Below, in pieces: positions 1 through 64,000 of a DNA stretch of 64,000 nucleotides (position 1 is its first letter; every line of letters begins with the position of its first letter). Source of the stretch: Onthophagus taurus (lineage: Eukaryota; Arthropoda; Insecta; Coleoptera; Scarabaeidae). Location of the stretch: positions 14,696,501 to 14,760,500 of the forward strand of contig NC_091975.1 of the NCBI RefSeq assembly GCF_036711975.1, read 5' to 3'. The notes beneath the pieces were generated by a model. That model saw nothing but the letters and a program-made list of their open reading frames with translations, ran no database searches and was not told the DNA's origin. A program made the translations under genes and the position numbers.

Positions 1-294
1 GCTAGCTGCCTGAATTCGTATAGCTTAGACCCGGCTCATCACTATACATTGCCTGGGTATACATGGGACCGAATGCTGAAGTATACGAGGGTAAAACTTG
101 AGCTATTAACGGATATTGATATGGCAATGTTTATAGAGCGAGGTATACGATTAGGTCTAAGCCTGTGTTCGAAACGTTACGCCTCGGCTAATAATAAATA
201 TCTACCTAATTATAAATCAGATGAGCCATCACAATTTATAATTTATGATAATATCAATAATCAATATGGACACAATGGTGTCTCAGTACTTACC
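1..294 (+). pseudogene. Polinton/Maverick-type DNA polymerase B, 5' fragment
   Basis: The reading frame is open from the window edge and resembles the family-B DNA polymerase of Polinton/Maverick elements (protein-primed DNA replication). Recognisable words are LDPAHHYTLPGYTWD, KLELLTDIDM and a degenerate NLYG-like motif (INNQYG). No start codon is visible, because the gene begins upstream of the window. Near position 270 the frame slips by one base before the sequence meets the BEL/Pao insertion at 295. The same gene resumes at 7739. Family assignment is from recognised sequence words; the pseudogene status is seen directly. Confidence 0.75.
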
Positions 295-520
295 TGTTGA
301 GGACCGCTGTGAATATCGAGACGCCTGCGTACGGTAGTTTTTAAGGAAACAATTAAAAACAGGTGCATTCGTGTATATTCTTGTCGAAGTAAAGATGGCG
401 AACGTCCATAAGCGTTTTGTTCACAATAAATGATTTTAAATTAAAGAAAAGTGTGTGTTTCTGTGTATCAAATCCAGAATCAGAACAATTACATATACAG
501 TCCATTGAAAGTGTCGAATA
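295..520 (+). repeat. BEL-1 5' LTR
   Basis: It starts TGTTGAGGACCGCTGTG and ends near GTGTCGAATA, and it matches 7514-7738 closely. The end is not the usual CA, so the exact right boundary is inferred from the empty-site alignment in the polymerase gene. A primer-binding-like stretch (GATCCTTCGAAGTGG, related to the TGGTCCTTCGAGCCGG site of the other BEL elements here) follows directly. Confidence 0.85.
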
Positions 521-678
521 TTTTGATCCTTCGAAGTGGATTTGGTACAGACGAGGGTGCCGGCATCAAGGCGCCAAGCGAATAAAGACACGTGGTCGAA
601 TTAGAAAACAAGGTAAACCCAACGCTATCTATTTTAACCGTTTCCTTTCATGTGTGTGTGTGCCTACATTTCGCCAAA

Positions 679-1181
679 ATGTCTGACGAAAAGAAAAAAT
701 TATTGTTGAAACGTGGTAATCTAAAGGGTCAGGTGACTAGGCTGGTTACTTATTTCGAGAACTTTAATAAAGAACAACCAATTGGCGTCGATTTACGTCA
801 GTTAGAAATAAAATTAGAGAAAATCAGACCTGTTTTTGAGCAATATGACGAAATTCAAACTATGATTGAGTTAGAGCAGGGTGTAGAGGACTCTGACGAA
901 CGTAAGTTATTCGAAAATTCACATTCTAAGATCGTTGCTGATATCCAGGTATTTTTAAAAGAATTTTTTATCGCAAATAACAATACAACGTAGAAAATAA
1001 TGTCAAATTACCCCAAATTCACATGTAAACATACCATGGGAATTACGAAGAATGGATCGAGTTTAGAGATACTTTCGTAGATAATAATTGGTGCATGATA
1101 ATAATTCACTGTCAAACATTCAAAAATTTCATTATTTATGTGCAGCTTTAGAAGATAAAGCCTCGCATACCTTGTTACATT
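679..1181 (+). pseudogene. BEL-1 gag, N-terminal part
   Basis: The frame opens at ATG 679 (MSDEKKKLLLKRGNLKG) and runs to a stop at 993. Gag-like sequence continues in a decayed form to about 1181 (EEWIEFRDTFV, then LCAALEDKASHTLLH-like words in shifting frames). This is the helical N-terminal structural region of BEL gag. The gag sequence then breaks off and resumes at about 2868, so roughly 1.7 kb has been inserted. Confidence 0.75.
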
Positions 1182-2867
1182 CCGAAATTTGTATGTTATG
1201 TGTGGGTGACTTGTTCGTGTATAATGGGTTATGAGTTGCATACATTCGGAAACTTATTATTATTTTTATTTACTTTGTTTACATTTTGTTTGTTTATAAC
1301 ATTTTATTGTATTCTCTTTCAGCAACATATTCTGAGTGTTCCTTTTTTTTCCTTTTAACTCCTATCACTTTAAAATTCTCCTTTTTGTTTTTGAGAGGGT
1401 GTCGTAAATTCATGATGTTATCTTGCGCAGACGTAATTTTTTTCGATATTGGGTATAAAAGACCGTTCAAGTTTCTTCTTGAGCTCTCTCTTTCTTACTA
1501 TATTACCAGAGCCATATTTGGTTTTGGTGTAAAATTTTGTTTCTAATCCATATTTGTGGGATTCACCACTCGAAATAAAGTTTTGGAAAAGTGTTTTTCT
1601 TTTACCAAATTGTACGTAGATTCCGGATTTCAACGTATTTCATTACATTTTCTTCTGTCCTCTGGTTAAACCTCGAACATCAGAGGTAAGCATTTTTGTA
1701 AGGTCTTTATTAATTAGTTTTTGGCATATTCGTTCACTCTTTCACATTTTTCTTTTGATTCTTAAACTAACAATCTACTAAATCTATTATTTTTCAAAAA
1801 ATCTAACTACTTTAAAAAAAAAATCTAACTACTTAAAAAAAAAAATTTCTAACTACTTTAAAAAAAAAATTACTAATTACTTAAAAAGAAAAACTATCCT
1901 ACAAACAAAAATTCTTAAATCTAATATTTCCACGTTTAATTTTTTTTAATTTCTATATCCAGGTTTTTGTTGAGGGGAGCAACTTTTGGCATCTCTTATT
2001 AGAACAATTTTTCTGTTGGTATTTTGGAACCATTGTCCAAGGGTATAATTTCCATTACATCCTAAGGATTATTTTTTTTGGAACAAAACAAAGAATATTA
2101 CCTTAACTTTCCTGAGTCACCAAAATTTGTTGCTGAGGATTTATTTCGAATCGGACCGGTGATCAAGACTTGGAGTAAAGGTCAGATAGAACAACATACT
2201 ATTATTTTGGTCATTGAAGAATTTGTATCTTATATATTCTTTTTTATTTTTTGATTTTCCTTAAGAAAATCTTTAATTTAATTAATCTTTGGAACATCAA
2301 ACTTTTTCAATTTTTTTTTAATACCATTTCATTTTTTTTGTAAATTCTTGTTTGGCGAGTTTTTTTTTTAATTCTATTTTTGGCGTTGATTTTTTTTATA
2401 ATTTTTGATTTCACGTTGAGCTCAGCCATACGGAGTCAGACACGGGTTAATTTTTCATTTTCATTTTTTTGGTATTTTGATTTAAATTTCTTTTTAGTTT
2501 TGATTTTCATTTTTTTAAAGCTCGCAAACATCAATATAGTTTTTTTTTGTTGTTTGAACCTAAAAGTTTACGGTTTTATAATTTTGTTATTAGTTTATTT
2601 TTTTACTTACCTGTTATTTACATTAGCTTTTAATAAATTTTGCCTGCAACTCAAAACCTATTTTGTTGAGCGTTTATGTTTTGTTGTGTTATTTGTTTAT
2701 ATCACCATACGCCATCATCTCACGTCACAGTTCGTGTTGTACGCGGGGTTAACTGTGTGGCGCCATATAAATACAGGGTGATAAAACTAGTTTTGTCTTT
2801 GTTGAAAATTACGTTATTTTTTGTTTGTTTTGATTTAAAATCTTTTAACGCATTTGGCGTCATAACC
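1182..2867. other. AT-rich insert splitting BEL-1 gag
   Basis: The stretch is strongly T-rich on the plus strand and lies between two parts of gag that should be continuous. No convincing protein is seen in it; the translated frames are long phenylalanine/leucine runs typical of T-rich DNA. It contains a short tandem array at 1795-1895. The family of the inserted DNA and its exact ends are not recognised. Confidence 0.5.
1795..1895. repeat. Short tandem repeat, A-run plus TCTAACTACTT units
   Basis: About four units of an A-run followed by TCTAACTACTT or a close variant lie head to tail. Unit length varies because the A-run varies (about 22-27 bp). Confidence 0.75.
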
Positions 2868-3719
2868 TTAAGTTCGTTGTCAGCATCTGAAAACAATTAC
2901 CAGATTGCGTGGGATCTATTAAAGGAAAGGTACGAAAACAAAAGACTGATAATACAAAATCATGTCGCGTCTCTTTTTGAAATTCCATCGTTGCAAAAGG
3001 AATCACACGGAAAATTGCGTCAGTTGTTGGATACTTTGAACAAAAACTTACGTGCATTGGAATCACTTGGTCAACCAATTCACACGTGGGATGTGCTCAT
3101 AATTCATATCGTGGTTAACAAGCTAGACCCTAGCAGTAGGAAAGAATGGCAAGAATTCGATGTAGAAGTTGAATTACCCAACATTGAGCATTTAAGAAAA
3201 TTTTTGAAAAGACGATGTGAAATCTTAGAAGCTACATCCAAAACATCGAGTCCAAGACCTCAAAACAGCATAAGGTCTAATGCAGCAATCACCAACAATG
3301 ATAGCAAGTGTGCAAGTTGCAAAGGTGATCACGTAATATACAAGTGTGAAAATTTTTTAAAATTGTCTTCTCAAAAACGACAAGAAGAAGCTAAAAAATT
3401 ACGTTTGTGCTTTAATTGTTTGAAATTCGGACACGGGATCAAAACATGTCAGTCCAAAGGTTGCAAGGAATGTTCCAAAAGTCATCACACACTTTTACAT
3501 TCTAAACTGTCAATGGTCCCTGAAAGGAAAAAAAATGGTGACACGGTTCAAGATGATGTTGAAACCAGTATTGTATTACACACCATGAAGTCAACGATTA
3601 ATGACAGGCAGTATGTCATTTTATCGACTGCTCTAATCGTAATTCGCGACAAATTCAATAAACCATGTAGATTTCGTGCTTTGCTGGACACTGGCAGTCA
3701 ATCAAGTTTCATGACTTAA
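2868..3719 (+). pseudogene. BEL-1 gag C-terminal part and start of protease
   Basis: Gag resumes with SENNYQIAWDLLKERYENKR, the usual BEL gag core. CCHC-type zinc knuckles follow (CASCKGDHVIYKC, then CFNCLKFGHGIKTC, then CKECSKSHHTLLH) that bind element RNA. The retropepsin active site LLDTGSQSS appears near 3690-3710 and the frame stops at 3719. The next frame begins at 3727, so a stop or frameshift lies in the protease. Confidence 0.85.
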
Positions 3720-3726
3720 AGAGGAA

Positions 3727-5179
3727 TTGAACGTTGATAAATTTCATTGTAATTCAAATATAGTTGGAATAAACAATTCGGTGTCAAAGACTAATTCAAA
3801 ATGTGTTGTAAAAATTGAAAGTCAAACACGAAGGTACACGAAGGAAGTGACTTGTGTAATTTTGCCTCATGTAACCGCTGTTTTACCAAGACTCAGATTA
3901 AACGTTGATTTAAGGATACCGGGTCATATCATGCTGGCCGATACAGAATTCCAGGATGGTGGAGAAATTGATGTGCTACTGGGTGCAAATATATTCTGGG
4001 ATGTCTTACAAAAGGGAAACATAAAAAAAAAATCCGGACCTAATTTGTACGAAACAAAATTAGGGTGGATATTGGGTGGCTCATGCGACCATCAAAACAT
4101 TGAAAGGCAGGTATCAACTGTGTGTATTACTGACAAAACATTGACTAAACAATTAGAATCCTTTTGGAAGATAGAAAATTTAGAAAACGGGAAGTCATTA
4201 TCGTTGGAAGAACAAATATGTGAAAATCAATTTGCGAACACATTTAAGAGAAACCAGGATGGAAGTTTTGTGGTCCAAATACCATTTAACGACAAGATAA
4301 ATTGTATCGGTCAATCGAAAGAACATGCGTTAGAAAGGTTCAAAGGTTTAGAACGAAGATTGGATAAAAATCCACTTGTGAAACAACAGTATGTGAACTT
4401 TATGAGAGACCAAGATCGAAGAATCAGAAATTGACCCAGAAAAGGGTTATTACATTCCACACCATGCTGTTTTCAAAGGTGACGCTGAAAATCAAAAAAT
4501 AAGAGTAGTGTTTGATGCGTCTGCAAAGACACAACTTTTTGTCGTTAAACAACACGCAATATGTGGGTCCAACTATACAAAATGATCTTTTTTCTATAAA
4601 GTTAAAATTCAGACGGCATCGTTTCGTGTTATAAGCTGATATCGTGAAAATGTATCGCCAAGTGCTAATAGCGCCTGAATATCGTATTTATCAATTAATT
4701 TTCTGGAGAAACGAGAAACATCAACCGATAGAAATATTCCAGTTAAATACGGTAAAATGCGGTTTTGCAAGTGCACCGTTCCTCGCAATCAGATGTTTGT
4801 TCCAATTGGCAAATGACATTGAACAATCTGACCCTGTAATCGCAGAAATAATACGTCAGGACTTTTATGTAGACGACTTGCTTACAGGAGCCGAAACTTT
4901 GGAAGAGTTAACAAGCATAAAAAAACGAAAGAAACTCTGGCTTTGGGAAATATCGAACTTAGTAAATGGTGCTCAAATATCAATGATACCAATACAGCAG
5001 AAACATTGAAAGACATTCAAGTCAGTGAGTCAGAAAGGGTATTAGGCATTTTTTGGAATCCGAAGGAGGATTGCTTTCAATATAAGGTTAAAATTGAGAA
5101 CGAAAGCGCAGTAGCGAAGAAAAGAGTAATACTTTCGACCATATCGCGCCTTTTCGATCCCTTGGGTTTGTTAGGCTAA
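3727..5179 (+). pseudogene. BEL-1 protease C-terminus and reverse transcriptase
   Basis: After the protease end (GGEIDVLLGANIFWD, LGWILGG) comes the BEL linker and then RT. RT words visible are KMYRQVLIAPE, LNTVKCGFASAPFLAIRC and the catalytic YVDDLLTGAE (about 4869-4898). The frame changes at about 4434, again before 4644, and near 4940, and a stop lies at 5179. The RT is therefore inactive in this copy even though the YVDD box is intact. Confidence 0.85.
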
Positions 5180-5798
5180 ATAATTATATCTGCAAAAATC
5201 ATTATGCAGAGGTTATGGCAGAGCGGTGCCGAGTGGGATGAAGTTCCAGTTACAGACATACTTGAAAATTGGTTACTCATCAAACAACAGCTTCCAAACA
5301 TCGAAGCCATACGTATACCAAGACGTGTTTTGGGAGATAATCCGACTGAAATTGTACATGGCTTTTCTGATGCCAGTGAGAGAGCATACGGTGCGTGTGT
5401 ATGTTCGTACAAAGAATTCAAGTGGAAATTTTAACGTACGTCTGTTATGTGCCAAGTCGAAAATCGCGTCAATTAAACAATTAACATTGCCAAGACTTGA
5501 ATTATCTGCAGCTACAATCTTAGTAAAGCTGCTGAGAAAGGTAAAAGAATCAATGTCGTTGAAAATTAAAAGAGAAATTTATTGGACAGATTCTACGGTG
5601 GTCCTTCACTGGATTACTAAAACTAGTACTCAGTTGAAGACATTCGTCGCTAATAGGGTGTCAGTAATCCAATCCAATTCAAATACAGAGAACTGGCATC
5701 ACGTGAAGTCAGGTGATAATCCAGCAGACATTATCTCACGAGGAGTTACTGCTGATGAACTTAGTTCGTCTACATTGTGGTTTGAAGGACCTTCTTGA
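5180..5798 (+). pseudogene. BEL-1 RNase H region
   Basis: The BEL words FSDASERAYGACVC, LPRLELSAATILVKL, YWTDSTVVLHWIT and GDNPADIISRG are present in two frames. A frameshift lies near 5430. The domain sits between RT and integrase, as expected for the family. Confidence 0.8.
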
Positions 5799-5855
5799 TT
5801 AAAGTACGAAGAAAACAAATGGCCAAAGGAGATATTCGTTGTAGATCAGAAAGGT

Positions 5856-7388
5856 ATGGAACGGGAAACGAAAAGAGTGAATGTGGTTGTGACAGAACAG
5901 GAAGGGATAGACATTTTTGAAAGATTTTCCAGTTTCAACACTCTTGTGAATGTATTGGCTTACGTATTACGATTTATTAACAGTACAAAACATACAAATC
6001 ACAAGGACACGGGAAAATTAGACGTTACTGAAGTAAAAAGATCAGTCGATTATATAGTAAAGATAGTGCAGAAAGAATGTTTTGAAAGTGAAAGACGAGA
6101 CCTGAAGAGTAAAGGTAAGATATCTAATAAAAGTGCACTTTTACCATTACGTCCGCTCTTAGACAAAAATGACATCTTACGAGTAGGTGGCAGGTTAACA
6201 AATACGAGCTATGCTTATGAAAAGAAACATCCGTGTATATTGCCACGCCAGCATAAATTCACGCATCTCTTATTCAAGTACGAACACGAACGATTATTAC
6301 ATTGTGGTGCGCAAACGCTTCTTTCAACAATCAGAGAAAAGTTTTGGCCTATTGGAGGCAAGTCTTTAGCAAAAAGAACAATCAAGGAGTGTAATACTTG
6401 TTTCAAAACTCTTCCACGAACTTATGAATGTAAGATGGGAGATTTACCGCGTGACAGGGCAAGTCCTAGTCAACCATTTGCGATAACCGGCCTAGATTTT
6501 GCTGGACCATTTTTGTTAAAAGATAGACTAACACGTGGCACAAAGTTGATCAAGGTTTATGTATGCACATTTGTATGTTTTTCCGTCAAAGCCGTGCACC
6601 TTGAGTTTTTGTCAGACCTCACAATGGATGCTTTTTTGGCAGCGTTGAAAAGATTTACTGCAAGGAGAGGTCTGTGTTTAGAAATATATTCTGACAACGC
6701 AACAAATTTCGTGGGTGCTAGAAATGAACTCTCAAGGTTGTACAAATTTTTGAGATTTAATACTGACAATATCACAGAAAAATTGACGAGAATTGGCATA
6801 ACCTGGCATTTTTCTCTTCCAGGTTCCCCTCATTTTGTTGGCTTGTGGGAATCTGCTGTTAAAATAATGAAGTCGCATTTGAAAAGAGTGATTGGAAATT
6901 GTCACTTAAATTTGGATGAATTTAATACCATTTTGGCACAGGTAGAGGCATGCATGAATTCCCATCCACTTTACCCGATAAGTGATAACCCTAATGATCC
7001 CACTCCTCTCACTCCTGGGCATTTTTTGATTGGCGGTCAACTACAAGCTTTACCTGAAAGAAACATGTTGGACTGCAATACCAACCTATTATCACGTTGG
7101 AAGAAGACACAACATATTGCGCAACAGTTTTGGAAATTATGGGTCCGTGATTATATTGGTCATTTGCAAGGCCGAACCAAATGGCGACAAGAAGCAATCT
7201 GTCAAGCCAAACCAGGTAACGTGGTATTAGTAAAAAATGAAAACTTCCCACCCCTGCAATGGCCACTTGGAGTCATCATCGACGTCCACCCAGGAAAGGT
7301 TGAAGCTGTTCGAGTGGCTACGATCAAGACCGAAAAGGGGATACTGAAGCGTTCAACAAGGAAATTATGCAAGTTACCGACTCAGTAA
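5856..7388 (+). CDS. BEL-1 integrase (open frame of 510 codons)
   Basis: This is a long open frame for a BEL/Pao integrase that would insert element cDNA into chromosomes. The N-terminal zinc-binding region is present (HERLLHCGAQTLL, CNTCFK). The catalytic triad is visible as D in LDFAGP, D in IYSDNATNF and E in GLWESAVK. The C-terminal region has LTPGHFLIGG, LLSRWKKTQ and the basic tail. It is the only part of BEL-1 that remains fully open and is probably a remnant, since upstream pol is broken. The start at ATG 5856 is arbitrary; the natural product is a polyprotein. Confidence 0.85.
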   Translation: MERETKRVNVVVTEQEGIDIFERFSSFNTLVNVLAYVLRFINSTKHTNHKDTGKLDVTEVKRSVDYIVKIVQKECFESERRDLKSKGKISNKSALLPLRPLLDKNDILRVGGRLTNTSYAYEKKHPCILPRQHKFTHLLFKYEHERLLHCGAQTLLSTIREKFWPIGGKSLAKRTIKECNTCFKTLPRTYECKMGDLPRDRASPSQPFAITGLDFAGPFLLKDRLTRGTKLIKVYVCTFVCFSVKAVHLEFLSDLTMDAFLAALKRFTARRGLCLEIYSDNATNFVGARNELSRLYKFLRFNTDNITEKLTRIGITWHFSLPGSPHFVGLWESAVKIMKSHLKRVIGNCHLNLDEFNTILAQVEACMNSHPLYPISDNPNDPTPLTPGHFLIGGQLQALPERNMLDCNTNLLSRWKKTQHIAQQFWKLWVRDYIGHLQGRTKWRQEAICQAKPGNVVLVKNENFPPLQWPLGVIIDVHPGKVEAVRVATIKTEKGILKRSTRKLCKLPTQ

Positions 7389-7513
7389 CTTTATTCAACA
7401 ATAAATTTGTAGAGTTAATGTTTTATTGGTTGTTTGTATTTTGTGTTTAATGGTTTTGTTTGTATTTTTGTATTTTTCAAAATAAACTGTACTTATTTTG
7501 AGCTGGCCGAAAT

Positions 7514-7738
7514 GTTGAGGGCCGCTGTGAATATCGAGACGCATGCGTACGGTAGTTTTTAAGGAAACAACTAAAAACAGGTGCATTCGTGTATATTCTT
7601 GTCGAAGTAAAGATGGCGAACGTCCATAAGCGTTTTGTTCACAATAAATGATTTTAAATTAAAGAAAAGTGTGTGTTTCTGTGTATCAAATCCAGAATCA
7701 GAACAATTACATATACAGTGCTTTGAAAGTGTCGAATA
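7514..7738 (+). repeat. BEL-1 3' LTR
   Basis: It matches the 5' LTR with about five substitutions and one fewer T in a T-run. TACC of the polymerase gene follows at 7739. Confidence 0.85.
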
Positions 7739-8196
7739 TACCCTATGGCGGATTTAAGTGGGTTGAGGGAAACAACATCAACTTCAATGTACCTGAGGAT
7801 AACCCTGAAGGTTACATTTTAGAAGTTGATCTCGAGTACCCTGAATCCATTCATGATTCACATTGTGACCTTCCATTTTACCCGAAACATCGCACACCGC
7901 CAAATTCAAAACAAACCAAATTAATGGGCACTTTATATAATAAAGAGCGATACGTATTGCCTTATCGTAATTTACAACAAGCGATTGAAAATGGTTTAAT
8001 TTTAACAAAAATTTATCGTGCTTTGGAATTTAAACAGTCGGCTTGGTTGAAATCATATATAGATTTAAACATTAAATTTAGAACCGTGGCGATTAATGAC
8101 TTCGAGAAAAATTTAATAAACAATGCCGTATTTGGCAAGACGATGGAAAATATCCGAAAACATTCCATTGTGAAGCTGCAGCAATATGACACATAA
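7739..8196 (+). pseudogene. Polinton/Maverick-type DNA polymerase B, continuation
   Basis: Sequence directly after the BEL-1 3' LTR continues the polymerase gene of 1-294. Recognisable family words are DLEYPESIHDSH, KLMGTLYNKERYV, NLQQAIENGL and NNAVFGKTMENIRKH. The frame ends at a stop at 8196 with low-complexity lysine codons beyond. The polymerase remnant has no other Polinton genes next to it, so it is a dead fragment. Confidence 0.8.
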
Positions 8197-8428
8197 AAAG
8201 ACACAAAAAAAGACATAAAAAGTAAATGTTCACCACCAAACACCACACGATCTGGCAGCACGACGTCATCAGCTCGATAACTAAATAAGGCCCTTTTGGC
8301 AGTTTTCACCCGTGCCATGTTGTTCGTGCTTGTTATAGGCGACAGGAGGTTGTAGGGGGGAATTTTTCGATTTCAAGCATCGTTAACGAGATATTCACCA
8401 TTTTATAACCTTAAAGCCAAACGCTTCG

Positions 8429-8745
8429 TGTCCGGATGTGTCAAGGCCTCGATGTATCGACGATAACGTCATCGTGATAAGGCGGTAGCCTCATTCAAAT
8501 TCCCAGCCTAAAAGAGGGTTCTCGGAGAATGCTATGCTCTGATTGAGCTACCCTGCCCACGCGCACCCGCACTCTGTCCGCCCGTACCCCGCACCCTAGC
8601 ATCCAGCCGGTAATTCGGATGTATCAAGGCCTCGATGTGTCGACGATGACGTCATCGTGATAAGGCCCGTCGATCTAGATAGTCTCATTCAAATTTCCCG
8701 CCAAAAAGAGGGTTCTTGGAGAATGCTACGATCTGATTGGTTGAA
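8429..8745. repeat. Direct repeat, two copies of about 120 bp
   Basis: The block at 8429-8550 recurs at 8613-8745 with about 184 bp spacing. Both contain AAGGCCTCGATGT, a CGTCATCGTGATAAGGC stretch and AAGAGGGTTCT. The palindromic GATGACGTCATC in the second copy resembles a CRE core, but no function can be claimed. Confidence 0.75.
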
Positions 8746-9084
8746 TTTAAAATGCGGGCGTGGCCAGGACCTCGAAAGGAGGTAGTGGTGGTGATAAAAT
8801 GTGAATTTGGACCCCTATGTTAAATCTTATGGGATTTTGAGCCAGAACGCACATAGCTATACTACTGAGGTGATTACAGATGGTGAAATTACTGAACTAG
8901 GAGGTATGAGCTTAATATTCAAAGGATCAAAAGATGTTGGAAAATTGAATCCAGCGCATCTCATCGACTTCGTAAAAACTTTGGAAAATGGGTGGCGTTT
9001 CCCCGTGCAGAACCCTCTTGGGTTTAGTTCCACTACCAACCACTAGGTGGCGCAATAAAATAGTCAGCAGGTAAATTTTAAGCT
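8746..9084. other. No gene recognised
   Basis: A frame at 8801-9046 lacks an ATG start and resembles nothing I know. The CCACTAGGTGGCGC motif at about 9040 recurs at about 37347, so part of this stretch belongs to a dispersed repeat. Confidence 0.4.
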
Positions 9085-9325
9085 GCGCCATCTATGGCCC
9101 ATCCGGTAAACCACCCCTTCACTACACATCAAGAGATGGCGCCTTTTTAGTTTCACTACACATCACCAGATGCCGCCACATTAATTTTGAATGTCAAATT
9201 TCCCAACGCCATCTATCGCTCATCAGGTAAACCACCCCTTCACTACACACCACCAGATGGCATCTTTTTTAGTTTCACTACACACCACCAGATGGCGCCA
9301 CATGAATTTCAAATTTCCCGCCAAA
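9085..9325. repeat. Tandem repeat, two units of about 121 bp
   Basis: Each unit runs from CGCCATCTAT through GGTAAACCACCCCTTCACTAC to a CACCAGATGCCGCC or CACCAGATGGCGCC motif, at 9085-9205 and 9206-9325. Unit 2 is a little diverged. Short inverted GATGGCGCC/GGCGCCATC words recur inside. Confidence 0.75.
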
Positions 9326-9446
9326 ATTCAAATTTTCCGTCACTTCCTGCGTGCATGCGCAAAAGTTGCAGAATTAAGGATTCACTTCCGGTCCAGAACT
9401 CTCATTAATGATGATGGAGTATATAACCGTAGTATATATGGTTATA

Positions 9447-9474
9447 ACTCCCTCATCATAACTGATGAGGGAGT
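9447..9474. repeat. Hairpin with perfect 12-bp arms
   Basis: ACTCCCTCATCA and TGATGAGGGAGT are separated by TAAC. A second inverted pair just upstream (TATAACC/GGTTATA) overlaps the region. It lies next to the Penelope-type tail at 9500-9600. Confidence 0.7.
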
Positions 9475-9489
9475 TTGATCCATGTTGAA

Positions 9490-9605
9490 CAGTTATTTTC
9501 TGTAATATAAATTAAATAAAAGCAATACGTTTTCTGGTCTTTTTTATTTACTGCCTGACCGGCTTCGGCTTGCGTCATCATCAGAGACACCATAATGAGA
9601 ATATT
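9490..9605 (-). mobile_element. Possible Penelope-like 3' terminal segment
   Basis: On the minus strand it reads CTCTGATGATGACGCAAG, then CCGAAGCCGGTC, then an A/T-rich tail. This is the CTGATGA...GAA arrangement I associate with ends of Penelope-like retroelements. It abuts the truncated end of the dynactin exon. No coding part is attached, so the assignment is tentative. Confidence 0.4.
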
Positions 9606-9699
9606 ATATATTTTTTATGTATTATGCTCTTTTAAAAGATATTTTCAGTAGGACCGATTGGTTTAAAACTAATAAGCTAGAGGGCATTATCTGCAGCGA

Positions 9700-10122
9700 T
9701 TCCATAGCTTTAGTATGAGCTTTAGTTTCAATAAATATCTTTTTGAAATCTAAGATTTCAGGAAGAGTTGTTATTGGTTTACTAGTTTCTTTTTCTAAGC
9801 GATGTTGAAGATCTAAAGATTGTTCTTGTAGTTTGTGTACTAACTCCCTAAACTTGTTAATTGTTGATTCTCGATCAGCAATCGTTTCCATAGCTGCATC
9901 TCTTTCCCTTTTTGCTTCTCTTGTACTAGCGTGAGCCATGTCGAGTTCTTCGCGAAGATCCATCTCTAATTCAGCATTACTTTCGACTAATTGATCGTTC
10001 ATGTCTTGTAATATTTCTAAATCGGCGATTTCTTCTTCAAGTTTTACTACTTTTTCTTCAAGAGTTAATTTTTGGTCGGCTAAAATAATCACCATTTCTT
10101 CCGCACCCAAAGCGGCGTCAAC
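9700..10122 (-). pseudogene. DCTN1: Dynactin subunit 1 (p150/Glued) exon fragment
   Basis: The minus strand has a splice acceptor (TTTTTAG) at 10123-10124. An in-frame exon follows that begins VDAALGAEEMV and continues with LEEKVVKLEEEIADLE, QLVESNAELEMDLREELDMA and REAKRERDAAMETIADRE. This is the coiled-coil that links the microtubule-binding end of dynactin to the rest of the complex. Homology ends at about KAHTKA (near 9715), where the frame runs into unrelated sequence and a Penelope-type tail. No further dynactin exon was found in the window. It may be a 3'-truncated real exon or a moved exon. An intact acceptor argues against a processed copy. Confidence 0.8.
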
Positions 10123-10124
10123 CT

Positions 10125-11514
10125 AAAAATAATTTCAACATAAACAAAATAAACCTCGATGCATTTATTTAATCTAGTTTCAACGAAAACAAAATGCTAT
10201 TTAAGTCTTGGCTCTGGACACGTTTCTAATGGCATTTAGTGTTTTGTCATATTTTCCCTGGTTATTGGTTTTTCTTGAAAAGTCAGGTTGTTTAGTCTAC
10301 CCCATAGATAAAAATCTAAAAGGGGTGAAAGAGATGTGGGTTTTGCTCGAACCAAGAATGTATATTATGCAAGTTTACACCAGCTTGTTGAAAGATGATT
10401 CATGCATTCATAGCATTTGTGATAAAAGGTTTGGTTTGCCCGAATCATATTTAAAAGTCATTGATACTAGTTCAGTCTGTTATCATATTCGGTATCTGTT
10501 AAGGCCTGATGAAAAACAATGTGGTAGAGATGCATATTATTCTGTTGAGGAATCTTGTGGATAATTGTTTTCTGGGTTCCCAGATTATGTGGGATTACAT
10601 TGCGCACCAATGTGATTTACGAATTCATAGAGATGTCTGAACGGGCTACACGTTGCCAGTTTCCCGTAATCGCTAAGCCAATCTTAAAAACATTTCTAGA
10701 GAAAAATGCCTTTCCTTGTCGTAATTGCATTGCACATTTTTGCCATGCAGTTGCATCATATTCGAAACATTGAAAATAAATTATCGTACGCTCTATCATA
10801 CGCTTCTTCGTTAGTAAATTGTTTAAATTGTAAATGTTTAAACATGTTTACAGTTGCTATGGATATGTGATTTGTTTTTTTTTCGATGAGGTAACTGGAT
10901 CCGATTGACGGCACTCGAGTTTTGTCATTTTCTTCTATAATTCGAGAACGGATGGCGATATCGAGATGTGGTTTTCACTAATATTTAACAAATTTTATGG
11001 TGACTAAGGGTCTGTGAAGTAAATAGTATCATAAAAATCACAAAAATATGTGATCGCTACAGACAACGCCCTCTACCTTATTTGTATTAAACCAAACGCT
11101 CTCGTCTAACTTTCTGAGATTGCGGGAATTTTATGTTTCTCTATGGCAGTTGCGCCCTCTAGCGACTGAATTACGAAGTTCAAAATAATTTCCAGCTATT
11201 TCTCTTGCCCACTTTGCCTATAACTATTTTTTCCCATACCTCCATGCCTTACCGTCGTCGAGATAGCCACTCCGTTCCTTTAATGGGACATCTAGTATAT
11301 AAATAATAAATTAACTAATAACTAATCTAATAAATTAAGATCGTCTTAGTATCGTCGTAGTATATATCTCGGTAAATGTTGACTTTATAAAAAAACGTTT
11401 TATACAAAAGTTGTTTAATATTTTATTTTCCATAATAAGACTGCATTCAATTGTTTTTAATTCAGAAAACAAATGAGTAATAACACTTGAATTTTTTTTA
11501 ATGGCTATATTAAT
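10125..11514. other. No gene recognised
   Basis: Frames at 10208-10564 and 10555-10773 (plus) are open but match no family I know and overlap in different frames. Nothing else stands out except AT-rich stretches. If the dynactin exon is part of a real gene, the first part of this region would be its upstream intron. Confidence 0.4.
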
Positions 11515-11925
11515 ATATACATCGTGTTCAGAAATTGGCGGATAATCTACACGTGGCGACATTCTACAACTGACTCTGAATCGAAAATCTTAATCTCAAA
11601 ATGTTGTTCTACTATGTTGCCAAATGTGTTTTTCATGACGATATGATAATGAAAAAATGTTAAAAACGAATTTTAAAGTTAAAGAGAATAACAAAAAAAA
11701 CTAGTTTTCAAAATTCATTCTAAATTACAGTTTATTTATCAATAGATATTGAATATGAATGATTATTTATGGACAAACTATCCGACCTTTGAGGACCTCA
11801 TGAAGACGTATAAAGACGCATGGTACAACATTTTACAATTAAGATTTTCTCTTTAGAATCGAACGAAGAATGTCGCTACGTGTAGATTATCTGCCAATGT
11901 CTGAACATTCTATATATACAGAGTG
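11515..11925. repeat. Inverted duplication with about 55-bp arms
   Basis: The arm at 11515-11570 (GCGGATAATCTACACGTGGC) is inverted at about 11868-11925 (with GTAGATTATCTGCCA). About 300 bp lies between. Both arms can be read as MSxRVDYxPxSEH outward, but no longer gene is visible. Confidence 0.65.
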
Positions 11926-11929
11926 TCGC

Positions 11930-12410
11930 AGCGAGACCGGTCATTAGACGTTTCTGGGGTTCTGGCCGAAATAAAAATTTGAGAATTCAGACTTAAGTAT
12001 TATCAATTACGTTCTCTTCGACTAAAATATTTTCACATTTCTAGCACCTCCGGTTATACCGGAAGTCGCCTCCTTTATTTTTGTAAATGGAACACCAAAT
12101 ATACACCCTGTATATTTTTACATATTTGGATTTGTCTGTTTTCAAGGATTATAAATAACTTTACTTTTTGCAATTTGATTCATCCGTTCTTGAGTTATTC
12201 GAATTTTTCTAGAAAAATCTGTTCCAGAAGACATTTCTTCAAAAAATCAGAGAACACTCGATTTTTGAGACATCAATCAAAGATTCAGAACGTGCTTAAG
12301 CAACATGATGGAGTATGTTTTGGTGCCGAGAACGGCTGTCTAGATCGTTTGGTCACTTTACTATGGCACGTTAACTTTTTGCAATTTGGAAGTACCATAA
12401 CTTAATTTTT
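11930..12410. repeat. Dispersed repeat family 1, copy 1
   Basis: Blocks such as TTAAGTATTATCAATTACGT, CTCTTCGACTAAAATATTT, CCGGTTATACCGGAAGTCGC and CTTTTTGCAATTTGATTC recur at 58195-58520 in the same order and orientation. A CACCCTGTATATTTTT core is included. No protein is encoded; it looks like a non-autonomous repeat. Confidence 0.8.
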
Positions 12411-13184
12411 TTAAATAACATCCCCCATATTTTATTACTTAGTCGTCTTTGGCGTCTCATTTTACATCTTTTATACTGCATATGTCCTATACCTAACATT
12501 AATAGTTTGGGAAATAATTAGGGTTTTTTGAAAAGTGCTCATATACATATCATATACATATCATATCGATATTAACCTAGTGTGCCATGGAAAACAAATG
12601 TTTAATGACTTATTGACAAACGCCAAAGTCTGATTTACCTTCTTTGATGCGTGTGAGTTTGAAACCAGTTAAAATGGATTTTCGACGAATTAATCACGTG
12701 TTAAACTGACCAAAAAGTCAGCGTGCATTTTTAAAAAAACTGTAATTATCTAGGATTGTTTTTGGTATCTTAAAAAATCGATGAGTGATAATTTTTTGAA
12801 AGCTATTTATAATGATTCAGAAATTTTAAATGAAACACGTTTCCATCGTTTATTGTCCTTCTAAAAATCTAAATACATAATTACAAGCGAACCCTACTTT
12901 TATCTACATAAATATTTTATTAACAAAGATTTTATTTGGTAATATTGACGTTGATATCTTCATTAATTCAATAATTTTTGGCTGTTTATGGATTCATTTG
13001 TGTCTTAAAATTTTTTACACAACTCAAGCAACTATGACTAACTCTTCCAAGTGTTTCGTTACTTGTAGAAATGACCATATTAAACAATTATTTTTGCCAC
13101 CGACCACGCTAACTCCGATTTGATGGGTTCCGCTTTGGTCGATGGCAAGCGCAGATTAATCTGGGTCGTATTTGCAATCGATTC
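12411..13184. other. No gene recognised; repeat-like
   Basis: AT-rich. A stretch near 12760-12800 (TATCTTAAAAAATCGATGAG) is similar to one near 26530, which points to another low-grade dispersed repeat. No open frame of interest. Confidence 0.4.
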
Positions 13185-13487
13185 TTAACCTTTAGAGGAC
13201 CGGGACCACCACTTAAGTGGTGGTGGAAAACAAATAATTGTATTCAAGTTTTATACGCTGATAATATGCATATGCAACTAAAGACTTCTTCGAACACTTG
13301 TAAAAATATTTTATAAGCTTAGCTAGCAAGTGTATCTCTATAGTGAGCGCAACCTCACCTCGTTGCGCTGCACGTTTATTTGGACTCGGCTAAGGCATAT
13401 ACCCACGGCTATCACGACCCATATTATCAGACTTCGACCTGTTCTTCACGTGTTATTCTTATTTTTGAACTGGTTTCAACATTTTTT

Positions 13488-13745
13488 CTTTTCTTGATAA
13501 AAATATTTTTATTTTCTATATAAATTTGTATATACATTATATAATTTTATTTTTATAATTTTATATATTTTCTGTATAAATTAATTATTTCTTTCTTTTC
13601 TTCATAAATATATTTTTTATTTTCTATATAAATTTGTATATACATTATATAATTTTATTTTTATAATTTTATATATTTTCTGTATAAATTCATTATTTCT
13701 TTCTTTTCTTCATAAATATATTTTTTATTTTCTATATAAATTTCG
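13488..13745. repeat. Tandem repeat of about 108-bp units inside piggyBac
   Basis: Two and a half units of an extremely AT-rich block (CTTTTCTTCATAAATA then TTTTCTATATAAATTTG then ATTTTATATATTTTCTG). It lies between the left end and the transposase start. Confidence 0.8.
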
Positions 13746-13799
13746 CATTAGCTGCAACATAAATACTCTCAAATTGAAATTAATTTTATACATATAGCA

Positions 13800-15398
13800 A
13801 TGAATATCGAAAATGAAACTTGGAGTAGTGGTGAATCGGAGGTTGATGAACAAGTTGATTTGGATATGACAGAGGAATCTAAAGTTGAAGCTATTGATAC
13901 AGCAGATGATCAATCCGATGAACCTAATGTTGATGTGGTTTATGACAATTGGTACTACCCCTCAATAAAAGACTTTACTGGACAAGCTTGCATTATTGAA
14001 AATATTTCAATAAAAGGCTCCATTAGATTATTTTGAATTCTTTTTTGACTCGTTTCTCCTAGATACCATAAGAGTACAAACCAATATTTATCAAGACCAG
14101 AATCCCGAAAAGAATCGTGTGGATATGAAGCCGTGGAGCCCCGTGACCGATAATGAATTACGTATTTTTTTTGCATTATCAATTAATATGGGACACGTTC
14201 GAAAAAATGCATTGAAAGACTATTGGAGCAAAGATCCTCTTCTGCTAACTCCAATATTTGGGGACTATATGTCGCGAAATAGATATCTACAAATTCTGCG
14301 ATATCTTCATTTTGCTAATAATGAAGATGTAATAAATCATCCTTTGAAAAAAGTAAAACCAGTAATTGACTATCTAAAAAATAAGTTTTCTAATACCATC
14401 AATGCAGGAAGAAATCTTTGTATAGATGAAAGCTTACTCTTGTGGAAAGGACGACTAAAGTTCAAGCAGTACTTACCTCTCAAAAGAAAACGTTTTGGTA
14501 TCAAATTGTTTGAACTGGTGGACTGTGAAACCGGATTTTTACTTGATTTTATTGTGTATACTGGCTCAGACACAGATTATGATAAATTTAACTTAAGAGT
14601 TTCGGGGGATATCGTAGCTCATTTCATGAAACCATATCATAATAAGGGTCATATTTTATTTATTGATAACTGGTACTCATCACCACAGCTTGCAGAATTT
14701 CTGCACAGCCGAGATACAGGGGTTTGCGGAACTGTAAAAAAAAATCGAAAAGGAATGCCCGTTTTGAAATCCAAGCTAAACCGTGGTGAAGTAGAAGTTG
14801 CCCACACCGACGTCTGGATGGTACTAAAATGGATGGATAAAAAAGAAGTTTTTGTCATAACAACAGTTCATGAAGTCGAATTTTGTGCAACTGGTAAAAA
14901 AAACTATAAAACTCAGCAAGACATTATAAAACCACGTTGTATTCATGACTACAATAAAAATATGGGGCTATTGACAATATCGACAGACAGCTATCTTTGA
15001 CGGAGACGGTGAGAAAATCAATGAAGTGGTACCGAAAACTATTTTTCCATCTGCTTGATTTGATATTGATGAATGCGCATGTACTATTCATGATCAAAAC
15101 TAAGCAAAAAGCGTCCTTTTCCAACTTTCGTTTATGTATAGTAAGGGATTTATTGAAATTAGATTCTAATGAACCGTCGCCTTCATCATCTGGCGTCGAT
15201 CTTCGACTACAGGGGCGCCATTTTCCCACAAAAATTGTAGATGAAACCTCACAACGAAAATCTTTGCAACGTAATTGTGTATTATGCGCAATGTCTAAAC
15301 AAAGGCGCCGAACTGCGTACCAATGTAACGTATGTCATAAAAGTTTATGTGTCGCACCATGTTTCGAAATATATCATACAAAAACTAAATTACCATAA
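13800..15398 (+). pseudogene. piggyBac transposase with two frameshifts
   Basis: The start ATG is at 13800 (MNIENETWSSGESEVDEQVD, an acidic N-terminus typical of the family). Frame 1 runs to 14036, a frameshift near 14020 leads to frame 2 (to 15000), and a one-base loss near 14965 leads to frame 3 (to 15398). Catalytic aspartates are visible in CIDESLLLWKGRL, FIDNWYSSPQLAEFL and, after the second frameshift, DNIDRQLS. The C-terminus is a cysteine-rich zinc-binding domain (CVLCAMSKQRRRTAYQC, CHKSLCVAPC), which in the family binds the element ends. The enzyme would cut and paste at TTAA. The two frameshifts disable it here. Confidence 0.9.
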
Positions 15399-15928
15399 CA
15401 CATTTATATACTATAATCAGGTAATCAAAAAAAAATTAAAATATACAAAAAATAAGTCTAATATTACGGCGTTTGCTCAGAATAACGCTAAAAAAGAGCA
15501 TTATTAGGAAACATTCTACATAATACAATATTATATTATATACAAACTATGAGACAAAAAGGTTTATTACCTATATCTTACATTTTACATGAAAATGATT
15601 CAAATGACAGTTGTTCTGTACGAAGGTGGAAATAAAACGATGGTATTATTTTTTGACATTGACATTATTTTCAAAGTCATACGAAGGTCACGACCATTTT
15701 TTTATATAGGACGCTATATTTTTTATTGAAAAATCTGAATCTATGATAAAAAAGTAAAGAATTCTGTAAAAAAAAATTTTTATTTGCGTTGGTATTTTGC
15801 CAGTTAATTGGGCCACCATGTATAAAATGTCATAATTAATAAAAAATGATAATTCCATCTTATTCAGTGATCTCCAAACCCTTTAGAAATCTTTCTGTTC
15901 AAATTTGAAAACTTGAAAATTTTTTCTT

Positions 15929-16068
15929 ACCTTTGCGGTCCGGGCCCACCACTTAAGTGGTGGTCTATGTTATCAGTACTTTGTATATGATAAATATATC
16001 ATATGAAGTACATTTTGTATCGATTTTCTTCAGACAATATGTTACCTAAAATCCCGGCCCTCTAAAGG
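15929..16068. repeat. Extra end-like block inside the piggyBac right end
   Basis: At 15929 the sequence CCTTTGCGGTCCGGGCCCAC plus the ACTTAAGTGGTGGT palindrome repeats the element's left terminal 36 bp in direct orientation. With the true right end, it forms a 140-bp unit bounded by its own inverted repeats. Confidence 0.7.
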
Positions 16069-16072
16069 TTAA

Positions 16073-16330
16073 AGAGTGTCTTACTTCTATTCTCACAAAA
16101 AAAAATAAGGATAATGATATTAATAAAATTTCAAAGTTTAAAATGAATGATATTTAATAGTGAACGTAAGACATAGATAGCTATCTTTGACTTCAATCAG
16201 GGACTCTATTGGTCAACAAAAACAACCAAAATCTGGAGAGTCAAAATCACAAATAAAATGAAATAACCTCAAAAATTCACAGATTTAGTTATGATTATCT
16301 CTCTCTGATATTTAATTTGAATATATACTA
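16073..16330. repeat. Dispersed repeat family 2, copy 1
   Basis: It includes CGTAAGACATAGATAGCTAT, GGACTCTATTGGTC and ATTATCTCTCTCTGATATTT. The reverse complement recurs at 38337-38550 and, after an inserted non-LTR element, at 36470-36515. Confidence 0.8.
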
Positions 16331-16562
16331 TTATTGAATATTATTTGAATATTTAAAACATTAATTCAGTTAAATTAATTATTAATAATTAAGATCAGCA
16401 AAAATTTAAGTTAAATTATTTATAACAAAAAAAATTATTAAAATAGAAACGTTAAGAAGAAAACTTATCTCAAAATGATATAGAAATCCGTGGTATGAAT
16501 TCGTCAGTTATCCAGAATCAATTTCATTCCAATTCGTTGTCGAAGTAGTTCGTCGTGTAAAA

Positions 16563-16824
16563 CCAAGGTTTATAGAACATAAGGTTACCTCATTCCCTAT
16601 GCCTCTGTAGTATCGATTATTACCCCGCAAATTGACGTCACTGGTTCGATACAGTTAGAATAAAAGATAGCCTATACGTGCCTATACTGTGGTACAGTCT
16701 ATATAAAATATTGAAACATCGCATCGTGTTGTGTTGTTCATAGAACCAGCTACGTCACTGACCCACCTTGCCTCTCAGAGGAGGAGAATCGGTATTGGGT
16801 AACCTTATGTTCTATAGACCTTGG
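16563..16824. mobile_element. MITE of 262 bp with 27-bp inverted repeats
   Basis: The left end CCAAGGTTTATAGAACATAA and the right end ATGTTCTATAGACCTTGG are inverted copies over about 27 bp with one mismatch. TGTAAAA flanks both sides (16556-16562 and 16825-16831), a 7-bp target duplication. No coding capacity. The superfamily is not recognised; the duplication length is near that of hAT elements. Confidence 0.8.
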
Positions 16825-16844
16825 TGTAAAACCAAATAAGAGGT

Positions 16845-17010
16845 TAGGTTAAGGTTCGGATGACAACGTTAGTTGATGGTACTGCGAAATGCGACGCACA
16901 ATAACCTTGACGCAGGAAACTCAAGGTCAACCAGAAAACCCAACGAAGGGACTAATTAAGAAATACTCTCCAAAGAGAAAAAAAGAAGTCCTTACGAAAT
17001 CTCACGGCAA
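16845..17010. repeat. Dispersed repeat family 3, copy 1
   Basis: ACTCAAGGTCAACCAGAAAA, CAACGAAGGGACTAATTAAG and GTCCTTACGAAATCTCA occur here and, reversed and complemented, at 35397-35560. Confidence 0.75.
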
Positions 17011-17182
17011 CACTTTCTTCTGTCACAAGAAGTCTAGGGAATAAAGTATACGAACATTAAACTTGTGTATTTTATAAAAGAAAAAACCTTACCAAAAGTT
17101 GTAATGGACGAAGCGTGAAGTTAACCCTTAAATCCGAAAATATCGGTTCGATCTACGATCAAATAAGTAATCGGCCTTAATA

Positions 17183-18342
17183 CACTGTTGGAAATAATTC
17201 ACGAGCACACCCTGTATAATCTGAACGCGTGTGTCTAGCGCAATAAAATTTGGAATGGAAGTAGTGTAACTTACTCTCACATGGAGAACGGCACAACTCT
17301 GCTAGGAGGAGAAACATCAATAGCGAGAGTATCCCCCGTGAGCTTCGCGTACCATCGCTACACGACGTGGCATGGAGTCTATAAGTCGCTATATTGTAGC
17401 GAGAGGGATGGCCAACCATGCCACCTCAACTCGCCTCCATAGCTCCTCAACGTTAGCCGAGGAAGCCGGATAACGTAGAAGTCTCCGACCAGTCATGTCC
17501 CAAACATATTCGATCGGATTCAGATGCGGAAACCGAGCTATCCATGGAAGCATTCGTATACGGTGCTCTTCCACAAAGGTCTGCACAAAAAACGCCCGAT
17601 GTGCTGTCGTACGTTGTCGTGCATGTATAGCAGACCTGGGAGCCGCCGAACGTAGAGAAGCACAACGGACCGTAGCACCTCATCTACGCTTCGTTGACCC
17701 GTCATGGTCTGCTATACACGCAGCAGACGTGTACCTCCGCCATATGTAATCGCACCCGATACCATAATGCTCGGTTGTCAGTGGATAGGGCGTTCTTGCA
17801 CACACTGCTCGAGTAGACGATAAAATTCGCGCATCACCGGTGCTCAATTCGAATCTTGATTCGTCGGAAAACAAAATGTCCCTCTACTCGGCAATCTACT
17901 AATGCCTAGCGTCGACCCACTCGTGACATATGCTGCGGTGATCGGATGTTACTGGAATCCGCTGTACCGCATGACGCGCGCGCCAGTCCACTATCTACCA
18001 AACGTCGCCGTACAGTTCGCGTAGTGAGTGCACCTTCCCCTGCCAGTGGCCAAACAGCTCCAAGTTGCCTTGAGGAGGACACACACGACGCTAAAGCGCT
18101 GAGCACAAGAGCGTGATCCTCGTGTGCTGGGGACGCGCAGGGCCGTCCCGGCCGCGGCTGAAGGTACCTATGTCCTACCTCAGACCATTCTCACCATGCC
18201 CGTTGCACTGCCGATAACGACCGCTCGAGACGACGCGCAATTTCACAGAACGATACACCCTCAAGTGCATACCCACAAACATTCCTCGCTCAAACTCGCT
18301 TAAGTAACGGTAGGGTGTGCTCGTGAATTATTTCCTACAGTG
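17183..18342 (-). mobile_element. Tc1-type DNA transposon, copy 1
   Basis: The element is 1,160 bp. Its ends start CACTGTTGGAAATAATTCAC and are inverted over 31 bp with one mismatch. TA duplicates flank it (17181-17182 and 18343-18344). The minus strand carries a decayed transposase. Confidence 0.95.
17389..18106 (-). pseudogene. Tc1 transposase remnant, copy 1
   Basis: Pieces lie in several frames. An HTH-region remnant is at 17906-18106, the first catalytic region FSDESRFELSTGD at about 17830-17874, a degraded HDN motif near 17600, and HRIRMLPW followed by NPIEYVWD with the final glutamate at about 17510-17560. At least three frameshifts separate them. The family moves by cut and paste into TA. 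Confidence 0.85.
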
Positions 18343-18374
18343 TATATTCGTAAATAAACGAACCAAGTAGTATA

Positions 18375-18442
18375 GATTCGCCGATTCAAGAACCTCCTCC
18401 TCGAACCTGCGTTCTAGGAGGAGGTTCTTGAATCGGCGATTC
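18375..18442. repeat. Long hairpin, 27-bp arms, 14-nt loop
   Basis: The arm at 18375-18401 (CGCCGATTCAAGAACCTCCT inside) pairs with 18416-18442 with one mismatch. It lies 30 bp outside the right end of Tc1 copy 1. Confidence 0.85.
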
Positions 18443-19582
18443 TTTTGGGGGTCGGAGGAGATTCGATGAAGAGTGGAGGAGGTCAATTAACTTGAGAATG
18501 TCATGTAATTTTGAGAAAGTTATTAAAAATGTGTCTTGTGTTTCAACGTGTTCACCTAGATGAAAACAATTACTAAGCTTATCCTTCGACGTTTCTCAAT
18601 GAACTGTTAATGTCTTCGATATATCTAAAAAAAAAGTTCAGTTTGTTCAAAGTTTTTATAATTTAAGTTAATTAGTCGGCCGTTCCGTATTTTATTCGTT
18701 ATTGTTATTCAGTTGTTCTCACGAGTTGTTGTAGTTGACATCAAAAAGCATAATAAATCGTTCCGTGTAATTTTCGTTAAAAAGTAGATTCAATCGTGTT
18801 AATACACACGTTCGATAGAAGCACTTCGGCTTTTATTTGCTATTCGAAGAGATACTTCTACTTATTCTACAAGAACAGTAAGATTTTTCCTTTTTGACAG
18901 TTTTTTTCTAACACCCGCGTTTTTAAGTAACTTTCTATAAGCGTCTAAGATTTTTCCCGCGCCGGTCTCGACTATTTCTTAACACAGTTAAAAGATATAT
19001 CGATATATCCTTTCTGTGTATAATAAGTTATTATACACAAAAAGGTATACGGTTTTGAGGCATGTAGGTATACAAATAAGTGAGTTATGACCTTATCTGT
19101 CGCGCACGAACTGTGTTGGCTTGTATATGGCTCTACTACTTGGTTATGTGGCGCCAGAGAATGACTTCGTCGAAGATGGTCAATTGTTCAGGGTTGTCGT
19201 AGAGGCATCTTATTCATCTTGTTGAACGACCAAACTAGTTGTAGCATAGCTGTGGCCGAGAGGATGCATCAACCTCCTGGTGCATCTTGAATAACAGCCT
19301 AACGTATAGAAAATCTGCTCTAGTGTATTCAAAGCGAATGAATCCGTCGGAGACGTGAGAACGTGAGACTGCAGAACGGTGATCTGTTGGGTTCGAAATC
19401 CGAACTAGACGTCTGGTATAACCTTCAGTTCCTCCACTCTGGTCTGAATTCCGTCGTTGCCTGAATATTTTCTCGGGCTGAGACCATTCAGTGCCTCCGC
19501 CCTTACTACCACGATTTCGTCCACGTCATCTTCGTCAAATATCAATCGCACGTTTCGATAGATGCATCAGATGCAGGCGAAT
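18443..19582. other. No gene recognised
   Basis: Mixed composition. The 19090-19560 part is less AT-rich than its surroundings, and a minus-strand frame at about 19420-19550 is open for some 45 codons (IFDEDDVDEIVVVRAEALNG), but I cannot link it to a family. No repeat copies were found elsewhere in the window. Confidence 0.4.
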
Positions 19583-19700
19583 TTGTCAATTTCTTCTTTA
19601 ATAATTTATTCCTAGAATTTTCAATAATAACATCTTATAATTTTTATATCTTATCATAAACTAGAATCTTTAAGCTTTAATTTAGAAGACTTTAATCATG
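19583..19700. repeat. Dispersed repeat family 4, copy 1
   Basis: It contains TTTCAATAATAACATCTTAT and ATCATAAACTAGAATCTTTA. Related copies lie at 19768-19829 plus 21139-21200, 38960-39000 and 54160-54250, several of them next to odorant receptor sequences. Confidence 0.65.
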
Positions 19701-19831
19701 ATTCTTAAAAATACAGGGGATAAGTATTTTTAAAAATCATTTTTAATTTATAAATTTGGCAATTTCTTCCTTCATGATTTTTACATAAAAATTTCAATAA
19801 TATTATCTTATAGTTAAATAATATGTTATTA

Positions 19832-21136
19832 CACTGTTGCAAATAATTCACGAACACACCCTGTATAGTCTGAACACGTGTGTCTAGCGCTATGAAATTT
19901 GGTATGGAAGTACTAAAGTGGGTTAATTTACCCTCACATGGAGAGCGGCGCAACTCTGCTGGGAGGGGATATATCAATAGCGAGAGTATCCCTCGTGAAC
20001 AGCGCGTACCATCGCTACACAACGTGGCATAGAGTCGATAAGACGCTGTATTGTAGCGGGAGGGATGGCCAACCATGACGCCTGCATAGCTCCTCAACGT
20101 TAACCGGGGGAGCCGGATAACGTTGAAGTCTTTGACCAATTATGTCCCAAATATGTTCGATCGGATTCATTTCCGAAGAACGAGCTGGCCATGGAAGCAT
20201 TCGTATACGGTGTTCTTCTACAAAGGTCTGTACAACACGCATGATGTGCGGTCGGCCGTTGTTGTGCATGTATAACAGAAGTGGGCGTCGTCAAACGTAG
20301 GGAAGCACAACGGGTCGTAGCACCTCATCTACGTATCGTTGACCCGCCATTGTCTGCTGCATATGAGGCAGACGTGTACGTCCACCATGTGTAACCCATG
20401 ATGTCCGGTTGGCGGTTGGCTCATCACGTCTCCGACGAACCAAAATTCGCGCGTGACCGGTACTCAATTCAAATCTTGGTTAGTCGTAAAATAAATTGTC
20501 CCTCCACTCGGCAACTTACCAATGTCTAGCGTCGACCCACTGGTGACGTATGCGGCGGTGCTCGGGTGTTAGTGGAATCCGCTGTATCGCACGACGCGCG
20601 CGATAAGTGCGCCTTCCCTTCTCGCTGGCCAAATAGCTCCAAGTTGCCTTGAGGAGGACGTACACCACTCTAAAGCGCTGAGCAGAAGGGCGCGATACTC
20701 GCGTGCTGTGGTCCCGGCCCCGGCTGGGTGTGTGTATGTCCTAGCGCAGACCATTTTCGACATGCCCATTGCACTGCAGATAACGACCGCTCGAGATAAC
20801 GTGCAATTTCACGGAACGATACACCCTCAATGTGCATACCCACAACCATTCCTCGCTTAAGTAATGCGATCGCCCTTCCATTGCGCACAGAGTGCAACAA
20901 CAAATTGGTCCCTCACACCACACTAAAAACAACCGGTGTATCCCACCCATTCGGTCTCCATAGCGAAGGAATCTTTCACTTGGAAGGGCGGCTCAGTCAA
21001 CAATAACACGACAGAAAAACTCGAAACTCGCTGAATAAACTCGTCTACAGTAAACCTTTATGCTCCTCAAATATTATAGATTTATCTTCATGCGTTCAGA
21101 TTATATAAGTGTGCTCGTGAATTATTTCCAACAGTG
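19832..21136 (-). mobile_element. Tc1-type DNA transposon, copy 2
   Basis: The element is 1,305 bp. Its ends CACTGTTGCAAATAATTCAC and CACTGTTGGAAATAATTCAC (complement of the right end) are inverted with two mismatches in 28 bp. TA flanks both ends (19830-19831, 21137-21138). Same family as copy 1. It interrupts a copy of dispersed repeat family 4. Confidence 0.95.
20015..20903 (-). pseudogene. Tc1 transposase remnant, copy 2
   Basis: The N-terminal paired-type HTH is clear at 20670-20903 (ERSLSAVQWACRKWSALG, MVVGMHIEGVSFREIARYL). The C-terminal catalytic part lies at 20015-20269 with VVQTFVEEHRIRMLPWPARS and NPIEHIWD. The second catalytic aspartate is replaced by asparagine (HNNGRPH), and its spacing to the final glutamate is 34 residues, the Tc1 DD34E pattern. 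Frameshifts separate the parts. Confidence 0.85.
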
Positions 21137-21606
21137 TATTAGCATCATGTCATAAGGTAGAATATTTAAGCTTCAATTTAAAACACGTATCAAGTTTATG
21201 AAAGATTATTTAAAATCGAATCACAAGTCTCTATTATAATAAAGTAATTATCATAGGTTAAGTATTTTATTATGTAACTGTAGTAGATTAACTTAGAAAC
21301 ATTAAATAAAAAAACGTAGCAATCAAATAAGAGGAGAAATTAATGTAGAAACGATAGCACATTTTGTACAACTTTGCAATTCCGCCAGCAAATCGCATTA
21401 GAAGTAATAAAAGAAGTGATAAAAATAATTTATAAAAACAATTTATATTTAATAGAGCACGCGATGAATTGATAAGATAGATCATCAAGCGTTATTAAGC
21501 ACAAACCGATATGAATAAATTTTTAAACTCTAATAGCTTTCTGAATGATATTAAATATAAAAACTTAACCGTTTCATTCAATCGTTTTAGTTCGCTCGCT
21601 TTAAAT

Positions 21607-22098
21607 ATGTCGAAAACATTCGGGTTTTACCTTTTACAAGAATATTTGCTAAAATACCAATCTTTGCCAACACAGCAAGGACTACGCGGTTTTGGACCGA
21701 TAATTTTGATTGGTATAAATATAATTTGTGGAATCTGCCCATTTATATCAACATTTATAAGTAAAAAATGAACGGGGTATACGTATACCTTTATTTACAT
21801 TTTAACTATTTCAGATTACAAGATTAATTATGCGAAATTTTTATTTCACATGGAATTTATTACAATGGGAGGATTATTAATATCTACTAACGTTCAACTA
21901 TTGCGAAATCGACACCGATTCTTTAAAATGTTCAATTTATTGAGTGATTTTAACCAGGTGGAAGTTCAAAGAGTTAAACACTTCAAAAGAAATTTTAAAA
22001 TTTTATTTAAAACGATTCGTTATGCTGCATTTCTTATCGCCTATTTCATAACATATTCTGTTATTAGGGTGGTAGAAAATAAAGTTTCTTCTATTTAG
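21607..22098 (+). pseudogene. Odorant receptor A, 5' part (exons 1-2), truncated
   Basis: Exon 1 (21607-21760) starts MSKTFGFYLLQEYLLKYQSL. A GTAAA donor is at 21761 and a TTTCAG acceptor ends at 21814. Exon 2 (from 21815) reads through HMEFITMGGLLISTNVQLLR, LSDFNQVEV and IRYAAFLIAYFITYSVI. The intron is phase 1, as in odorant receptors B, C and D. The receptor homology stops near 22095, where Penelope-like sequence begins. Exons 3-6 are missing. The protein would be a membrane ligand-gated odorant receptor. Confidence 0.85.
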
Positions 22099-22099
22099 A

Positions 22100-22560
22100 T
22101 GATGAAAATGTTTATTTATTTATGTTTTCGGTGCTTGTAGTGCTATACGAATTTATCGTATTTCGAATAGAAATTATTCGTCCTCAGGCACGACTACAAA
22201 ACATAAAACATTCAAACTAGGTGAGTGTCTTAATTAAACATTATAATACATTGAACAAAACTTATTTCACAGGACATATTAAAATTTAAAAGTTAAAATC
22301 AACACTATTAAAATACTATTAATCAATACTATTAAAACATTATTAGAAAACATATTTACCGTCAATTTGTTTAGGTATTAAAAAAGATGTTAAACATTCT
22401 CGATAAATTTGAGGTGTAGGAAAACGTTTAATACGACCAAAAATTAATATTCTTTGTTGTAGGGTAAAGATCTTAAACTTTTGAAACCAAATGTAGAACT
22501 GGGGTCTTTGTGGTTCAAACAGGGTTAGAAAAGGTGGGGTTTCAGAAAACAGGAAAGATT
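22100..22560 (-). mobile_element. Penelope-like element terminal segment, minus strand
   Basis: On the minus strand this holds a 3' untranslated part, then the hammerhead-like motif (22134-22198) and an A-rich tail ending at about 22100 against odorant receptor A. The stretch 22467-22550 is the inverted copy of 23612-23702 (AAGTTTAAGATCTTTA, CCTTTTCTAACCCTGTTTGA), which lies downstream of a GIY-YIG frame. Inverted partial copies are common for Penelope-like elements. Confidence 0.65.
22134..22198 (-). ncRNA. Hammerhead ribozyme-like motif
   Basis: On the minus strand: CTGAGGA (consensus CUGANGA), a GAATA/TATTC stem with an ATTTC loop, GAAA, an ATACGA/TCGTAT stem, then ATA directly before GCAC, which pairs with GTGC upstream of the core. 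ATA fits the NUH cleavage rule. One extra C lies between the core and stem II, so activity is uncertain. Hammerheads are known from Penelope-like elements. Confidence 0.55.
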
Positions 22561-23044
22561 TATTTCAAATTTATTTATTTCATTTAAAATAGGAAAAAAA
22601 CCTATCCAAATTTAACATCATCCCGGCCTTCAATTCAGGTAAGAAACTAATCAATCAATTTATAAATAACGTTGTGAATAAACGTCGAACAAGTATGAAT
22701 TAAAGAGGTTAAATAAAAAGTGATCTCTCCTCGCGATCTTTCCTTATTTATAGACAATAGTGGTACGATGATTCGAAGACGTATTTGACCAATAGAAAAT
22801 GAAATTGTATGTCACAACTGAGCAATGAAAAAGAGAATACCAAATTGCTGAAATGGTATCACACGATCTAGGATCGAAACATCGTACGTGATTGTAAATG
22901 CGATATCTGCATTTATTTCTTAAGAATCCGAACAAAGAAAATAGTTCGGATCGCGAGGCATATTTCTAAGAAAATGAAAGAAAAACAAGGGTTCATTATA
23001 CTAAAATTAATAATTAATTAATACAATAAAGTAATAATAAAATA

Positions 23045-23425
23045 ATGCTACTACACAACAATAACAAGCATAAATTCGACATGTTAAAGTTAAGTGGCAT
23101 ATACAAAATGTCTTGTAGCAGTTGTGATGACTTCTATATAGGACAAACAGGTAGAAACTTAAAAATAAGAGCTCATGAACACCTTAATAGAACATCCTAT
23201 ACCTTCTATAAACACCTACAAAACAACCAACACACATCTAACATAAGTAATATTAAATTAATTGAAAGTATAAACAAGTCCAAAGAACTCGACCTATACG
23301 AAGAACTTTTTATACTTAACTATAAAAACAAATTTAAAAATAACGGTAATGGCAATCTGATAAACGATATCACCGACTTTAATAACTTCAGACATTTCCA
23401 TATATATATTAATACACAAATATAG
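23045..23425 (+). CDS. GIY-YIG endonuclease domain of a Penelope-like element
   Basis: A 126-codon open frame. It shows the GIYKM...YIGQTGRNLKIRAHEH signature of the GIY-YIG nuclease found at the C-terminus of Penelope-like reverse transcriptases, with a later conserved glutamate (DLYEELFILNYKNK). The nuclease nicks target DNA for reverse transcription. No RT domain is attached upstream, so it is a 5'-truncated element. The ATG start is only the first in the frame. Confidence 0.8.
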   Translation: MLLHNNNKHKFDMLKLSGIYKMSCSSCDDFYIGQTGRNLKIRAHEHLNRTSYTFYKHLQNNQHTSNISNIKLIESINKSKELDLYEELFILNYKNKFKNNGNGNLINDITDFNNFRHFHIYINTQI

Positions 23426-23705
23426 TTTTAAATTTTCCTCAACCCTTAGATTCTAAGTTAAGCATGACAATATCACTATGTATTGCTGATTTCGATTTAG
23501 TTTTTTATTGTGATTTTTAGTGTCTTTTCGCTTTTCGAAACAATTGAAGCATTTTATGAAAGTATTTACACTTGCGCACGTGTTCTTGTATTACATCTAG
23601 CCAATTTTATACCTGTTTATCTGAAACTCCACCTTTTCTAACCCTGTTTGAACCACAAAGACCGCGGTTCTACATTTGGTTTCAAAAGTTTAAGATCTTT
23701 ATAAG
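23426..23705 (+). mobile_element. Penelope-like element 3' region
   Basis: It follows the GIY-YIG frame. The last 90 bp (23612-23702) are the inverted counterpart of 22467-22550. Confidence 0.6.
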
Positions 23706-23717
23706 TACCTCCTTTGT

Positions 23718-23775
23718 CCCCCTCAAGGCAACTTGGAGCTATTTAGCCAGCGGGAAGGGAACGCCAGGGAGATGC
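23718..23775 (+). mobile_element. Tc1 fragment
   Basis: CTCAAGGCAACTTGGAGCTA followed by TTTAGCCAGCGGGAAGGGA is the complement of a part of Tc1 copies 1 and 2 (20610-20660). Only about 60 bp remain. Confidence 0.8.
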
Positions 23776-24284
23776 ACATTAGAAATTGAGAAGCAGATAT
23801 GAGAAGACGACACGCAGAGAAGATTTTTTATAATATAAGTGATATAAATTCATTGAAGTGGAAATAATAGTTATAATATTAATAATAATAATATATTATT
23901 ATATGAACATATAATGAGGGCTATTATTCATGAAGGTTAAGTTTATGTCACGAGCGTAGCGAGTGGCATAATTAACCTGAGTCGTTTTCTTTACGAAAAT
24001 TAATTAATTTATGCTTAAATCATACGAAAAAAGAAATTTGTTTAGGTTTTTTAATGTCAAACATTTAGACACTCCTAAAAAATTGAAATGACGTTTTTTG
24101 AACTTTTAACGTTTCAAATAATTATTATTAGTTTGGTCAAGATGGCTAACCGTGAATAATGATTATTATTCACCACTATTATTCACTCCGTGAAAAATGA
24201 CTACCATTTTGTTTTAGAAAACTCATTATAAGGTATATATTATAAGGTAGTCGTGGACAAACTTGTTTATTAATACGTTTGATG
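23776..24284. other. No gene recognised
   Basis: AT-rich intergenic DNA with short AATAATAATATATTATT words and two ATTATTCAC palindrome-like copies near 24165-24185. Confidence 0.4.
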
Positions 24285-24600
24285 ATAAAGTTTGTTTGTA
24301 AAATCGCAAAATGTCAATGTTGAATTACAGCAAGAATCAAAAATATTTGTTAAAGTTTAAAAAATCATACCGAATTTGATTATAGGAATTAAGAAACCAC
24401 GTTTATCTTCAATTAAAGCTTAAATTTTGATCTTTATTTTTATGCCTAATAAGTAATACGTATCATAATAAAGTTTGTTTGTAAAATCGAAAAGTGTCAA
24501 TGATTAATTCTAGCAAAAACCGAAAATGTTTGTTAAACTTTAAAAAGTCATATCAACTGCATTTCTAAGAGTCAAGAAACGATTTATATCTGAAATTGGA
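24285..24600. repeat. Direct repeat, two units with 184-bp spacing
   Basis: ATAAAGTTTGTTTGTAAAAT and the following TGTCAAT...TGTTAAA(G/C)TTTAAAAA(A/G)TCATA occur at 24285-24390 and again at 24469-24575. Confidence 0.75.
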
Positions 24601-24815
24601 GCAAGATGAATGCATTTTAGGATAATACAAAAAGTTTTATGTAGGATTATAAATATGTTCAGATCATAGATCTCAATCGACATCATCATAGAAAAAATAA
24701 ACAAAGTAGATAACCGAAAAATTTATTGTTGCTTTAAAGTGAATGTTAATATAAATTCTTTGCATAGAAATAAAAAAATAAGTGGACTAAATATTGATAT
24801 AAAAATATATTAATT

Positions 24816-26241
24816 TTAAGCGATTCTCTTCTTCATGACTTGTAAAATCCAATTATAGAAAACATATACCTTCTTGTACTCCTTAATTAAACAACATTTA
24901 ATAATTAATTTTAATTCTTAAGTATGTATATCAATTAGAAATTATTAAATATTTACTTTAGCTGCTGCTGCGTGTGACACTTCGCCGAATAGAGGAATAT
25001 CCATAATGAGAGGTTTTTGGCTCATACACAACAATATCAAAACATCTTTTCGTGTTGAAACGTCCGCTTCAAATCAGTTCAAGTTATAAACATCTTCAGC
25101 AACGCTACCAGCCTATTAACAAATATCACTTTATTAACATTTTAGGTGAATAACACATTAGTTCATACCGCTGTGGTAAATCTCTGTCCAATTGCGTGAG
25201 CTGTATATAGTCCTATTGATGATGATAGCATCATAAAGCAACTTATTAAATTCTTTTCCTATAAAAATTAGTTTATTAGCAATTAAATGATTATATCATA
25301 CGAGACCTCAAACCAAAAGAAATGCGGTGACTGAGATTGTTATCCAAAGTATAAAACAAAATTTTGTAGACGCAATAAAGCCCGCATAGAAATTGTAAAC
25401 GCATTTAAACTTTCTAAAATCATAAATGATGTCGTAAAGGTTGTAAAATAAACTCCAAGATTAGTATACCTGAAAATATCTTGATGATACAAGACGATAG
25501 GTCGCAAACTCTTAAAATTTTCTTTCTTATTTCTTGTTAAATGTGTGTTGTTAATCATGATTTTAACGTTTTCAATTCGTACGATTAATAATTCAACCGA
25601 ATAGGCATACATTATTGATGCAAAAATTGTGATATGCAATCCACTGCTTATGACATAAATTTGGAATAATATTATTAAGGTTATTTCCCACTGCTTCAAT
25701 TCAAATGGTACATAATATTCCACTATGAAGCAGACTTTAGTATTAACGACGTTGTCACAATCATTTCGTATCATAACATAGTACGCCATAAGATATCCGA
25801 AAAGAAATCCACCGAAGCGAAGCAATTTCAAAATAATTTTCATATTTTCTTCAATAAATTTAAATCTTTTATGGTGAACGAGTTGTTTAATATCACTTAA
25901 TGTGGTAATCATTTCGAGCAACTCATATCGTTTTCGCAAAGCTTGAATGGTATTAATCAGAATAATTGTAGACATAGCAAGAAATTCCAGATAAAATAAT
26001 ATATTAAGAAAGTCCTTCTTGTAATCTAAATTCGTTAAAATAACCATATTAATGTATACTTAATTATTGTTGTTGTAACACACTCACTTGTAAGTTTTAT
26101 AAAAAATGGATAAAAGCTCCAAATTAAGTTGATTACGATCAATATGAATGCTCCCAATTTATTAAATCCGCGCGAGGTGGGCCAAGAGTTGCATTTGCGC
26201 AAATACTTTTCGAGAAGGTAAAAACCGAGTGTTTTCGACAT
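24816..26241 (-). pseudogene. Odorant receptor B, six exons, one in-frame TGA
   Basis: Exons on the minus strand: 26241-26088, 26025-25470, 25413-25314, 25258-25169, 25112-24957, 24881-24816. All introns are GT-AG and 55-75 bp long, and phases join correctly. The total is 374 codons including the stop, the usual receptor length. The start MSKTLGFYLLEKYLRK matches odorant receptor A. Hydrophobic segments occur throughout, and the C-terminal part has IGLYTAHAIGQRFTTA then VSTRKDVLILLCMSQKPL, a typical TM6-TM7 stretch. Codon 313 is TGA where a tryptophan is expected (NLN-stop-FEADVSTRK; odorant receptor C has NLNW there). Apart from this the gene is intact. The last exon is supported by a similar sequence in C. 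Confidence 0.85.
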
Positions 26242-26394
26242 CTTGAATGATGTTGAACTAAAAGGAAAGAAAGCTTAGCTTCTAGTCTACGTGTATGTGG
26301 ATACGTGTACCAATATTAAAATTTGAATTATGACTATTGATTTATCATCTACATTTTTTAATCTGAACAATAAGTAAATTTCTGAAGAAATGTA

Positions 26395-26585
26395 TTACCT
26401 CAAAAATGTTTACAAGGACGATTTAATTTGAAACGTGTTAACTCAAAAACTAATCAAATTGCGCTCAAATCTTTTATTTTGTTAAAAAGTAGGTTCTTTG
26501 CGTTATAAATTGGCAAAAGATTCATTTTGGTATTTTAAAATCGATGAGTTATGATTTTTTGAAAATGGTTCTAAAATATTAAAAT
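26395..26585. repeat. Probable dispersed repeat
   Basis: TTTTGGTATTTTAAAATCGA and TGAGTTATGATTTTTTGAAA resemble the stretch near 12755-12800. The rest is not shared. Confidence 0.4.
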
Positions 26586-26589
26586 ATTT

Positions 26590-27195
26590 AGAAACACGAT
26601 TTCTCGCAGGGATAGCACCCATGGATGCAAAAGCACCAAAGCTTAAAAACTCCACATGTCTTGCGCATGCCTGCCCTGAAAGAAGTGATCAATGTATGCC
26701 CTTTTCTCCCTCCTAATGGCACCATTTGCATAATTACGCAATTGTTTATAGTAATTAAAATTGCTTTCATTTGGCTGGGATCTATATTTAGAATATGCCT
26801 TATTCCTCAATTTAAACAGCAACTTAATATTTTCTGTTATCCATGGCTTATGTTTACGACGCAGAATAACAGTACGCACCGGGGCATGCACATCAAACAG
26901 CGAAAGAATATGAAAATTTATAAAGTCAACTTTGTCACTAATACTGCTTAATTGAGTTACATGATGCCAGGGAATAGCACTAAGATCGGAAGAGAAAGCA
27001 TCAACATTAAAACTGTGAAAATCACGGAATGACACCAGTCGCGGCACACCACCATCCACAGAAGCGAGATTCAAGAACACATATACCATGTGACGATCTG
27101 CAACATTGTGTATATCAACAACACCAGAGTCAGTAACATCATTAACTGAGGTGATAATAAAATCAATCAATGTAGAAGATGTACCAGTTATACTT
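26590..27195 (-). mobile_element. CR1/jockey-like non-LTR element, endonuclease fragment
   Basis: On the minus strand the frame carries the C-terminal half of an AP-type endonuclease and the following linker: TGTSSTLIDFIITS, FRDFHSFNVDAF, SLFDVHAPVRTVILRRKH, KPWITENIKLLFKLRNKA and YANGAIRREKRAYIDHFF. Such enzymes nick the target for reverse transcription. The fragment lacks both its start and the RT domain. Its 5' end abuts the alpha-tubulin fragment at about 27195. Confidence 0.85.
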
Positions 27196-27558
27196 ATGGT
27201 CGATAATGAAGACATCTATGATATCTGAAGACGTAATTTGGATATCGAACGCCCTTCATACACCAACTTGAATCGTTTGATCGCCCAAATCGTTTCTTCC
27301 ATCACCGGCTCTTTACGTTTCGATGGTGCTCTCAATATCGACCTTACCGAATTCCAAACAAATTTGGTTAAATATCCTCGCATTCATTTCCCTCTTGTTA
27401 CATATGCACCTGTTATTTCTACTGAAAAAGCCTACCATGAACAACTTTCTGTAGGTGAAGTCACTAATGCCTGTTATCAACCTGCCAATCAAATGGTAAA
27501 ATGCGATCCTCGTCATGGTAAATACATGGCTTGTTGCATGTTGTATCGTGGAGATGTA
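27196..27558 (+). pseudogene. Alpha-tubulin fragment 2 (about residues 203-323)
   Basis: The frame reads MVDNEDIYDI, a TGA stop, then [57 protein letters not shown] and [20 protein letters not shown]. It is clearly alpha-tubulin, the microtubule subunit. It begins exactly at the methionine after the phenylalanine that ends the second fragment at 61844. The stop replaces a conserved cysteine. Gypsy RT sequence starts directly after GDV without any gap. There is no intron, promoter or remaining tubulin next to it. Confidence 0.9.
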
Positions 27559-29641
27559 CACCGACTTTTGAAAAACATGTTGAGGTTTTATCGGAGATCT
27601 TTGTTCGCCTGGCTGGTGCTAATTTAACTCTCAAGAAGGAGATATGTCATTTCTGTAGACCTGAATTAAAATATCTGGGCTATGTGGTGAATAATAGTGG
27701 ATTGTTGGTTGACCCGGATAAGGTTTCAGCGATTCTTAATTTACAGGCTCCTAAATGAATGACGGGTTGGTATAGACGTTTCATACCGAACTTTTCGACA
27801 ATTTTAGTGTAGTTAGAGGAGTCCTAACTAACTTAACTAAGAAAAGTACTGCTTTCTTGAGGTCTTACGAATGTGAGAAATCGTTTTCCTTACTGAAGCA
27901 ACAACTGATTTCAGCTCCGATTCTCTCATGTCCTGATTTTTCTCTTCCTTTTTCTGTCCAAACTGATGCCTCTGATTTTGGTGTTGGTGCGGTCTTGAGT
28001 CAGGAAGCTGAGGGTGGTGAACAGGTTATCAGCTATATTAGTCGTTCATTGAATAAAGCCGAGCGAAGTTATTCTACAACTGAAAAAGAGTGTTTAGCTG
28101 TATTGTGAGCTATTGAAAAATTTCGTCCTTATATCGAGGGTTCTCATTTTACTGTTGTTACGGACCACTATTTACTCGTGTGGTTGAATAGACTTCAGAA
28201 TCCCTCTGGTCGTTTGGCTCGGTGGGCAATCAAGCTTCAGCAATATAAGTTTACGTACTATCACTCACAGAAAAGGAAAGGATCATGTTGTGCCGGATCT
28301 ACTTTCTCGTTCGGTGCCTACTTTGAATTCGGTTAATGTTGCGTCGTCGAATAGTACTATCGCTCTTCCTATTTCGGATCCATGGTATCTTGATTTGTGG
28401 TCGAAAATATCGAATGCTCCTAGGAAGTGTCCTTCTTGGTTTGTTCAGGGTGAGTTTGTTTATAAACGAGTGAGACATACCGATCTTTCGAACTTTCTTC
28501 TGGGAGACTGGCGGATGCTCATACCCAAGTCCCAGAGGAAATGTATTATTTCCGAAAACCATGATTGCTCTAATTAATCAATACATTTATTGGCCATCAC
28601 TTCGTGCGGATGTCTCCAAATATATTAGACGGTGTACTGTTTGCGCTGCTCATAAAATTGAACAAAAGTGCTGGTTTCTATGCTCCTCGTGTTATTCCTT
28701 CTTACCCATGGCAGGTTCTTTGTTGTAATATCGTTGGTCCCTTGCCTAGATGTTCTAAGGGCAATAGTTTTATCTTGGTGATTGCCGATTGCTTCACTAA
28801 GTTTGCTTGTTTCTTTCCTCTACGTAGTGTCACTGCAGATAAGGTGGTTGAAATTATGGAGAATAATATTTTCTTACTGTTCGATGCTCCTCAGTATCTT
28901 ATCACGGACAATGATATACAATTTGGAAGTAAAATCTTTACCAAACTATGTAACCAGTATAGAACCAGTATTCTTTATACGGCTAGTATCATCCTAGAGC
29001 AAATCCTGCAGAAAGAATAAAAAATAGGGTATTAAAAACAATGATTTCATCTTATGTTAAAGAAAATCAGCGTCTTTGGGATGTTAATCTCGCGAAGATT
29101 GGTTGTGCAATTAGAACTGCGAAACACGATGTTATAGGATGTTCTCCTTTCTTTACCTTCTGTGTTAGAGAACATGTGTAATATGGTGACCTATTTAAAA
29201 ACCCTATCGATTTAAAAGAGGATTCCTTTATCAATCCTGACCGATCTAGTAGTACCCAACTATCACCAGATTCTTATGAACTTCTTCCGAAAACCATCCT
29301 AAATAAAAAGAAACAGTCTATAACTCGTACTCAAAATAGGTATAGTCTAAGGAAACGCGTGGTGAAATATAAAGTGAATGATTCTGTTTGGAAACGAAAT
29401 TTTATACTGTCTGATGCTTCGAAATACTTTAACGCTAAATCGGCTCCTAAGTTCGTGGGTCCTTATCGTATTAAATCTGTAGTGTCTCCCTGGACGTATG
29501 AGTTGATGGATGCAAGTGGTAAATCTCTAGGAACGTATCATGCTAAAGATCTGAAGGCCGATAATAATTCCCTGAATGATCTACACTCATCTGGAAGTAG
29601 TGATGTATCCGATGTTGACTCTGATGTTGACCTTGATAGTC
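27559..29641 (+). mobile_element. Gypsy-type LTR element, pol remnant (Gypsy-2)
   Basis: In order on the plus strand: RT C-terminus (CRPELKYLGYVVNNSGLLVD), RNase H (PFSVQTDASDFGVGAVLSQE, YSTTEKECLAVL then TGA), integrase zinc/core regions (GPLPRCSKGNSFILVIADCF, ITDNDIQFGS) and a C-terminal domain at 29359-29620 (KFVGPYRIKSVVSPWTYEL, GTYHAKDLK). Several frameshifts and stops occur, and the first integrase aspartate appears replaced (CNIVGPLP). The RT begins in mid-domain at the tubulin junction, and the 3' end meets the BEL-2 integrase at about 29641. No LTR was found. Confidence 0.85.
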
Positions 29642-31019
29642 TTGATATATTGATATCAAGTGTAGATGGTTCCGGGATGGATGTGAGAGCAGTTCCAATT
29701 AAAAAATGTCCAGGTGTTAGAACGTCAATACCGTTTGGGTCATCAGATATTGGACACAACGGTCGTGAATTTAAAATAGCTTCAATTTCAATTAATAATG
29801 TCGTAAATTCTTTGAAGGATAGAGATCCATCCCCGATAACTCGCTTGAGATGATATTTGACGGACTTAACGCCTGCCTCCCATTTTCCGCCAAAATGAGG
29901 TGCTCCAGGAGGGTTGAAAATCCATTGAGTTCCATCGTTCGCCAATAGATTTGCAATAGATTTCCATTGTTCAGATGCTGAATTGAAGAGGTTGCGGAGT
30001 TCTCGGTCAGCACCAACAAGGTTTGTCCCACAATCACTTGTGATTGTAGCAGCGATTCCTCTTCTTCCAACAAAACGCTTATATGCTGCGATAAACCCCG
30101 AAGAAGTATAATCTGTGGCGACTTCAAGATGAATAGCTGATGTGCTGAGACAAACAAAAATGATCAGATAGCCCTTGTAAATCTTACCGCCACGTCCACG
30201 CAGTGTACGCAATGAAAAGGGCCCAGCATAATCGACAGCAGTGTTCAAAAATGAACGAGATGGAATAATACGTGATTTTGGGAGTTGGCCCATTAATTGT
30301 TGACCAGTAATTGTTCTCTGACGAGCACACACCATGCATTTGTCAATAAAAGATCGGACTGGTAAACGCCCACCCAAAATCCAAAACTGCCGACGCAGAG
30401 AAGCCAGAGTTACTTGTGTACCGCCATGAAGATTGAGTAAATGATATCTGATAACCAGTGTGGTGAATGATGACATCTTTGGAAGAATAAGAGGATGCTT
30501 CTCGTTCCAATTGAAATTAGTAAATTGAAGCGTTCCACTAAGTCGCAAAAATCCGTTACCATCGATGAATGGTATTAGACGATGGAGACGATTTGATCGA
30601 GGCAGTGATTGAGTAGACATCAATATGGAAATTTCAGGTGCAAAATATATTTTTTGAACATGTTTTACCAAAACCAGTAAAGCATCATTAATTTCGGAAG
30701 TAGACAATACCGCTGAAACTGAATCCAAACATTTATTATTACATTGTTTTACAAACCTTAAACACCAGGCAGTGACGCGTAATAATCTTGTGAGAGAGGA
30801 ATAGCGCTCTATGAGGTCCCAACAGGTTAGTGTTGATGTAATTACTGACGTATGACTGTTTCGCTCTTCGAAATTTTCGGATTCAGAACAACTTGGTATA
30901 GATTGTGGCCAGGATAGATTCGGTAGATTAAGCCATTCAGGTCCTCTCCACCAAAACCGAAGATTTGGAAGCTCGGAAGGTAACACACCACAAATCAGCA
31001 GGATTTTCTTCAGAAACAA
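29641..31019 (-). pseudogene. BEL-2 integrase, C-terminally truncated
   Basis: An open frame carries the zinc-binding part (HLLNLHGGTQVTLASLRR, CMVCARQ) and the catalytic core with D in AVDYAGPF, D in TITSDCGTNLVGA and E in GGKWEAGVKSVKYHL. LTPGHFLIGTALTSIPEPS follows and homology then ends. The last 30 codons of the open frame belong to the reversed Gypsy-2 sequence. Confidence 0.85.
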
Positions 31020-31567
31020 CGTGATCCCATTGAGCAGAGGATAGTTCCTGGATCTCAGCTACTCGATTGGATACAAATTCCTTCCATCGTGACGGGTGAT
31101 TGGTAATCCAATGAAGTACAATAGTAGAATCGGTCCAAAGGTGAATATGATCACTCAATTTTAATGTTTTTTGAACACGATGCACCAACTTTACAAGCAT
31201 TAACGCGGCACAAAGTTCAAGTCGCGGAATTGTTATTCGTTTAAGTGGTGCAACCTTAGTTTTAGCCGATACGATAGTGACTGTTATTATTTGATATTAC
31301 GCGTAAATATACGACCGCGGCCAAAGCTTGCTGGGAAGCATCACTAAACCCGTGAATTTCAATAACACTAACATGATTAGATAATCCGAGCCAACGAGGT
31401 ACAGCAATTTCAGAGACTGAATGAAATTGTTTTATAAATGTACACCATCGCTTCACAAATTCGTCTGGTAATTTTTCATCCCAATCGATCTTTTTTAGCC
31501 AAAGTTCTTGCATAAATAGCTTCGCAGTAATTACGATGGGTGCCAGCCATCCCAGAGGGTCAAACAT
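30937..31567 (-). pseudogene. BEL-2 RNase H region
   Basis: Minus strand: MFDPLGWLAPIVITAKLF and FSDASQQALAAVVYL at 31262-31567, then IPRLELCAALMLVKL, LWTDSTIVLHWITN and SEENPADL at 30937-31230. Frameshifts occur near 31262 and near 30990 just after NPADL. Confidence 0.85.
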
Positions 31568-31630
31568 TTGTGCAACAACTGATAATATGCTTCTCTTTGT
31601 GAACGTATTACATTCAACTGAAAATGTTTT

Positions 31631-34532
31631 TCAACTGAAAATGAAACTATCGTCATTACTTTTCCATATTAAACCTAAGGTTCGATACATCAAATTATTT
31701 TCAAATGATCGTGAATCAGAAGTTGCAATATATTCTTCAGTTAGCGAGCTAATTATTTCTTGTGAATTAGATGACCATTTCTTGGCAAGAAAACCACCCG
31801 CCATAAGAATCCCGTTTAATTGGTGAATTTTTTCTCTAGCATGTATTGTATCATTAGCACCCGATAAGATGTCGTCTACATATATATCATTCAAAATAAT
31901 ATCGGACGCAAATGGTAAAGTTTTAGAGTGTTCTTCAGCCAACTGATGTAAACAACGTATAGCAAGGTATGGAGCGCAAGTTAAGCCATATGTAACAGTG
32001 CTCAATTGATATATTTTTATTGGATCAGATGGGTTAGTTCGCCATAATATCTGTTGAAATGGCAAATGATCAGAGTGAACCTTTATCTGGCGATACATTT
32101 TCTCAATATCAGCAGCAAAAGCAACAGGATGTTGTCTCCATCGCATTAAAACATCGACAAGATCATTCTGAAGTTTGGGTCCAGGCAAAAGGTAATCATT
32201 AAGAGACATTCCTGAGGTAGATTTCTGAGAGCCGTTAAAAACAACCCTTAACTTAGTGGATGTACTGCTTTCTTTTATCACTCCATGATGAGGAAGAAAG
32301 AATTGTTGGCCTACTGAAGAGATTTCTTTTGAACATTCAATCATGTGACCAAGAGAAAGATACTCTTCCATGAATCTGGAATATTGACTTTGAAAATTTG
32401 GATTTTTTAGAAAACGAGATTCCATACGAAGCAACGCCTTTTCTGCCATTGCATAAGAATCACCAATATTAATTGAAGTATTTCTAAATGGCAATCGAAC
32501 TATAAATCTTCCTTTAGAATCCCTGGTATGAGTAAGTTTAAAATAATCTTCACAATCCTGCTCTTCTTTAGTCAGTAAAGGTTTTTTAACGATTTGAGAT
32601 TCTTCTTGGTTCCAAAAGAGGTGCATTAATTCATAAAGATTGTTTTCAGGAGAACATTGGAATGAATAAATTTTGTCTTTTACATTTTCTGAATGGATTG
32701 ATCCCGATAGTATCCAACCAAGAGTGGTATTTTGAAGGAGTATTGAACCGTTGTTTAATCGACGAATTCCGCTTTTCATAATTTGGGAATAAATGTCAAC
32801 ACCTAGGATGACGTCAATTGTTGTAGATGACATAAAATGTGGATCAACAAGTGTAATATCTTTTAATTCATTTTGAAGATCATTGCATATAACTTGTGGA
32901 GGTACGTAAGCCGTGATTTGAGGTAATACAAGTGCATTAAGTCGATATTGCATGTAAGGTTTAGTTCGAGAGCTAAGATAACAATCAACATTTCCATGTG
33001 AAATATTTGTTGCTTGTCCTCCAACACCATGAATAGGAACAGATTTTGAACGTCGAGGTAACTGTAGAAGTTGGCATAAAGATTCGGAAATAAAAGAAAC
33101 TTCAGAGCCTTGGTCTATTAAAGCTCGAATTAAACATGGTTTTCCATTGAAAGCTGCAATGTTTACAAGAGCGGTCGCGAGTAATATTGTAGATTTAGTT
33201 GTTAGATGTGAGACTGCCATATGAGAGGAGTTTTGAATAACTGTTATATGAGGTATGGAATTATTAGAATTGTCAGATGAAGTAGTTTGAGAAGTTACTG
33301 TTTGAGATTGAGCGTTAGAACCATGTAATGAAGTATGATGTTGTCGTTGACAAATACGACAACGCTTGGATGAGCGACAATTCTTCATAAGATGAGGTCC
33401 AAGACAATTAAAACATAGGTTTTTGGATATCACAAATTCTCGTCGTCTTAGCGGAGATTTGTTCATAAATTGTTGACAAGATGAGATGTAGTGATTAGAG
33501 TGGCATAACGAACATGACTGATTGTGAGTTGGCGTTGAAACGTTGTGAGATTTAACGTTACCAATAGGCTTAATTGGAATGTTTCGTTTTGTAGAAGTGA
33601 GCTGTTCAATCGCCTCAAGACTATGAATTCTTCCAAAAAGAAAGCTTTCTAACTCTTTAAACGTTGCTGGGGATTTCTTACTCCCAATAGATTTTTCCCA
33701 ATCTTTGAGGGTTTCAGGATCAAGTCTTCGTACAATCAAAAAAACGAGTATATTATCCCACTGATTTGTAGGACAATCTAATGCTTCAAGTGCACCAAGA
33801 TTCTCTTTAATCTCACTTATCAAACGCTTAAGCTCGCTGGACGATTCATGTTTAATTGATCAAGTCGACAAAAGAACTGACAAATGAGAATCAATCAGAA
33901 TTCGTTTATTTTCGTAACGATCTATAAGAATATCCCATGCTCGAGCAAAATTATCTTCACAAATCGCGATGTTTTTTAAAAGTTGGGCGGGTTCTTCCGT
34001 TACACTCATTTTTAAATAATGTAATTTTTCGACCAAAGAGAGTTCTGAATTAGATTTAACCATAGAATCGAATAAGTCATGAAAATGTTTCCATTGTAGA
34101 TAGTCTCCAGAGAATGTTGGTAAATCTATTCTTGGTAATTTAGGAGAATGAGAATTTATTGCACGTGTTGTATTATTTAAAGAATTATTTGCTAAGTTGT
34201 CAGAGGGAGCGGATAACTTATCTATAAGATCGAACATGTCTCCTTGAATATTTACGTATTGTTCTTCGCACTCAGCATATATATCGTCTTTAAAATAAAC
34301 GTGATCTTGAAATTCATCGCGATTACCAGTTACAGTTTAATGAATTTGCTGGAATTTAGCCCAATTTGAATTTAATAAATTTAAACGACTCAAATGCAAA
34401 TGACGATGCAAATGTGACGATTCGACCGATCGTCACATTTGCATCGCCTAGTTTTTTCAAATTTGTCATTGCACGCGAAATTAGACCGTAAAGTTCGATC
34501 TGTCGATCTAGAGTAATTCTAACTTCAGACAT
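31631..34532 (-). pseudogene. BEL-2 gag, protease and reverse transcriptase
   Basis: A likely gag start ATG is at 34532. Gag continues at 33860-34237 (PRIDLPTFSGDYLQWKHFHD, RYENKR) and from 33823 after a stop near 33860. Zinc knuckles CSLCHSNHYISSC, CFNCLGPHLMKNC and CRICQRQHH follow. The protease site is ALIDQGSEVSFIS. RT has FAADIEKMYRQIKVH, YQLSTVTYGLTCAPYL and YVDDILSGAN. At about 31610-31640 a 17-bp direct duplication (CATTTTCAGTTGAAAAA twice, the second slightly changed) shifts the frame before RNase H. Confidence 0.88.
34404..34446. repeat. Perfect hairpin in BEL-2 gag leader, 18-bp arms
   Basis: CGATGCAAATGTGACGAT (34404-34421) and its complement (34429-34446) enclose a 7-nt loop. 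It lies within the start of the gag reading frame, so it is a recent inverted duplication or an RNA structure. Confidence 0.85.
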
Positions 34533-34717
34533 TTTCTATCTGATTTAAACGAATTTTAACGATTATTTGAGATAAATTTGAGAATCGGAGATTAAAGAAT
34601 GAGTTGATTTACGAACCCGATAATTGTTTAATATTATTTCACGAAAATTGAGAAACGTTTTGTTAAAATGTCCGAAACGTTTTACCGCACGCGAGCGATC
34701 CGGCTCGAAGGACCAAA

Positions 34718-35200
34718 TGTTTTGAGGTTTAGAAATTACGAGTTCGTTTGAGAATGAATTAAAGATAACTTACTATCAATATATTATATTATGAAATTAA
34801 ATGGTTTGGTTCCACGCTGCACTAAACAATAATTAAATCAACTTAATAACTACAACAACGAGACTGACTGATTTTCTACGTGGTTCGTACGAATAATACA
34901 AAAAATAAAACTTGTTTTAATATTTTCGGCAAACGTAAGAAACAAAATAAATGAATTCAAAATACAAAATCTATGAACTTTAAACAATATCCCTTAGTCT
35001 AACTTCATTGCTTCATGTTATTTTTCTGAGCTAGTACCACGAAAAAAAATTACCGTGGGCGTTTAGCCATTGTTGTTCTGTTTTATGATGGTAATAGCTG
35101 TCATTACGGATCTCAGAGGTTGAGGTGATCATCGCTTGCACGTTCATGGTACCTGTGTTGATGACTATTATCTATTGTTTATTATTTTCTTTTATTTTTA
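34718..35200 (-). repeat. Probable BEL-2 5' LTR, outer end not determined
   Basis: The inner boundary is clear from the adjoining primer-binding site; read on the plus strand it begins TGTTTTGAGGTTTAG. No second copy exists in the window, so the outer end (about 35000-35200) cannot be fixed. Confidence 0.45.
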
Positions 35201-35396
35201 TTTTTTTTCCTTCCGGCCGATTTGCCGAAGACTTGATGGCTAAGGGCTGAGGTGGATCAAGTAGTTGGTGTCTGAATTTGAGTTGTTTTTTTTTTCAACT
35301 GTTGGGTTGGATACGTTTTAGTTTTCAGTTTTTAAGTTTTCTGGGTAAACTTCTTTCAGGTAGAGGGGGCGTGTTACAAGTTCATCTTTTAATTGA

Positions 35397-35560
35397 GATT
35401 TCGTAAGGACTTTTTGTCTTTGGAGATTATTTCTTAATTAGTCCCTTCGTTGGATTTTCTGGTTGACCTTGAGTGTCCTGTATGAAAGGTCGCCTTGTAT
35501 CGTAGTTCGAAGAACAATCTGGTACAGTCAGCTGATGTCGCTACCCTAACTTAACCTTTT
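35397..35560. repeat. Dispersed repeat family 3, copy 2 (inverted)
   Basis: Reverse complement of 16845-17010: CTTAATTAGTCCCTTCGTTG and GGTTGACCTTGAGT are shared. Confidence 0.75.
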
Positions 35561-35699
35561 AATTGGTTTTCCACAACGGACTATATTTCATCGTGAGATA
35601 AGTTTTTCTTTTAAGTTATTCTATTTTGATAATTTTTTTTTATATAAATGTCAACTATTAATATAATCTTTTTGGCATAATTAAAGATCCGTCAAGATC

Positions 35700-36385
35700 C
35701 TTAAAAATCGACGATTTTTTTTAACCGATGTGAAATTGCGTGAATAATACGTTACAAAATAAAAAAAAAATGTCGGAAAAGTGTCAAACTTACCGAAAAA
35801 TCACTTTAAAGTTTCGCTGTGACATCACGTTTTGTGACGTCATCGGTCATGCTAACCACATATCTCGGCATCACCAACGGTATAATCAATCGTTTACTTC
35901 TTTTTACTGCCAATCATATAACATTAATCTGATAAAATTCAAAATCAAATAATTTTCACAAAATTTATAAAAGAATTAACAGGTTTTTTACAACGCATAT
36001 TTCGGTTGAAATACGTTAAATGGGTGTGGGTCAAATATTGGTATGGTCTTGTTGAAAAAAAACGTTAAGAGCAAAGCCTACTAGAAATACTTATTATATT
36101 CTAGTAGGCTTTGGTTAGGAGTTGTTAATTCTTTCATTAAATTTGAGAAAATGATTTAAATTTTATTTACTTTATTCGTGTTGTGTGCGTGGATGTGGAA
36201 AAATAATTTTCTCGGACCTGTGTTATCTGTACAATTGTGTTAAATACGTCGTAAGTAAGCAAAATGTGACGTCACGTCGAAATTTCAAATTCATTTTTCG
36301 GTCATTTTTCCACTTTTCCGCACTTTCTTTTTATTTTTAACGTATTTTTTTTGGCATTTTTACATCGGTTAAAAAAAATTCTTCC
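35700..36385. repeat. Foldback repeat with arms of about 130 bp
   Basis: The arm at 35700-35845 (TTTTTTTAACCGATGTGAAA, GTCGGAAAAGTG, ACCGAAAAATCA) is inverted at 36270-36385 with roughly 75% identity by eye. A central perfect 15-bp hairpin (CAAAGCCTACTAGAA at 36072-36086, complement at 36099-36113) lies in the spacer. No protein recognised. Confidence 0.7.
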
Positions 36386-36469
36386 ATTTTTAGGGCACAT
36401 ATACATTGGTAAATTTTTCCTAAATCATTTCAATTATTGAGATAACTAATGTTAATGAATTTGTGTTAA

Positions 36470-36515
36470 ATATTCAAATTAAATATTAGAGAGAGATAAT
36501 CGTAACTAAATCTGG
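36470..36515. repeat. Dispersed repeat family 2, distal part of copy 2
   Basis: The complement reads AGATTTAGTTACGATTATCT then CTCTCTAATATTTAATTTG, matching 16275-16325. The proximal part of the same copy lies at 38337-38550, on the far side of the inserted non-LTR element. Confidence 0.75.
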
Positions 36516-36519
36516 TATG

Positions 36520-38336
36520 TATGTAGGAAAGCGGAAGGTATCCACCTGCACTCTCTCCGGCTACATCAACCAGCCTAAGGAATTTCCGAAGGCTAGGATA
36601 CAGCTCAAAGGTATGTTCCTGATGCCATCTGTGGTCGGCCATTCCTCTCCGAAATCTCTCATTCTGAGTTCTTGTAGAGTGGGGCATTCACACAAGATGT
36701 GTCGGACCGTCTCCTCGCTCCCTTTACAGAGGCGGCAGAGAGGACTAACAGCAAGCTTAAGGTTACAAAGATGCTTGTTTACCTTACAGTGACCCGTGAC
36801 GAGTCTCGTTACAGTTCGCAGAGCGTTTCTACCAAGTCTTACGAAAGACAAGGCTGCCTCTGCTGAAGGATAAAGTAATAAACTAAAGTAATTTATTGGG
36901 ATACACGACCAACACAACAAGGCTAGATAATTGAAAAAGGCTCAAATTTTATTTTTCCTTCTTCAGGGTAACTACAATATTGAGACAACAAAAGTTATAA
37001 AGATTCGTACAAAATGAATCTAACTACTTACAAAAGTGGTTTGCACATGGAACTGAACCAAAATTAAACATGAGGTCGCAAAAATTGAACGCTAGACATC
37101 TTTTTTAACAACTAAACCTCTCCAAATTCACGAAAAGTGACAAATTAGAGATCAAATAATACTAAAAACTTTTTAAAAGGTTAATTATGATATTATTAAT
37201 ATTAAGTATTACTTACAATATTAAAAATTCTACGTTAAACGTTAAGACGCAATAAGTCACGCAAGTTTTTAATACCACAAAAAACTGGAAAGAACAAGGC
37301 TGACCAACCGTCTTCCCCGCAAGACACCAAATATACCAAAAAACAACCACTAGGTGGCGCTAAGAGGGGGAATAAAATAGAAAATTTGAAATGTGAGACA
37401 AACTTATGAAGTGCACTAATACACCAAAATCCAAGAAAATATTTAAACTAGAAAACAAGAGAATCACTCTCCACAATTGTTTGATCCATAACAATGTAAT
37501 ACTTCCTTAGACAGATGGCAGCCCTTAACTCTATCCTACCAGTTCATACACTTTTTGTCGGTAAAATCTTTAATTATCTCAATCTGAGTTGATAAGGACA
37601 GAGCGATTATCGGTTCAGGCGAACATGGCGCTCGCTTGGCAGCCCTTTTGGCAAGTCTATCAGCGTGCTTGTTACCTGAACAAGTCGAGTGTCCTTTTAT
37701 CCATTGAAGTATAACACAGTTATGCACTGCGGCCTTCTCCAATGTCAGATGACAACCCATAACAAGTCCTGAGGTTATTGTTATTCTACTCAGGGCCAAA
37801 ATAGCTTGTCTACTGTCAGTATAAATTGTAAAAGTCTTACCTACCAAGTTGGATCTGACAATTACGTCAGCGGCAAGTTGTATGGCGATTAACTCCGCCT
37901 GTATGACGGTGGTACTTTTACCTAGAGGTTCAGATACGTGGAATCGGAGATCTTACGAGAAGACTCCGGCTCCAGCTCCTTCCCGTCACTGTGAACCATC
38001 AGTGTAGATTTTAAGGCTGTTTTTTACCTCTATTTCTGTGGAACTTGGGTGGGTGAGATATTTCTTCGTAAAACTGTGTTGTAGGGGTGTGGAGTCCGCT
38101 ACACAATTCAGAATTGATGAGTAGTCCACCATTTCATTCCAGAGATTGGTATTTTTACTATTTCTCTCACCCATTAGAATTCCTGCTGCTCGCAGTCGAA
38201 TCATGGTCACCAATGCCACCTCTTCGATGAACAAATGAAGTGGCGTTAGGTTCAGCATGTTTTCCATGGCTGCAGTGGGGGTACTCCGCAGCGCACCTGT
38301 AACATGCAAACACGCAAGTCTCTGTACTTGCTAAAC
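36520..38336 (-). mobile_element. Jockey-type non-LTR element, RNase H and C-terminal part
   Basis: Minus strand: RT tail (TPTAAMENMLNLTPLHLFIE), RNase H with IYTDGSQ, IQAELIAIQLAA, FTIYTDSRQAI and GNKHADRLAKRAA (all four acidic positions visible), then a C-terminal cysteine motif (LCRLCKGSEETVRHILCECP). Frameshifts occur. About 600 bp of other DNA (36880-37480) is inserted after RNase H. AGATTTAG at both junctions with repeat family 2 suggests a target duplication. The 5' half is missing, as usual for incomplete reverse transcription. Confidence 0.85.
36880..37480. other. Insert within the jockey-type element
   Basis: It contains CCCTGAAGAAGGAAAAATAA on the minus strand (about 36945-36975), reminiscent of Penelope-like 3' tails, and CCACTAGGTGGCGC (about 37347), shared with 9040. 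No protein seen. Ends are approximate. Confidence 0.45.
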
Positions 38337-38550
38337 TAAATCTAGTAATTTTTGAGGTTATTTCATTTTATTTGTGATCTTGACTCGCAAGATTTTGGTT
38401 GACTTTGTGGACCAATAGAGCCCCTGATTGAAGTCAAAGATCTATCTAAGCTATCTATGTCTTACGTTCAGTGTTAATTATCATTCATTCTCAATATCAA
38501 TTTTATTAACATCATTTTCTTTTTTTGCGAGAATAGAGGTAAGACATTTT
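38337..38550. repeat. Dispersed repeat family 2, proximal part of copy 2
   Basis: Reverse complement of 16075-16300; AATTTTTGAGGTTATTTCAT, CAATAGAGCCCCTGATTGAA and AGCTATCTATGTCTTACGTT are shared. Confidence 0.8.
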
Positions 38551-39188
38551 TTAAACATGTTCATAACCTTCATGTGATTGTAAATTAAATATTAATCAAC
38601 GTTTGATTTAATTTCTCTCTCTCTACGAGATATTGTGTCTCAAAAGAAGTCACTTAAATTTATTATAACTTTGAATGTATTATGTTATTTTTTCTAAACT
38701 GGTTTATTATATTGAATTATCACCAATTTTTTGTATTATTGCAGTAGTTCTTCACATAGTTCTCCCCATTTCATTTGTTAGTTATTACATTACCTGTTTA
38801 AATATTTGTTTACGTTTCCAAGTTCAACGTATTAAAGTTACCATTTTAGATGTGAAAAAGGTAGAGCTTGGTGGCGCCCTTTTACTATCTATACATATTG
38901 TTTTCTCACTCTTTTTGAATCATTTTCGAAGGTTTTCAGCGCGTAACATAGTTTTTAAGTCACATCATAAACTAGAATCTTTAAGTTTCAATTGAACACA
39001 CATCATAGTCATATCTAAATTGTTCTTGGGTAATTTTTGGGAGTTTAGGCGTGATTCATGGGTTAAATTAAATCCAGTTTTAAAATTAAAATTATTTATT
39101 ATTATGTATATTTCATTACTACTTTTTCTACACTAGGCACCTTATTTAAATGTAGTAACAGTTATAATAAGTACTTTTCAAGTGTGTA
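38551..39188. other. No gene recognised
   Basis: AT-rich. ACATCATAAACTAGAATCTT at about 38962 belongs to dispersed repeat family 4. A plus-strand frame at 38675-38995 is hydrophobic but has no family signature. Confidence 0.4.
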
Positions 39189-40586
39189 TTACTTTGGAAT
39201 TTTTAATACCCAATTACAAAAAACAAATCATTTGGCAGTCCTTTAAAAAAAGATTTAATTTTATAATTTAAAAATATTTAGCCACATAAATTACTTACTG
39301 TAGCTGCTGCTGCATGGGATGCTTGCCCGAAGAAAGGGACTTCAATAAGGAGTGCTTTTTGACTCAAACAAAACAATATTAAGATATCTTTTCTTGTTGA
39401 AACGCCCGTTCGTACCAGTTCAAATTATAAATTGATATTGCCACATTTCCAGCCTAAATAGTTATAATAACAAAGAATTAACAAAATTATCTCACTATTA
39501 AGATTTATATTATTATACATACCCAAGTAGTAACCCTTTGTCCAGCTGAATGAAGTAATAATACCAGCAAGAAACACAACATTGAAAAAGATAAAGCTAT
39601 CAAGTTCTTTTTCTAAAAATATAATTAGATTAATTAATTGATATACATATTACACTATTTAAAATACAAACCGAAACAAACAGAGTTGTCGATATAATTA
39701 ATAAAAGTACCATAACTATTTTCGTTGGGACGAGAAAGTTTACAAAGAAGTTATTGAGGCATTGAAACATTCTAAAACGATTAATCAAGAAAAATATAAC
39801 AATCATGTTGAGGTGTTAACCCACCTGAATACTTGTTGTTGATACAAGATAATTAATCGCAATTTTTCGACATTTCTCTTCTTATTTTTAGTCAAATTTG
39901 TATTACCAATAACTTCGTTTAGGTTTTTTAGATGCAAAATCAATAATTCTATGGAATACCAATACAAACTTTCTCCAGAAAGCATGATATTTAGTATAAC
40001 GCCGACAACATATGTTTCAAATAACATCATTAATGTTATATTCCAATGTTTCAAATTAAAGGGGACATAATAATGAAATGCTAAACAATGTTTAAAACTT
40101 TTTGAAATCGAACAGTCATCGTCAAATATAATAAAGAAGCCAAAAAGAAACGGATAAAGAAATCTCACATAATTTGTTGATTTTAGTGAATTCTTTAATA
40201 TGTTATCGACAAATTTAGTTCTATCCGGGATATTGAATTTCTTAAAATCGCTCAAAATATCAATCGTTTCAAGTAAACGATATCGATTTCGAAATAGTAG
40301 AATGTTACCAGTTACAGCTATCGCACTCATAATCATGAATTCCATGTGAAATAAAGATTTTGCAAAATTCGTTTTATAATCTATAATGAATATGTTTAAT
40401 CCTATTTCGTGGCATTAAAAGAAAAATACTTACTAATAATTTCTGTTATAAATAGGTAATTGCCCACGTTGCATTAAAAATAATTAGAATTGTTGGTGCG
40501 AGTCCTCGAAATCCATTCGATACGGGCCAATATTGATGTTTCCGAAAATGTTGTTCTAAAAGGTAAAAACCGGGTGTTGTCTTCAT
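39189..40586 (-). pseudogene. Odorant receptor C, six exons, frameshifted
   Basis: Exons on the minus strand: 40586-40444, 40380-39835, 39771-39672, 39612-39523, 39453-39299, 39240-39189. Exons 3 and 4 are exactly as long as in receptor B (100 and 90 bp), and the splice sites are GT-AG. Exon 1 starts MKTTPGFYLLEQHFRKHQYW and shifts frame near its end (ITYL then stop). Exon 5 is one base shorter than in B, just after NLNWYE. The last exon has a stop in the matching frame before CNWVLKIPK. It is a recent pseudogene of the same receptor subfamily. Confidence 0.85.
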
Positions 40587-40695
40587 TTTGTACACAACCC
40601 GACTGGAATAACAAACAGAACTGAATGCAAAAGCTTCTTAACTTACGGGTAAAAACAGCATTATAAATGTAATCATAAAAATTGATTTAGTTTAA

Positions 40696-40787
40696 CCCTT
40701 GTGTTACTAACCGCACCCCAGGTGTGCTTTCAGTATGTTTTCAACTTTCAAGTGCTACATAGAAAAAATTGGTTAGTAACACAAGGG
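40696..40787. mobile_element. MITE of 92 bp, piggyBac-like
   Basis: The 17-bp inverted ends CCCTTGTGTTACTAACC are perfect, and TTAA flanks both sides (40692-40695, 40788-40791). TTAA plus CCC ends are piggyBac hallmarks. It is unrelated in sequence to the ends of the 13189 element. Confidence 0.85.
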
Positions 40788-41025
40788 TTAATGGATTTTT
40801 AGCATGACAATTCCCGTATGATTTATTCAAATCAACAATTTATATCGCCACGTTTCTTTTAGACATAAATTTGTTTATATACGTTGGACAGTACCCATTT
40901 AAAAATTTTTAGAATGATACATCAAGGTTTTTATGTCCTCACTTAAACTGCAATCTAATAAGCATTTTATTGTCTTTAATATTTACAATTTTCCCTTCTA
41001 CTATACATTCTACTTTATATATATA

Positions 41026-41168
41026 GTGTGTCCCCGGATAGGTGAAACGACTCTCTGGTTTTTCAAAATTACTGTTTAATCAAGCAGGGCTAAATCCCAA
41101 AAAATCACAATTAATACCGAAAAAAATTTACCTTTTATAAGAGTCGTTTCACCTATCCGGGGACACAC
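41026..41168. mobile_element. MITE of 143 bp with 29-bp perfect inverted repeats
   Basis: The ends start GTGTGTCCCCGGATAGGTGA and are inverted perfectly over 29 bp. TA lies on both sides (41024-41025, 41169-41170), so a Tc1/mariner relative probably moved it. Perfect arms suggest recent movement. Confidence 0.9.
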
Positions 41169-41199
41169 TATACATATATATATACACCTCCAGATCTTC

Positions 41200-41704
41200 T
41201 ACCCTCCTCGCCCCCATCACCTCCCTCATCCATCTTTTGCCCTTGCCCTCCTCTCCCAAAATCTACTTCCTGTCCATTGCCTCTTCTCTTAGCTCACTAC
41301 ACCCTCTCAGCATGTGTTCTAGCGTCTCCCAATCCTCTCCACACAGCCTACGCCACCTCTCCACATCGTCCGCCCAATACCTATTCCCCCTCTCCTTATT
41401 ACCGCAGCGGAATCTGGACAACCAATCTCTTCAATTTATCATCCCCTTCCATCAACAAATATTTTGGCAGTTCCTCTGTCACTATCTCCCCATACCTTTC
41501 ATTGTATCTCCCTTCTCGTATCTGTGACCTTCTTTCCTGCCTCTGTATATCCCTGTCCTTATCTCTCAGTTCTCTCCACATTTCACCTCTTTCCGCTCTT
41601 CTGTTTTCGATCCCAGTTAGTGAGTATCCCACTCTTCTATAATATTCTTCCTGGATCCACCAGATCTCGACTCATATTTGTTTTTGAAAACCACTCTCAT
41701 TAAC
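41200..41704 (-). pseudogene. Non-LTR element, C-terminal part (family NL1)
   Basis: Minus strand: GYSLTGIENRRAERGEMWRE, LRDKDRDIQRQERRSQIREG and, in another frame upstream of 41400, a short cysteine region ending CSELREEAMD-like. The same domain recurs at 55440-55660. It follows the RT of the same family at 45783-46716 in element order, with a Gypsy element and other DNA in between. Confidence 0.7.
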
Positions 41705-41712
41705 AGGCTTTC

Positions 41713-43560
41713 TTGAGTGAAGAAAAGCGCCTAGATGATCTCCTTTCCGGTTCTCAGATGGGTGATCAGAAACCATCTGAGTTTTACAGAAATATGTTAT
41801 CGACAGTCGATGGATCACAAGTTGAGAGCCCAAACCTGTTGTTAAAACTTTGGCGAAGAAGACTACCTCAAACCATTTCAATAGAGCTGTTATCTTCCGG
41901 AAAAGATGATTTAAATGACTTGCTTAACATTGCCGATAAAGTCTGGGACTCTCTATCTCTTTCTACTGTACGTTACCCACCAGTAGAGATCAATAAACTA
42001 GATTATGAATCCTCTTCCAATACAGCAACAAACTTTCAATTATTACAAGCAATTAATAATCATAAATGTTCAAAACTAGTATCAATTCTTTAACTAATCG
42101 TTTCAACGAACTTAACATACCTCCAAATTTTTGTAATAATTGTAGAAGATAAAAGTTTCGTTCACAAAAAGTACATTTGTTACTATCATTCAGCGAGAAA
42201 GAATGTATTCTTTATAATTCTTTTAAAAAACCCAGTACCTCAACATCTTCCCAAGTTCCAAAAAAACTAAGGAAAGTTTCGATAGAGAATAGTCATTTAA
42301 TAAATTTTTAATTTATTAAATGACTATTCAATTCAAACAAGATATATAAAGGACAAACTCACCCTGTTATTAACGAAATCAGTTCTCGCCTGTATGTTTA
42401 CGACAATCAATCCCGTTTCAACTTTCTTATTGATACAGGTGTAGACATCTCTGTGCTTCCTTATAAATTCTTCTACGTTAACTGCAGCAAATGGTACGCC
42501 CATAATTACATATGGAAAAAAATTATTAACGTTAACTTTACAATTGAGAAGAAATTTTCCTCACATCTTCACAATTGCAGATGTTAACAAACCAATTATT
42601 GGTACTGATTTTGTAAACAAATTCGATATTATCGTCGTCATCAAAAACCGTCGTTTAATTGATAATACCAAAAAATTATCCTCAACAGGTAGCATTTCAA
42701 ATACTTTCATACCAATACCAAAACTTTTCTCTATCGAAACTAAATTCACTTCTCTCATTGAATATTTCCAAAAATTAACTTCATCGCCTAACTTTTTATC
42801 TCCAATTAAACACACCACAAAACATCGAATCATTACAAACACTCACTTACCATTTTGTCGTCCAAGACGTTTAGATCCCATTAAATTTCCTATCGCTAAA
42901 AAAGAATTTGAATACATGGTATCGCTTGGTATCTGTCGACCATCTTCTTCGCAAGTCTCGTCTCCATTGCACATGGTGCCCAAGAAAGATTCGAATGATT
43001 GGCGTCTCTATGGCGACTATAGTCAGTTAAATCTTGCCACAGTACCTGATCGTTATCCATTACCTCACATCCATGACTTCAATCTTCGGAATGCATCCCA
43101 AACGTTCCATCCAACGTTTCATCAATGAAGTCCTGTCATGTTTCAATTTCCTTTATGTTTATTTGAACGATATTCTCATTGCAAGCAAGAATGAAACCGA
43201 ACATATTTCACATTTAACTCAATTATTCAAGCGATTAAATGATTACAACATCAACATTCAACCTTCTAAATGCATATTTGGTGTTAAATCTTTAAATTTT
43301 CTTGGACATCACATTTCTTCAAAGGGTATTCGTCCTTCTTCATCGACAGCTAATATTATTACTAACTTCCCTAAACCTGTTTCTTTAAAGGAGCTACAAA
43401 GATTCTTAGTTATGATAAATTTTTGCCATAGATTCATTCCTAAACTATAACAGATTTTAGCATCACTGTATAATTTATCAACTGTTCTAAATTCTAGTAA
43501 AGAGAAATCAATTTCTTCATGGTCAAACGAACATGATAAAAAATTTTGGAGATCCTGTTA
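41713..43560 (+). mobile_element. Gypsy-type element, gag to RT (Gypsy-1), decayed
   Basis: Gag C-part at 41713-42093 (LDDLLSGSQMGDQKPSEFYR, WRRRLPQTISIELLSSGKDD). Protease end at 42544-42650 ([19 protein letters not shown]). RT from about 42830 ([20 protein letters not shown]) to 43450 (NFLGHHISSKGIRP). The RT has lost about 45 residues holding the first catalytic aspartate (HDF is followed directly by NLRNASQTF). It then has a 4-bp insertion that shifts the frame, and YLND replaces the YLDD box. Clearly dead. Confidence 0.85.
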
Positions 43561-44330
43561 TAATTCTGATGCGTATTTGAGACGCCATTTTGGACGCCAC
43601 CTAAAAGAACGTGGGTTTGCTTCGGCGCAGTTTATTGGATCTTCAACTATAAATAGTTCGCCCTCTCGCCGATTCACGTGGCGATCAGCTGTACACCATT
43701 CATCACTCTTGCTATTAACTATTAACTAGACAAGTACCCATCCATACAGCAACAACAACGACAACAACTGATATAATTTAAAGATAGGCTAATTTCCGAA
43801 AAACTTTTGTTTAGTCATTCTTTTGTTGATTTAGTAATTTAAAAAAAAAAGAAAGATTTTAATTTAAAAGAAAAATAATAATAATTTTATTGTTAATTTG
43901 TTTTGTTCACCTGTTCGCTCGATTTTTTTTGATTTCAATTTTTCTTTTGACACCAAAGGAGTGTCCATACATTATTGACTCAGCTGACTCAATTATAGTG
44001 TATTTTCTTTCTTTTCAGGTTATAGTTTTGATTCTATTTTTGGAGAATCTTTAGAGCGGTCACGTTTTTCTTTTGCGTTTTTTTATAAATAGTTTATCAT
44101 ATTCCAATTTAATTTAATAATCCTCTTTATTGGTCATAAACCAATATATTTTATGAAACCCAATATTTCTTTTCTAATCATTTATCTTATTATTCAATAT
44201 AGTTTCAAATCTCAACTGCAGGAGTTTGTCTTTTTATGTGTTTTGTTTAAACCTTTCGACTTGGTTTCGAACTTAGCTAGCTGTTCGAGGGAAATTAAGT
44301 TGGTGGGTATCGGTATAAGTTCGTGGCGCC
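43556..44330 (+). repeat. Possible LTR and leader of another retroelement
   Basis: Gypsy-1 RNase H sequence breaks off at about 43556, where TGTTATAATTCTGATGCG begins. A TATAAATAG box lies at 43648-43656, followed by T-rich DNA and a TGGCGCCC site at about 44323 that could prime reverse transcription. No second copy is present, so this is inference. Confidence 0.35.
43648..43656 (+). promoter_or_regulatory. TATA box-like motif
   Basis: TATAAATAG in an otherwise GC-richer stretch, possibly the promoter of the suspected LTR. Confidence 0.35.
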
Positions 44331-45520
44331 CTTTTATTAACATCGTAACCCCCCGTCTCCATTGAGTGAGCTGGAGCCCGTACCTATCCAACGTATTTGT
44401 GTTCTGTCTTTTGTAATTTAGGTAAACCCCCCTTTTGTTTTTATTGCCACAGCAGTAACCATACAAAGATTTTATATAAAAATCTTGGTAACCATAAATA
44501 TCTGGCGGATAAGTGATCCTGCCGATAATCTCACCGACAAAAATATCCGTACATTGTTATACAGTACAAACTAACTTATCTGCCACATAACGCTGCCGGG
44601 AAGTTTATCGGTATATTGTACAACCGGCCCTAAGTATAATAAATATAATATCGTAGTGATAAGTTTATTAATAAAAAATAAAAAAACCATAACTGTAAAA
44701 AGCAATAAACAAATAAAATAATAAAATAAATCATTCAAATTAAAATCGTAAATTGGCGTTCTCATTTTCTTACGTAGAACAAATTAATTTATTTAATATT
44801 AACTTGCAACTACAATGCTAATTGACAGTGGAAATTATTAAAGAAAAACAAAAATAAAGTATTAACTTGAACAATCTGTATCTTCCTTATTATTAACAAT
44901 TGGACTAACAAGTAACACCAGGGAAGTGCCATTCGCCGATTTTCTTGAAACTTGGCATACAAGTAGTGTATAAAAAAATATTCGACACGTATATCGTCAT
45001 ATCTGTCCGATCGCCGTTTTCACCCTTTCCGATTATTTTACGAATTATTTTTACGTTTGTTGCGAAATCATGTATCTAAGGGTTTTTGGGGTCGCTGATG
45101 ACGAATTTGATGTCCGTTTTCGAGAATTCAAAATGGCGAATCCAGAATGGCGTGCGCATTTTTTAAAAAATGGTACACCTTTGTTAAAAACTGCGACAAA
45201 TTTTTAAAAATGTAAGAAATGAGAACAATTTTAAAGCGAATTTCTAGAAAAATGGTTAATATTAAAAGTATCCCTAACAGTAGCGAATCATGGAAACTCA
45301 TCACTACAAGTAGTGATGCATGTAACAATCAAACCTTTCTTATTGTTAGCGTTACCCAGGGTAAAAGACGTGGACGTGATAGGGTTCTCATCCCACAGAA
45401 AATTGTATTAAAAAATTCTTCCAAGATACTGTATAAACGTCCAGCGGCTGAATGAATACAGCGGGAATCGTAAATTAGTAATAAATTAGTATTTGGATGT
45501 TTTTATTGCCTTTATCAATG
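44331..45520. other. No gene recognised
   Basis: AT-rich with phrases such as CCGTTTTCACCCTTTCC and GAATTCAAAATGGCGAAT that look repeat-derived. The frame at 45219-45455 is basic but unrecognised. Confidence 0.4.
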
Positions 45521-45782
45521 AGGAGGATTTTTCAAAAATATGAAAATTAGAAGAGTGTTAAAAAAAAATCGGTATCCGGAGCGTCATACAGAAAAACTTT
45601 TACTACACAAATTGTAGCAAATTGTAGCCTTAACACAATGGTCTGTAATATTTTTGCTCCCAGATGCATCAATGTGGAGAATTTTTCAAAAATATGAAAA
45701 TTAGAAGTGTTAAGAAAAATCGGTATCCGGAGCATGATACAGAAAAACTTTTACAACAAAAGTTGTAGCAAATTGTACCATT
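45521..45782. repeat. Direct repeat, two units of about 108 bp
   Basis: TTTTTCAAAAATATGAAAAT, ATCGGTATCCGGAGC and ATACAGAAAAACTTTTAC occur at 45528-45630 and again at 45684-45780. Confidence 0.85.
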
Positions 45783-46716
45783 GACCTTATTACTTTCCGC
45801 GGATCCACATCCCAGGTACGTGTAATGTTTCACTTGCTCTATCTCTCTTCCCTGCCACCTCCATTCCTCCTTCTTTCTTCTCCCCCCTTTGCAGAATTTC
45901 ATTATCATTGTTTTCGCGACGTTTAATCATCTTCTTCATCTCCTCCGCCTCTCTAGCTACAACCACAAAATCGTCCGCATACGCCAAGGCGTGCACTTTT
46001 GTTCCTCCTATCACCACCCCACCCATTTGCCCCTTCACAAGACTCTTTTCCAAGTCCGCCGTATATATTGCAATTGTGTGGGACTAATCGGGCACCCCTG
46101 TTTCAATCCCTTTGCCGTCCAGAATACCTCACTTAACTCTTCCCCCACTTTAACCTTGACTATCGTCTCCCTGTACATCTTCTTCACCCTCCCTATCAGT
46201 TGTTCAACTTCTTGTTCAACTCCCTATCTACGAGGTGTTTCAGAATGTATATACTGTCAATTGCCCCTCTTCCTTTCCTGAATCCCGCCTGCAAATCCAG
46301 CAACAATTCCCCCCTCTCCATTTCCTCTTCCAACCGCCCCAGCAGTATCTTTACATAAATTTTGAAAGTTGTATCCAACAGGGTGATTATAATTGCTCAC
46401 CACCCTTTTACTCCCCCTTTTTATACAGTGGGCATATTATCCCCATCCTCCACCTGTCCGGAAACCTTTCCTCCATCCATACGTCGTTTATTACCTTCCT
46501 TTGTTTCTTCTTCACTGTCTCCGTCGCCTCCAACCATGCTTCATTCTGGATCTCATCCTCTCCTGGCGCCCTTCCCCTCTTCAATCCCCTCAATCCTGCC
46601 TCCATTTCTTCCAGTATTATCTGTTCTCCTCCTTGCATCCCTCGCTCTCCCTCTACCAGTCTTCTGTCTTCCACCCCTTCCAACAATCCTATGAAGTAGG
46701 TTCTCCATTCAGTCAT
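45783..46716 (-). pseudogene. Non-LTR reverse transcriptase (family NL1)
   Basis: Minus strand, in order: RGRAPGEDEIQNEAWLEATE with RFPDRWRMGIICPLYKKGE (46408-46716), LQAGFRKGRGAIDSIYILKH (46196-46378), LAYADDFVVVAREAEEMKK with the catalytic YADD (45790-46053), and WQGREIEQVKHYTYLGCG. Frameshifts separate the blocks. The 5' endonuclease part is absent. Homology ends at about 45795; the C-terminal part of the same family is at 41200-41704. Confidence 0.85.
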
Positions 46717-47161
46717 TTATATATGTCTGCTGATTTCCTCTTAAATTATTAGATTAAAATTTTCTACTTTGTCGCCATTGAACATGGAGAAACAGTAATT
46801 CAATTTTTAACCATCCTCTATAAGCTACTCTGATACAACATATGACAATCTATTTGTTAGCATCTGAAAAGTAATCGTGCCAATTTAGAGCTTTTTTGAA
46901 AGAACGTGGGCTGAGATATGGGGTTTTAAAGAGTGTGGTGAAATTTGCCAAAAAACGCTTAAAACCAAAATAACTCGAAAACCAACAGTTCGCGTGGGGT
47001 TTTAAAAGTGATCGCTTTTCTCTCCTTAGGATTCCGATTTGGCCTTTGATTTCCAGGACTTTCCGTCCAGACGATCTTTCTAAGTTTCCCTGGGTAAGTC
47101 TATCCATTCGCTTACAGACGGTATGGCCCTGTCTCTGTAAAGATGATGTTTTAGAGTTTTA
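46717..47161. other. No gene recognised
   Basis: AT-rich flank with a piece near 46980-47105 (GTTTTAAAAGTGATCGCTTT, TTTCCAGGACTTTCC) that looks like repeat DNA. It ends in GTTGG, the BEL-3 target duplication. Confidence 0.4.
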
Positions 47162-47166
47162 GTTGG

Positions 47167-47397
47167 TGTTCGCGCGACAAATGTCGGGAATAATTGTAGG
47201 TGTTGATTCGAAAGAAAAATTGGAAAGTTCTTACTTGAATTGGGGTTCTAAGTTGAATTCTTCAGAGGATCGAATAAAAAAGCGTCGTTTTAATAACGAA
47301 TACAATAATGGCTGCTTGTTTTTATTTATAACATTTGAAATCGACAAAATTGTCATGGTTACATAAAATTTGGTTTGTTATTTGGGTTGCCTAAACA
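47167..47397 (-). repeat. BEL-3 3' LTR
   Basis: 231 bp, two differences from the partner at 52808-53038. Confidence 0.95.
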
Positions 47398-47524
47398 TTC
47401 CACCCACCAAAAAATATTATTTTTTAACAATTAATATTTGAATAATAATGACAATACAAAATACAATGATGAATTAAAAAAGAAAACAAATAAATAAATA
47501 GCGAAAAGAAATAAAATACAAAAT

Positions 47525-48470
47525 TCAATTGACGGGTAATACAGATAACTTTGCGACGGGGCGCATTAATCTTCCGTTAGCGGTCTTCACAACCACTACC
47601 CGTACAACGCCATCTTGCGCTGGATGTATTTCCACTACGCGTCCGATCGTCCATTGCAATGGGGGACGGTGTTCATCCTTAATGACCACCATGTCTCCCA
47701 TTTTAATCATAGGAGTGATTTTGTTCCATTTCATACGTTGCTGCAAGGTATGTAGATATTCAGTCCGCCAACGGCCCCAAAAATCTTGTACCATACGCTG
47801 CAGCAAATTCCAACGGTCGAGACGGTTTATTGGACTCTTGGTAAAGTCTGGACTAGGTAATTCCACATTTAACGGTTCCAAACATAAAAAATGTGATGGT
47901 GTCAAGGGCAGCAAGTCGTTGGGATCGCTTGACAAAGGGCATAACGGTCTTGAGTTTAACACTGCTTCGATTTGAGTTATCACCGTGTACACTTCTTCGA
48001 AGGTAAGTATTTGTTCTCCAATTACTCTTAATAAATGACTCTTCACAGATTTGACCCCAGCTTCAACCAATCCGTTAAAGTGAGGTGCTCCTGGAGGGTG
48101 GAAATGCCACTGAATGCCGAAAGTCGAACCAGTAGCTTCGGCAATCTCTTTTAACTTGTTGTTCGCTCCAATAAAATTAGTTCCTTGGTCACTATACAAA
48201 TTGATGCAATTCCCTCTTCTAGAGAGGAATCTTCGGAGAGCCGCGATGAAAGCATCAGTCGTAAGATCTGTAACCAACTCCAGATGAACAGCTTTAGTAG
48301 ACATACAAAGAAAAATACACAGATACGATTTTACAGAACGAGATCCCCGTGATCGGTTCATGGTAGTACGTATGGGACCTGCAAAATCGAGAAATCGCTG
48401 CTGAGAATGCCTTCACTTCTGATATTCTGTACTTTGGTAGGTCGGCCATCAATGGAACTTGTGGCCGTGG
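47525..48470 (-). pseudogene. BEL-3 integrase
   Basis: Minus strand. The catalytic core is complete: D in DFAGPIRTT (about 48376-48390), D in NLYSDQGTNFIGA, E in FNGLVEAGVKSVKSHL, followed by the C-terminal RWNLLQRMVQDFWGRWRTEY and the basic DNA-binding end (RLMRPVAKLSVLPVN). A frameshift near 48480 separates it from the upstream pol frame, where the zinc-binding motif (HPGQRTLHGLL) lies. Confidence 0.9.
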
Positions 48471-48472
48471 AT

Positions 48473-50869
48473 TCATCCGGAAACATCTGATGCATTTAAA
48501 TAACACGCGATGGATTGCTCTTCGCGGAGACAGGATCCAATACCTTGAGCCAATAATCCATGAAGGGTGCGTTGACCAGGATGTAAATATTCACGATGAA
48601 TTGTTTCGATTATTAATTCACTTAGTCTTGAATCACACGGCAGTAATAAAGGATGTTTATGTTCGTATGGTATATCCGAATGTCTTAATCGTCCACCCAC
48701 CCTGAGCAACCCGTCACGATCGATGAAGGGTGTGAGTTTACGAAAGGGTTTTGTTACCAACTGGTTTTTGATAAGAGCATTGAAGACACACGAAAAATGT
48801 TGATTTTGAACATGTTTTATGAGAACATAAAGTGAATCTTGCAGTTCAAATTGTGAAAATGATGAGAATAAATTAACGTTGCGGTTTTTCTTAGAAAGTA
48901 GAATAAACCGTCTTATGTACGAAATAATTCTTTGGATTTTTGATAAGGAAGAAAATTTAGTAAGTAAGTGATCCAGAAAATGTGTTTGATTTTCCCCACA
49001 ATTTACTAAAATAGGTTTGCTCTCTTTAGCAATTGCTTCATTATTTTCATATTTGAAAATGGGGTTAACTGGACACTGATCGGAATCTTCTTTCAACCAT
49101 GATGGACCATTCCACCAAAGATTAAAAGATGACAATTGACTTGGACATAAACCACGGGAACCACAATCGGCTGGATTATCATGAGAAGGCACATAACGCC
49201 AAGATGAGGGAGGTAATGCGTTTTGTATATGAGAGACTCTGTTGGCTACGAAGATTTTCCATCTACACGGAGCTGAATGAAGCCAGTGAAGTACCACTTG
49301 TGAATCGGTCCACGCAACGACTAAATCGACAGGTAAATTCGACAGTGTGTTGGTGATTGATGAAAATAAATCGGCCAACAAGGTGGCTCCACAAAGTTCC
49401 AGTCGAGGGACTGAAATCGTCTTTAAAGGGGCCACACGTGATTTGGCGCAAACGAACGAAGTCGTTATGAGATTGGATGTGGAACATCTAAGGTATGCGA
49501 CAGCGCAGTAACCCGTTTGCGATGCATCACAGAAAAGGTGAAGTTGGATGTGTTCGGGTTGATCAGGAATGATCAAACGAGGTAAATGAATATCGGATAA
49601 TAAACTAAGATTATGTTTAAAGGTTTTCCATTCGGAATGGATGCTTGACGGGGGCGATTCATCCCAATCGAGATGAAGGGACCATAATTGTTGAATGAAA
49701 TGCTTGGCTTTAAATGTGCATGGTGTTAGAAATCCGAGCGGATCAAAAATCCTAGCAATGTCTGATAAGATGGTTCTCTTATTGCAAGGTGATTCACGGG
49801 ACGTATATGAAAAGGAAAACTGATCGGAGCAAGGATCCCACTGAAGACCGAGGACCTTAACGGAACATGTTTCATCATAGTCCATGGAGATGGGTCGTTG
49901 TAAATCGGATTCGGAAACCGCAGTTAGAACATCAAGGTTATTACTGGCCCATTTTCTTAATTTAAACCCGCCTTTGTTGAGAAGGTTTATTAATTCTTGT
50001 TGTAGCGTAAGTGTCTCATTAATAGTGGAAGCTCCAGTGACAATGTCATCAACGTAAACGTTGTGTTTCAGTACATGGGAAGCTTTAGGATAGTCATTTG
50101 AGTACACATTAGCCAATTCAAGAATTGTTCTGAGAGCTAAGAACGGTGCTGAAGAAACGCCATAAGTAACCGTGTTTAATTGATATGACTGTACCGGTTC
50201 TTCAGGGGAAAAACGCCATAAAATGTTTTGAAATGTTCGATCTGAAGGGGAGATTAAAATCTGCCGGTACATCTGCTGAATATCACAAGTGAATGCGTAT
50301 TTAAAAAATCGGAAATTGATTAAAATATTAACGATACTCTGTTGCAATTTTGGACCAATCAACAGAACATCATTTAACGATTTGCCATTAGATGATAACG
50401 CAGAGGCATCAAAGACTACTCTAAATTTTGACAATTGATTATCATCACGAATTATGCAATGATGAGGAATATAATATTTAATAGACGTAATATCTGGAGA
50501 AGGAATGAGGGACATATGATTAGTCTCAAGATAATCTCTCATGAAATCAACGTATTTTTTATGTAACGACACATTTTTCAGTAGGCGATTTTCCAATAAA
50601 GTAAATCTTTTTAAGGCGATGTTGTATGAATTTCCCAGAACAGATTCATCCTTCTTGAAGGGTAAAGATACGATGAATCTTCCGGATACGTCTCGTCGAT
50701 AAGTATTCTTGTAGTGATCTTCACATTGTTCTTCTTCTAAAGACATTGTTTTATTTTCAGAAATTGATTCCAATTCCCAAAAACGTTGAATTACTGAATC
50801 AATAGAATCATCAGTCGTAGAAACGCAAGTTGATAATGAAGTCGATGTCGATAATTGAGATTTTCCCAT
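48473..50869 (-). CDS. BEL-3 pol: RT, RNase H and integrase N-terminus
   Basis: An open frame of 798 codons. RT shows FTCDIQQMYRQILISPS, YQLNTVTYGVSSAPFL and the active-site YVDDIVTGAS. RNase H shows LFCDASQTGYCAVAYL, VPRLELCGATLLADL, AWTDSQVVLHWL and HDNPADCGSRG. The integrase zinc region starts near the end, then a frameshift stops it. Pol begins with ATG in TAATG, overlapping the stop of the upstream frame. This may be a real restart arrangement or simply a frameshift. Confidence 0.88.
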   Translation of the reverse strand: MGKSQLSTSTSLSTCVSTTDDSIDSVIQRFWELESISENKTMSLEEEQCEDHYKNTYRRDVSGRFIVSLPFKKDESVLGNSYNIALKRFTLLENRLLKNVSLHKKYVDFMRDYLETNHMSLIPSPDITSIKYYIPHHCIIRDDNQLSKFRVVFDASALSSNGKSLNDVLLIGPKLQQSIVNILINFRFFKYAFTCDIQQMYRQILISPSDRTFQNILWRFSPEEPVQSYQLNTVTYGVSSAPFLALRTILELANVYSNDYPKASHVLKHNVYVDDIVTGASTINETLTLQQELINLLNKGGFKLRKWASNNLDVLTAVSESDLQRPISMDYDETCSVKVLGLQWDPCSDQFSFSYTSRESPCNKRTILSDIARIFDPLGFLTPCTFKAKHFIQQLWSLHLDWDESPPSSIHSEWKTFKHNLSLLSDIHLPRLIIPDQPEHIQLHLFCDASQTGYCAVAYLRCSTSNLITTSFVCAKSRVAPLKTISVPRLELCGATLLADLFSSITNTLSNLPVDLVVAWTDSQVVLHWLHSAPCRWKIFVANRVSHIQNALPPSSWRYVPSHDNPADCGSRGLCPSQLSSFNLWWNGPSWLKEDSDQCPVNPIFKYENNEAIAKESKPILVNCGENQTHFLDHLLTKFSSLSKIQRIISYIRRFILLSKKNRNVNLFSSFSQFELQDSLYVLIKHVQNQHFSCVFNALIKNQLVTKPFRKLTPFIDRDGLLRVGGRLRHSDIPYEHKHPLLLPCDSRLSELIIETIHREYLHPGQRTLHGLLAQGIGSCLREEQSIACYLNASDVSG

Positions 50870-52585
50870 TAATATCCATCCAAAGACGGAATGTAAAGCA
50901 ATAGGTTCTGACCACCGCAGACACGACCACCAGTAAAAATTTGAGGAACTAATTCTGCTCCCAATAGTAGAGCAACATCTTTGACTGAGGTATTATGTTC
51001 AGGATGAAAATCCAAACATTTAAGATGATCGTATGAATTAATGATACGTGATAATGAAGGTTGAGCAGAACAAATAGACGGAGTAACAATGGCTTTCAGA
51101 TCACAAGAGAAATTTTGGGATTGACAAGATTGAATCTTGCAATTAACGATGCCCTTATTACAAATTGATGTCATAGAGTTCAATCCATGAATCTCCAATG
51201 AATGACTTTTACGTGGCAACCGAAGTCTTTGCGATAGTTTGGTGGTAATAAAATTAGACATGCTCCCAGAGTCTAATAAAGCTCTTGCCAAATGAAGTCG
51301 ACCAAAATGATCACGAATCTGTACGAACGCGATAGGTAAAATGACCTGATGATTAGCGCCTTCTATGGATACGTTGCCATTATTACATGCAGTCGTCCCT
51401 ACATGCATAGTTGGTTGCTTCTTAGTTTCAAAATGTAGCAATGTGTGATGACGTTGATCGCAGGAATGACAGCGATAATTGGATGTACAAGAACTTGTAT
51501 TGTGATTTTTGTTTAAGCAGTTGCGACAGAGATTGTGATCTCTTGCTATGGATAATCTTTCTGAAGCTGATTTTGCAAGAAACTTAGAACAACGATATAT
51601 TGAATGTGATTCCGGGCATAATATGCATTTAAAAGATAGTTTTACATCTTCAGTTTTGAGGTTAACCGATGTTTTGCCACGATAATTTTGAAAAGGTTTG
51701 TTTTTGTTCATGGAAAGTTTATCAGATGTGAGTAACACTGAATCGAAAGCCTTTGCTTGGTTTTCTAGGAAATTAATTAATTGAAGGTACGTTGGAATTT
51801 CAAAGGTGGTATGTTCGGATTCAAACTTGGTTTTTGTAGAAATGTTTAACTTCTGAAGAAGAATATTAAACAAAAGAAAGTCCCATTGATCAACGGGAAA
51901 ATTAAGCATCCGAAAACCGTCTATATTTTCTTTCAAGGTATCTATTAAAAACCTAAAAGATTTCGATGACTCTTCTTGTATTGGTTTCAGAGCAACGATC
52001 TCGTTAAAATATAAAGAGACGTTTATTCTGGTACCTCCCCTTTAACGAGTTATAGGCAATTATATAGTTGTCATTGGTCACAGGAAGACCTTTTATTAAA
52101 TTTAACGCTTCTCCGGACAGTGAAGTGAGAAGATATTGATATTTGGCTACGGCTGATAATGAATCATTGTCATTAATCATTGTATTAAATAAATCGAAAA
52201 AGGTCGGCCAATTTTTGTAATTGCCGTCAAAAACAGGAATTATGATTTTGTTTAGTTTTGGACATGATTGCGGAATAGGAATAGGTGCAGGTGACGATTT
52301 AATTTTTATAAGGATCGATTTGATGGTAAAATAAGCTTTATCAACTTCTTTCCTTACCTCATCATGTTGTGGGAAGTCACCATCTGAGATAAAACCCATG
52401 ATCTGGTTGTGAATGTCTTGAAATTGATCATAAACAGTATCAACGCGGTCTGCCCGTGCAGAAAAGATACATTTATCTTCTTCCGAGATCAAGTTTTGGC
52501 CGTAGGTAAGAGTTTCATTTAATCTATTAAGCAAACTAGTCCTTTTTAAAACGGCCTTTTGTAATTTATCAGTTGTCGTTGTCAT
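50870..52585 (-). pseudogene. BEL-3 gag and protease
   Basis: Minus strand, ATG at 52585 (MTTTTDKLQKAVLKRTSLLN). Gag core IIPVFDGNYKNWPTFFDLF and RYQNKR, then a one-base frameshift near 52004, then zinc knuckles CILCPESHSIYRC, CRNCLNKNHNTSSC and CHSCDQRHHTLLH. The protease active site is ALLDSGSMSNFIT. The frame ends just before the pol ATG. Confidence 0.88.
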
Positions 52586-52783
52586 GGTGAATAAATAAAT
52601 TCAAAATAAACGAAATTAAATATAAATTAAGGGAAAAGGAATCTCGGAAACAGCGTCGTGCGTCCGGATCACCCCAAGGTACCGGGAATTAAAGCGCGGC
52701 AACGAAGGGCCCAACAACGCACGCTGGCGAAGATGTGTCCGATAACCGGGGAAAAGAGAAAATACCGACAATCCGGTAATACC

Positions 52784-52804
52784 GACAATCCGGCTCGAAG
52801 GACC
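52784..52804 (-). promoter_or_regulatory. BEL-3 primer-binding site
   Basis: On the minus strand TGGTCCTTCGAGCCGGAT lies 3 bp inside the 5' LTR. The same word marks the BEL-2 leader at 34698-34715. Confidence 0.8.
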
Positions 52805-52807
52805 AAA

Positions 52808-53038
52808 TGTTCGCGCGACAAATGTCGGGAATAATTGTAGGTGTTGGTTCGAAAGAAAAATTGGAAAGTTCTTACTTGAATTGGGGTTCTAAGTTGAATT
52901 CTTCAGAGGATCGAATAAAAAAGCGTCGTTTTAATAACGAATACAATAATGGCTGCTTGTTTTTATTTATAACATTTGAAATCGACAAAATTGTCATGGT
53001 TACATAAAATTTAGTTTGTTATTTGGGTTGCCTAAACA
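52808..53038 (-). repeat. BEL-3 5' LTR
   Basis: 231 bp, two differences from the 3' LTR. Confidence 0.95.
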
Positions 53039-53043
53039 GTTGG

Positions 53044-53697
53044 TTTTATATTTTGTTTTCTTTTTGTTAATTTTTTCAATATAGTTATGTTAGTAATTTA
53101 CTTCAGCATGTTTTCTTTTGTTTTTTTTAAATATTTTTTTTATTAATCCTAACTCCGTTTAAAAGGGGAGAAACGCCTCCATGGGGAAGCAGCGCCGGCA
53201 GTAATTCATATTGGCTCATTTAAATTTTTAGTTTTTTTTTTTCATTTAAAATTTTGATAACGACTTCTGGTCACTTCCCCGCCAGGGTTGTTACAATGGA
53301 AACGCTAGGTACCAATAACTTTTGTCAAAGTCAACATATTTTTTTACGTATAATTTAAAGGTGCAATGAAAACTACAGCATTCCATTTAAAATAACGAAG
53401 TTATGGTCTACTTCCGGTGAGTGGAGGCCATCTTGAAAATGTTTTAGACCGAAAGTTCCATATGAACAACCCATCCTATCAAAATTTCAAATCTCTGTGA
53501 ATAGTGGAACCTGAAAAACTTCTAACGAACCAGTTACGTGAGACACCTGGTATATTTTAATAATTAAAATTTTTTGTAACAGGAAATACTGATATTAAAT
53601 ATAAAACTTATGCAATAAATAATTAATATTTGCTATCAGCTTAAGTAGAAGACTCTGTATATCGTACAATTAGAATAATTTAAGTCAACTAAAATTA
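53044..53697. other. No gene recognised
   Basis: AT-rich; a phrase near 53400-53560 (TGGTCTACTTCCGGTGAGTG, GAGACACCTGGTATATTTTA) resembles the ends of dispersed repeats. No coding signal. Confidence 0.4.
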
Positions 53698-53734
53698 TAT
53701 AAGTACGAAGGCTTCCACGGTCGGTGTTAATTAA

Positions 53735-53985
53735 ACTAATACTAGAACTAACACTAGCACTATCACTAGAACAAACTCTAGAGCTACAACTAGAAACTTT
53801 CGTGTTCGAAGTGCTTCTTCGAACTTGTTTCTGAAGAAGTTTGCAACATGGCATTCGAAACGTTACACATTTTTTCAATAATCGCACGGCTTAATCCGAC
53901 AGTTTCTAGTTCTAGGTCCAGTGTTAGTTTCTGTGATAGTTGTAGTGTTAGTTCCAGTTTTAGTTTAACTATAATTATAATTTCA
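53735..53985. repeat. Degenerate ACTAGAACTAAC-type repeats in two orientations
   Basis: Short units of ACTAG(A/C)AC(T/A)A dominate 53735-53800, and the complementary words (CTAGTTCTAG, GTGTTAGTTC) dominate 53905-53985, giving an imperfect inverted arrangement around a GAAGTGCTTCTTCGAAC core. Confidence 0.6.
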
Positions 53986-54221
53986 AACTTTTTCATTGAA
54001 CATAGTGAACAATAGAATGAATTGTTTATCATTCTTATAACAACCGATTTGACTGCATCAACACAACCATTTTTCATGCAAATTATGAATGCAGAAGAAA
54101 AATTATGCTAAATTTAAAACAATAATCTCTTTATTAATCTCTCTTTAATAATTGATTCCAGAAAATTACAATAATATTATCTTATAGTTTTGATATGTTG
54201 TATCATAAACTACAATCTTTA

Positions 54222-54465
54222 AACTAATAAATTCCAAATTAAATAATAGGTTTGTAAAGCGCCTTTTGTAATCTATAATGATTAAAGTGATGTTTTGATA
54301 TACATCACCTGCATATTCTAATTACTTACTTTTAATTAGTATTATCAAAGGATAAATTTCGCAAATTATAGTTGCAACAATTAGAATGTTTCCAGGCCTC
54401 CCTTTCCACTCAAAGTCGGTTAAATATGAAATTTTCACAAACATCTTTCCAGTAAGTAAAAACAA
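54222..54465 (-). pseudogene. Odorant receptor D, exon 1 and start of exon 2
   Basis: Minus strand. Exon 1 (about 54465-54330) reads YLTDFEWKGRPGNILIVATI then ICEIYPLIILIK and ends with a GTAAGT donor. A TTATAG acceptor and exon 2 follow at 54272 (NYKRRFTNLLFNLEFIS). Intron phase and the ATTACAA exon start are the same as in receptors A, B and C. Homology ends at about 54222, where dispersed repeat family 4 begins. The first residues of exon 1 cannot be aligned with the other copies. Confidence 0.75.
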
Positions 54466-54879
54466 TTGATTTTTAATCGAAGGCGTTTTCTTTTTGCTGT
54501 TGTTTGGGTCATAAACATGAAATATTCATCGAGAGTAAAACAATGTCAAGTGAATTGAAATTGATCCATTAAACCCGCATTTGCAATATTTTTTTCATTC
54601 GTTTTATGATGTAATAATATAATCATTTACACCGGCCGTGAAAGCCTTCGTACTTATAATCATTTATCGTTGGACGTTTTACAAATGTTAGTTATATTTA
54701 AAAATTTTGACTATTTCGTGTTATGTAAAGTTAAAACTGTACCATAAAAATGAGTCATACTGGTTTCAATTCCGAGCACCCACTTAATTTTGAGTCATTT
54801 ACAAACTATACTATGAGAATTATGACTGTTAAACAATATTTTTCTATATATTTCCTTAATTTGGGAAAGTGGAAGATGT

Positions 54880-55180
54880 AAGAGCAAAGGTAAAACGTGA
54901 AGGCTTAATACAAGGAATCAAAGGGGAAATATAAAAATGTATGTATGTAGAGCAACCAAAAAGGGAAGAAAGTGGAAAGTAGGGAAAAGGTGGGGACAAA
55001 AGATGTGGGAATGATAGAGAAGAAGGTATTGGTAAGTGTACTGATGCGCTTGCAGAGAGGAAAGGCGGCAGCGGACGATGGATTACAGTATCAGGCATGG
55101 CTGAAGGTAACAGACAGTATTATATAGAAATTTCTTAAAGCCTTCAATAGGATTTGGAGGAACGAGGAATTAAATTACTA
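54880..55180 (+). pseudogene. Non-LTR reverse transcriptase fragment (family NL1)
   Basis: Plus strand, in shifting frames: LQRGKAAADDGLQYQAWLKV and WRNEELN resemble the RT block at 46408-46716. Very decayed and short. Confidence 0.6.
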
Positions 55181-55261
55181 CTTAAGCAGGAGCTTTGTTT
55201 CTTCAATCCCGTTAGCAACTCGAAATGACACGCTAATCCAGGATAGGATTGAGGACACTAA

Positions 55262-55345
55262 AGAACAATTATTTTTTCATTCACCAATACTTCGCTTTGT
55301 TTATTAAAGCTTCTTCAGGGTTTGAATTTAAATTATTTTGAAAAG
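55262..55345 (-). mobile_element. Possible Penelope-like 3' tail
   Basis: On the minus strand: CCTGAAGAAGCTTTAATAAA then GCGAAGTATTGGTGAATGAA and an A-rich end. Similar in style to the tails at 9490-9605 and 36945-36975. Confidence 0.35.
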
Positions 55346-55439
55346 GGCGAAATAATTAATAAAATCAGCTGCAACGTACACTCAAACCATGTGAGAACCG
55401 TAAAGGTTGAACATCGGTCAAATAATGTAAGTCAAATAA

Positions 55440-55660
55440 TGTAATGATTATTTGATCAAAATTATATGCTCGTCCGCCATAAAGTACTTTGGTAGCCCTT
55501 CCATTACAATCTCCGTGTTCTGGATTATATTTACTCTCCCTTATCTCAGTCCTTCGCTCTTTCGTTCCCACATACTTATCCCTGCCCTCCAGCTGTCTCC
55601 ACATCTCAAACCCCTTTCCTCTTTTCTTATTCAGCTCTTCCGTTGAGTACACCGTTCCTT
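55440..55660 (-). pseudogene. Non-LTR element, C-terminal fragment (family NL1)
   Basis: Minus strand: KRGKGFEMWRQLEGRDKYVG and KERRTEIRESKYN match the domain at 41400-41640. No other part of the element adjoins. Confidence 0.7.
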
Positions 55661-56003
55661 CTACTATCTACTCAAAATGCATCGCTAGCTTACCTGTTTC
55701 CAGCTACATCTTAGCCACGTTTATTTCTTCTTTAAAGTCTCCCTAGCCAACCCCAACACCAACCACCAGCACCTGATCTGCACACATCCTAACAGCCCTT
55801 GTTCCTTCCATTCCCGTATCGCCACCCCGTACATTATAACGCTTTTTATGAAGCAATCAAATATTATCTTCCTTTTTTCTACATTACTCCCAAATATCGT
55901 CTCTCCCCGCCCCCAAACATATCTTATTACATAACCTTATTCGCTTTCACAGCCATCATTGTAATACGTTCGGCGTCCTTGTTATTCTCTGTATCCTAAT
56001 TAT

Positions 56004-56084
56004 GTACCGTCGTGTTCAAGGGAAATGCGCACTCAAGCTCGCCGCTTGACCTTGAGTGCGCATTTCCCGTGAACACGACTGTAC
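56004..56084. repeat. Long hairpin, 34-bp arms, 13-nt loop
   Basis: The left arm at 56004-56037 contains GGGAAATGCGCACTCAAG. The right arm at 56051-56084 is its complement with two mismatches in 34. No second copy in the window. Confidence 0.85.
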
Positions 56085-56305
56085 CTCCTCGATCACCTAC
56101 CCCTCCAGTTTATGATGAAGTTGTTAATTATACAGGATGGTCCATTAGTAATGGTAAACAGAGCAACAGTGAATTCGTTACGTTAAATTACTAAGATTTA
56201 ACCCAATTTATCTTAAAAATAGCTAATGATTTCTCTAGATTCATCATATAAAATTGAATAAATTAAAAGGCAGAGTGGTTATGATGAAGAATAATATATT
56301 CAATT

Positions 56306-56356
56306 CGGTGCTACATATGTTTCGATTTTTTAAAAATCGTCATTAGGCACGACTGT
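56306..56356 (-). ncRNA. Degenerate hammerhead-like motif
   Basis: On the minus strand: GTGC, then CTAATGA (consensus CUGANGA with G changed to A), a GATTT/AAATC stem, GAAAC, a tiny ACATATGT stem, then GTA before GCAC. The layout is the same as at 22134-22198. The core change should inactivate it. Confidence 0.45.
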
Positions 56357-56399
56357 AATTAGTAAAAATAAAAATAACTATTTGGCTGTATACCAAAAA

Positions 56400-57141
56400 C
56401 AAAAATAAAAAAAAAATCATTTCCATACCTGTTAACTTTTCTAAAGATAATTTCACCTTCGGCCCTAAATACACCAATCTTAGCGACACGCAATTCTCTC
56501 AAGATGAGACCAGTACTTTTGATCTACGCCACAAATTCTCTTTGCCTAATAAATTCAAACCCATAGATCTAGCTATCAGTCTAGAGGCTCAACTTAATAC
56601 ACATCCGTCTTTCACAGATCTTACTAGAGATAACCATAAACTCATAGAAAATATCAACAAATCGAATCTTCTTACTAATTTTCATAAATTTCATTTTATC
56701 AATGTTAACTCTCTCAGACAGAAAATCCGAGGTTGAGAACTTGATGGTAACCGTGGGTGACAAAAACGCCAGCTTAGTTATTTTGAATAAAGATGCTTAC
56801 ATTACAAAAACTTTGCAATTTTTCGAACAAAACAATATTTCAGAGATTAACAATAACCCCACTTTTACGTTCAACAATAAACTGAAACAACTAGTTAACA
56901 AATATAAACCCAGTCTAAATAAATTTAATATCAACACTTACAACATTTTTGAAATGAATCCTTTGATTCCCTGTCTAAAGAGTCTGATAAAATTACATAA
57001 AGCAGATCACAACACTAGACCCATCATAAGTAACACTAACACATCTACGGAAAAAATAGCAAAGCTTTTTCATAAATTCCTATATCAACACTTTAACCTT
57101 ACTTTTAAATTTACCATTAAAAACTTTGAACAATTAATTAA
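56400..57141 (+). pseudogene. Penelope-like reverse transcriptase, N-terminal half
   Basis: Plus strand: FTFGPKYTNLSD, FDLRHKFSLPNKFKPIDLAI, then after a frameshift near 56735 the RT start ENLMVTVGDKNASLVILNKD, LIPCLKSLIKLHKADHNTRP and IISNTNTSTEKIAKL. These fit the early RT motifs of Penelope-like elements (a D-K-N-x-x-x-V-I-L-N block and a LxKxHK...RPI block). The rest of the RT is cut off by the Stowaway-like element at 57142. Confidence 0.75.
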
Positions 57142-57745
57142 TACTACCTCCGTTCCAAAATAAGTGTCCGATTTATATATTTTATTTGTTCCAAAATAAG
57201 TGTCAACTTTTAAAAACTTTTAAAAAATGAAATATAAGTACTACTATATTTTAATTTATTAACAGAACTGTATTAAATTATAATTGAACAAAATTTTTTA
57301 TAGTATAGTTTAAATAAAAATTATAAACTATTTAATGCCATCCGTGCAGTTTCAACAGCTTCTTTTGAAAAAATTACATTTCTTTGTAATTATCCAGTAA
57401 ACCGTAATTTTTCTTTCTCTGTATGAGTGATTTTGTAATTGTTACCTCCTTTATGAAACATGGAGGACTCTATACATTTCTGCATAAAAACATTGTTTAA
57501 TTTATATGCAGGTGTATCATCCCATGCCTTCAAAACAGCAGCAATTAATTCATTTATATTATGTATCGAGTTTTTATATTGTATAGACTGAATTGCATTA
57601 AAAAAGCCTAAATCAAGAACATTAAAGTCAGGGCTGTTTAGTGGCTGACAAATCAAACTAATATTCCATCAATCAGCTGTTCCGGCCTGAATTACTTCAC
57701 CATCATATTGTATACTAAAATGTGGTCGGGACTTTTTTTTTACAA
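57142..57745 (-). mobile_element. Stowaway-like mariner (plant-type), truncated
   Basis: TA is followed by CTACCTCCGTTCCAAAATAA GTGTC, nearly the terminal sequence of plant Stowaway/mariner elements. The minus strand encodes the C-terminal half of a transposase of the matching family: YDGEVIQAGTAD, a stop, then NSPDFNVLDLGFFNAIQSIQ, INELIAAVLKAWDD and GGNNYKITH. The N-terminal half and the other terminus are missing. The third catalytic aspartate is in NSPDFN or VLDLGFF; I cannot fix which without an alignment. Confidence 0.8.
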
Positions 57746-58194
57746 GGATTTAATAATCGCTGTGTCTAGGTACACGCTAACGTGTACGCAAATTAAAAAA
57801 TTATATACACGCGAAACGTCATCACAACTATGACGTCACGTTTAGCGTGCGTATACTGAATATTATTCGGTACACGTTAATAACTTAGAAGTTTTAAGCT
57901 TGTGTAAGTATTGTCGGTTTTGTTCCTAGTATCTTAAGTTAATAATTTAATCATTCACTTTCAACAAAAGAGCATATTACATCGCACCCCGGCGAGAATA
58001 GTCGCACTATCAAAAAAATTATAAAAATTCATTCTTTATCAATTTATAGTTTTTACGCATAACACAAAATGAATACTTTTGAGTTGTTCACCGTTTTTCC
58101 CATATGTAATAATAAACTGTCTGTCAGATTTCTGTATCAGCAATAATAAATAGGTATAATTTTGTCGTAATAAGTTATAAATAATGTAAATAAT
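57746..58194. other. No gene recognised
   Basis: Contains imperfect inverted words around GTACACGCTAACGTGTACG and GACGTCACGTTTAGCGTGCG (57770-57865). Remainder is AT-rich. Confidence 0.4.
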
Positions 58195-58610
58195 ACAGGG
58201 TCATCCACGATGTGGATGGTCATCGTGGATTAGAACTATACAGGATTCTAGCCAAAATAAAAATTTGAAAATATAGATTTAAGTATTATCAATTGCGTTC
58301 TCTTCGACTAAAATATTTCAGATATCTAGCACTTCCGGTTATGCCGGAAGTCGCCATCTACTTTATTTTTTTAAATGGAACATCCTGTATATTTTTACAT
58401 ATTTTTTCTGTTTTCAAGGTTTATGAATAACTTTACTTTTTGCAATTTGATTCGGCCGTTCTCGAGTTATTCGTATTTTTCTAGAAAAATTGTTGTGGTG
58501 TTTATGTATTATCGGAGGATCAGTAAGGGAAAAATAAACAGTTTAACATTTGCTAAAGCTATGGTTTATTTCTGTTGGTGTGATGACTAGGTTACTTTTT
58601 GTAGTGATTT
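58195..58610. repeat. Dispersed repeat family 1, copy 2
   Basis: Second copy of the repeat at 11930-12410, same orientation, with TTAAGTATTATCAATTGCGT and CCGGTTATGCCGGAAGTCGC. Confidence 0.8.
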
Positions 58611-58753
58611 GTTCTCAAGAAATGCCACGTTTGGAATTTAGTAATTAACCTCCTCAAATAACTCCTTTTTTCCAATTTTCTAACAGCAAAAATGTGTTTA
58701 CAGGGTAGGAACATTGATGTAAAGTTGATGCAAATACATCGAATTGTTTCCAT

Positions 58754-60266
58754 TTAATTCCACTCCATATACCTAAGTATATGTATCTTGTAAGCTTTCA
58801 AAGTCACTTTTACTTCTTTTGAGGCTACAATTTGAAACTGGATATATCGGCTGGCATAAGGTGTTAGATATTCTTCATACTTAAATTCGCAACTATCTTT
58901 ACTAAACAACGTAATAAGCCTTGTTAATATTAATCGAGCTGTTCGGTTGTTTCTTTCATGTTCGTGAGAATACAAAAAAATAAAAAAAATCTTTCACAAA
59001 TTACAAGAAACTGCTGTTTTTCGTTACTACTTGCTTTATTTTAGCATTCATTGATTCTAACATGTTTGTTATATTTAACAAATTACCGTGGCACATACTA
59101 TAAACAGTCTATTCATGTCTTATATTATGCCAGTTTTTGTTGTAGTAGTTAATTAATGATTGTGAATCGATCTCCTGCAGTAATTGATACATTTTCTCGT
59201 ATTCTTCTTCACTTTGGCTGTAAGCAAGCCTTTCCAATAGTTTTAGAGCGTCAATTCTTTCCTGATTTGTGATATGCATTTTTTCTTTAGATACTTCTCT
59301 CTTCATTGTCTTTAGTATGGAACAAACAAATATATACTTAGGCTTGAGGAAAACTGTCTTTTATCACATTTCTTTGTAGTAGATCCTTATCACCCATGAA
59401 ACATTTTATTTAATTTTCACAATCAGAATTCTCTTCTTTAAAGATGTTCAACAACCAAGAAAATGTTTCTTTGTCCTCGTGCGCTGTTATAACAACTACT
59501 ACTATTTCACTTTGACCATTTGAATCCTCTACAATCCTTATAAATACTGTAAATCCTATATTTAATAACTTGTAAGTACCATCTATTGACACAAATTCTG
59601 GCCATAATGTCATTGCTCTTCTCATGGACTCAGTTGAAAAGTAGAGGACTTTAAAATGATTTTCAGAATCATGTAAGATGTATATGTTACATTATGCAAA
59701 AAAAGTGGTTTATAACAATTTTATTGCATTGTTACTATTCTACGTTATATTTCTAATAGTTATCTATATACTCACTGTGAATGTCTTTCAATTCTTTCAC
59801 AACATGTATCAAATCGTTGCTAACGTTTTTCATACTATATGAAATATTTGATAAATCTTTTAATGTACTTAATTTTCCAGTTATATTCAATATTTCTTGC
59901 TGAATCAGCTTTTTATTTCCACAAACATGCAACAAACCCTCGACCATACATTTTTTATCAGAAGTTAATTTACGATTAGATGGTAAATGATTAAACACCA
60001 CCTAAAAGTGATGGGTGTATAAGCAACATGGTTAGATAATATGGAAACATTGAATACACTATAAAATATACATAATCATACCTACTTACTGATGACATAT
60101 CATGATTTTCATGTTTCCCTAATAATTGTTTAATTTGTAGGCATTCATCACCTTCTTTAGTAACTCGAATTTTAATGATAGCAGGACAATTCATCAAAGT
60201 ACTAAAACATTCATATAAATAATGGATATTTAATAATTGTGTTATATCAAACGCCGTTGACGACAT
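58754..60266 (-). pseudogene. MULE/ZSWIM-like transposase gene with intron, decayed
   Basis: Minus strand. Exon 1 is 60266-60090 (MSSTAFDITQLLN, CPAIIKIRVTKEGDE, HENHD, a FAR1/zinc-like region). A GTAAGT donor and TTTTAG acceptor bound an 88-bp intron (60002-60089). Exon 2 reads FNHLPSNRKLTSDKK and GNKKLIQQEILNITGKLSTL. A further block at about 59697-59410 has the MULE core with WPEFVSIDGTYKLLNIGF and VVVITAHEDKETFSWLL. Then, after stops, CFMGDKDLLQRNVIKDSF, ALKLLERLAYSQSEEEYEKM, NWHNIRHE and MLESMNAKIKQVVTKNSS follow. These match ZSWIM1/3-type, MULE-derived proteins. At least three in-frame stops and a frameshift are seen. It could be a domesticated gene that died or an element remnant. Confidence 0.8.
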
Positions 60267-60303
60267 GATAAATACATATTTTTATTTAATTATTATACAT
60301 ACC

Positions 60304-61541
60304 TTGATTCTAATGATTTTTAATATGTATGCATGTTGATTTTAATGATTTTTAATATGTAAGTTGATTCTAATGATTTTTAACATGTAAGTTGATTCAA
60401 ATGATTGTCAATATGTAAGTTGATTCTAATGATTTTCAATATGTAAGTTGATTCTAATGATTTTTAATATGTATGTCTGTTGATTTTAATGATTTTCAAT
60501 ATGTAGGTTGATTCTAATGATTTTTAATATGTAAGTTGATGCTACTGATTTATAATATGTATGTATGTTGATTCTAATGGTTTTTAATATCTAAGTTGAC
60601 TCTAATGATTTTTAATATCTAAGTTGATTCTAATGATTTTCAATATGTAAGTTGTTTCTAATGATTTTTAATACGTAAGTTGATTCTAATGATTTTTAAT
60701 ATATTAGTTGATTCTAATGATTTTCAATATGTAAGTTGATGCTAATGATTTTTAATATGTATGTATGTTGATTCTAATGGTTTTTAATATCTAAGTTGAC
60801 CCTAATGATTTTTAATATCTAAGTTGACTCTAATGATTTTTAATATGTAAGTTGATTCTAATGATTTTTAACATGTAAGTTGATTCAAATGATTGTCAAT
60901 ATGTAAGTTGATTCTAATGATTTTCAATATGTAAGTTGATTCTAATGATTTTTAATATGTAAGTTGATTCTAATGATTTTTAACATGTAAGTTGATTCAA
61001 ATGATTGTCAATATGTAAGTTGATTGTAATGATTTTTAATATGTATGTCTGTTGATTTTAATGATTTTCAATATGTAGGTTGATTCTAATGATTTTCAAT
61101 ATGTAAGTTGTTTCTAATGATTTTTAATAGGTAAGTTGATTCTAATGATTTTTAATATATTAGTTGATTCTAATGATTTTCAATATGTAAGTTGATGCTA
61201 ATGATTTTTAATATGTATGTATGTTGATTCTAATGGTTTTTAATATCTAAGTTGACTCTAATGATTTTTAATATCTAAGTTGACTCTAATGATTTTTAAT
61301 ATGTAAGTTGATTCTAATGATTTTTAACATGTAAGTTGATTCAAATGATTGTCAATATGTAAGTTGATTCTAATGATTTTCAATATGTAAGTTGATTGTA
61401 ATGATTTTCAATATGTAGGTTGATTCTAATGATTTTTAATATGTAAGTTGATTCTAATGATTTTCAATATGTAAGTTGTTTCTAATGATTTTTAATAGGT
61501 AAGTTGATTCTAATGATTTTTAATATATAAGTTGATTCTAA
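60304..61541. repeat. Minisatellite, 28-bp unit, about 44 copies
   Basis: Units of TTGATTCTAATGATTTTTAA followed by TATGTAAG repeat head to tail for about 1.24 kb. Variants (GTATGTATG, CTAAG, CATGTAAG, GTAGG) recur in ordered blocks: the variant series at about 60733-60920 recurs at about 61188-61375, so there is higher-order structure with about 455 bp spacing. The last unit abuts alpha-tubulin fragment 1. Confidence 0.95.
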
Positions 61542-61844
61542 TGCTGCTAATAACTATGCCAGGGGTCGTTATTCAATTGGAAAGGGAATTGTCAATATGG
61601 TTTTAAACAGGGTTCGTAAATTGGCTGATCATTGTTCCGGTCTTTAATGTTTCTTAATTTTCCATTCATTTCCAATTTTCCATTCACATCCCTGTTCATG
61701 GAACGTTTGTCTGTTGATTATGGAAACAGATCAATTCAGGAATTTGCGATCTACCCAGCTTCACAGGTTTCCACAGCAGTCGTTGAGCCATACAATTCCA
61801 TTTTAACCACCCATACCACTTTAGAACACTCCGATTGTGCTTTC
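61540..61844 (+). pseudogene. Alpha-tubulin fragment 1 (about residues 99-202)
   Basis: Starting directly after the minisatellite, the sequence reads [28 protein letters not shown], a stop, LIFHSF, and in a second frame [33 protein letters not shown] and [14 protein letters not shown]. The glycine-rich nucleotide-binding loop between LIFHSF and SLFMERL is lost. The fragment ends exactly at the phenylalanine before the MVDNE that opens fragment 2 at 27196. No flanking splice signals are visible. It is a dead copy. Confidence 0.9.
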
Positions 61845-61890
61845 AAATTGGAAAATGTTTGTTGTAGGCTGATCAAGGGTTAACATCTGT

Positions 61891-62484
61891 TCAGTTGTGA
61901 GACTTTACGAAAAATTCACCTGGTAAACGTAACGGTTGACCGTAAACCAGTTCTGCTGAAGAACAACCTAAATGTTCTTTCAATGAAGACCTTAGACCTA
62001 ATAATATTATAGGAAGATCTTGTTTCCACCTATCAGTTTTACACCTAGCAATAATGGCAGTTTTCAAAGTTCTGTGAAATCTCTCTAAGATGCCATTACT
62101 TTGAGGATGGTAACAGGAAGTGTGGATTTGTTTTGAGCTGAACAATCGATTAAATTTTGCAAAAAGTTGTGATTCAAGTTGTCTGCCGTGATCGTGCGTA
62201 ATCGTGTGTGGTATACCAAACCTTGAAATGTAATGCGTCAACAGAGTAGTCGCAACAGTAGAACTTGACGTATTTTTGAGAGGATAAACTTCTAGCCACT
62301 TTGTAAAACGGTCAATGACTGTAAGAACAAAAGAATAACCAAGCGAAGGCATAAGGGGGCCTACAAAGTCAATGTGGATATGTTCAAAACGTCCAGAAGT
62401 AATATCAAATTTATTGAGTGGAGATTTTGTAAAGATTATGAGAATTTTGGAAAATTGTAAAACAATATTCAACAGGTTTATCAT
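61891..62484 (-). pseudogene. Gypsy-type integrase (Gypsy-3)
   Basis: Minus-strand open frame. Core: HIDFVGPLMPSLGYSFVLTV (first D), PHTITHDHGRQLESQLF (second D) and HPQSNGILERFHRTLK (E), then SSLKEHLGCSSAELVYGQPL. The triad is retained. The fragment lacks the zinc region, RT and both LTRs. It meets Gypsy-4 head to head near 62490. Confidence 0.85.
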
Positions 62485-62504
62485 TATTATTCAACAAGTA
62501 ATCG

Positions 62505-64000
62505 GACGACGCCCGAGGTTATCCTTTAACCTTTACGCGGCAAACGATTCGGTGATCGCGACCTATGGATACGAGACCCTTACTCTCGCCCTAGGACTTC
62601 GCCGCGATTTCACGTGTCGCTTTATTGTCGCCGACGTGTCGAAACCCATCATCGGAGTCGACTTCCTGGACCACTACGACTTGCTGGTCGACGTGCGCAA
62701 TTGACGGCTGGTGGACAGCATAACATCGCTGAAAGTCCAGGGACGCGAAACGGCTGGCGAAGGGGCTCACATCCGGGTTGTGGCGGGCGGATTCATTTTT
62801 CACAATCTCCTCGCCGAATATAACCCGAAACACGGAGTAGAACACCATATGCACACGACCCCTGGACAATCGGTCGCGAGCCGATTTCGACGCCTAAACC
62901 CCCAAAGGTACGAGGCTGCCAAAAAGGGAGTTCGATATCATGCTGCAGATGAAGATAATCCGTCCATCCAAAAGTAGTTGGTCATCGCCCCTGCACATGG
63001 TCTCCAAGAAAGGCGACCATTAGAGGCCCTGCGGAGATTACCGCGCATTAAACGCGAGAACGGTGCCGGACAAATATCCGATACCTCACATGCAGGACTT
63101 CTCGCAGTCCCTACATTGGAAGAAAAACTTTTCCACCATCAATCTGGTGCGTGCCTACAACCAAATTTCGGTCGCCAAGGAAGATATCCCTAAAACGGCG
63201 ATAAGCACACCCTACGGCTTCTCGAATTCACGTTCATGTCCTTTGGTCTTCGCAACGCGGCACAAACCTGCCAGGGACTAATGGACGAAGTTCTACATGG
63301 TCTGGATTTCGCCTACGTGTATATCGACGATATCCCCATCGCCTCGGCCTCGGAAGAAGAGCACCTGGAACACCTGAAGCAGATTTTTCAGCGCTTAAAG
63401 GAATACGGAATCCTGATAAACCCTTTGAAGTGCGTTTTCGGGAAACCGCAAGTAAATTTCCTGGGATTTAGCGTCGCCTGCGGAGGGGTAAAACCTTTAC
63501 CTGAAAGGATCCAGGCCATCAAGTGCCCGCACCCGTGACCTAAGACGGCAAAGGAACTGCGGAGATTCAGCGGCCGAACTACAATCGCCCCTGAACGATT
63601 TGTTAAAGGGGAACCTAAAAGGGAAAGCACCAATCGTCTGGACAGAGGGCGGGAAAAGACAATGTGCTGGCCGACGCACTATCGCGAGTGGAAGAGTTGT
63701 CACCCGCATTGGATTTCGAGGCATTAGCACGGGCTCAAACAAACGACGATTAGCTATCTCAATTCCTGGAATCAGATTCTGTTTTCAACTTAAAGAAGAT
63801 AACAATCCCAGTAACCAGCGAAAATGTGAACTTCGATATCTCTATGCCTAATGCCCGACCTTTCGTCACCAGCGAATTGAGCCGGGCAGCGTTCAATTCC
63901 CTACATCAACTATCACACCCCGGAATTAACGCCACGGTCAAGCTCGTAACTCAACGTTTCGTGTGGCCGTTGATTAAGGCGGATTGTAGGAGGTGGGACC
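62505..64000 (+). mobile_element. Gypsy-type element (Gypsy-4), protease to integrase start
   Basis: Plus strand, visibly richer in G and C than the surroundings. Protease end (FIVADVSKPIIGVDFLDHYD), RT in several frames ([79 protein letters not shown]), then GNLKGKAPIVWTEGGK. RNase H is mostly deleted, because the WTE word is followed almost at once by NVLADALSRVEE. The integrase zinc region begins at about 63890 (LHQLSHPGINATVKLV) and continues beyond the window. A different family from Gypsy-1 to -3 by sequence and composition. Confidence 0.85.

Follow-up and report, generated by a model that had tools for sequence, protein, structure and literature searches.

Results

Gene structure of receptor B

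The window, by which we mean the whole stretch of 64,000 nucleotides analysed here, carries on its minus strand a gene, receptor B, whose parts are listed below together with the basis on which each was placed.

26241-24816, minus strand: receptor B, whole gene (spliced model)
26242..26600, minus strand: 5' flank of receptor B, akin to paralog P47 (flank alignment)
26088..26241, minus strand: exon 1, with the ATG at 26241 (same exon in paralogs)
25470..26025, minus strand: exon 2 (model and paralogs)
25414..25469, minus strand: intron 2, 56 bp, GT-AG (model)
25314..25413, minus strand: exon 3 (model and paralogs)
25169..25258, minus strand: exon 4 (model and paralogs)
24957..25112, minus strand: exon 5, which contains the stop (model, paralogs and exon-5 search)
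25074..25076, minus strand: in-frame TGA, codon 313 (model and exon-5 matches)
24816..24881, minus strand: exon 6, with the normal TAA end at 24818-24816 (model and paralogs)

The coding sequence is 1122 nt long and comprises 373 codons and the TAA, so the six exons and 374 codons claimed in an earlier note on this DNA hold if the terminal TAA is counted. The same note spoke of six segments joined by GT-AG; all the junctions are indeed of this kind, but six exons leave five introns, each GT...AG. The reading frame is broken by one lesion, the TGA at codon 313 of 373 (window 25076-25074), which is the sole internal stop, and the claim that it is the only defect was borne out, as the model holds no other lesion and, compared to the paralogs, no frame-shifting indel or splice change over the 1122 nt. 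Exon layout and splice sites are those of eight paralogs in the same genome, with three deviations: exon 2 is one codon longer in P42 and four codons shorter in P51, and an insert interrupts exon 5 of P47. The last three introns are in phase 0, which is typical of insect odorant receptors, and exon 5 (156 nt, a multiple of three) has phase 0 at both ends.

One frame of intron 2 is free of stops, which is why a stop-to-stop ORF (25340-26059) crosses it; many of the more distant exon-2 matches finish near the start of this intron. Upstream of the gene, an AG after a pyrimidine run ends 16 bases 5' of the ATG in receptor B (26242-26300) and in 7 of the 8 paralogs, and this acceptor-like site suggests an unannotated intron in the 5' UTR of the subfamily.

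Family assignment

With X placed at the stop, the receptor B protein matches the family profile of insect odorant receptors, Pfam 7tm_6 (PF02949), above the cut-off (E 4.9e-13, 49.2 bits, cut-off 25.8), and reaches only 16.2 bits with 7tm_7, under the cut-off of 26.6. The Pfam search with single ORFs gave no match for receptors B (exon 2) and C, and for receptor A a weak 7tm_7 match under the cut-off. Taken alone, the protein matched none of the solved structures at E up to 10, in which it differs from the family, as it does in the in-frame stop at the conserved tryptophan. A profile built of six paralogs finds the solved receptor OR28 (8v3c_D, E 5.4e-5) as its sole credible chain, tryptophan being aligned to tryptophan, and the C-terminal part of receptor B has this tryptophan followed by a Q-K-P stretch, as OR28 does. 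The receptor exon L060 is closer to OR28 and OR10 than to the Orco chains. Many paralogs of receptor B are found in the same genome, in the manner of the large lineage-specific expansions of insect odorant receptors. On these matches receptor B is a gene of the insect odorant receptor family, for which seven membrane helices in reversed topology and a channel formed with Orco would be predicted.

The TGA codon among relatives

The close relatives of receptor B lie outside the window, and they were looked for in the source genome (290,825,966 bases in 33 contigs). A search in the exon-2 frame scored 150 of 215 candidates, which is a lower bound, and the best match among these 150, apart from receptor B itself, is 86% identical (contig C15); a search with exon 5 scored 150 of 201 candidates. 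Among the 30 best exon-5 matches the codon at the position of the stop is TGG in 29, and TGA occurs in receptor B only. An in-frame stop of any kind is present in 6 of the 150 scored exon-5 matches:

Receptor B: TGA
C3:14942317: TAA
C7:30806474: TGA
C11:2273333: TAA
C6:5052021: TAG
C15:5807275: TAG

All of the six paralogs that were aligned (P40, P44, P52, P50, P51, P54) have the tryptophan, and 32 of the 61 columns from this residue on are invariant in them, versus 86 of the 312 before it. Since the TGA is found in receptor B alone among the copies inspected and the tryptophan is conserved, the stop appears, as far as seen, to be a single change private to this gene at a strongly conserved residue. 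The earlier note had ascribed the tryptophan to receptor C and to the family; receptor C does have TGG and the family counts agree, but receptor C is a distant and broken gene. It was given up as a reference because of its two frameshifts and its identity of about 41% to exon 2 of receptor B, and closer paralogs were used instead.

Receptor C lies at 39299-40586 on the minus strand and has one-base frameshifts in exons 1 and 5 (two in all) and a degraded exon 6, by which it is more damaged than receptor B. Receptor A (21607-22100, plus strand) shows, within the stretch searched, exon 1 and no more than a portion of exon 2.

State of the subfamily

Of the nearest relatives, P40 and P44 are full length and free of stops, P42 has two TAA codons (exons 2 and 5), and the sequence retrieved for P41, P43, P45, P46, P48, P55 and P56 shows a partial gene in each case. 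Exon 5 of P47 (L047) is interrupted by an insert of 420 bases whose ends are TG...CA and which comes with a CTCT duplication, possibly a solo LTR.

A census of lesions covered 41 loci, of which 30 were those that matched exon 5 best and 11 came from the nearest clade and are partly the same genes. It scored exon coverage and stops only, so that frameshifts at exon ends may escape it, and the 30 loci extend 1500 bases upstream of exon 5, by which some genes are cut. Within these bounds 14 of the 30 loci have six exons at a coverage of at least 0.80 and no stop, and six complete exons together with exactly one stop are seen in receptor B alone among the 30. A locus outside the 30, L057 on contig C7, has six exons at a coverage of at least 0.98 and one TGA (L057 3062-3064) at a codon which is TTA (Leu) in three relatives. 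Single-stop full-length receptors therefore arise in this family with no Trp codon involved, as random decay predicts.

Mosaic origin and age of the stop

Receptor B is mosaic, resembling one paralog, P40, in exons 1 to 3 and another, P47, in its flanks and 3' part. At the sites where P40 and P47 differ, receptor B agrees with P47 at 60 and with P40 at 8 in the upstream 360 bp, with P40 at 61 and with P47 at 23 from exon 1 to exon 3, and with P47 at 82 and P40 at 8 from intron 3 onwards, 3' flank included; at 14 more sites it matches neither. P47 is on the contig that carries receptor B, at a distance of about 210 kb, and its 5' flank (G000:C10:14511k) is identical to that of receptor B at 274 of 303 aligned bases; this flanking similarity marks P47, itself a broken gene, as the nearest relative. 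Either receptor B or P47 has acquired its exons 1 to 3 by exchange. In the 3' flank, P47 and receptor B are separated by four small indels in 436 bp, which are not polarised.

Differences between the two genes were polarised with P40 as the outgroup, or with P44 at the gaps of P40. Of the differences at the 931 positions compared, which run from intron 3 into the 3' flank, 13 were derived in receptor B and 7 in P47, and 5 could not be polarised; by the 13 derived differences, the TGA would be no older than about 1.4% of change on the receptor B lineage. The earlier note had offered a very recent origin as one option, and this agrees with a stop private to receptor B, with the lack of any frame-shifting indel or splice change, and with an omega above 1 before the stop that is borderline in simple counts.

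Selection on the receptor B branch

An analysis of the whole gene on one tree was dropped once the gene proved to be a mosaic, and exons 1-3 and 4-6 were analysed apart. Counted against four siblings, the changes specific to receptor B are 20 nonsynonymous and 2 synonymous in exons 1 to 3, one of each from exon 4 to codon 312, and again one of each after the stop, which are too few to judge. In a codon model with six genes, omega for exons 1-3 was 5.0 on the receptor B branch versus 0.66 elsewhere (p 0.0008 against equality, 0.008 against omega 1); estimated tip by tip it was 1.5 for P42, 0.94 for P40, 0.64 for P47 and 0.62 for P44. For exons 4-6 the branch had an omega of 0.49 versus 0.52 for the rest, and differs neither from the rest nor from 1 (p 0.46 against 1).

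Robustness runs included P48 as well and covered six topologies, each with two sets of exons. Omega of the branch ranged from 2.7 to 49, with p against the background of 0.0004 to 0.021; against omega 1, p was 0.0019 to 0.027 for exons 1-3, and for exons 1-2 only it fell below 0.05 in one topology of the six (0.0094), the others giving 0.062 to 0.085. Among 400 simulations with receptor B neutral, the observed statistic was reached with omega above 1 in 2, and in either direction in 6. The excess of nonsynonymous changes is stronger in the codon model than in simple counts, where it is borderline: of 22 changes 5.67 are expected to be synonymous and 2 were observed (P 0.052 against neutrality), and Fisher's test gives 0.0498 versus the four siblings and 0.10 versus the two intact ones.

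Pairwise dN/dS between receptor B and P40 is 1.10 before the stop and 0.32 after it; between P40 and P44 it is 0.54 before the position of the stop and 0.28 after it, and the low value after the stop thus belongs to the region as such and is no peculiarity of receptor B. The value of 0.88 for receptor B and P47 after the stop was discarded as distorted by the insert in P47. The comparison on both sides of codon 313 which the earlier note had proposed was therefore informative in one half: omega exceeds 1 before the stop, in exons 1-3, but after it the one-to-one ratio of changes has almost no power.

The pattern in exons 1-3 probably reflects rapid, adaptive divergence of a translated receptor, and it fits such a fast-diverging receptor better than a gene long dead. 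An omega above 1 is unlike a gene that was neutral for the whole of its branch, so that inactivation would be late or absent. Positive selection on young duplicates of odorant receptors has been reported in ants, according to the part of the source available (PMC4549895).

Discussion

From our analysis we consider it likely that receptor B is a recently inactivated odorant receptor gene, either a fixed pseudogene or a null allele, which look alike in a single genome. Its loss of function, its age and its decay are what we infer from the DNA, and the course of events may be proposed as follows. The subfamily would be young and of fast turnover, formed by duplication and non-allelic exchange; receptor B would have diverged fast in its N-terminal two thirds while it was translated, and a single change from TGG to TGA would then have struck the tryptophan conserved in the family. 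Termination at codon 313 would yield 312 residues, and the 61 C-terminal residues lost by it form the most strongly conserved portion of the protein. To judge by the solved receptors, they presumably include the last helix, which lines the pore. The stop lies 117 nt upstream of the next splice junction, from which it may be predicted that the transcript could face nonsense-mediated decay.

A single stop in an otherwise complete receptor is ordinary for a gene family that turns over fast. Leaf-cutter ants of two species have 50 of 435 and 58 of 434 odorant receptor genes called pseudogenes, in the figures accessible from PMC4549895. Odorant receptor pseudogenes with the PSE suffix, as far as the annotation rules given in the available text of PMC4549895, PMC11302349 and PMC6720082 go, resemble receptor B in having a premature stop in a recognisable receptor gene, and by these rules it would be tagged PSE; it differs from them in its single lesion and in the coding change before it, which is accelerated and not merely relaxed.

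An assembly or base-calling error, with receptor B in fact intact, is in our view decidedly improbable: the TGA is a single base in a single genome and the neighbouring receptor C shows two one-base frameshifts, but the 14 loci of the census with six exons and no stop indicate that the sequence is generally clean. Errors of long-read assemblies are indels more often than substitutions, which argues against an error if the assembly is of this type. A splice form that skips exon 5 and yields a shorter receptor can hardly be believed in; the exon could be left out in frame, but its loss would remove the best conserved stretch of the family, and nothing else points to skipping. We give similarly little credence to ADAR editing of UGA to UGI, which would be read as UGG and let the mRNA encode tryptophan again. 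Editing at the A of the codon would restore the family residue, inosine being read as guanosine, but a guanosine on the 5' side of edited adenosines is disfavoured in every metazoan surveyed, and a uridine on their 3' side in most of them, in so far as the available text of PMC9989829 states, and the A of the TGA of receptor B has both of these disfavoured neighbours. There is also no unusually stable RNA fold around the stop, 84 of 100 shuffles folding at least as well.

Translation through the TGA deserves a longer discussion, although we regard it as unlikely. Receptor B would then be a working receptor: at codon 313 the ribosomes of olfactory neurons would accept a near-cognate tRNA for Trp, Cys or Arg, and would go on to translate what is left of exon 5 and then exon 6; in a version of this proposal, to which we assign the same low likelihood, tryptophan is often restored and the lineage was diverging under positive selection until the stop arose and thereafter. 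No stop is leakier than UGA, and mammalian and yeast tests found Trp, Cys and Arg inserted at it (PMC11079177, as far as its accessible text goes), but the same source puts Trp at only about 10% of the full-length CFTR product, so that the family residue would not always be restored. Olfactory receptors of flies, one odorant receptor among them, are reported to be read through in the portions available of PMC6125307, PMC5615767 and PMC7244557. Downstream of the stop receptor B keeps an intact frame up to the position where the family normally terminates, and this frame contains the 8-mer CAGCAGCA, which is enriched in fly and mosquito read-through genes and stands near or after the stop in about a quarter to a third of the candidates (PMC5100048, from the text available). 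However, the 8-mer also occurs in 4 of the 8 paralogs with TGG (P40, P42, P52, P54), and in P47 beyond its insert, and is therefore older than the stop and uninformative. Likewise, the 12 bases before and the 30 bases after the stop are identical in P40, P42 and P47, all with TGG, so that nothing nearby has changed along with it, and the one synonymous and one nonsynonymous private change after the stop give no sign of constraint either way.

Programmed read-through genes of flies and mosquitoes tend, though not strictly, to have a C directly after the TGA and a stop that is conserved, and RNA structure after the stop is found in only about 9% of the candidates, as given in the accessible part of PMC5100048. 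Receptor B shares with such genes the 8-mer after its stop, common as it is to TGG paralogs; it differs from them in having TGA followed by T, not the favoured C, in the occurrence of its stop in 0 of 8 paralogs, and in the 100 nt after the stop, where no stable RNA structure was found (fold z +1.08; of 200 shuffles, 176 were no less stable). The three options of the earlier note, a very recent pseudogene, a polymorphic null or read-through, were the right ones to consider, and its "very recent" is supported by our data; read-through gained no specific support. With so little time elapsed since the stop arose, a receptor that has just died and one that is read through would look the same in sequence.

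Prieto-Godino et al. reportedly described in 2016 pseudo-pseudogenes among olfactory receptors, D. sechellia Ir75a and others. Receptor B resembles these in being an intact receptor gene with one premature stop, and differs in that Ir75a belongs to the IR family and receptor B to the OR family; the read-through of receptor B is putative. In the literature search, within the parts of the sources that were available, no case of read-through of an odorant receptor beyond Drosophila was evident, and receptor B, if it were read through, would extend the phenomenon. It would also make a clean natural test case, with one UGA at a Trp codon and matched controls provided by the TGG paralogs in its genome. 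If receptor B is merely a young null, as we prefer to think, it adds one example to those of receptor turnover, and its use lies in showing, at the point of loss, a gene that bears a signature of adaptive divergence.

Mobile elements of several kinds were also seen in the window. A transposase on the plus strand (14014-15398), which we take to be piggyBac-like, is in two frames and matches Pfam DDE_Tnp_1_7 (E 2.1e-74) and then zf-Tnp_2. Retrotransposon polyprotein pieces lie at 5799-7385 on the plus strand, with integrase domains and DUF5641, and at 31634-33859 on the minus strand, with a reverse transcriptase match under the cut-off, an aspartyl protease and DUF1759.
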